This document shows, piece by piece, positions 1-34,554 of a stretch of DNA of 34,554 nucleotides. This DNA is from Burkholderiaceae bacterium (lineage in GTDB: Bacteria; Pseudomonadota; Gammaproteobacteria; Burkholderiales; Burkholderiaceae_C), in contig JAISNB010000037.1 of assembly GCA_031276435.1 (NCBI GenBank), positions 1 to 34,554 of the forward strand, in the 5' to 3' direction. Numbering within the stretch: the stretch's first letter is position 1; each line of letters opens with the position of its first letter. Position numbers and translations under genes: made by a program. The notes beneath the pieces were generated by a model. The model searched no databases and had not been told where the DNA came from. It was given only the letters and a program-made list of their open reading frames with translations.

Positions 1-111
1 CTCGTGCGCTACGAAAAGCTCGAACGCAGTTTCCTCGCCCTCAACCACCTCGCGGCGGCCATCATCGCCTTCCGCAAGGTGCCGTTGACCGTTAATATTA
101 TTTACGGATAG
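1..111 (+). mobile_element. C-terminal end of an IS5-family-like DDE transposase (truncated by window start)
   Basis: Frame 1 reads LVRYEKLERSFLALNHLAAAIIAFRKVPLTVNIIYG* ; the RYEKLxxxFLAxxHLAAAII pattern resembles IS5-type transposase C-termini. IS end not identified. Confidence 0.7.
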
Positions 112-238
112 ATTCTAAGCACAACCAATACGCGCCGCGAACAATTTCCTGCCCATGCCATGGCGCTTGCTTTGGCGATGTGGCGCGCCAGGCAGCCTCG
201 GTTCTTGTCTTTTCTTGCCCGCTATGCGCGGGGATGCC

Positions 239-454
239 GCAGGGCGTGGTGGGGCCTGCGCTCATGCGGCTCGATAGCGTTGCAGACAGGGCAGTCCCTG
301 TGGCACGCGCGGCAGGCGGCAACGCGCACCGAGACTCTTCGCTGCCGTGCCGGGCGGGCGCTTGGGCAGCGTTGGGGGGTGTTGTTGTCTCATTGCACCA
401 ACAGTTTCAAGTTTTGCACGTGTGCAGGCATTTTTGCCAAAATTTGAGAACAAA
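239..454 (+). repeat. Copy 1 of a diverged non-coding repeat located upstream of the YtkA-peroxidase-DoxX operon
   Basis: Shares with 3749-3961, in the same order: gcagacagggcag, caggcggcaa, 22-nt cgctgccgtgccgggcgggcgc, ttgtctcattg, gagaacaaa. Confidence 0.75.
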
Positions 455-526
455 CCCATAAAATACTACTACTAAATCATTACTATTTTGTCTTTCCGGG
501 CGACCAAATACAGTATATGGTTGTAA

Positions 527-603
527 CTATACAAATTTGGAATGCCTGCTGCTCCAGGCGCGGAGCAATCCCAGCAGGCTGCATGACACGAAAATTTGTA
601 TAG
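527..603. promoter_or_regulatory. Nested inverted repeat in the leader/promoter region of the first peroxidase operon
   Basis: CTATACAAATTT (527-538) / AAATTTGTATAG (592-603) perfect 12-bp arms; inner GCCTGCTG (544-551) / CAGCAGGC (572-579); innermost GCTCC (551-555) / GGAGC (562-566). Confidence 0.65.
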
Positions 604-632
604 AATCGCAGCTTTTCCCACCTTTGAGCCGC

Positions 633-1061
633 ATGGTGAAGTTTTCTCTGAAGCACAGGCTGGACTTTTTGACTGGACGCTTCCTCTCTCTTGCCACGCT
701 GTCGGGGGCTGTTGTGTTGCTCATGTGCTGTGCGTTCTCTGCTGCTGCGCGCGCGGCTTCGAACGAAGTCGTGGTGAAGCCCGGTGTCTTGCCAGTACCG
801 ATAACTATCAACAAATTCTACGAATTTCCACTGGTGGTTAGCGATGCGAACGGCGCTGGCGTACCAGGGCTGGGTCTGAAAATTCGCGGGCGCATGCCCG
901 AGCACGCTCATGGGCTGCCCACAGAGCCTCAAATCGTTGATGAAGGCGAAGGACGCTACCGGGTCAAAGGATTGAGCTTCAATATGCCAGGCCAATGGGT
1001 GATAGAAATTCTGCGTGACGGTGATTTGCTGTTTCGACAGAAATTCATGGTGCGGTTTTGA
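633..1061 (+). CDS. YtkA/FixH-like secreted or membrane-anchored protein
   Basis: Signal-peptide-like N-terminus MVKFSLKHRLDFLTGRFLSLATLSGAVVLLMCCAFSAAARA; motif GRMPEHAHGLPTEPQ...GRYRVKGLSFNMPGQWVIEI typical of YtkA-like domains. Start chosen downstream of ORF-track start at 537. Confidence 0.7.
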   Translation: MVKFSLKHRLDFLTGRFLSLATLSGAVVLLMCCAFSAAARAASNEVVVKPGVLPVPITINKFYEFPLVVSDANGAGVPGLGLKIRGRMPEHAHGLPTEPQIVDEGEGRYRVKGLSFNMPGQWVIEILRDGDLLFRQKFMVRF

Positions 1062-1069
1062 AGTTCATC

Positions 1070-2323
1070 ATGTCCAGGGTTTTGCTGGCCTCCTGCGGAT
1101 TGGTTTTTACTCTGCTGCTCATCCTGTTTCTGATGTTCCACCACACCCATGCCGGGAGTATGCATTCGATGTGGTCAGACGACGATATCGCCGTTTTACG
1201 GAGTTTGCGTTTTTCCACACAAGACGTTGCCGACAAGAATCGCTCCAATGAACTGCTTTTCCGGGAGGATGCCATCGAGTTGGGCAGGCGCTTATTTCAC
1301 GATACTGGCCTGAGCGGTTCTGGCAAAGTGGCCTGCGCGTCCTGCCATCGGCCGGAAGATGGTTATCAGGACACGCAGTCCATTACCTACCAGCTCGATC
1401 CGGACGCAATGCATCGCGCGCCCGGTTTGCTGGGAGTCGCTTTACAGGACTGGTTTTTCTGGGATGGTCGCGCGGACTCGCTCTGGAGTCAGGCGCTGGT
1501 TGTTATCGAAAGCCCGATGGAGATGGCGTCGAGCCGTTTGTACGCGGTGCGGCATCTGTGCACGCAATATGGGGGAAACTTTTCCGAGCTGCTACAAAGT
1601 TGCCGCGGGGTCGACCTGTCCGCCGTGCCCGTGCACGCCTCGCCGCGAGTGGCTGATGAGAACTGGAGAAATCTTGGCGCCGAACAGCGGGATAAGATCA
1701 ACAAACTGTTTGTCGTTATCGGGAAAAGTATTGCCGCTTTCGAGGCCGGGCTGATGCCACCGATCTCCCGCTTTGATCTTTATGTCGATGCGCTTGTCGA
1801 AGGCAATCATGCCAGGGCCGCTACGCTCCTGGATGAAAAAGAATTGGCTGGATTAAAGCTGTTTCTTAATACGCAGATCACCGGCTGCATCAATTGTCAC
1901 AACGGCCCGATGTTCTCCAGTTCGGGTTTTTTTGCCGTCGCAACCGACACGCCGGGAAAGCCGGAGCATGACCGCCAGCGTGGCGTTGGCATTTTGCTTG
2001 ACAGCGAATTCAACTGCCTGAAATGGGACGAGGGCGATTCCGGGGGCTGTCCCAAACTCCAGTACATCAAGAACGATCCCGCAGAGACGACGGGCGCCTA
2101 TAAGGTGCCCTCGCTGCGCAATCTTCGTCATGCGCCCGCTTTCATGCATGACGGTAGTCTTCCGAATCTCGGAGCCGTCATCGAACACTACCGGACTCCC
2201 GCAATTTTTCCCTTGCGGCATATTGATATTCGTCCAGCGGCAATGCTGCCGCATCAGCGCGAGCAATTGCTCGCTTTTTTAAATGTACTTGGAACAGGCG
2301 TTTCTCGCCAGGAACCTCAATGA
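1070..2323 (+). CDS. Di-heme cytochrome c peroxidase / MauG superfamily protein
   Basis: Two heme motifs CASCH and CINCH; YKVPSLRNLRHAPAFMHDGSLPNLGAVIEHY signature; N-terminal membrane/signal segment. Alternative TTG start at 1058 overlaps the upstream stop. Confidence 0.88.
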   Translation: MSRVLLASCGLVFTLLLILFLMFHHTHAGSMHSMWSDDDIAVLRSLRFSTQDVADKNRSNELLFREDAIELGRRLFHDTGLSGSGKVACASCHRPEDGYQDTQSITYQLDPDAMHRAPGLLGVALQDWFFWDGRADSLWSQALVVIESPMEMASSRLYAVRHLCTQYGGNFSELLQSCRGVDLSAVPVHASPRVADENWRNLGAEQRDKINKLFVVIGKSIAAFEAGLMPPISRFDLYVDALVEGNHARAATLLDEKELAGLKLFLNTQITGCINCHNGPMFSSSGFFAVATDTPGKPEHDRQRGVGILLDSEFNCLKWDEGDSGGCPKLQYIKNDPAETTGAYKVPSLRNLRHAPAFMHDGSLPNLGAVIEHYRTPAIFPLRHIDIRPAAMLPHQREQLLAFLNVLGTGVSRQEPQ

Positions 2324-3303
2324 AAAATAAATTTTTCCTGTTGCCCTTGTTGTCCTTTTTTCATCTGGCAGCGCAAGCGCATGTGCAATGGTTTGTTACG
2401 ACCGAGCAGATGAAGAATGTTTCCCTGCCGCTGGACATGGTGAGCCTGTGGCTGACTGTGGGCGTGCTGGCCTGCACACTGGTCGCGGTGCTGTTGACCC
2501 GGCATGCCAGCATCTCTTCGATCACGGAGCAACTGCTTTGCCGCATTCCCGTGTTTGACCACCGGCTGTATCTGGTGTACTTCATGACCTTGATTGCTGT
2601 TTTTCTTGTCATGATCCTGCTCCAGGGCGGATTTCTCGCGCCCAACCTGATTTTGCCGCAATCCCTGTTGTCACTCGGCGTTTTGCTGCAAGCGGCCATC
2701 GTTGTCTGTGCGACATTCAGCACGTCGCTGGCAGGGATTGTGATGCTGATTACGACGCTGTTCGTTGTGTTCGTTTTTCCATCAATATCGATCAATTACG
2801 TGTTCGAGCTTGGCGCCATCGGCATTTTCATGGTGTTGAACGGGCCAGTCATCAGTACTGTGGATCAATGGATGCTGCCTGCGTGCAAGTCGGAACGGTT
2901 TTGGAAGCTTTCTGTCCGGATTCTCCGCATGGGTATCGGTTTGCAACTGGTCGTACTCGCCCTCACGGAAAAATTGATATATCCGGGTTTGGGGCTTGTT
3001 TTTATCGAGATGTATCCGTTTTATAACTTTTTCATCCTCCTCGGACTGGATCAGGTAAGCAATTTGCATTTCATTTATTTCATTGGTATTTCCGAATTGG
3101 TGTTGGGATTGATGTTGATGTTTGGCATTGCCAGCCGCCTGGTGCTGGTGGCGTTGGCCGCAGCCTTTACGACAACCGCCATTATCCACGGCGTGCATGA
3201 AATTCTGGGTCACCTGCCGATTTTCGCCGCCGCCGTTATTTTGTTGCTGGAATGCGTCAATCAAGCCAGACCGCGAGGCCAGTCCCGCAAGAAAGGTGTT
3301 TGA
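2320..3303 (+). CDS. DoxX-like multi-pass membrane protein
   Basis: Signal peptide ending AQA|HVQWF, several hydrophobic segments, C-terminal ISELVLGLMLMFGIASRLVLVALAAAF DoxX-like region; ATGA overlap with upstream peroxidase. Confidence 0.65.
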   Translation: MKNKFFLLPLLSFFHLAAQAHVQWFVTTEQMKNVSLPLDMVSLWLTVGVLACTLVAVLLTRHASISSITEQLLCRIPVFDHRLYLVYFMTLIAVFLVMILLQGGFLAPNLILPQSLLSLGVLLQAAIVVCATFSTSLAGIVMLITTLFVVFVFPSISINYVFELGAIGIFMVLNGPVISTVDQWMLPACKSERFWKLSVRILRMGIGLQLVVLALTEKLIYPGLGLVFIEMYPFYNFFILLGLDQVSNLHFIYFIGISELVLGLMLMFGIASRLVLVALAAAFTTTAIIHGVHEILGHLPIFAAAVILLLECVNQARPRGQSRKKGV

Positions 3304-3554
3304 GGATGTTTCCTGAAAAATCAATGAGATGCCACGGAGCCGGACGGAGCGGGAATATGCAGGGTTTTGCTAACGGCATCTTTTTGTGAATGACAAGTTA
3401 GTTCTTGGTACTGCGTTCAAAGGGATGCGCCGCGCGGCAAACCGGGGCCATGCACACAGGGCATTGTTGCGGGCGGGAACGAACCGCCGCCCAGAATAAG
3501 TTGTTCCAATCTTCCGGGCGCGGCGTTCTCTTCTCTTAACCCGGAAGCCTGCTC

Positions 3555-3780
3555 ATGAAGAAAAAGTGCTGCCCGCGCAATGCAGGCGCTGGCAGCCGCT
3601 TGTGCATGCCGCCAGCGATGGCGCTGAGCGCGCAGGATTGCAGCGCGAACGAACCCACCCAGTCCCCCGCACTGGATAAGGAAGGTCGGCCCCCGGCAGA
3701 AATGACTTCAGACGACAGCAAGTAAGTGGTCTTGCGCCTTATATGTCTCAGGGCATGGTGGTGGAGTAGCGCGTGTGATC
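3555..3780 (+). pseudogene. Decayed 5' fragment of a di-heme peroxidase gene, paralogous to the gene at 4089
   Basis: Nucleotide-level similarity by eye: 3505-3765 vs about 4050-4345 (e.g. ggcgctggcagccgcttgtgcatgccgccagcg / ggcgctggccgtcgcttgcatgttgccagcg; gcgcaggattgcagcgcgaacga / gcgcaagatcgcagcgcaagcga; gtcttgcgcctt / gtcttgcgcctc). CASCH codons replaced by tgc gcc tta tat gtc (CALYV). Confidence 0.65.
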
Positions 3781-3961
3781 GATCACGGGCCGATGGCGCC
3801 GCGCGCGCAGACAGGGCAGAGACCCTGGGGGCGCAGGCAGGCGGCAATGCTACCGAGTCTCGCGCTGCCGTGCCGGGCGGGCGCCTGGCAGCGTTGAGCG
3901 GGATTTTTGTCTCATTGTGACAACATTTTTGCGCGTGGGCAGGCCAAAAAATGAGAACAAA
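3749..3961 (+). repeat. Copy 2 of the diverged non-coding repeat, upstream of the second peroxidase gene
   Basis: Same ordered blocks as 239-454; includes 22-nt identity cgctgccgtgccgggcgggcgc at 3863-3884 vs 340-361. Confidence 0.75.
3907..3923. promoter_or_regulatory. Candidate regulator-binding palindrome TTGTCTCATTGTGACAA
   Basis: Arms TTGTCTCA / TGTGACAA match 7 of 8 positions; the left half (ttgtctcattg) is conserved in copy 1 (385-395). Confidence 0.5.
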
Positions 3962-4088
3962 GTCACACTTTTGGACTATTTTTTTGTTGTCATGCGCTTC
4001 AAAGTGACCAACTCCCGTATAGTGAAGGCTACTTCAAAGTAGCTGCCGTCCAAGCCTTGGGCGCGCGGCGTTTTCATGACCGACCTGT

Positions 4089-5132
4089 ATGAAGCACTAT
4101 CCAAAAAATGTTGTCCGCAGAGCGCGGACACTGCTGGCGCTGGCCGTCGCTTGCATGTTGCCAGCGGCGGCGTTGTACGCGCAAGATCGCAGCGCAAGCG
4201 AGCCGATCAAGCCCCTGCCGCCCAAACCCGCGCTGGATGCCAAGAAGGTCGAGCTGGGCAGGCTGTTGTTCAATGACGCGCGGTTTTCCGATGACGGGTC
4301 GGTGTCTTGCGCCTCGTGCCACAAGGTCGAGGCGGGCGGGGCCGATGCGGGGCGCAAGCTCTCTGTTGGGGTGCGCAAGCAAAGCGGAACCATCAACTCG
4401 CCATCGGTGCTCACGGCGGCCTACAACTTTCGCCAGTTCTGGGATGGTCGCGCCGACACGCTGGAAAACCAGATTCCGCATGTGCTGAGCAATCCGCGCG
4501 AGTTTGGCAGCACCTGGCCCGCGGTGGTGGCGCGCCTGAGCGCCGATCCCAAGCTGGTTGGCGCCGTCAAGGAGGTGTACGGCACAACCGCGCTTTCGCA
4601 GCGCAATCTGAGCGATGCCATCGCCACGTATGAACGCTCGCTGCCGGAGCCGTCGCGTTTCGATCAATACCTGCGTGGCGACAGCCAGGCCATTACCGAG
4701 GATGAGCGGCAAGGCTACGTCAAGTTCAAGTCGTATGGTTGCATTGCCTGCCACCAGGGCGTGAACGTGGGCGGCAACATGTATCAGCGCTTGGGCGTGC
4801 TGGGCGATTACTTCAACGACCGCGGCGGCCCGCTGACCACGGACGACATGGGGCGCTTCAACGTGACCCGGCGCGAATCGGACCGGCACGTCTTCAAAGT
4901 GCCCAGTCTGCGCAACGTGGCGCTGACGCCGCCTTATTTCCACGATGGCTCGGCCACCACTTTGGAGCAGGCCGTGCAGGCCATGTTCAAGTACCAGTTG
5001 GGCCGCAGCGCGCCGCCGCAGGATGCCGCCCAGATCGTGCAGTTTCTGCGCGCGCTGACGGCGCAATCGATTGAAAAGAACCAGCGCGGCGCTACCACCG
5101 CCGCCACGGCACAAGCGAGCCAGAAGCCATGA
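4089..5132 (+). CDS. Di-heme cytochrome c peroxidase
   Basis: Heme motifs CASCH and CIACH, NVGGNMYQRLG, HVFKVPSLRNVALTPPYFHDGSATTLEQAVQAM; signal peptide. Confidence 0.92.
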   Translation: MKHYPKNVVRRARTLLALAVACMLPAAALYAQDRSASEPIKPLPPKPALDAKKVELGRLLFNDARFSDDGSVSCASCHKVEAGGADAGRKLSVGVRKQSGTINSPSVLTAAYNFRQFWDGRADTLENQIPHVLSNPREFGSTWPAVVARLSADPKLVGAVKEVYGTTALSQRNLSDAIATYERSLPEPSRFDQYLRGDSQAITEDERQGYVKFKSYGCIACHQGVNVGGNMYQRLGVLGDYFNDRGGPLTTDDMGRFNVTRRESDRHVFKVPSLRNVALTPPYFHDGSATTLEQAVQAMFKYQLGRSAPPQDAAQIVQFLRALTAQSIEKNQRGATTAATAQASQKP

Positions 5133-6967
5133 AGCCCAGAACCCGAACCTTTGTCTCCTGGCTGATTGGCTTGCTGCTGGCCGCCCTGGCCTTTGGTGTG
5201 CTGGGCTTTCTGGTGGTCAAAAGCCGCAGCTACGACTCGCAACTGCGCACCGATCTGGTCGCCAACCTGCGCGATTTGCGCGAGATGAACGCGCGGCTGG
5301 ACGTGGATGTGCTGCGCTCGCGCAATGGCCTGAACAACGACTACGACCCGTTGGGCGAAAACTTGCAGGCCATCCAGAGCGTCAATGAGCGCCTGATGGC
5401 GCAAGCGGCCAACGCCCGCATGGATGCCACAGCCCTCAAGAATCTGGCCGATGTGTTCCAGCAAAAGCTCAATGTCATCGACGACTTCAAGGCCACCAAC
5501 GCCATTTTGCTGAACTCGCTGCGCTACCTGCCCACGGCCATGGAAGATGTGGAAAAAAATCCGCAGGCCGACGCCGACTTGCGCCTGCGCGTCAACCGGG
5601 TGGTGGCCGACGTTTTTCGTGCCAGCCTGCTGAGCGATTCGATCAACGCGCAGCAGGTGCGCGCCCAGTTGCGGCAGGTCATCGAGAACGTGGCCATCAC
5701 GGCGGGGCCTGAATCGGAGCTTGCGCAAATCGCGCAGGGCTTTCAGCTTCACGCGCTCACCATCTTGCGCCAGCGCGAAACCGAAGTGACCCTGTTCGAG
5801 CAATTGCAGGCCATTCCGATGCGCAGGCAGCTCGATGCCGCGCAGTCATCGCTGGAAGCGCAGTTCGAGCTACGGTCCGAAGGCAGCGAGATGTACCGCG
5901 ACTTCCTGGCCATCTACTCGGCCGTCCTGTTGCTGGGGCTGTTCTACATCGCCTGGCGTCTGGCGGCCAGTTACCGCCTGCTGGCGCGTGCCAATCGCCA
6001 GCTTGGCGAGGCCAACGCGCATCTGGAGCAGCGCGTGGAAGAGCGCACGCACGACCTCAACCGCGCCATGGAAGACCTCAAGGCATCCGAGGCCGACCTG
6101 ATCCAGTCAGAAAAAATGGCCTCGCTGGGGCAAATGGTGGCGGGCGTCGCGCACGAGATCAATACGCCGCTGGGCTACGTGCGTGGTACCGTGGAATTCA
6201 TGGATGGCGTCATGGGCGGCAACATCCACCCGTATTGCGAGCAAACGCGCCAGCTTCTGCAAGCCATGCGCAAGCCCGACGCCACCGAGGACGAAATCCA
6301 TCAAAACTACGAAACGGCGCTGGCGAGCATGGAAAACATGGACGCGCAGCTCACGAGCGATTTGCAAACCGCGCTGAAAAACAGCCTGCACGGGCTGGAC
6401 CAGATCAGCGAGATCGTGCTCAACCTCAAGAACTTCAGCCGCCTCGACCGCAGCCGCAACACCTTGTACAAGGTAGAAGACGGCATCGACAGCGCCTTGC
6501 TGCTGGCCAAGCAGCAGGTCAAGCACCGCAAAATCGTCAAGATGTACGGCAACACGGTGCCCATCCTGTGTGCGCCCTCGCAAATCAACCAGGTCATGCT
6601 CAACCTCATCACCAACGCAGTGCAGGCCACCACCGAAGAAAACGGCACCATCACCATCACCACGACCCACAAGAATGCCGACACCATTCAGATCAAAGTG
6701 GCCGACAATGGCAAGGGCATACCGGAAGATCAGCTTGGGAAAATCTTCGATCCCTTCTACACCACCAAGGCCATTGGCCAGGGAACCGGGCTTGGGCTGT
6801 CCATCGTGTACAAAATCATCGAACAGCACAAGGGCAAGATCGAAGTCTTTTCCAGGCCCGGGGTTGGAACGCTGTTTTCCATAGAGCTTCCCGTCGGCAG
6901 CGCGGACAAAAACGAACCCGGGGCGGAAACCACCACAAGCGGTGAGTTGCTGCTCCTGGATGATTGA
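5129..6967 (+). CDS. Membrane sensor histidine kinase, probable DAHL-type N-terminal sensor domain
   Basis: Two TM segments flanking an all-alpha extracytoplasmic region; H-box VAGVAHEINTPLGYV; HATPase motifs NLITNAVQA, DNGKGIP, GTGLGLSIV; ATGA overlap with upstream peroxidase. Confidence 0.9.
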   Translation: MKPRTRTFVSWLIGLLLAALAFGVLGFLVVKSRSYDSQLRTDLVANLRDLREMNARLDVDVLRSRNGLNNDYDPLGENLQAIQSVNERLMAQAANARMDATALKNLADVFQQKLNVIDDFKATNAILLNSLRYLPTAMEDVEKNPQADADLRLRVNRVVADVFRASLLSDSINAQQVRAQLRQVIENVAITAGPESELAQIAQGFQLHALTILRQRETEVTLFEQLQAIPMRRQLDAAQSSLEAQFELRSEGSEMYRDFLAIYSAVLLLGLFYIAWRLAASYRLLARANRQLGEANAHLEQRVEERTHDLNRAMEDLKASEADLIQSEKMASLGQMVAGVAHEINTPLGYVRGTVEFMDGVMGGNIHPYCEQTRQLLQAMRKPDATEDEIHQNYETALASMENMDAQLTSDLQTALKNSLHGLDQISEIVLNLKNFSRLDRSRNTLYKVEDGIDSALLLAKQQVKHRKIVKMYGNTVPILCAPSQINQVMLNLITNAVQATTEENGTITITTTHKNADTIQIKVADNGKGIPEDQLGKIFDPFYTTKAIGQGTGLGLSIVYKIIEQHKGKIEVFSRPGVGTLFSIELPVGSADKNEPGAETTTSGELLLLDD

Positions 6968-6999
6968 GACAAACCTGAAAACCAGGGAGAAAACCACAA

Positions 7000-8127
7000 T
7001 TGGAACACCCACAAACAGCCAACCCGGCCCGGACGGCCAGCGGTTTCAAAACCGATCGCGCCGCCGCAAGCAAGGCCACCGTACTGCTGCTCGACGACGA
7101 GGAGCGCGTCGTCGAAACGCTGCGCATGATCTTGCGCCCGTTCTACAACGTGCTGACCGCAACCGAAGGCCAGGCCGCGCTGCAATTGCTTTTGGCCCAC
7201 AAGGTGCAGGTCATCATCAGCGACCAGCGCATGCCCAACATGACTGGCGTGGAATTCTTGCGCAAGGCGCGCCAGATTTCCCCGGCCAGCGTGCGCATCC
7301 TGCTGACGGGCTTCTCCGATCTCAAGGCCATCATCGACTCGGTCAACGAGGGCGAAGTCTTTCGCTTTCTCAACAAACCCTGGGGCAATGCCGAACTGCT
7401 TTCCGTGGTGACCGAAGCCGTCGAAGTGGCGCGCCAGATCGACACCGTTGCCCCGGACGTCAAACAGTCCCTGGCCGAAAACGCGCAAGTCCAAATTCCG
7501 GAAGCCGCCTCTGAAGCGGCCCACGCGGAGCAGCCAGCGGCCACCGCTGCTGCTGCGGCGGCGCGACATCACCACCTGCCGCCAGTCACCAAGGGCGTGG
7601 TGCTGGTCAAAACACCCAACCGCACCTTGTACGACCAGATCATCCTGACGCTGCCGCAAGGCGTGGCCTGCCTGCACGCCGCCACACTGGACGAGGCGCT
7701 GGCCGTGCTGGAGCGCCACCCCGTCAACGTACTGGTGGCGCACTTCGACAAAGTGGCCGACGCGCAAAACGAGGCGCTGGCCTTCAAACTGCTCAAGCGC
7801 GACTTTCCGGCGCTCATCAGCATTGCCCTGATCCGCAACACCGACGCCAACGACCTGATCTCCATGATCAACCAGGCGCGCGTATTCCGCTGCGCCACCC
7901 TGCCTTGCAAGGCGTCGCTGGTCAGTTTCTTCATCGTCAGCGCCCTGCGCCAGCACCAGACCCACCTGGCCGCGCCGCAATTGCTGCAAACGCAGCGCGC
8001 CGAACGCTTCGACGTGCCCGCGCAGGCGACCAGCGACGGTCGCTCTGACCCGGCCACCACGGGGCTGCTCTCGCGCATCGGCTCCATTTGCAAGCGATGG
8101 CTGGGCGCGCCAGCGGCCAGTAACTGA
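7000..8127 (+). CDS. Response regulator with canonical N-terminal receiver and a degenerate second receiver-like domain
   Basis: VLLLDDEERVVETL, IISDQRMPNMTG, LLTGFSDLK, RFLNKPWGN; second half KGVVLVKTPNRTLYDQI...VLVAHFDKV...CATLPCK lacks the acidic pocket; no recognised DNA-binding domain. TTG start preceded by agggaga. Confidence 0.82.
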   Translation: MEHPQTANPARTASGFKTDRAAASKATVLLLDDEERVVETLRMILRPFYNVLTATEGQAALQLLLAHKVQVIISDQRMPNMTGVEFLRKARQISPASVRILLTGFSDLKAIIDSVNEGEVFRFLNKPWGNAELLSVVTEAVEVARQIDTVAPDVKQSLAENAQVQIPEAASEAAHAEQPAATAAAAAARHHHLPPVTKGVVLVKTPNRTLYDQIILTLPQGVACLHAATLDEALAVLERHPVNVLVAHFDKVADAQNEALAFKLLKRDFPALISIALIRNTDANDLISMINQARVFRCATLPCKASLVSFFIVSALRQHQTHLAAPQLLQTQRAERFDVPAQATSDGRSDPATTGLLSRIGSICKRWLGAPAASN

Positions 8128-8170
8128 ACCGCATCGGGCTTTTTGGGGTGTCTTGCCGCCGCCGGGCGCC

Positions 8171-8974
8171 TCAAACGCCAATGGCAAATACGGCAGGGGC
8201 GCGGCCAAGTTGCGGGCTGGCGCGCAGGCGCCAGTCTTGCACCGTCAGGCTGTGCGTGGCGGCTTCGGGCAAGGTCAGGGCCTGGCTGACGGATACGCGG
8301 GTTTGCGCTTGCAGTGTTTGCAGCATGGTCGCCAGCAAGGACTGGCTGCGGTAGGGTGTTTCGATGAACAACTGGGTTTGTCCGCTGGAGAGGGCCATCG
8401 CTTCCAGATCGCGCAGCCGCCGGGTCAGCAGCGCGGCGTCTTGCGGCAGGTAGCCCACAAAGGCAAAGTTCTGCCCGTTCAGGCCGCTGGCGGCCAGCGC
8501 CAGAATCAGCGAGCACGGTCCCGCCAGCGGTGTGACGGGGATGCCAAGCGCGTGCGCCGCGCGCACGACGGAGCTTCCAGGGTCGGCCACGGCGGGCAGG
8601 CCGGCTTCGCTGACCAGGCCCATGGCATATCCGGTCAATGCGGGCGCGAGCAGTTTTTGGGCGTCCCAGGCGGCGGCAGTGCCGCCGCGTCCGGCATGGT
8701 CGCCTTTTTTGTGGATGGCATGCGGCAGTTGCGCGATCCGGATTTGCTGGAGCGGCCTCGCCAGGGGCGCCTCGGCATGGACGCGCTTCAAGAACGCGCG
8801 CAAGGATTTGGCGTTTTCGCATACCCAGTGCTCAAGCCGCGCCGCCGTGGCGATGGCGGCAGCCGGCAGGGTTTGCGACAGCGGCGCGGACTGGTCGTCG
8901 CAGCCATGATCCAGCGGCGTGGGCACCAGGTACAGGCAGCCGGTTGGGCGGCGGGTTTGCGACTGCTCGCTCAT
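8171..8974 (-). CDS. SAM-dependent methyltransferase, tetrapyrrole methylase/RsmI-like family
   Basis: LYLVPTPL, GLVSEAGLPAVADPGSSVVRAAH, VTPLAGPCSLILALAASGLNGQNFAFVGYLP, FIETPYR. Confidence 0.85.
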   Translation of the reverse strand: MSEQSQTRRPTGCLYLVPTPLDHGCDDQSAPLSQTLPAAAIATAARLEHWVCENAKSLRAFLKRVHAEAPLARPLQQIRIAQLPHAIHKKGDHAGRGGTAAAWDAQKLLAPALTGYAMGLVSEAGLPAVADPGSSVVRAAHALGIPVTPLAGPCSLILALAASGLNGQNFAFVGYLPQDAALLTRRLRDLEAMALSSGQTQLFIETPYRSQSLLATMLQTLQAQTRVSVSQALTLPEAATHSLTVQDWRLRASPQLGRAPAVFAIGV

Positions 8975-9561
8975 GGCAGTTGAAATCCGGCGGCGCGCAG
9001 CAGGCGGGCGGTGCGAATCAGCGGCAGTCCGATCAGGGCCGTGGCGTCGTCGCTGTGAATGGCTTGCAGCAGGGCGATGCCCAGGCCTTCGCTTTTGGCG
9101 CTGCCAGCGCAGTCGTAGGGTTGTTCGGCGCGCAGGTAGCGCTCGATTTCGGCATCCGTGAGGTCACGAAATTGCACGCGGACGGTTGCCAGCTCTTGCT
9201 GCGCGAGTCTTGCGCTTTCGCATACCGCGGCTACGGCGGTGTGGAAGATGACGGTTTGCGCGCGCATGCACTGAAGCTGGGCGGTGGCGCGCGCGTGGTT
9301 GCCGGGTTTGCCCAGCGCCTGGCCATGCAGGTCGGCCACCTGGTCTGATCCGATGACCAGCGCGTGGGGATGCAGGCGCGCCACGGCCCGCGCCTTGGTC
9401 AGGGCCAGGCGCTCGGCCAGCGTGCGTGGCGCTTCGCCGGGCAGGGGCGTTTCGTCCACATCGGGCGCGACGGTGGTAAACGGCAGGCCAAGGCGCGCCA
9501 GCAGTTCGCGGCGGTAGCGCGATGTGGAGGCCAGGATGAGGGCGGAGGGCAATTGGGGCAT
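8971..9561 (-). CDS. Maf family nucleotide pyrophosphatase (YceF-like)
   Basis: LILASTSRYRRELLARLGLPF, VIGSDQVADLHGQALGKPG, YDCAGSAKSEGLGIALL, IGLPL. Confidence 0.9.
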   Translation of the reverse strand: MPQLPSALILASTSRYRRELLARLGLPFTTVAPDVDETPLPGEAPRTLAERLALTKARAVARLHPHALVIGSDQVADLHGQALGKPGNHARATAQLQCMRAQTVIFHTAVAAVCESARLAQQELATVRVQFRDLTDAEIERYLRAEQPYDCAGSAKSEGLGIALLQAIHSDDATALIGLPLIRTARLLRAAGFQLP

Positions 9562-9586
9562 GGCTGGATTCTCTTACACTGCGCCA

Positions 9587-10138
9587 ATGGCTCAGACACT
9601 GAATCCCCGGCGGCTCGATGTGGCGCGCTTTGCCCGGCAAGACGCCCAGCTTGGCGGGCAGACGGCGCTGCGCGATTTTGCGCGCGTGGCGCAAGATTGC
9701 CATGCGGACATTGCGGCGGATAACGTGGTCGAATGGCTGGCCCATGGCGAGTTTCGCGCGGCGCCCGATGGCAGCGGCCACCCGGCGCTGCATTTGCGGG
9801 CGCGGGCGCAAATGCCCATGGTTTGCCAGCGTTGTCTGGAGCCGATGCTGATGGCTGTGGCTGTGGATCGGCATTTCGTGTTTTTGTCTGGCGAGGCGCA
9901 GGCCACGGCGCTGGACGATGCGTCGGAAGACGATTTGCTGGCGCTGGTGCGCGACTTCGATTTGCTGGCGCTGATCGAGGACGAGCTGATGCTCGCCATG
10001 CCACTGGTGCCCAGGCACGCCGCGTGCCCGGGTGCGCCACGTGTGGCGGCGCAAGACGATGCGGCGTTTGAAGCGGCCATGCGACAGCGGCGCAATCCCT
10101 TCGCCGCGCTGGAGAGCCTGAAAAAAAGAACGGTTTGA
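9587..10138 (+). CDS. yceD: YceD family (DUF177) protein
   Basis: [13 protein letters not shown] and [20 protein letters not shown]; located immediately before rpmF. Confidence 0.85.
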
Positions 10139-10236
10139 AACGCAACGCCCGATGGGCTGGGGCGTGGGGCCTCACGCACCTGAAACAAAGCGGGCCGCAA
10201 GCGCCGGAAAACGCTTGGGGCGCGGCCAGTTTTGGG

Positions 10237-10266
10237 GCCAAACCAACGTATAATCAGCGGTTTGGC
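10237..10266. promoter_or_regulatory. Inverted repeat centred on a -10-like TATAAT upstream of rpmF-plsX-fab
   Basis: GCCAAACC (10237-10244), TATAAT (10249-10254), GGTTTGGC (10259-10266). Confidence 0.55.
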
Positions 10267-10473
10267 AAAAACGGCTTTGGCCTGGACTTCCTTTCGCGGC
10301 GGTCTTGCGCCCAGCAGGCTTGCAAAAGCGGGTTGGGCGGCAGCAAGCCGCAGTCGCAAAGCCGGAAATTCATCGGATTTGATCGTCGGTTGCGCGGATC
10401 GGCAAGAAGCGCCCCCCACAGGGGCCTTGTATCGAATTGCGCGACGGGTCTGTTTTTATCGCAAGGAGCCATC

Positions 10474-10659
10474 ATGGCTGTTCAGCAAAACAAGAAATCG
10501 CCGTCCAAGCGCGGCATGCACCGCTCGCACAACGCGCTCAGCGTGCCGGGCATCGCCGTCGAACCCACCACGGGCGAGACGCATCTGCGCCACCACATCA
10601 GCCCCAACGGTTACTACCGTGGCCGTCAGGTAATCAAGCCCAAGGCCGAAGAGGCGTGA
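10474..10659 (+). CDS. rpmF: 50S ribosomal protein L32
   Basis: [22 protein letters not shown]...[23 protein letters not shown] aaggag upstream. Confidence 0.97.
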
Positions 10660-10900
10660 TTGTCCAGCCCCTTGCGGGGCGGGATCGCCATGCTGGCCTG
10701 TGGCCGCGGCGGCTGGCCTCGATCCGGGGGTCGCGCCGCCAGGCCCAAGCCCTCTGTACTTGCAAAATTGGCCCGAAGAAATGCCGCCGGGCGACGCGGC
10801 AAATCCGGGCCTGAATCGTGTTTGCGTTGGCGATTTTTTCAACGCTTTGGGTTTTGATTGTTGCCGGAGCCTTTCTGTCCGGGCGAAAGGGCTGGCCCTG

Positions 10901-11989
10901 ATGAGCATGATTGTTCTGGCGGTTGACTGCATGGGCGGTGACCATGGTCCGGCTGTCATTTTGCCGGCCTGTCGCAAATTTCTGGACGCAAATGCCGACG
11001 CGCGGCTTTTGCTGGTGGGGCAGCCAGAGGCGCTGGGCGCGTTTTCGCACGAGCGCGCCACCGTGGTGGCGGCCACCGAGGTGGTCAGCATGGATGATGC
11101 AGTGGAAGTGGCGCTGCGCAAGAAGAAAGACTCTTCCACGCGCGTTGCCATCGAGCAGGTCAAAACGGGCGCGGCGCAGGCCGCTGTCTCCGCTGGCAAT
11201 ACCGGCGCGTTGATGGCCATCGCGCGCTATTTGCTCAAAACCATCGACGGCATAGAGCGCCCGGCCATTGCCACACAGTTGCCCAACGCCAGGGGCAAGG
11301 CGACTTTGGTGCTGGATCTGGGCGCGAATGTCGATTGCAGGGCCGGGCATTTGTTGCAGTTCGGGGTCATGGGCGCGGCGCTGGTTTCGGTGCTCAACAA
11401 CGATCCGCATCCAACGGTCGGTTTGCTCAATATTGGCGAAGAAGCCATCAAAGGCAACGAAGAGATCAAAAAAGCGGGCGAATTGCTGCGCTTTGCCGCC
11501 GAGCGGGGCGATTTGAACTTCATCGGCAACATCGAAGGCAACGACATTTTCAAGGGCACGGCCGACATCGTGGTCTGTGACGGTTTTGTGGGCAATGTGG
11601 CGCTCAAAACCACCGAAGGCCTGGCGGCGATGCTGGTCGGATTCCTGCGCGAAGAGTTTTCGCGCAACACCCTGACCAAACTGGCCGCCCTGTGCGCCTA
11701 TCCCGTTCTCAAGTCGCTGCAACGGCGCATGGATCATCGCCGCTACAACGGCGCGGCCCTGCTTGGCCTGCGCGGCCTGGTGTTCAAAAGCCATGGTTCG
11801 GCTGATGTGATTGGCTTCGAGCACGCGCTCTCGCGCGCGTATGATGCTGCGCGCAACCAGTTGCTGGAGCGCGTGCGCGATCGCATCGCGCACGCGGCCC
11901 CCCTGTTGCTGGCCGAAGGGCCGGAGGCGGTGGCAGCGGCGCAGGCCGCCTCTGACGCCGCCGCCGCGGACGGTCAGGCTCAGGCCTGA
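10901..11989 (+). CDS. plsX: Phosphate acyltransferase PlsX
   Basis: [56 protein letters not shown]. Confidence 0.95.
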
Positions 11990-12054
11990 AGGGACTTGCC
12001 AGCGCCCGGGGCCGTCCGCCGCCGCAGTCTGGTCTGCCAAGAAAGACAAATTGA

Positions 12055-13032
12055 ATGAGTCGAACCACCCGAATTACCGGCACCGGAAGTTATCTTCCGC
12101 CCAGGCGCGTGTCCAACGACGAACTGGTGGCCGACCTGGCCGGGCGCGGCATCGAAAGCTCGGACGCCTGGATTGTCGAGCGCACGGGCATCCGGGCGCG
12201 CCGTTTCGCGGCGCCTGATGTTGCGGCCAGCGAACTGGCGGTTCCAGCGGCGCGCGCCGCCTTGCAGGCCGCTGGCGTGGCGCCCGCGGACATCGATCTG
12301 ATCGTGCTGGCGACGTCCACGCCCGACATGGTGTTTCCGTCCACGGCGGCCATCGTGCAGCACAAGCTGGGCATTGCGGGTTGTCCCGTGTTTGACGTGC
12401 AGGCGGTTTGCAGTGGTTTCATTTACGCGCTGACGGTGGCCGACGCACTGATTCGCACAGGCACGGCCCGGCGGGCGCTGGTGATTGGCGCGGAGGTGTT
12501 TTCGCGCATCCTCAATTTTGACGACCGCGCCACCTGCGTGCTGTTTGGCGATGGCGCGGGCGCCGTGGTGCTGGAGGCCAGCGACGCGCCGGGCATCATG
12601 GCCACCGATTTGCACGCCGATGGCCGCCATGTGGACATTCTGTGCGTGCCCGGGCAGGTGGCGGGCGGGCAGGTGATTGGCGATCCGCTGCTGCGCATGG
12701 ATGGTCAGGCCGTGTTTCGCCTGGCCGTGAATGTGCTGGAGAAATCGGCCCGCGCGGTGCTGGGCAAGGCGGGCTTGAGCGAAGGCGATGTTGACTGGCT
12801 GATTCCGCATCAGGCCAACATCCGCATCATGAAGGGCACGGCCAGAAAGCTGCATTTGCCGCCCGAAAAACTGGTGGTCACGGTGGACGAGCACGGCAAC
12901 ACGTCGGCCGCTTCCATTCCGCTGGCGCTGGATCACGCGGTGCGCGCCGGGCAGGTCAAGCCCGGGCAGACCGTGCTCATCGAAGGCGTGGGCGGCGGCT
13001 TCACCTGGGGCGCCGTGCTCTTCAAAATGTAG
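12055..13032 (+). CDS. fabH: Beta-ketoacyl-ACP synthase III
   Basis: [53 protein letters not shown]. Confidence 0.97.
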
Positions 13033-13110
13033 CATGCGGGCAGGTGTTTTCAGGCCGCTGGCAGGATCATTTGAATCAAGGCGCGTCATCGCCACAGCAG
13101 GAGATTTACC

Positions 13111-14064
13111 GTGAAAAACTTTGCATTTGTCTTTCCCGGTCAGGGTTCGCAGTCGGTGGGCATGCTCGATGCGTGGGGCGATCACCCCGCCGTGCGTGAG
13201 GCGCTGGGGGAAGCGTCTGACGCGCTGGGCGAGGACATTGGCGCGCTGATCGCGGGCGGCCCCGCGCAGGCGCTGGCGCTGACTGCCAACACGCAGCCCG
13301 CCATGCTGACAGCCGGTGTGGCGTGCTGGCGCGCCTGGCGCGCCGAAGGCGGCGCGCTGCCCATGGCCGTGGCGGGCCATTCGCTGGGCGAATACACGGC
13401 GCTGGTGGCCGCCGGGGCACTGACCCTGGCGCAAGCCGCGCCGCTGGTGCGCTTGCGGGCGACGGCCATGCAGGAGGCTGTGCCGGTGGGCGCGGGCGCC
13501 ATGGCCGCCATTTTGGGGCTTGAGGCCGCCAGGGTGATTGCCGGTTGCAAGGACGTGATGGCCGCTTTGGGCGGCGCTGGCAGCGCCGAAGTGGTGGAGG
13601 CCGTGAATTTCAACGATCCCGCGCAAACCGTGATTGCTGGCAGCAAGGCCGCGGTGGACAAGGCTTGCGAAGTGCTCAAGGGCATGGGCGCCAAACGCGC
13701 GCTGGCATTGCCGGTGTCCGCGCCATTTCATTCCAGTCTGATGCAACCGGCCGCGCTGCGCTTGCGCGAAGAACTGGCCCGTGTGCACATCGCTGCGCCC
13801 CAGATCGCCGTGGTCAACAACATCGATGTGGTGATTGAAAACACGCCCGAGGCCATTCGCGACGCGCTGTACCGGCAGGCTTTTGGCCCGGTGCGCTGGG
13901 TGGAGTGCGTGCGGAAAATCAAATCGATGGGGGCGGGCGTGCTCGTCGAATGCGGCCCCGGCAAGGCACTGGCGGGCATGACCCGGCGCATCGATCCGGA
14001 TCTGACCAGCCTCAGCCTGTACGATCCGGCTACGCTGCAAGAAGCCCGGGCCGCCCTGGCGTAA
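13111..14064 (+). CDS. fabD: Malonyl-CoA:ACP transacylase
   Basis: FVFPGQGSQSVGML, VAGHSLGEYTALVAAGAL, VSAPFHSSLM, ECGPGKALAGM. Confidence 0.97.
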   Translation: MKNFAFVFPGQGSQSVGMLDAWGDHPAVREALGEASDALGEDIGALIAGGPAQALALTANTQPAMLTAGVACWRAWRAEGGALPMAVAGHSLGEYTALVAAGALTLAQAAPLVRLRATAMQEAVPVGAGAMAAILGLEAARVIAGCKDVMAALGGAGSAEVVEAVNFNDPAQTVIAGSKAAVDKACEVLKGMGAKRALALPVSAPFHSSLMQPAALRLREELARVHIAAPQIAVVNNIDVVIENTPEAIRDALYRQAFGPVRWVECVRKIKSMGAGVLVECGPGKALAGMTRRIDPDLTSLSLYDPATLQEARAALA

Positions 14065-14104
14065 AGCCGGGCCAGCACAACATGGACAAGAGGAATTGCA
14101 CACG

Positions 14105-14869
14105 ATGACAAACGAAACCCAGGAAACACAAACACTGTCTGGACAGGTCGCGCTGGTGACGGGCGCGTCCCGCGGCATTGGCGCGGCCATTGCGCGGGCA
14201 CTGGCCGGGCAGGGCGTTCAGGTGATTGGCACGGCCACCACGGACGACGGCGCCGCGCGCGTGAGCCAGGCGCTGGCTGCCCACAAGGGCTGCAAGGGCG
14301 TCAGGCTTGATGTCAACGACGCGGCGGCGCTTGAGGCCACCATCGAGGCCATCGTCAAGGACTACGGCGCGCTGCACGTGCTGGTCAACAACGCTGGCAT
14401 CACGCGCGACATGCTGGCCATGCGCCTGAGGGACGAGGATTGGGATGCGGTGCTGGACACCAATCTGAAATCGGTTTTCCGCCTCAGCCGCGCGGTCATG
14501 CGGCCCATGATGAAGCAGCGCTACGGGCGCATCATCAACATCACGAGTGTGGTGGGCGCCTCGGGCAATGCGGGGCAGGCCAATTACGCGGCGGCCAAGG
14601 CGGGCGTTGCCGGGCTGACGCGCGCGCTGGCGCGCGAGCTGGGCAGCCGCGGCATCACCGTCAATTGCGTGGCGCCGGGTTTCATTGCCACCGACATGAC
14701 CGCCGCGCTCGCGCAAGAGCAGCAAAAGGCCCTGATCGCGCAAATTCCGCTTGGCCGCCTGGGGCAGCCGCAAGACATTGCCCACGCGGTGGCCTACCTG
14801 GCCAGCCCGCAGGCGGGCTATGTCACGGGGCAGCAGTTGCACGTCAACGGCGGCATGTTCATGGCCTGA
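14105..14869 (+). CDS. fabG: 3-oxoacyl-ACP reductase
   Basis: VALVTGASRGIGAAIARAL, LVNNAGITRD, NYAAAKAGV, APGFIATDM. Confidence 0.97.
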   Translation: MTNETQETQTLSGQVALVTGASRGIGAAIARALAGQGVQVIGTATTDDGAARVSQALAAHKGCKGVRLDVNDAAALEATIEAIVKDYGALHVLVNNAGITRDMLAMRLRDEDWDAVLDTNLKSVFRLSRAVMRPMMKQRYGRIINITSVVGASGNAGQANYAAAKAGVAGLTRALARELGSRGITVNCVAPGFIATDMTAALAQEQQKALIAQIPLGRLGQPQDIAHAVAYLASPQAGYVTGQQLHVNGGMFMA

Positions 14870-14883
14870 AATCCATCGCCGCT

Positions 14884-14914
14884 CGCGCTGGCGGGAAATT
14901 TCCCGGCCAGCGCG
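14884..14914. promoter_or_regulatory. Long palindrome between fabG and acpP, just upstream of a TAAAAT -10-like sequence
   Basis: CGCGCTGGCGGGAAA / TTTCCC-g-GCCAGCGCG: 15-bp arms with one extra g; TAAAAT at 14917-14922. Confidence 0.6.
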
Positions 14915-14944
14915 GGTAAAATCAAAACCTTTTCCAACCCTTAG

Positions 14945-15190
<246 letters not shown>

Positions 15191-15319
15191 AACACCGGTG
15201 CAACGCTGGCACAAGGGCTTGCACCCAAAGCGCGTGCCGCAGCGCCGCGCCGTGGCGTTTGTTGCCCCAGGGCACACGCGGGCAACACCGCCACCGGGTC
15301 ATCTTGAAGGAGAAAACAG

Positions 15320-16567
15320 ATGCGTGATCGTCGGCGCGTCGTCGTAACCGGTCTGGGCTGCGTCAGCCCCGTTGGCAATACCGTGTCCGAAAGCTGGGAC
15401 GCGGTGCTGGCTGGGCGCTCGGGCATCGACCTGATTACGCGCTTTGATGCCAGTCACTACGCCTGCCGCTTTGCTGGCGAGGTCAAGCAACTGGATCTGG
15501 CGCCGTACATCTCGGCCAAAGAGGCGCGGGGCATGGATACCTTCATCCACTATGGCATTGTGGCCGCGGCCCAGGCCATTGCGGACGCCAGCCTGCCCAG
15601 GGGCGATGCCTTGCATGAGGAGGCGGCCAACCGCGTCGCCTGCGTGATTGGCTCGGGCATCGGCGGTTTGCCGATGATCGAGGAAACCCACGCCGAATGC
15701 GTCAGTCGCGGCCCGCGCCGCATTTCTCCTTTTTTTGTCCCGGCCTCCATTGTGAACATGGTGGCGGGGCACATTTCCATCAAATACGGTTTCAAAGGCC
15801 CCAATCTCTGCATTGCCACGGCCTGCACCACAGGCTTGCACTGCATTGGCGCGGGCGGACGCCTGATCGAAACCGGCGATGCCGATGTGGTGATTGCCGG
15901 CGGCACCGAATCGACCATTTCGCCGCTGGGCGTCGGGGGCTTTGCCGCCATGCGCGCGCTGTCCACCCGCAACGACGATCCCAAGGCCGCGTCGCGCCCC
16001 TGGGACAAGGAGCGCGACGGCTTCGTGCTGGGCGAGGGCGCTGGCGTTCTGGTGCTCGAAGAGCTTGAGCACGCCCGGGCGCGCGGCGCCAGGATTTACG
16101 CCGAACTGGTCGGCTTTGGCATGAGCGCCGATGCCAGCCACGTGACGGCGCCCAACATGGACGGCCCGCGCCGCGCCATGCTGGCGGCCTTGCGCGACGC
16201 GCAAATCAACCGCGATCAGGTGGACTACCTCAACGCCCACGGTACTTCCACGCCGCTGGGCGATGTCAACGAGAGCAACGCCATCAAGGCCGCGCTGGGC
16301 GAACATGCGCGCAAGGTGGCCGTCAGTTCCACCAAATCCATGACCGGCCACCTGCTCGGTGGTGCCGGTGGCGTTGAAAGCGTGTTTACTGTGCTGGCCG
16401 TGCATCACCAGAAAGCGCCGCCAACCATCAACCTGCACAACCCGGATCCGGATTGCGATCTGGATTACTGCGCCAATGCCGCGCGCGACATGCGCATCGA
16501 CTTCGCGCTGAAAAATAATTTTGGCTTTGGTGGAACCAACGGCGCGTTGGTGTTCAAACGTTATTGA
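15320..16567 (+). CDS. fabF: Beta-ketoacyl-ACP synthase II
   Basis: [69 protein letters not shown]. Confidence 0.97.
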
Positions 16568-17115
16568 GCAGCGTAAATTCACCGGCAACCGGCCCGCGGC
16601 GGCTGCCCAATCGGCGCCCGGGCTTTGCCCTTGCGCTGGAGCATCCAGTGGGACGCGATCGCGGTTTGCTGTTTTTCCTTGTTGCGCTGTGGCTGGCGGG
16701 GTTTGTGGTGCTTCTTATCGGGTGGCTGGCGGGCGGCAAGGCGCCATCGGGCGGGCAGCAGTGGCGCAGCCTGGCCTGTCTGGTTTTGTGCGTGGCCGTT
16801 GGCGCTGGCCTGGCGGTGTTCTGGATCGGGCAGCAGCCCGCCGTGCTGCGTTTTGATGGGCAGACCTGGTTTGTGCGGCCCGCTGGCGTTGAGCCGGGGC
16901 ACGCGCTGGAGGCAACGCTGCTGGATGTGGGAGTGGTTCTGGATTGGCAAATTTATGCACTTTTGCAAGTCAGGCTGGCGTTGGGCAAGCGCGGGGTGGC
17001 AACCAGCGGCGGCGGGCGCTGGCTTTGGGTGAGCGCGCAAAAAAACAGCGGCGCCTCCTGGCACGCGCTGCGTTGTGCGCTATATTCGCGGCCCAGAACC
17101 GGCGAACCGGTATGA
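16564..17115 (+). CDS. Uncharacterised membrane protein between fabF and rpoE
   Basis: Two N-terminal hydrophobic segments ([41 protein letters not shown]); TTG start overlapping the fabF stop in the ORF track. Confidence 0.6.
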
Positions 17116-17163
17116 GTTTTAGGGCTTCTTGCCATCTCCTGTGAGTTTTCGCGCCTGATTGTT

Positions 17164-17802
17164 GTGTCCAAATCCAAGAACACCGCCGCTTCGCCACCGC
17201 CGCACCCTGTTGCGGACGCGGTTCTGGTCGAGCGCGCCGTGGCTGGCGACCAGCGCGCCTATGAGTTGCTGGTCATCAAGTACCAGCGGCGCATCGAACG
17301 CCTGATTGCCAACATGGTGCGAGACACCAATTTGGTGCAGGACATTGCCCAGGAGACGTTTTTGCGCGCATGGCGGGCCTTGCACCAGTTCCGGGGCGAG
17401 GCGCAGTTCTACACGTGGCTGTACCGCATTGCGGTCAACACCGCAAAGCGCGCGCTGCTGGAAAAAAAACGCGATCCCGTTATCATCGAAGCGTCCATGC
17501 AAAACACGGACGACGATGAAACTTTGCATCGCGCAAATGAACTAACGACCGAAGCCACCCCTGAGTCGGAGTTGGCGGCCCGCGAGATCGTGGCGGCTGT
17601 CAACGCGGCCATGGAAGCCTTGCCGCAGGATTTGCGACAAGCGGTGACCTTGCGAGAGATTGAGGGTTTGAGTTACGAAGAAATTGCCGAGGCCATGGAC
17701 TGTCCCATTGGCACGGTGCGCTCCCGGATTTTCCGGGCGCGCGAGGCCATTTCCGCCAGGGTCAAGCCGCTGCTCAGCCATCAAGGCGGCAAACGCTGGT
17801 AA
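17164..17802 (+). CDS. rpoE: ECF RNA polymerase sigma factor RpoE (AlgU-like)
   Basis: YQRRIERLIANMVRDTNLVQDIAQETFLRAWRAL, YTWLYRIAVNTAKR, REIEGLSYEEIAEAMDCPIGTVRSRIFRARE. Confidence 0.96.
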   Translation: MSKSKNTAASPPPHPVADAVLVERAVAGDQRAYELLVIKYQRRIERLIANMVRDTNLVQDIAQETFLRAWRALHQFRGEAQFYTWLYRIAVNTAKRALLEKKRDPVIIEASMQNTDDDETLHRANELTTEATPESELAAREIVAAVNAAMEALPQDLRQAVTLREIEGLSYEEIAEAMDCPIGTVRSRIFRAREAISARVKPLLSHQGGKRW

Positions 17803-17857
17803 AAGGTGGCCGCCAGTGGGCGCACACGGAAACACAAGATATCGAGCAAGGTGAGGC

Positions 17858-18529
17858 ATGAAACAGGTACAAGTGAGCAATCAGTCGGAGCCGGAGCCAG
17901 GGCGCCTGCCACCGGGGCAGGAGGTGCTGGAGTGCTTGTCGGCGTTCATGGATGGGCAGTCCAGCCCGGAAGATATGGATGCGCTTTGGCGTGATCTGGG
18001 CGACGCGAGGCTTCGCGAGGCGTGGGACACGTATCACCTGGTGGGCGATGTGCTGCGCGCGCAGCAGCCAGTGCAGGGCCTGGGCGATGCGCGCCTGCTG
18101 CCACGGCTGCGAGAGCAACTGGCGCAAGAGGCAAAGCCCCAAACGGCATGGCCCGCCGCCGCGCGACGCGCGTGGCCAGCCATTTTGGGCGACGGGCAAG
18201 AGGCGGCCAACGACGCGGTTTTCCGCTGGAAACTGGTGGCCGCTGTGGCCTCTTTCTTTGCCGTCGCGGTCATGGGATGGGCCGCGCTGGGCGGCGCTTT
18301 TGCGCCAGTGCCTGGGCCTGCTGAGGTGGTGCAAGGGCCTGTTGCTCCGGTCCGGCCGCTGCCGCAGCAGCAACAAATCATCGCCATGGATACCGATTCG
18401 GGCGCGACCATGCTGCGCGACGCCCGGCTTGACCAGTTGCTGGCCGCGCACCAGCAAGTCAGCGTGTCTGCGCTGGGCGCGACACCGGGTCTTTTGCGCA
18501 ACGCCACTTTCGAGGGAGCGGGCCGCTGA
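17858..18529 (+). CDS. rseA: Sigma-E factor negative regulatory protein (RseA/MucA-like)
   Basis: ECLSAFMDGQSSPEDMDALWRDLGDARLREAWDTYHLVGDVLR; single TM; directly follows rpoE. Confidence 0.88.
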   Translation: MKQVQVSNQSEPEPGRLPPGQEVLECLSAFMDGQSSPEDMDALWRDLGDARLREAWDTYHLVGDVLRAQQPVQGLGDARLLPRLREQLAQEAKPQTAWPAAARRAWPAILGDGQEAANDAVFRWKLVAAVASFFAVAVMGWAALGGAFAPVPGPAEVVQGPVAPVRPLPQQQQIIAMDTDSGATMLRDARLDQLLAAHQQVSVSALGATPGLLRNATFEGAGR

Positions 18530-19644
18530 TGCTGGTTGGCAAAGCAGTGGCCAGATTCTGGCGCGCGCCTTGCGCGAAACGCGCGTCGACAGCGCCCGCG
18601 GCGGCAGGGTGCGGCTGGAGCGCCGCGCGGGGGGGGCGCCTCTTTCATGTGCTGGGCTGCGCCTTGATTGCCGTGGGCGCGGCGCACGCCCAGGGCACTG
18701 CAATGACCGCGCCACCAGCGCGGGCCGGGGAGCCAGAGCGCGGGACGGCCGAGTGGCTGATGCGCCTGCAACAGGCGGGGCGCAGTCCGCGCTACGCCGG
18801 AACGGTGGTGATCTCGTCGTCAACGGGTGCGCTGTCGTCGGCGCGCATTGTGCGCCTGAGCGAAGGGGACAAGCGCATCGAGCGGGTAGAAACACTCACC
18901 GGCGCGCCGCGCATCACTTACCGCTACAACGGCACTGTGACCAGTTTCTGGCCGCAAAGTGGCATCAAGCGCATCGAGCAACATGAACCGCACAGCGTTT
19001 TTCCCAACATGCTCCTGCCCGGGCTGGATACGCTGGCCTCTGCGTTCTACAGCGCCGCGCCGCATGGGCATGACCGGGTGGCGGGCTATAACGCCGATGT
19101 CGTGATCTTCAAACCCAAGGACGATCTGCGGTATGGCTACCGCATCTGGAGCGACCAGAAAACGGGCATGGCACTGAAGATGCAGACGATGGCTGCCGAC
19201 GGGCGGGTTTTGGAGCAGGTCGCGTTTTCAGAACTGACGTTCAACACGCCCGTCAGTTTTGCCGCGCTGCTGCGGGCCATGGAGCAATCCGCGGGCTATC
19301 GCGTGATGCGCTCCAACCGGGTGGAAAGCGCGGCGCAGGCCGAGGGGTGGACGCTGAGCGCGCCGGTGCCTGGTTTTCGGTCGCAAAGTTGCTATCGCTA
19401 CTCTGGGGAGGCGGGCGACGGGGTGCATTGGGTTTTTTCGGATGGCTTGGCCTCGGTTTCATTGTTCATGCAGCCCTACGACGCGAATGTGCACGTCAGC
19501 GAGGGCGAGGCCGCCAGTGGCGCGACGCACACACTGACGTTTCGGCTCAGCGATCCGCAGGAAGAGTGGTGGTTGACAGCCGTGGGCGAAGTGCCAGCGC
19601 AGACGCTGCGACTGTTCGCGCAGCGCATCCAGCGCATTCAGTGA
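18529..19644 (+). CDS. rseB: MucB/RseB sigma-E regulatory protein
   Basis: WLMRLQQAGRSPRYAGTVVISSSTGALSSARIVRLSEGDKRIERVETLTGAPR; overlaps rseA stop (TGATG). Confidence 0.88.
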   Translation: MLVGKAVARFWRAPCAKRASTAPAAAGCGWSAARGGRLFHVLGCALIAVGAAHAQGTAMTAPPARAGEPERGTAEWLMRLQQAGRSPRYAGTVVISSSTGALSSARIVRLSEGDKRIERVETLTGAPRITYRYNGTVTSFWPQSGIKRIEQHEPHSVFPNMLLPGLDTLASAFYSAAPHGHDRVAGYNADVVIFKPKDDLRYGYRIWSDQKTGMALKMQTMAADGRVLEQVAFSELTFNTPVSFAALLRAMEQSAGYRVMRSNRVESAAQAEGWTLSAPVPGFRSQSCYRYSGEAGDGVHWVFSDGLASVSLFMQPYDANVHVSEGEAASGATHTLTFRLSDPQEEWWLTAVGEVPAQTLRLFAQRIQRIQ

Positions 19645-19721
19645 CGATTTTTGGTGGCTTGCTCCGCGTCGGGCGCGGGGCCGGTCTTGTTTTTGATTCC
19701 TTGAGATTTTTCGGAGGAAAT

Positions 19722-21263
19722 ATGAATTTCGAGTATGGAAATCGCCTTGTCAGGGCCATGGCGCTGGCTGGCTGCATGGCCGCCGCGCTGGGCAGTGGCC
19801 TAATGGCGCCCGCGGTGGCGCAAACGCCCGCGGCGGCGGCCAGTCAACCGCTGGTGCGCGGCCTGCCTGATTTCACCGAACTGGTCACGCAAGTGGGGCC
19901 AGCGGTGGTCAATATCCGGACGCTCGAGCGCATATCGGGCAGCAGCAGGCGCGGCGGCGGCAGCGGCGGCCCGCAGATGGACGAGGAAATGCAGGAGTTT
20001 TTCCGGCGCTTTTTTGGCGTGCCCATGCCGGAGACGCCGCGCGGCGCGCCCCGAAGCCAGGGCGGCGAGCCGGAGGAAGAAGAGCGCGAAGTGCCGCGCG
20101 GCGTAGGCTCGGGCTTCATCATCTCGGCCGATGGCTACATCATGACCAACGCCCACGTGGTCGAAGGCGCCGATTCCCTGCTGGTGACTTTGCCGGACAA
20201 GCGCGAATTCAAGGCGCGCATCATCGGTTCTGACAGGCGCTCCGACGTCGCGCTGGTCAAGGTGGACGCCACCGGACTGCCCACCGTGCACATTGGCGAT
20301 GTGAACAAGCTGCGCGTGGGCGAATGGGTGGTGGCCATTGGCTCGCCCTTCGGGCTTGACAGTTCGGTAACGGCTGGCATCGTCAGCGCCAAGCAGCGCG
20401 ACACGGGCGACTTTTTGCCGCTCATCCAGACTGACGTGGCCGTCAACCCAGGCAACTCCGGCGGCCCGTTGCTGAACATGCGCGGCGAAGTGGTGGGCAT
20501 CAACAGCCAGATCTATTCGCGTTCGGGCGGCTACATGGGCGTGTCGTTTGCCATTCCCATCGACGAGGCCATGCAGGTGAGCGAGCAACTGCGCGCCTCT
20601 GGCAAGGTCACGCGCGGGCGCATCGGCGTGCGCATCGATCAGGTCACCAAAGAGGTGGCCGACTCCATTGGCCTGGGCAAGGCGCGCGGCGCCATGGTGC
20701 GCTCGGTGGAAAGCGGCTCGCCAGCCGAAAAGGCGGGCGTTGAAGCGGGCGACATCATCATCCGTTTCGATGGCAAGCCGATCGAGAAAATGACCGATCT
20801 GCCGCGCCTGGTGGGCAACACCAAGCCGGGCACGCGCTCCACGCTGACCGTGTTCCGCCGTGGTGCCAGCCGCGATTTGGGCATTGTGATTGCCGAGATG
20901 GCAAGCGACGACGACGAATCGGGCAGCAAAAAGCCAGCGGCCTCTGAACCCAAACAACCGTCCAAAGCCACGCCGGGTGCCGAGTCGCTGGGCCTGACGC
21001 TCAGTGAATTGAGCAGCGCGCAAAAGAAAGAACTCAAGCTCAAGCACGGCGTGCGGGTAGACGCCGCCACCGACGCGGCGGCCAGGGCCGGTTTGCGCCG
21101 GGGCGACGTGATTTTGTCGGTGGGCAATGCCGAGGTCGGCAGCGTGAGTGACTTTGAGACGGCGCTCGCCAAGACCGAGCGCGGCAAAACCGTCACCCTG
21201 CTGGTCTTGCGCGGCGACATGGTGCAATACGTGCTGGTCCGGCGCGCGGCGGCGGCGCGTTGA
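19722..21263 (+). CDS. mucD: DegP/MucD family periplasmic serine endoprotease
   Basis: NAHVVEGAD, NPGNSGGPLLNMRGEVVGINSQI, two PDZ-like regions; RBS cggagg upstream of 19722. Confidence 0.95.
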   Translation: MNFEYGNRLVRAMALAGCMAAALGSGLMAPAVAQTPAAAASQPLVRGLPDFTELVTQVGPAVVNIRTLERISGSSRRGGGSGGPQMDEEMQEFFRRFFGVPMPETPRGAPRSQGGEPEEEEREVPRGVGSGFIISADGYIMTNAHVVEGADSLLVTLPDKREFKARIIGSDRRSDVALVKVDATGLPTVHIGDVNKLRVGEWVVAIGSPFGLDSSVTAGIVSAKQRDTGDFLPLIQTDVAVNPGNSGGPLLNMRGEVVGINSQIYSRSGGYMGVSFAIPIDEAMQVSEQLRASGKVTRGRIGVRIDQVTKEVADSIGLGKARGAMVRSVESGSPAEKAGVEAGDIIIRFDGKPIEKMTDLPRLVGNTKPGTRSTLTVFRRGASRDLGIVIAEMASDDDESGSKKPAASEPKQPSKATPGAESLGLTLSELSSAQKKELKLKHGVRVDAATDAAARAGLRRGDVILSVGNAEVGSVSDFETALAKTERGKTVTLLVLRGDMVQYVLVRRAAAAR

Positions 21264-21281
21264 CGCGCGTTGAAAGCGCCT

Positions 21282-21322
21282 GATCGGGCGGGTTGGCTGC
21301 TGCCAATGCCGCCCGCCCGATC
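21282..21322 (+). terminator. Strong hairpin after mucD (terminator-like, no clear U-tract)
   Basis: GATCGGGCGGG (21282-21292) / CCCGCCCGATC (21312-21322) perfect 11-bp arms; inner TTGGC-tgct-GCCAA. Confidence 0.5.
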
Positions 21323-21772
21323 CCCAATAGCCGTCAAAGCTGTGGGGTTATTCAGGGTTTCATGCCGAGTGATCTGCGATCAGGCCCGATGCTTGCTTGG
21401 CCGGGGCCAGTCAGCCAAAAAACTTTCCCGTATAATCCGCGGCCTGAATGCACCTGGGTGGACATATAAGGTCGCCGTGATTTCACATGACGAACAGAAA
21501 GCTGTGTTTATCCCAAGTGTTTCCTGCCATCCGCAGGTTGTCCACTGTTGCGAAAAAGTCTGTTGACAAGATGTTGATAATTTTTTGTTGCCGACCTGCA
21601 ACGCATGCATTTTAATGGATCAGAACATGGCTGAAGCCGCCTTTTTCCATACAATGGGGGTTCCAACTTTCGCAGTTGCCAAAGATTGTTGGTTGAGGGC
21701 GCGTCTTTCCAGGGCGTGCCCTTTTTTCATGTGCCGAGTCAAGCAAACTCAATCAGTTAGCAGCTTCCGTTG

Positions 21773-23581
21773 ATGAATCACATCAGAAATTTTTCGATCA
21801 TTGCGCACATCGATCACGGCAAATCGACGCTGGCCGACCGCTTGATCCAGCGCTGCGGGGGACTCGCCGAGCGCGACATGCAGGCGCAGGTCCTGGACTC
21901 CATGGACATTGAAAAAGAGCGGGGGATAACTATCAAGGCGCAGACCGCCGCGCTGCAATACAAGGCGCGCGATGGCGAGGTTTACAACCTGAATCTCATC
22001 GACACGCCGGGCCATGTGGACTTCAGCTACGAGGTCTCGCGCTCGCTGTCGGCGTGCGAAGGCGCCCTGCTGGTGGTGGATGTGTCGCAGGGTGTCGAGG
22101 CGCAGACCGTGGCCAATTGCTACACCGCGCTGGATCTGGGGGTCGAGGTGCTGGCGGTGCTCAACAAGATGGATTTGCCGCAGGCAGATCCCGAGCGTGC
22201 CAAGGCCGAGATCGAGGAGGTCATCGGCATCGACGCCAGCGAGGCGCTCGCCATTTCCGCCAAGACCGGACTGGGCATCGACGACGTGCTGGAGCAAATC
22301 GTCGCCAGGGTGCCGCCGCCCAAAGGCAACGCCGACGCGCCGCTGCGCGCCATGATCATCGACTCGTGGTTCGATGCCTATGTGGGCGTGGTGATGCTGG
22401 TGCGCGTGGTGGACGGTTGCCTGCGCAAGGGCGAGCGCATCAAGCTCATGGCCACCGGCGCGGCCTACGAGGCGGGCCAGCTTGGCGTGTTCACGCCAGC
22501 CAACCAGCCGCGCGAGCGGTTGCGGGCGGGCGAAGTGGGCTACATCATTGCGGGCATCAAGGAACTCAAGGCCGCCAAGGTGGGCGACACGGTGACGCTG
22601 GAGAAAAAGCTGCCCAACAACCTGGGGCCGGCAACGCAGGCCTTGCCCGGCTTCAAGGAAGTGCAGGCGCAGGTGTTCGCGGGCCTGTATCCCACCGAGG
22701 CCAACCAGTACGAGCAGTTGCGCGACAGCTTGGAGAAGCTGCAACTCAACGATGCCAGCCTGCGTTTCGAGCCAGAGGTCTCGCAGGCGCTGGGCTTTGG
22801 CTTTCGCTGCGGTTTCCTGGGGCTGTTGCACATGGAAATCGTGCAGGAGCGGCTGGAGCGCGAGTTCGACCAGGACTTGATTACCACGGCGCCCAGCGTG
22901 GTCTATGAAGTGCTCAAGGGCGATGGCCAGGTGCTGCTGGTGGAAAACCCGTCCAAAATGCCCGATGCCGGGCAAATCCAGGAAATCCGCGAGCCTGTCG
23001 TGACCGTGCACCTGTACATGCCGCCAGACTGCGTGGGGCCGGTGATGACGCTGGCCAATCAGAAGCGGGGCGTACAGATCAACATGGCCTACCACGGTCG
23101 GCAGGTGATGCTGACCTACGAATTGCCGCTGGGCGAGATCGTGCTAGACTTTTTCGACAAGCTCAAAAGCGTCTCGCGCGGTTATGCCAGCATGGATTAC
23201 GAGTTCAAGGAGTACCGCGCTTCCGATGTGGTCAAGGTGGACATTTTGCTCAACGGCGAGCGCGTGGACGCGCTGTCCATCATCGTGCACCGCTCGCAGG
23301 CGCAGCCGCGGGGGCGCGCCGTGGCGGCCAGGATGCGCGAAATCATCAGCCGCCAGCAGTTCGACGTGGCCATCCAGGCGGCCATTGGCGCGCACATCAT
23401 CGCGCGCGAGAACATCAAGGCCCTGCGCAAAAACGTGCTGGCAAAATGCTATGGTGGCGACATCACGCGCAAGCGCAAGCTATTGGAAAAACAGAAGGCA
23501 GGCAAGAAGAGAATGAAGCAGATTGGTTCGGTCGAGGTGCCGCAAGAGGCATTTCTGGCGATATTGCAGGTGCAAGAGTGA
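21773..23581 (+). CDS. lepA: Elongation factor 4
   Basis: [80 protein letters not shown]. Confidence 0.97.
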
Positions 23582-24549
23582 TGCCGACTCTGACCGCTTT
23601 GGTGCTGGCCGCTTTTGCGGCCTATTGCGTGGCGTGGTACTTCGGGGCCATCGCTGGCAATTTTGCGTTGCTGCTGCTGGCCGCTTCGGTGGTCACTGGC
23701 GCCTACTGGATTGCCGAGCGTCTTTATTTTTTGCCGCGGCGCAAACGGGCCGCCGATGAGGCGGTGCGGGCCATCGAGCAGCGCCAGCAAGAACTGGCCC
23801 GGCAGGGCATCGCGCAAACCGATACCGTGAGCCTGGATGCCGTGCGCCAGCGGCAAATGCTCCAGCCCTGGTGGCTGGACTGGACGGCGGGGCTGTTTCC
23901 CGTCATCGTCATTGTCTTTTTGCTGCGCTCGTTTGTGTTCGAGCCGTTCAAGATTCCGTCCGGCTCCATGATCCCGACTTTGCGGATCGGAGACCTGATT
24001 CTGGTGAACAAGTTCACCTACGGACTCAGGCTGCCCGTGCTCAACACGCGCCTCACGCAGGGCAGCCCCGTGCGGCGCGGGGACGTGGTGGTGTTCCACT
24101 ACCCGCCCCAGCCCAGTGTGGACTACATCAAGCGGGTCATTGGCCTGCCGGGCGATGAGGTGAGCTATCTGGACAAGAAGCTGGCCATTAACGGGCAAGT
24201 CGTCGATGTCAGGCAGGTCGGCGATTTCTTCGACGATTCATCGATGATGTACTTCAGGCAGTTCGAGGAAAAACTGGGCGCCAAAAGCCACAGCGTCATC
24301 GTAGACGAGCGCCGCCCGGCTTACGTGATCGGCGTGGCCGAATTTGCGGGGCGCGACAACTGCCGCTACAGTGTCGAAGGGGTGACCTGCCGCGTCCCCG
24401 AGGGGCAGTACTTCATGATGGGCGACAATCGCGACAGGTCAGAGGATTCACGCTACTGGGGCTTCGTGCCCGACGAGAACATCGTGGGCAAGGCCTTTTT
24501 CGTCTGGATGAATTTTGGCGATCTGAAACGCATTGGTTCATTCAATTGA
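23581..24549 (+). CDS. lepB: Signal peptidase I
   Basis: FKIPSGSMIPTLRIGDLILVNKFTYGLRLP, RRGDVVVFHYPPQPSVDYIKRVIGLPGD, YFMMGDNRDRSEDSRYWGFVP. Confidence 0.96.
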   Translation: MPTLTALVLAAFAAYCVAWYFGAIAGNFALLLLAASVVTGAYWIAERLYFLPRRKRAADEAVRAIEQRQQELARQGIAQTDTVSLDAVRQRQMLQPWWLDWTAGLFPVIVIVFLLRSFVFEPFKIPSGSMIPTLRIGDLILVNKFTYGLRLPVLNTRLTQGSPVRRGDVVVFHYPPQPSVDYIKRVIGLPGDEVSYLDKKLAINGQVVDVRQVGDFFDDSSMMYFRQFEEKLGAKSHSVIVDERRPAYVIGVAEFAGRDNCRYSVEGVTCRVPEGQYFMMGDNRDRSEDSRYWGFVPDENIVGKAFFVWMNFGDLKRIGSFN

Positions 24550-24571
24550 TACTTCAAGAGGGGTTTGTGAC

Positions 24572-24943
24572 ATGGAAAATTTATTGCGGAAAAACGTGCA
24601 GCGCGGCATCTCCTTCATCGGGCTGCTGTTCTGGGCTGTGATTGTTGCGGTGCTGGCCGTGGTGGCCATTCGCACGGTCCCCACGGTCACGGAGTACATG
24701 TCCGTCAAAAAGGCGGCAAAGTCTGCGGCGTCCAGTGCGACCACCGTGCCTGAGGTGGTCGAGGCCTTTGACCGCCAGGCCGCGGTGAGTTACATCACAT
24801 CCATCACGGGCAAGGACTTGCAGGTCACCAAGAACGGCGACAACATCGTGGTGAATTTTTCCTACGAGAAGGAAGTGCCGCTGTTCGAACCCGTGTACCT
24901 GCTGATCAAGTACAGCGGCTCTTCCGGCTCGACCGATTACTGA
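24572..24943 (+). CDS. DUF4845 domain-containing protein
   Basis: QRGISFIGLLFWAVIVAVLAVVAIRTVPTVTEYMSVKKAA; position between lepB and rnc. Confidence 0.85.
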   Translation: MENLLRKNVQRGISFIGLLFWAVIVAVLAVVAIRTVPTVTEYMSVKKAAKSAASSATTVPEVVEAFDRQAAVSYITSITGKDLQVTKNGDNIVVNFSYEKEVPLFEPVYLLIKYSGSSGSTDY

Positions 24944-24950
24944 TCTGACG

Positions 24951-25652
24951 GTGGTCGCGTCAAACTTGGACGAGGCATTCGATCTTCTCCAGGACTGTCT
25001 GGGCCACCGCTTCAGGCAGCCTGATTTGCTGCGGCGCGCGCTGACACACCGGAGCTTTTCGGCAGAGCACAACGAGCGCCTTGAATTCCTGGGTGACTCC
25101 GTCCTCAACCTTGGCGTGGCGCATCTTTTGTTCGCATCGCTCAAGCAATTGCCCGAGGGCGATTTGTCGCGCCTGCGCGCCAATCTGGTCAGGCAATCAG
25201 CCCTGCACCAGATCGCGCTGAAACTGGGCCTGCCCAAACTGCTGCGGCTGGGCGAGGGCGAATTGCGCTCTGGCGGCGGGCAGCGCCCGTCCATATTGGC
25301 CGATGCGCTGGAAGCCGTCATCGGTGCGGTGTATCTCGATGGCGGCCACGACGCCGCACAAAAACTGGTCTGGCGTTTGTGCGACGGCGTGGATATTCGC
25401 CCCGGTATGTCCGGGGCCGCCAAAGACGCAAAAACCGCATTGCAGGAATGGTTGCAGGCGCGCAAATTGCGCTTGCCGCAATACACGGTGCTGGCGGCCA
25501 GCGGCGCCGCGCACAAACAGACTTTTGAAGTGCAATGCCAGGTGCCCGAAAAAAACCTGAGCACGCGCGGGCAAGGGCCTTCACACCGTGCGGCCGAACA
25601 AAGCGCGGCGGCGGCCATGCTGGTGCGGCTTGAGTCCTTGCAATACCAATGA
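24951..25652 (+). CDS. rnc: Ribonuclease III
   Basis: [48 protein letters not shown], dsRBD-like C-terminus; GTG start. Confidence 0.96.
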
Positions 25653-26683
25653 ACAACACCTCACCGCATGTCGTCGACACTGCCGCGGGCGCTGCGGCAA
25701 CTCCGGCAACAAACGCCGAAAACGGCCATGACGCGCGCCGCGCCGCCGGGCACGCGCCAGCAGCCGACGCGCTCCAGCAGCGTTGCGGCCTGATTGCCAT
25801 CGTGGGCAAACCCAACGTGGGCAAATCCACACTGCTCAACGCGCTGGTGGGGCAAAAAATCAGCATCACCTCGCGCAAGGCGCAAACCACGCGACACCGC
25901 ATCCTGGGCATTCGCACCTGTGTGGACGGCAGCGGCGGCGGCGCGCAATACGTTTTCATAGACACGCCCGGTTTCCAGACCCAGCATGGCGCGGCGCTCA
26001 ACAAGTCGCTCAACAAAACCGTGCTCGGCGCGCTCGATGGCATCGATCTGGTTCTTTTCGTGGTCGAGGCTGGCCGCTTCATGCCCGCGGACGCCCGGGT
26101 TCTCGCGCTGCTGCGCGAGAGCACGCCTGTGCTGCTGGTGGCCAACAAGCTCGACTGCGTGCGCCGCCGCGCCGAATTGGCGCCCTGGCTGCTGGAGATG
26201 CGGCAACGCCACCCGTTTGCCCAATACGTGCCCCTTTCCGCCAGGAACCCGCGCGACGTGCAAAACCTGCTTGACATTTGCCGACCCTACCTGCCAATGC
26301 AGCCCTGGTGGTACGACCGCGAGGACTTGACCGACCGCAGCGAGAAATTCCTCTCTGGCGAAATCGTGCGCGAGAAACTGTTTCGCCTGACGGGCGACGA
26401 ACTGCCTTACAGCTCGACCGTGGTGATCGACACCTTCACCGAAGAAAAAAGCCGGGAACATGGGCGCTTTGTGCGCATTGCCGCCACCATCGTGGTCGAG
26501 CGCGAAGGGCACAAGGCCATGGTTATTGGCGACAAGGGCGAGCGCCTCAAGCGCATCGGCACCGAAGCGCGCCAAGAGCTTGAAAAGCTGATGGACTGCA
26601 AGGTATTTTTGCAGTTGTGGGTCAAGGTGCGCTCGGGCTGGGCCGACGACGCCGCCCGCGTGCGCTCCTACGGCTATGAATAG
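25649..26683 (+). CDS. era: GTPase Era
   Basis: [52 protein letters not shown]-type C-terminus. Confidence 0.96.
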
Positions 26684-26790
26684 GCGGCGGCAATGGGGCG
26701 CTGCAATCTGCTGGCAAAGCTGTCTGGCGGCAGCAGGCGGTTGCGCCGCACCATGACGAGCGCCCAGCCACTGGAAGGCGGCCACCAGCC

Positions 26791-27573
26791 ATGAGTCGCA
26801 TCAACCATGAGCCGGGTTATGTGCTCCACCACTACGACTGGAGCGAAACCAGCCTGATCCTGGAAGTGTTTTGCCGCAACCACGGGCGCATGGCGCTTGT
26901 GGCCAAAGGCGCCAAGCGGCCATCGTCCAGCTTTCGCCCGGTCTTGCTGCCCTTGCAGCCTTTGCTGCTGAGCTGGGGCGGGGACGCCGAAATCCGCACC
27001 CTCAAAAGCGCCGAATGGGCAGGCGGCAAAGTCATGCCCACGGGCGAGCGGCTGCTCTACGGCTATTACGCCAACGAATTGCTCATGCGCCTGCTGGCGC
27101 GCGAAGACGCGCATGAACGCCTGTTCGACGCCTACGCCGCGCTGGTTCACGTACTGGCTGGCGACGGCGCGGGTGACGCGCTGCACGCCGCGGCCTTGCG
27201 CAGCTTCGAGCTGATCTTGCTGCGCGAATCCGGGCACCTGCCCGCGCTCGATCAGCAAACGCTGACGCTGAAGGCGCTGGAGTCGCCAGCCGCCTACACC
27301 CTGGACGCGCAAAACGGTTTGCGCGCTGCCACCACCATCACGGACAAAGCAGCCCCGGCAGCGCCCTGGCTGGCGGGCGCCAGTTGGACAGCATTGTCCA
27401 GGGCCTTGGCCTCTGACATGCCCTTTGCCGCCATATTCCAGGCCTGCGCCGATCTGCCCGGCGAACAGCGCACGGCCCTGCGCCTGCTGCTGCGCGAACT
27501 GCTCGACCACCATTGCGGAACCAACATGTTGCGCACCCGCCAGTTGTTTCAGGACTTGCAGGCTTTCCAATGA
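26791..27573 (+). CDS. recO: DNA repair protein RecO
   Basis: GYVLHHYDWSETSLILEVFCRNHGRMALVAKGAKRPSSSFRPVLLPLQPLLLSWGG. Confidence 0.94.
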   Translation: MSRINHEPGYVLHHYDWSETSLILEVFCRNHGRMALVAKGAKRPSSSFRPVLLPLQPLLLSWGGDAEIRTLKSAEWAGGKVMPTGERLLYGYYANELLMRLLAREDAHERLFDAYAALVHVLAGDGAGDALHAAALRSFELILLRESGHLPALDQQTLTLKALESPAAYTLDAQNGLRAATTITDKAAPAAPWLAGASWTALSRALASDMPFAAIFQACADLPGEQRTALRLLLRELLDHHCGTNMLRTRQLFQDLQAFQ

Positions 27574-28361
27574 ATACCACCGCCCCGCCTGCCACCACCC
27601 GGCTTTCGGTCAACGTCAACAAGGTTGCCCACCTGCGCAACACGCGGCATCTGGGCATCCCGGATGTCGTGCGCGCGGCCACCCTGTGCCTGCAAGCTGG
27701 CGCGCAGGGCATCACGGTGCATCCGCGGCCCGACGAGCGCCACATCCGCGCCGCCGACGTGCACGCCATCGCACAACTGCTGCAAGCGTGGCCTGGCCGC
27801 GAATACAACATCGAGGGCAACCCGGGCCACAACCTCATGGGCTTTATGGAAACCGCGCGGCCCGACCAATGCACCTTCGTACCCGACAGCATTGACCAAT
27901 TCACCAGCGACCATGGCTGGGCGCTTGGCGACGCGGCGGTGCGCGCGCAACTGGCGCCGCTGATCGCGCGCGCGCGCGCGCTGGGCGCGCGCGTCAGCCT
28001 GTTCGTCGACCCCGACCCCGCGCTGATGGCGCATGCCAAGGCATTGGGCGCAGACCGCGTAGAACTGTACACCGAGCCTTACGCCGCCGCCTGGGCCAGT
28101 GGCGACGCTGCGCAGCGCCAGGCGGCGCTTGATCGCTATGCGCAAGCCGCCCGGGCCGCGCAAACCTGTGGCTTGCAGGTCAACGCCGGACACGACCTGA
28201 ATCAGGACAACCTCACCGCGTTTTTGCGCCACGTACCGCAAGTGGCCGAGGTCAGCATCGGCCATGCCCTGATTGCCGACGCGCTGGAAGCGGGATACGC
28301 AGCCACTGTGCGGGCTTATCTGGCCTGCATTGCGGCAGCGGTGGCAGGGCAGCGGCGCTGA
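27570..28361 (+). CDS. pdxJ: Pyridoxine 5'-phosphate synthase
   Basis: LSVNVNKVAHLRNTR, QGITVHPRPDERHIR, EYNIEGNP, LQVNAGHDLNQDNL, EVSIGHALIADAL. Confidence 0.96.
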   Translation: MNTTAPPATTRLSVNVNKVAHLRNTRHLGIPDVVRAATLCLQAGAQGITVHPRPDERHIRAADVHAIAQLLQAWPGREYNIEGNPGHNLMGFMETARPDQCTFVPDSIDQFTSDHGWALGDAAVRAQLAPLIARARALGARVSLFVDPDPALMAHAKALGADRVELYTEPYAAAWASGDAAQRQAALDRYAQAARAAQTCGLQVNAGHDLNQDNLTAFLRHVPQVAEVSIGHALIADALEAGYAATVRAYLACIAAAVAGQRR

Positions 28362-28405
28362 GCGCGTCCCGGCAGGCGCCGCTTGACGCCAAGGCCAAGG
28401 GGTGT

Positions 28406-28915
28406 TCAAACGCCAGCGGCGGCGGCGACGCGGCGCAGTACCCGGAGCAATTCGTCGGCCTGGACGGAGCGCGCCGCGCCAAAGCCAGCGATTTGCCGTG
28501 CGCCGTGCGGCGCGATGGTGACGAAGCGAAAGTCTGGCAGCGCTGTCATGTGTTCGGTATCGGGAAAGCGCGCCAGGTAGGCCTGCCGGGCCGATTGCCA
28601 TGGCGCGCTGCCCGCGGTGGGGGTTTGGGCGGTGCCGGTCAAGGTGATGCGCGGCAAATCGTGCACCGGCGCGCCGGGCACATCGCGCGCCGCAATCAAT
28701 ATGGAGACTGCTGGATGCGCCGCCATGTTGGCCGTGTGCGCGGCCAGGGCGCTGACGTGCAGCACCAGCGCGGGTTGCGCGCCGTCGATGGCGTAAGGCG
28801 TCATCGACACAAAGGGGCAGCCATCATCAGCGCCCAGTGTGGCCAGGGCGGCTGTGCGCCGCTCTGAGAGCAATTGGGCCAAGGCCTGCTCAAGACGGGA
28901 AATGTGCTCTGGCAA
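28406..28915 (-). CDS. Pyridoxamine 5'-phosphate oxidase-related FMN-binding (split-barrel) family protein
   Basis: LLSERRTAALATLGADDGCPFVSMTPYAID, LHVSALAAHTANMAAHPAVSILI, RITLTGTAQ. Confidence 0.8.
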   Translation of the reverse strand: MPEHISRLEQALAQLLSERRTAALATLGADDGCPFVSMTPYAIDGAQPALVLHVSALAAHTANMAAHPAVSILIAARDVPGAPVHDLPRITLTGTAQTPTAGSAPWQSARQAYLARFPDTEHMTALPDFRFVTIAPHGARQIAGFGAARSVQADELLRVLRRVAAAAGV

Positions 28916-28965
28916 TGTGCGAGAAGGTCCGGGTGTGGGGGCGGTCTAAATGGCACGCGGGAACG

Positions 28966-29586
28966 CTAGCGCACCTCGATTTCAACCCGGCGGTTGCGCG
29001 GCTCTTCCACCTCGTCCGCGGTGGGGACGATGGGTTTGCGCTCGCCCCGGCCCGCAGCGTAGACGCGCAGCGGGTCAAAGCCGCGCTGAACGATCATGTC
29101 GCGGATGAGCGTGGCGCGCTGGAGCGAGAGCGCGTCGTTTGCGCTGACGGCGCCTACGCGGTCGGTGTGGCCGGTGACCAGGATTTCGCCGCCCGGCAAG
29201 GCCGTGGCCTTGGTCAGGATGGCGTCCAGTTCGGCCAGGGATTCGGTGGTCAGTTCCGTGCTGCCGAGCACGAAGTGGAGCGTGAAGTGCTGCGCGGGCG
29301 CGGGTGTGATGGCCAGCAGTTGCGCGTAGTTTTTCCGCACGGTTTTTTCATCGGTGACATCGCGCGCAACGCCACCCATGGAACTGATGTCGGCTTGCGC
29401 GTAAGGCGCGTCCAGCACAAGCTGCGCGCCGGTGGCGCTGGAGGCGACCGTGACGGCCGATGGCCGCCCGTCCGGTTGCGGCAGCAGCACCACGCGGGTT
29501 GCGGGCGCGCAGCCCGCAAGAAAGAGGCAGGTCGCAGCCAGCGGCAGCGCCACAAGATCAAAGCGCATCACGGTGGCGGCGGTCAC
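28966..29586 (-). CDS. OmpA family lipoprotein
   Basis: Lipobox-like LFLAGC; C-terminal ILVTGHTDRVGAVSANDALSLQRATLIRDMIVQRG...NRRVEIEV. Confidence 0.85.
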   Translation of the reverse strand: MTAATVMRFDLVALPLAATCLFLAGCAPATRVVLLPQPDGRPSAVTVASSATGAQLVLDAPYAQADISSMGGVARDVTDEKTVRKNYAQLLAITPAPAQHFTLHFVLGSTELTTESLAELDAILTKATALPGGEILVTGHTDRVGAVSANDALSLQRATLIRDMIVQRGFDPLRVYAAGRGERKPIVPTADEVEEPRNRRVEIEVR

Positions 29587-30077
29587 TGGGTTTCGACGAT
29601 GAAGTCCGTGCCGCGCACGCCAACCACGGTGGTCGGTGTGGTGACTTTGACCTGGGCGGGATTGGTTTTGGCGATGGCGCCGGTAATCATGCGCAGGCTG
29701 CCCTGCATCAGCTTGACCAGCAGGCTGCCGTCTTCCGTGGTGGAGTCGAACTGGAATTGCGCCAGATCCACTTCGCTGTTGGGGCTGACCGAGAGCACCG
29801 TGCCGTCGCGCAGCACCACGGCGGCTGCGCTGTTGGGGCCGGTGATGACGCGGTCGGCCTGCGAGAGCGCACCGCCTACGACGGCTGCGCGGCGCACATC
29901 GCCATGGGCCACGGTCACTTGGCCGCTGACGGTTTTGAAAGTGCCCTGGCGGTCATTGACGCCCACGCCCGGCTCCCCTGTCTGGGCGCTTGCCGCGCCC
30001 GCCGTCAGGCCCGCCAGCGCGGCGGCGCAAAGCAAATAATGCCCGCGCTTCAGATATGCAAATTGCTTCATCATCAC
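29583..30077 (-). CDS. FecR domain-containing periplasmic protein
   Basis: GTFKTVSGQVTVAHGDVRRAAVVGGALSQADRVITGPNSAAAVVLRDGTVLSVSPNSEVDLAQF; overlaps the OmpA gene start. Confidence 0.82.
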   Translation of the reverse strand: MMMKQFAYLKRGHYLLCAAALAGLTAGAASAQTGEPGVGVNDRQGTFKTVSGQVTVAHGDVRRAAVVGGALSQADRVITGPNSAAAVVLRDGTVLSVSPNSEVDLAQFQFDSTTEDGSLLVKLMQGSLRMITGAIAKTNPAQVKVTTPTTVVGVRGTDFIVETQ

Positions 30078-30193
30078 TTCCTTTCGTTCCGGTTGCGATG
30101 CGCGCGCAAACCTTGGTAAATAATAGTCCTGAATATACCAAAGGCCATGGATGGAGGTAGCGCAAGATCAACAATTGTGTTTTTTCCGGCGAA

Positions 30194-31213
30194 TTGAAAG
30201 CCACTGCCGTGCTGCTGGCCCCGATGGAGGGGTTGCTGGACCACACTTTGCGCGATGTGCTGACCCGCATGGGCGGCGTCGATCGCTGTGTGTCGGAATT
30301 CATCCGCGTGACCGGCCAGTTGTTGCCGCCGCGCGCGTTCACCCGGATCGCGCCCGAGTTGCTGCGCGGCGCTCGCACGCCCGCTGGCGTACCCGTGCGG
30401 CCCCAGTTGCTCGGCTCCGATGCGGTTTGCCTGGCCGAAAACGCGGCGCGGCTGGCTGAAATATCGCCATTTGGCGTGGATCTGAATTTTGGCTGTCCCG
30501 CCAAAACCGTCAACCGCCATCACGGCGGCGCGGCACTGCTGGCCGATCCTGATTTGGTGGGCCGCATTGTGCAGGCCGTGCGCCGCGCCGTACCGGCGCA
30601 TTTGCCGGTTTCGGCCAAGATGCGGCTGGGTGTGCACGACGACGCGCCCGCGCTGGATTGCGCCCGGGCCATCGCCCAGGCGGGCGCGGACGAACTGGTG
30701 GTGCACGCACGCACCCGCGCGCAAGGCTACCGGCCACCGGCGCACTGGGAGCGGGTGGCGGACATTCGCGCTTGTGTGCGCATTCCGGTGATTGCCAATG
30801 GCGACATCTGGACGCCAGATGACGCCCGGCGCTGCCAGGCCGTGACGGGTTGTGGCGCGCTCATGATCGGGCGCGGCATGGTGCGCGATCCCGCGCTGGC
30901 GCGGCAAATAGCGGGTTTCAGCGCGGGCGTGGTCGCGCCCGAGGCCACCTGGGCCGAGCTGTTGCCCTTGATCGACGTGTTCTGGCGTCAAATCAGCGCC
31001 CGCGTGGCGCCGCGCCACCGCGCGGGGCGGCTCAAACAGTGGCTCAATGCCTTGCGCGGGCGCTTTCCACAGGCGCAGCAGGCGTTTGAGCAACTGCGCC
31101 CAGTGGGCGATGCGCGCCAGATCGACCTCTGGCTTTCTGGCACACTGCGTTCGCTCGCGTTGCCGCCGCCGTCGATGGCGCCGCCGCCCGTTTTCATCCA
31201 CCATTCAAAATAG
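30194..31213 (+). CDS. dusC: tRNA-dihydrouridine synthase (DusC-like)
   Basis: VLLAPMEGLLDHTLRDVLTRMG, LNFGCPAKTVNRHHGGAALL, VSAKMRLG, HARTRAQGY, VIANGDIW, MIGRGMVRDP. Confidence 0.9.
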   Translation: MKATAVLLAPMEGLLDHTLRDVLTRMGGVDRCVSEFIRVTGQLLPPRAFTRIAPELLRGARTPAGVPVRPQLLGSDAVCLAENAARLAEISPFGVDLNFGCPAKTVNRHHGGAALLADPDLVGRIVQAVRRAVPAHLPVSAKMRLGVHDDAPALDCARAIAQAGADELVVHARTRAQGYRPPAHWERVADIRACVRIPVIANGDIWTPDDARRCQAVTGCGALMIGRGMVRDPALARQIAGFSAGVVAPEATWAELLPLIDVFWRQISARVAPRHRAGRLKQWLNALRGRFPQAQQAFEQLRPVGDARQIDLWLSGTLRSLALPPPSMAPPPVFIHHSK

Positions 31214-31220
31214 CAGTTCT

Positions 31221-32204
31221 ATGGCATCCAGCTTGCTGGCACTTCTGGACGACATCGCCACCTTGCTGGACGATGTGGCCGTCATGAGCAAAATCTCGGT
31301 CAAGAAGGCCGCCGCCATGACCGACGATGTGGCCGCGCTCACCAAGCTGTCGGCGCGGAAAACGGCGGGCGTGCTGGGCGACGATTTGGCCCTCAACGCC
31401 CAGCAAGTCGCGGGCGTGAGCGCCAACCGCGAATTGCCCGTGGTGTGGGCCGTGGCCAAAGGCTCGCTGCTCAACAAAGCCATTCTGGTGCCCGCGGCGC
31501 TGTTCATCAGCGCGCTGGCGCCAGCCCTGGTAACGCCGCTGCTGATGGCGGGTGGGGCGTTCCTGTGTTTCGAGGGCGCGGAAAAGCTCGCGCACAAGCT
31601 GCTGCATCCGGCTGCCGGGGAGGCGGCGCGCAATCAGGCCCTGGCAGAGGCGCTGGCCGAGGCCAATGTGGATGCGCTGGCGCTGGAAAAGCAGAAAGTC
31701 AAAGGCGCGGTGCGCACGGACTTCGTGCTCTCGGCCGAGATCATCACCCTCTCGCTGGGCACCGTGACGGGCCAGCCGTTTTGGATGCAATCGGCGGTGC
31801 TGGCGGCCATTGCGCTGATCATGACGGCGGGCGTTTACGGGCTGGTGGCCGCCATTGTCAAACTGGACGATCTGGGCCTGTGGCTGAGCCAGCGCGGCGG
31901 CGCGCTGACCGCGCGTGCGGGGCGCGGCATTCTGGTGGCCGCGCCCTGGTTCATGAAGTTTCTTTCCGTGGCCGGTACGGCGGCCATGTTTCTGGTGGGC
32001 GGCGGCATTCTGGTGCACGGCCTGCCCGGCTTGCACCACCTGCTGGCCGCGTGGACGCAGGGCATGGCGGCGGGGGGACTGGCCCAGTCGATGGCCAGCA
32101 TGGTCTTCAATGGCGCAACCGGCACTCTGGCGGGCGCCGCGCTGGTTGCCGGATGGGCGCTGGCGCGGCGTTTGCGCGGTGGCAAGGCAGCGGCGGGGCA
32201 TTGA
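31221..32204 (+). CDS. DUF808 family (YedI-like) inner membrane protein
   Basis: MASSLLALLDDIATLLDDVAVMSKISVKKAAAMTDDVAAL...LTPLLMAGGAFLCFEGAEKLAHKL-type core; VSANRELPVVWAVAKGSLLNK. Confidence 0.88.
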   Translation: MASSLLALLDDIATLLDDVAVMSKISVKKAAAMTDDVAALTKLSARKTAGVLGDDLALNAQQVAGVSANRELPVVWAVAKGSLLNKAILVPAALFISALAPALVTPLLMAGGAFLCFEGAEKLAHKLLHPAAGEAARNQALAEALAEANVDALALEKQKVKGAVRTDFVLSAEIITLSLGTVTGQPFWMQSAVLAAIALIMTAGVYGLVAAIVKLDDLGLWLSQRGGALTARAGRGILVAAPWFMKFLSVAGTAAMFLVGGGILVHGLPGLHHLLAAWTQGMAAGGLAQSMASMVFNGATGTLAGAALVAGWALARRLRGGKAAAGH

Positions 32205-32291
32205 TCCGGCCTGCCGCCCGCGCCCGCGCGCATGCCCAATTGCGGGTGGCCCGAGCAGACTTGGCTGGCGTGTGATACCTTTCGGAGGCTT

Positions 32292-33860
32292 ATGAAAAAC
32301 ACGCGCGACCGCCTGGCCGCACTGACGCCGCAGCAACTGCTGGGTATCCGGCGCGGGATCGAAAAAGAAAGCCTGCGCACGCTGCCTGACGGCAAGCTGG
32401 CCCTGACACCGCACCCGGCCACGCTGGGCGCGGCCCTGACGCACCCACACATCACCACCGATTTCAGTGAATCGCAACTGGAACTGATCACCGGCGTCCA
32501 CAGCCGGGTTGAAGACTGCCTGGCCGAACTGCGGCAGATTCACCAGGTGATCTATCACGAACTGGCCGCCGCCACCACAGGCGAGGAAATGCTCTGGACA
32601 TCCAGCATGCCATGCGGCCTGCCCGCCGACCAGACCATCCCCATCGGGGTCTATGGATCGTCCAACGTGGGGCGCGCCAAAAGCGTCTACCGCGCGGGCC
32701 TGGGCCACCGCTACGGGCGGCGCATGCAAACCATATCGGGCATCCACTACAACTGGTCCATGCCCGGACTGGACAATGCGGACTACTTTGCGCTCATCCG
32801 CAATTTCCGCCGCCAGGCGTTCTTGCTGCTGTACCTGTTTGGCGCTTCGCCCGCGGTTTGCGGCACCTTCCTGGCCGGGCGCGAACACGACCTGGAGCCA
32901 CTGGGCGCGGGCAGCATGCACCTGCCCTGGGCCACCACGCTGCGCATGGGAAAACTGGGTTACCAGAGCCAGGCGCAATCCAGTCTGGCCGTCAGCTACA
33001 ACAGCCTGGAGAGCTACGCCGCATCGCTGGAAGAGGCGCTCACGCGCCCCTATCCGCCCTACGAGGCCATTGGCCTGCGCAACCCGGAGGGCGACTACAA
33101 CCAGCTTTCCACCACGCTGCTGCAAATCGAAAACGAGTTCTACGGCACCATCCGCCCCAAACGCACGATCTTCCCCGGCGAGCGCCCGCTGCACGCGCTG
33201 CGCGAGCGCGGCGTGGAATACGTGGAAGTGCGGCTGATGGACCTCAACCCCTTTCTGCCCATCGGCATCGATGCCGAAACCGTCCGCTTCCTGGACCTGT
33301 TCTTGCTGCATTGCTGGCTGCAAGACAGCTCGCAAGACACGCCCGCGGAAATCGCCGCGCTGGCGCGCAACCAGCAAGCCACAGCCGCGCGCGGGCGCGC
33401 GCCCGGCCTGCAACTCGAACGCGGCGACCAGAGCGTGGCGCTGACCGAATGGGCCGCGCACATCATGGGCGAACTGGCCGAAGTGGCCCCGCTGCTGGAC
33501 GACGCTTGCGGTGGGCGCGAATACGCCCTCACACTGCACGCCATGCAAGAGCGCCTGGCGCAGCCCGAAAACCTGCCCTCGGCGCGCGTGCTTGCCGCCA
33601 TCCAGAGCCGCTACGACGGCAGCTTTGTAGACTTTGCGCGCGACCAATCGCTGCAAACCGGCCAGGCGCTGCGCGCCATCCCGTGCAGCCAGCACACCGT
33701 GGCGCAATACAGCCAGTGGGCCAGGCAATCGCTGGACAGGCAACGCGCCATCGAAGCCAGCGACACACTGCCCTTTGAAATCTACCGGCGCGAATACACT
33801 TCGCCCGAGCGCCTGCGCCCGCGCAGCCGCCTTCCGCAGCCTCAAACCGGAGAAGACTGA
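32292..33860 (+). CDS. gshA: Glutamate--cysteine ligase
   Basis: LLGIRRGIEKESLRTLPDGKLALTPHPATLG, DFSESQLELIT, GIHYNWSMP, YVEVRLMDLNPFLPIGID. Confidence 0.95.
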   Translation: MKNTRDRLAALTPQQLLGIRRGIEKESLRTLPDGKLALTPHPATLGAALTHPHITTDFSESQLELITGVHSRVEDCLAELRQIHQVIYHELAAATTGEEMLWTSSMPCGLPADQTIPIGVYGSSNVGRAKSVYRAGLGHRYGRRMQTISGIHYNWSMPGLDNADYFALIRNFRRQAFLLLYLFGASPAVCGTFLAGREHDLEPLGAGSMHLPWATTLRMGKLGYQSQAQSSLAVSYNSLESYAASLEEALTRPYPPYEAIGLRNPEGDYNQLSTTLLQIENEFYGTIRPKRTIFPGERPLHALRERGVEYVEVRLMDLNPFLPIGIDAETVRFLDLFLLHCWLQDSSQDTPAEIAALARNQQATAARGRAPGLQLERGDQSVALTEWAAHIMGELAEVAPLLDDACGGREYALTLHAMQERLAQPENLPSARVLAAIQSRYDGSFVDFARDQSLQTGQALRAIPCSQHTVAQYSQWARQSLDRQRAIEASDTLPFEIYRREYTSPERLRPRSRLPQPQTGED

Positions 33861-33865
33861 CCATC

Positions 33866-34554
33866 ATGCCCAAACGCGCCCACAGCCACATCCCGGCCCT
33901 GCGGGCCATCACCGGCTGCAACCGGCGCCAATGCCTGGCCCTGACCACCGCAAGCCTGCTGGGCGGCCTTGCCGCGTGCGGCAAGACAACCGGCAAAGCC
34001 AAACCCCTGGGCAGCGGAGCTGTCGTACTGGCCCTGGGCGACTCGCTCACCTACGGCGTCGGCGCCACCCAGGATGCCGCCTACCCCGCGCGGCTGGCGC
34101 AACTGACCGGCTGGAACGTCATCAACGCCGGCATCTCGGGCGAAACATCCACCGAAACACTGCAACGCCTGCCCGAACTGCTGGCCCGGCACAATCCCCA
34201 ACTGGTCATCGTCAGCATTGGCGGCAACGACTTCCTCAAGCGCCAGTCACAGCAAGCCACCCGCGACAACGTGCACGCCATTTGCGAACAGGCACTGCAA
34301 AGCGGCGCGCAAGTGCTGCTGGTGGCCGTACCCCAGGCCAGCCTGACCGCCGCGCTGGGCCACATCAGCGACCATCCGCTGTTTGCCGAAGTCGCCAGCC
34401 AGCTTGAAATCCCCCTCATGCGCGACGGCTGGAGCAGCATACTTTCTGACGAAAACCTGCTCGCCGACCGCGTACACCCCAACGCGCAAGGCTACGAAAA
34501 ATTCACCAGCAAACTGGTTGACACCTTGCGCGAAGCGGGGCTGCTGCTGAGGGG
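33866..34554 (+). CDS. SGNH/GDSL-family esterase, TesA-like (3' end beyond window)
   Basis: VVLALGDSLTYGVGATQDAAYPARLAQLTGWNVINAGISGETS, VIVSIGGNDFL, DRVHPNAQGYE; no stop before window end. Confidence 0.88.
   Translation, partial: MPKRAHSHIPALRAITGCNRRQCLALTTASLLGGLAACGKTTGKAKPLGSGAVVLALGDSLTYGVGATQDAAYPARLAQLTGWNVINAGISGETSTETLQRLPELLARHNPQLVIVSIGGNDFLKRQSQQATRDNVHAICEQALQSGAQVLLVAVPQASLTAALGHISDHPLFAEVASQLEIPLMRDGWSSILSDENLLADRVHPNAQGYEKFTSKLVDTLREAGLLLR

Follow-up and report, generated by a model that had tools for sequence, protein, structure and literature searches.

Two related leaders before di-haem protein operons as the probable remains of one split tandem duplication in a Burkholderiaceae bacterium

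Overview

The two leaders that precede a YtkA-MauG operon and a di-haem peroxidase gene in a Burkholderiaceae bacterium are probably the remains of a single tandem duplication of ~575 bp, the first copy of which is divided by a foreign-looking operon. The rearrangement is an ordinary one and gives no evidence for a conserved regulatory module; a pair of upstream regions that resemble each other can mimic such a module and yet be what is left of one local duplication. The window, meaning the whole stretch of DNA analyzed, is the 34,554-nt contig JAISNB010000037.1 (assembly GCA_031276435.1), and all coordinates refer to it and to its plus strand unless stated. A sequence-only reading had singled out two stretches, copy 1 (239-454) and copy 2 (3749-3961), which lie within duplication copies A and B, respectively. 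Unit 1 consists of the YtkA, MauG and membrane-protein genes (633-3303), and unit 2 of the peroxidase, kinase and response regulator genes (4089-8127); the features of the locus are collected in Table 1. Counts given for the bacterium's own genome rest on a search of an assembly that is 84.5% complete.

Table 1. Features of the duplicated locus and of related sites elsewhere in the genome
Feature	Position	Strand	Basis or remark
Right end of an insertion sequence, taken to be IS5-like	1-116	+	Contig starts inside it; two or more further copies, likewise at contig ends (C90, C106)
Left half (leader) of duplication copy A	213-559	+	Alignment with 3730-4055; right edge fuzzy, ~520-560
Best-conserved leader core, copy A	282-454	+	Core alignment
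Nested inverted repeat CTATACAAATTT/AAATTTGTATAG, inner GCCTGCTG/CAGCAGGC	527-603	+	Unit 1 leader only
YtkA-like protein, first gene of unit 1	633-1061	+	PF13115, E 1e-7
MauG-type di-haem protein, unit 1	1070-2323	+	PF03150, E 1.8e-30
Membrane-protein-like ORF, unit 1	2320-3303	+	No Pfam or NCBIfam match
Right half of copy A: 5' untranslated stretch and first ~60 peroxidase codons, frameshifted pseudogene	3505-3729	+	Alignment with 4049-4261
Duplication junction, TCTTGCGCCT	3730-3739	+	Start of copy B
Duplication copy B: leader and start of intact peroxidase gene	3730-4304	+	575 nt, against 572 nt for the copy A halves
Best-conserved leader core, copy B	3807-3961	+	Core alignment
Candidate CRP-like site TGAGA-ACAAAG-TCACA	3952-3967	+	Intact in copy B only
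Putative -10-like TATAGT, copy B	4018-4023	+	Chosen by eye; TATATG at 514-519 is the copy A equivalent
Intact di-haem cytochrome c peroxidase-type gene	4089-5132	+	PF03150, E 1e-50
Partner microhomology in peroxidase gene (first CxxCH haem-motif codons)	4305-4314	+	Same word as junction
DAHL-domain histidine kinase, unit 2	5129-6967	+	PF19443, PF00512, PF02518
Response regulator, unit 2	7000-8127	+	PF00072 receiver; C-terminal half without recognized output or DNA-binding domain
Other AAATGAGAANNAAGTCACACTTTTG sites, intergenic	G000:C4:1542, C171:4999, C122:3804, C121:780(-), C154:1350(-)

Homology of the Leaders

Local alignment of 101-640 with 3701-4100 pairs the two leader cores at a score of 134, whereas 1000 pairs of dinucleotide-preserving shuffles gave a mean of 20.5 (sd 2.4) and a maximum of 34; of the 152 ungapped core columns, 133 are identical, and gaps occupy 24 further columns. 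The sequence-only reading is thus borne out in placing two related copies at these positions in the same orientation, and the similarity is significant well beyond short blocks. The identical blocks that it listed are all present (340-361 = 3863-3884, 22 nt; ttgtctcattg; gagaacaaa), and the distances to the first genes, which it had put at ~180 and ~130 nt, measure 178 nt (gene 633) and 127 nt (gene 4089). A shared element does exist, however the length of ~210 bp assigned to it was too short, as with milder gap costs the homology widens to 213-559 versus 3730-4055 (score 216); aligned alone, the left flank has a score reached in 8 of 500 shuffles and the right flank one reached in 2. The copies had also been described as lacking a convincing ORF, and indeed the reading frames of the two are out of register and most are broken by stops, for which reasons a coding remnant was rejected as the nature of the leader.

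Pseudogene and Duplication Junction

The earlier reading missed a decayed peroxidase 5' end that lies just before copy 2. At a score of 133 (null mean 51, sd 8, maximum 75), positions 3505-3699 align with 4049-4261, where the intact peroxidase gene has its 5' untranslated stretch and opening codons; carried on from the pseudogene end to the junction, the alignment of 3663-3739 with 4233-4313 has a score of 20 (null maximum 9). The pseudogene is frameshifted where the signal peptide would be encoded, and a stop closes it ahead of copy 2. It is not preceded by a second leader, since 3304-3504 versus 3730-4048 scores 39 with a null maximum of 52. A point against the duplication reading is that the opening 500 bases of unit 1 reach a borderline 60 when aligned with the peroxidase start (null maximum 65). 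In the coordinates of copy B, copy 1 spans 3730-4055 and the pseudogene spans 4049 to ~4304; because these homologies are to successive parts of that segment, the two together tile one copy of 3730-4304. The halves are complementary, in order and head-to-tail, their combined length (213-559 plus 3505-3729) being 572 nt against the 575 nt of copy B, and ungapped identity along the segment is 77-88%, a similar level of substitution throughout.

In the whole 34.5-kb window the junction word TCTTGCGCCT has just two sites, one at 3730, the start of copy B, and one at 4305 in the peroxidase gene, the place at which copy A would be expected to end and a microhomology-mediated duplication to be joined; copy A opens with TCTTGC at 213. 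An 11-nt word common to the junction and the peroxidase gene was found in 2 of 2000 shuffles, which corresponds to P ~0.001 for a test chosen post hoc. A short repeat at both borders together with a hybrid junction is the form expected of a tandem duplication at a short direct repeat.

Proposed Origin of the Locus

On the proposed history, ~575 bp comprising the leader and the first ~70 peroxidase codons would have been duplicated in tandem via the short repeat TCTTGCGCC, which is located at the leader start and where the peroxidase gene encodes its first haem motif. The working gene would have been retained in the downstream copy, and a leader with a dead gene start in the upstream one; an operon of lower GC content (YtkA, MauG and membrane protein) would then have come to sit inside the upstream copy, between 213-559 and 3505-3729. 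Placing duplication before insertion is a matter of parsimony. The location of the operon between leader and dead gene start puts it behind the putative duplicated peroxidase promoter region, and unit 1 may therefore be transcribed from the captured leader; co-regulation of the two units by descent is possible in such an arrangement.

In experiments with E. coli and Bacillus subtilis, tandem duplications form at microhomologies of ~9 bp, and promoter capture activates horizontally transferred genes (PMC11111574). The present locus resembles those cases in its short border repeat, its hybrid junction and a putative promoter region before an acquired gene; unlike them it is an old, diverged natural case, with a third-party operon dividing the first copy. 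It would offer a readable natural example, with its scar preserved, of an acquired operon coming to sit behind a resident promoter; if the captured leader is active, it would also show in nature how a regulon can grow by duplication and not by new binding sites.

The GC content of the unit 1 genes (54, 55 and 51% for genes 633, 1070 and 2320) compares with ~60-65% for the downstream genes. YtkA likewise precedes a MauG-type gene in one relative (G025), while another (G017) has the peroxidase-DAHL kinase-response regulator order without unit 1; units 1 and 2 are thus separate modules joined here. Against the proposed history, the borders of the split (520-560 / 3495-3505) are not sharp, and they show neither a clean target duplication nor a mobile-element end. 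The nested inverted repeat before unit 1 has perfect arms of 12 bp (527-538/592-603) and inner arms of 8 bp, with a folding z of -2.1; as it is present in one copy in the genome, a multi-copy MITE was rejected.

Conservation of the Leader Core

The sequence-only reading had seen conserved blocks within diverged sequence, and proposed that the ~210-bp element is a common cis-regulatory module that co-regulates both units. Such a module, under selection and bound by one regulator, may coexist with the duplication, the copy having been kept for its function; on balance we regard it as rather unlikely. It would account for the position of both copies upstream of di-haem protein operons in the same orientation, and it draws on the gaps in the alignment: if each gap column is scored as a change, conservation of the core exceeds that of the flanks (P = 0.001 and 2e-5) and, by a small margin, that of the pseudogene (gap columns, P = 0.017; gap openings, P = 0.09). 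By substitutions, however, the core is no better kept than the pseudogene (P = 0.28), the ungapped identities being 81% for the left flank, 88% for the core, 77% for the right flank and 83% for the pseudogene, with those of the flanks inflated by gap-tolerant alignment. Taken together, these values make any excess of core conservation over dead sequence weak at best, and gene conversion could also raise core identity. The blocks themselves do not stand out from even divergence: substitutions are evenly spread, and shuffling the columns of the core yields a run of at least 22 in 66% of cases (longest-run P = 0.66), and the 22-nt identity thus gives no ground for assuming blocks under selection. 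That the sharing of the element reflects selection for a common module is likewise not supported; the copies would be parts of a tandem duplication that also took the start of the peroxidase gene.

The related proposal that selection retained the duplicated leader, which by a natural promoter capture would place the acquired YtkA-MauG operon under the resident peroxidase/two-component regulation and leave a two-unit regulon with a pseudogene scar, is tentative and appears doubtful.

Distribution Across Genomes

Outside the window no convincing homologue of the element was found in 150 relatives; a plasmid-borne element was rejected, there being no plasmid match. A close peroxidase (E <= 1e-95) is encoded in 11 of 401 family genomes, the bacterium's own included, and the other ten were combined with two congeners (G017 and G001) to give 12 relatives for comparison of leaders. 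The element does not recur upstream of such peroxidase genes: it is absent before all 12 orthologues, whose leaders score within the shuffle range against both window leaders (leader 1 versus leader 2 scores 134), although the orthologues are only 52-59% identical as proteins, a divergence at which leaders would be expected to lose their similarity in any case. The module is therefore not widely conserved, yet at this divergence a recent function is compatible with the result. A further point against the proposed history is that no genome turned up with an unsplit duplication, or with a related leader before an unduplicated locus; the orthologous operons of the 12 relatives are too distant for leader comparison. 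An exact 21-mer of the leader is found in records from Kocuria, Nonomuraea and Cupriavidus; these three matches are taken as chance, and the records show no meaningful similarity to leader 2 beyond the word itself (best scores 43-44 over 8 kb).

Candidate Promoter and Operator Signals

The shared leader probably contains promoter sequence. The -10-like TATAGT and TATATG occupy matching positions of the leader alignment, at a distance of ~70 and 119 nt from the respective start codons. A consensus scan returned no sigma-70 promoter in either leader, which speaks against the proposed history, and no consensus -35; it did not pick up TATAGT either. The absent -35 would fit an activator-dependent promoter, with the -10 elements chosen by eye.

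Copy 2 contains two palindromes, TTGTC-N7-GACAA and TGAGA-N6-TCACA, which could serve a selected module as operators; the second arms of both are broken in copy 1, which argues against that module. Of the CRP-like site formed by the latter palindrome, copy 1 keeps the left half, the right half being lost or absent. With the CRP-like site in copy 2 only and the inverted repeat in the unit 1 leader only, the leaders share ancestry and perhaps a basal promoter, and their best candidate operators differ. The corresponding 25-nt motif, AAATGAGAANNAAGTCACACTTTTG, has five other sites in the genome and its reversed control pattern none; a repeat family was rejected, the six places in all being best read as a CRP-like site. 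The sites are not independent, since at least four of the five others precede apparently paralogous genes. Most AAATGAGAANNAAGTCACACTTTTG sites precede genes for secreted proteins of one paralogous family, whose C-terminus resembles a sorting signal.

Unit 2 resembles CcpA/MauG-type peroxidases under Crp/Fnr-family control in that a di-haem peroxidase gene has a CRP-like palindrome upstream (in copy 2 only) and in that the genome encodes at least six proteins with cNMP-binding domains; it differs in that the candidate site is not intact before the MauG unit, and in the adjoining two-component system without a recognized DNA-binding output domain. For the latter reason the response regulator does not suggest itself as the protein that controls the leaders.

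RNA and Mobile-Element Explanations

A structured leader RNA, or a small RNA, is a very improbable reading of the core. The stem CGCUGCCGUGCC/GGCGC..GGCAGCG is the same in both copies, and a two-sequence consensus contains two covarying pairs; however, Rfam gave no match at the gathering score and no credible weak match, the folding energies of the leaders equal those of shuffles (z -0.3 to +0.8), and the likely -10 is downstream of the core, which would leave the core outside the transcript. An RNA family or riboswitch was rejected accordingly.

The reading of the two stretches as a dispersed repeat or a mobile element can be set aside almost entirely: an IS5-like end does lie ~95 bp upstream of copy 1, however the two stretches are the only copies in the 84.5%-complete genome, share no terminal repeats, and are part of a homology that continues into a gene start. 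The element at the contig start is presumed to be IS5-like by its sequence and not by a profile match.

A second di-haem peroxidase gene is found elsewhere in the genome (L087, G000:C102, 473-1498, minus strand; 45% identical), and the gene after it reads like a Fur-family regulator.

Follow-up and report, generated by a model that had tools for sequence, protein, structure and literature searches.

A di-heme cytochrome c peroxidase (CCP), a DAHL-domain sensor histidine kinase and a response regulator, encoded side by side in the window (the whole stretch of 34,554 nucleotides of Burkholderiaceae DNA analysed here), constitute a signalling unit that pairs a membrane sensor with a periplasmic di-heme peroxidase. 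The pairing of CCP and DAHL genes is conserved far beyond chance in other genomes. We consider it reasonably probable that the trio is one case of a widespread cassette, in which a di-heme peroxidase of a distinct subclass serves as the sensing partner of DAHL.

The trio and its surroundings in the window

The three genes and the sensor domain are located as follows:

4089..5132, + strand: CCP2, di-heme cytochrome c peroxidase, 347 aa, putative periplasmic sensor partner
5129..6967, + strand: DAHL-domain sensor histidine kinase, 612 aa, phospho-acceptor His342
5234..5899, + strand: DAHL periplasmic sensor domain, kinase residues 36-257 (Pfam PF19443; model pLDDT 82.6)
7000..8127, + strand: response regulator, 375 aa, receiver (Asp75) and pseudo-receiver, TTG start

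An earlier note on this DNA had described an ATGA overlap of the peroxidase and kinase genes with the regulator about 32 nt further on, and the open reading frames bear this out: the 4 nt ATGA shared by CCP2 and the kinase lies at 5129-5132, and 32 nt separate the kinase stop from the regulator TTG, which has AGGGAGA just upstream. No terminator-like sites were found on the + strand at the CCP2/kinase and kinase/regulator junctions, and the three genes are likely one operon. The same three genes are present in an Azoarcus MAG, the nearest relative in the sequence search (56% identity). A single scan found no viral copies. The trio was also considered as a defence system and rejected, since the PADLOC defence-system search gave no match.

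The sensor region, previously called DAHL-like, was confirmed as such by an HMM search of the kinase, in which PF19443 matched residues 36-257 at E 5e-36 (124.9 bits against a curated Pfam cut-off of 38). The two-component character of the kinase and regulator is evident from the HisKA (PF00512), HATPase_c (PF02518) and receiver (PF00072) domains, the residues His342, N492 and Asp75, and the N and G boxes. The C-terminal half of the regulator is a second receiver-like domain without the acceptor Asp; in a profile comparison it matched the regulator's own receiver family with probability 99.4 (E 8.5e-22, 122 columns). The domain search and the profile comparison revealed no DNA-binding domain in the regulator.

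Two further features precede CCP2:

3578..3666, + strand: incomplete and decayed copy of the 5′ part of CCP2 (signal peptide), 75% identical to 4129-4215 (E 1e-11)
3807..3961, + strand: upstream element copy B, candidate promoter/regulatory region of CCP2, 75% identical to 282-454

The decayed copy sits between operon 1 and CCP2. The upstream element shared with operon 1, as proposed earlier, is real, and the identity of 3807-3961 to 282-454, upstream of operon 1, extends over 176 columns (E 9e-26). Just two long copies are present in the assembly, but its 30 nt tail also occurs near five other sites; the element can therefore not alone define a regulon, and it was rejected as a motif unique to the system.

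Operon 1 (537-3303) encodes YtkA, CCP1 and a membrane protein. The proposal that the whole 0.2-8.1 kb block is the system did not hold, and operon 1 was rejected as a part of it: it is absent beside the related trios in the surveyed loci, the 151 family genomes searched contain just 3 further relatives of CCP1 at E<=1e-60 (35-36% identity), and operon 1 has a GC content of 52-55% against 59-65%.

Linkage of CCP and DAHL genes and the DAHL signature

DAHL proteins were gathered from 399 Pseudomonadota and 299 Burkholderiales genomes and their surroundings were read. The linkage count was based on the 128 DAHL proteins that had 1 kb or more of sequence upstream, the window and plasmid records included. 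A CCP gene was located directly upstream on the same strand in 85 of the 128, with 43 lacking it, and the commonest spacing in the linked pairs was a 4 nt overlap, as in the window. A CCP upstream was seen for none of 20 further histidine kinases from these loci. The linked pairs span 21 GTDB families of Pseudomonadota; the survey of DAHL kinases beside CCP genes suggested by the earlier note thus revealed a neighbourhood conserved across many families.

The full trio is also carried by plasmids of Vitreoscilla filiformis, Rhizobium etli, Agrobacterium fabrum and A. vitis, and a plasmid record of the cyanobacterium Gloeocapsa contains CCP and DAHL. A plasmid query with DAHL only returned Gloeocapsa, Vitreoscilla and A. 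vitis, all with a CCP upstream, and Rhizobium sullae, in which a CCP match lies about 60 nt upstream of DAHL on the same strand. The distance matrices of CCP and DAHL were correlated with r 0.62, uncorrected for relatedness, and none of 5000 permutations reached a value as high.

The linked DAHLs are distinguished by three conserved sites:

5336..5350, + strand: linked-DAHL signature 1, NDYDP, with D73 kept in 85/85 linked DAHLs
5486..5533, + strand: linked-DAHL signature 2, FKATNAILLNSLRYLP, with N129 kept in 84/85 linked DAHLs
5747..5761, + strand: linked-DAHL signature 3, LHALT, with H208 kept in 75/85 linked DAHLs

In the window numbering the linked DAHLs share [N/H]71-Y-D73, F-K-x2-x-A-x3-N129-S and H208, and the unlinked DAHLs are without them. 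When the joint presence of D73 and N129 was tabulated against the presence of a CCP (n = 128), 84 proteins had both and 42 had neither, with one exception each way: L232 has the signature without a CCP, and L226 has a CCP and N129S. When 36 full-length proteins were aligned separately, D73 and N129 alone were invariant apart from Met1; Tyr72 and Tyr133 are also conserved in DAHL. Four genomes (G863, G377, G313 and G332) each hold one linked and one unlinked DAHL, and the genome background therefore does not explain the split.

Because the linked DAHLs share descent, the 84 signature cases are not independent.

Most of the unlinked DAHL kinases belong to Burkholderiales and precede a long regulator. 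Two such regulators viewed in full were Ser/Thr kinase-receiver-pseudo-receiver proteins, with a tail homologous to the receiver/pseudo-receiver of the window regulator. Unlike the window, these Burkholderiales loci have no CCP upstream, and their DAHL kinases have no D73/N129 signature.

The DAHL model, built on two sequences, consists of seven helices (pLDDT 82.6, pTM 0.74) and has a bimodular all-helical periplasmic fold. The Foldseek matches had weak E values (best 1.4e-3) and were led by McpS (TM 0.59), followed by TorS (0.55), the TorS-TorT structure included. The D73 loop, N129 and H208 are located on separate helices or loops in the model, and it is possible that the signature forms a pocket for a small ligand or a metal.

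The DAHL-linked peroxidases

CCP2 matched CCP_MauG (PF03150) at E 1e-50 in a Pfam profile search and contains the heme motifs CASCH and CIACH. The two hemes are assigned to C74-H78 and C218-H222, with W118 as the bridging Trp, E138 as the catalytic Glu and Met299 as ligand to the second heme. All of these are characteristic of di-heme CCPs and are common with the classical CcpA of N. europaea (1iqc) and Geobacter (3o5c). At the position of the labile distal His of the classical, reductively activated CcpA, however, CCP2 has V95, so that it keeps the full catalytic set except this one ligand. The missing His alone does not put CCP2 outside the wider CCP family, as 9qdt, a CCP of solved structure, likewise has a V at this position. 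With its catalytic Glu kept, CCP2 might be no more than an active peroxidase.

Both heme His, the bridging Trp and the Met were kept in 85/85 linked CCPs, none of which (0/85) had a His at the labile-ligand position (V in 43, I in 21, A in 10, and others). The catalytic Glu was kept in 66/85. Among unlinked Burkholderiales CCPs, His or Asp occupied the labile position in 20/21 and the Glu was present in 21/21. Linked and unlinked CCPs were separated on the tree by 2 changes, versus 20.2 with shuffled labels, and only the long-branched L156 was misplaced; the classical CcpA also lie apart from CCP2 and the other linked CCPs. Of the Burkholderiales CCPs, the eight closest to CCP2 (L171 included) were all DAHL-linked. 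Based on these sequence characters the linked CCPs are a distinct, His-less subclass of peroxidases. Among the 46 linked CCPs in the tree, most of those without the Glu form one supported clade, which indicates one or few losses, and they have retained both the hemes and the linkage.

Membership of CCP2 in the MauG/MbnH group was rejected. TIGR04039 (E 1e-44) scored 152.9 bits against a curated NCBIfam cut-off of 362.85 and TIGR03791 (E 2e-37) 129.1 bits against 443.85, and the second heme has Met299 and not the Tyr that is the corresponding ligand in MauG.

Sensory role of the peroxidase

Examination of 36 linked proteins detected HATPase_c in 23, GGDEF in 12 and EAL in 10, and the neighbours of linked pairs include sigma-54, HD and MCP proteins. 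The constant part across the loci is the CCP together with a DAHL of the D73/N129 type, and the outputs differ. This is the main argument that the CCP is probably an input: were the CCP the regulated product, a fixed transcription factor output would be expected, whereas varied outputs were seen. The CCP thus most likely belongs to the sensory input, rather than being merely an enzyme under control of the sensor. The coupling of a periplasmic enzyme to the sensor, as the earlier note had it, is the best reading and has the conserved neighbourhood in its favour, but the association is not limited to kinases, as it extends to GGDEF and EAL proteins.

A more specific proposal, which we regard as evenly poised between right and wrong, is that the His-less CCPs are dedicated periplasmic redox or peroxide co-receptors for DAHL. 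The CCP and the D73/N129-DAHL would then make up an exchangeable input feeding outputs of the two-component, c-di-GMP and chemotaxis kinds in several phyla, and some of the CCPs would have given up catalysis and be sensors only. In the mechanism proposed for the widespread cassette, to which the reasonable probability given at the outset applies, CCP2 would be exported and receive its two hemes. As there is no distal His to displace, its peroxidatic heme would be open to H2O2 or another heme ligand; a peroxidatic heme of this kind should admit peroxide without reductive activation. The redox state of CCP2 would track the periplasmic oxidant and the electron supply, and in one state CCP2 would dock on the bimodular helical DAHL at or near D73/N129/H208, as TorT does on TorS. 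Docking would change autophosphorylation of His342 and the subsequent transfer to Asp75 of the regulator, whose output may be exerted by the pseudo-receiver through protein contact. Gene order, linkage, signature residues, peroxidase subclass, fold resemblance, output variety and the pseudo-receiver are what the analysis showed; the input role of the peroxidase, its docking on DAHL, the stimulus, the signalling direction and the eventual target are what we infer.

The TorT-TorS-TorR system also combines a bimodular helical sensor with a periplasmic partner, and TorS is among the best fold matches of the predicted DAHL structure. TorT, however, is a TMAO sensor of the periplasmic binding-protein type, whereas the partner in the window is a di-heme peroxidase, and no sequence family common to the two systems was found. 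The closest solved fold to the DAHL model, the helical bimodular (HBM) domain of McpS, belongs to a chemoreceptor that binds malate and succinate directly, whereas the DAHL of the window is the sensor of a kinase beside a peroxidase. To our knowledge McpS has no peroxidase partner.

A close likeness in gene order is that to Campylobacter jejuni, in which docA, encoding a CCP (CcpA), is located immediately upstream of docB (tlp10), encoding a DAHL receptor (PMC3156733), and the promoter of tlp10 was placed upstream of ccpA (PMC4444964). The output of DocA-Tlp10 is chemotaxis, as opposed to the kinase-regulator pair of the window. The CCPs of C. jejuni, docA included, do not contribute to H2O2 resistance, and docA mutants colonise chicks poorly (PMC3156733). 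No description of DocA and Tlp10 as one sensory unit was found in the open-access full text.

Among the alternatives to a docked co-receptor, the one that survives best, although we consider it unlikely, is a chemical coupling without docking, in which DAHL senses a small molecule made, consumed or gated by the peroxidase. As cited in PMC9796306 and PMC8632791, Tlp10 was reported to bind small chemoeffectors directly (Elgamoudi 2021); according to these citations its DAHL is a ligand-binding domain, and a DAHL may then not need a protein partner. The malate binding of McpS agrees with this, and D73, N129 and H208 could line a pocket. The linked DAHLs of the kinase type have no known ligand, however, and the linked CCPs without the Glu argue against a strict need for peroxidase turnover. 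Somewhat less probable still is that the peroxidase is the output of a kinase-regulator pair which senses an unrelated signal and controls its own peroxidase operon. The likely single operon of the three genes and the nearly complete catalytic set of CCP2 would fit such an arrangement, but the regulator has no detectable DNA-binding domain, the GGDEF/EAL and other outputs behind the same pair cannot directly transcribe the CCP, and the CCP gene is the leading one and goes with the DAHL signature, not with the output type. That the CCP is a modifying enzyme of the MauG/MbnH kind, oxidising residues of DAHL, is very improbable: the superfamily is the same, as seen in the TIGR04039 and TIGR03791 matches, and Tyr72 and Tyr133 could be named as targets, but both scores are far under the cut-offs and the second-heme Met is present in 85/85 linked CCPs. 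Chance or inherited hitch-hiking with no functional link, for which descent and the partly plasmid-borne state of the linked genes might speak, is strongly disfavoured and hardly credible in view of the near one-to-one match of DAHL signature and CCP across phyla, with different outputs, and the 0/20 result for other kinases in the same loci.

If the peroxidase is indeed the sensing partner of DAHL, a large set of 'cytochrome c peroxidases' whose annotation is detoxification would acquire a function, and the widespread DAHL sensor domain would acquire an input signal, a periplasmic oxidant or the electron state. The signature residues and the group of DAHLs without a CCP are ready-made controls. 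DocA as the sensory partner of Tlp10 may then explain the poor chick colonisation of C. jejuni docA mutants.

DAHL loci and the D73/N129 signature

Among the 128 sampled DAHL proteins, L232 alone carried D73 and N129 (numbered as in the window kinase), the residues that accompany a CCP gene directly upstream, yet had no such gene upstream. The genes found there in its stead look like those of cobalamin-type methyltransferases.

A second DAHL system was observed in several families of Burkholderiales (loci L082-L119). In these loci the DAHL kinase gene is followed by that of a Ser/Thr kinase-receiver-pseudo-receiver protein, and both the CCP and the D73/N129 signature are absent.

Surroundings of the CCP2-kinase-regulator trio

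3578-3666, partial and decayed second copy of the CCP2 5′-end
3944-3974, upstream element, 30 nt tail (AATGAGAACAAAGTCACACTTTTG)
8174-11986, housekeeping genes adjoining the trio

Close variants of the 30 nt tail were present at five further sites in the assembly. The housekeeping genes encode a tetrapyrrole-methylase family protein, Maf, YceD and a PlsX-type fatty acid synthesis protein. The 0.2-8.1 kb block may adjoin an insertion element, since positions 1-108 give a weak match (PF13586, E 0.0016, under the cut-off) to the end of a DDE transposase.

CCP1 of operon 1

537-1061, YtkA-like protein, neighbour of CCP1
1058-2323, CCP1

In the translated sequence of CCP1 a Tyr (FMHDG, Y 12 residues on) occupies the place of the Met heme ligand of CCP2, and CCP1 therefore looks MauG/MbnH-like. 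The YtkA-like protein could be its substrate.
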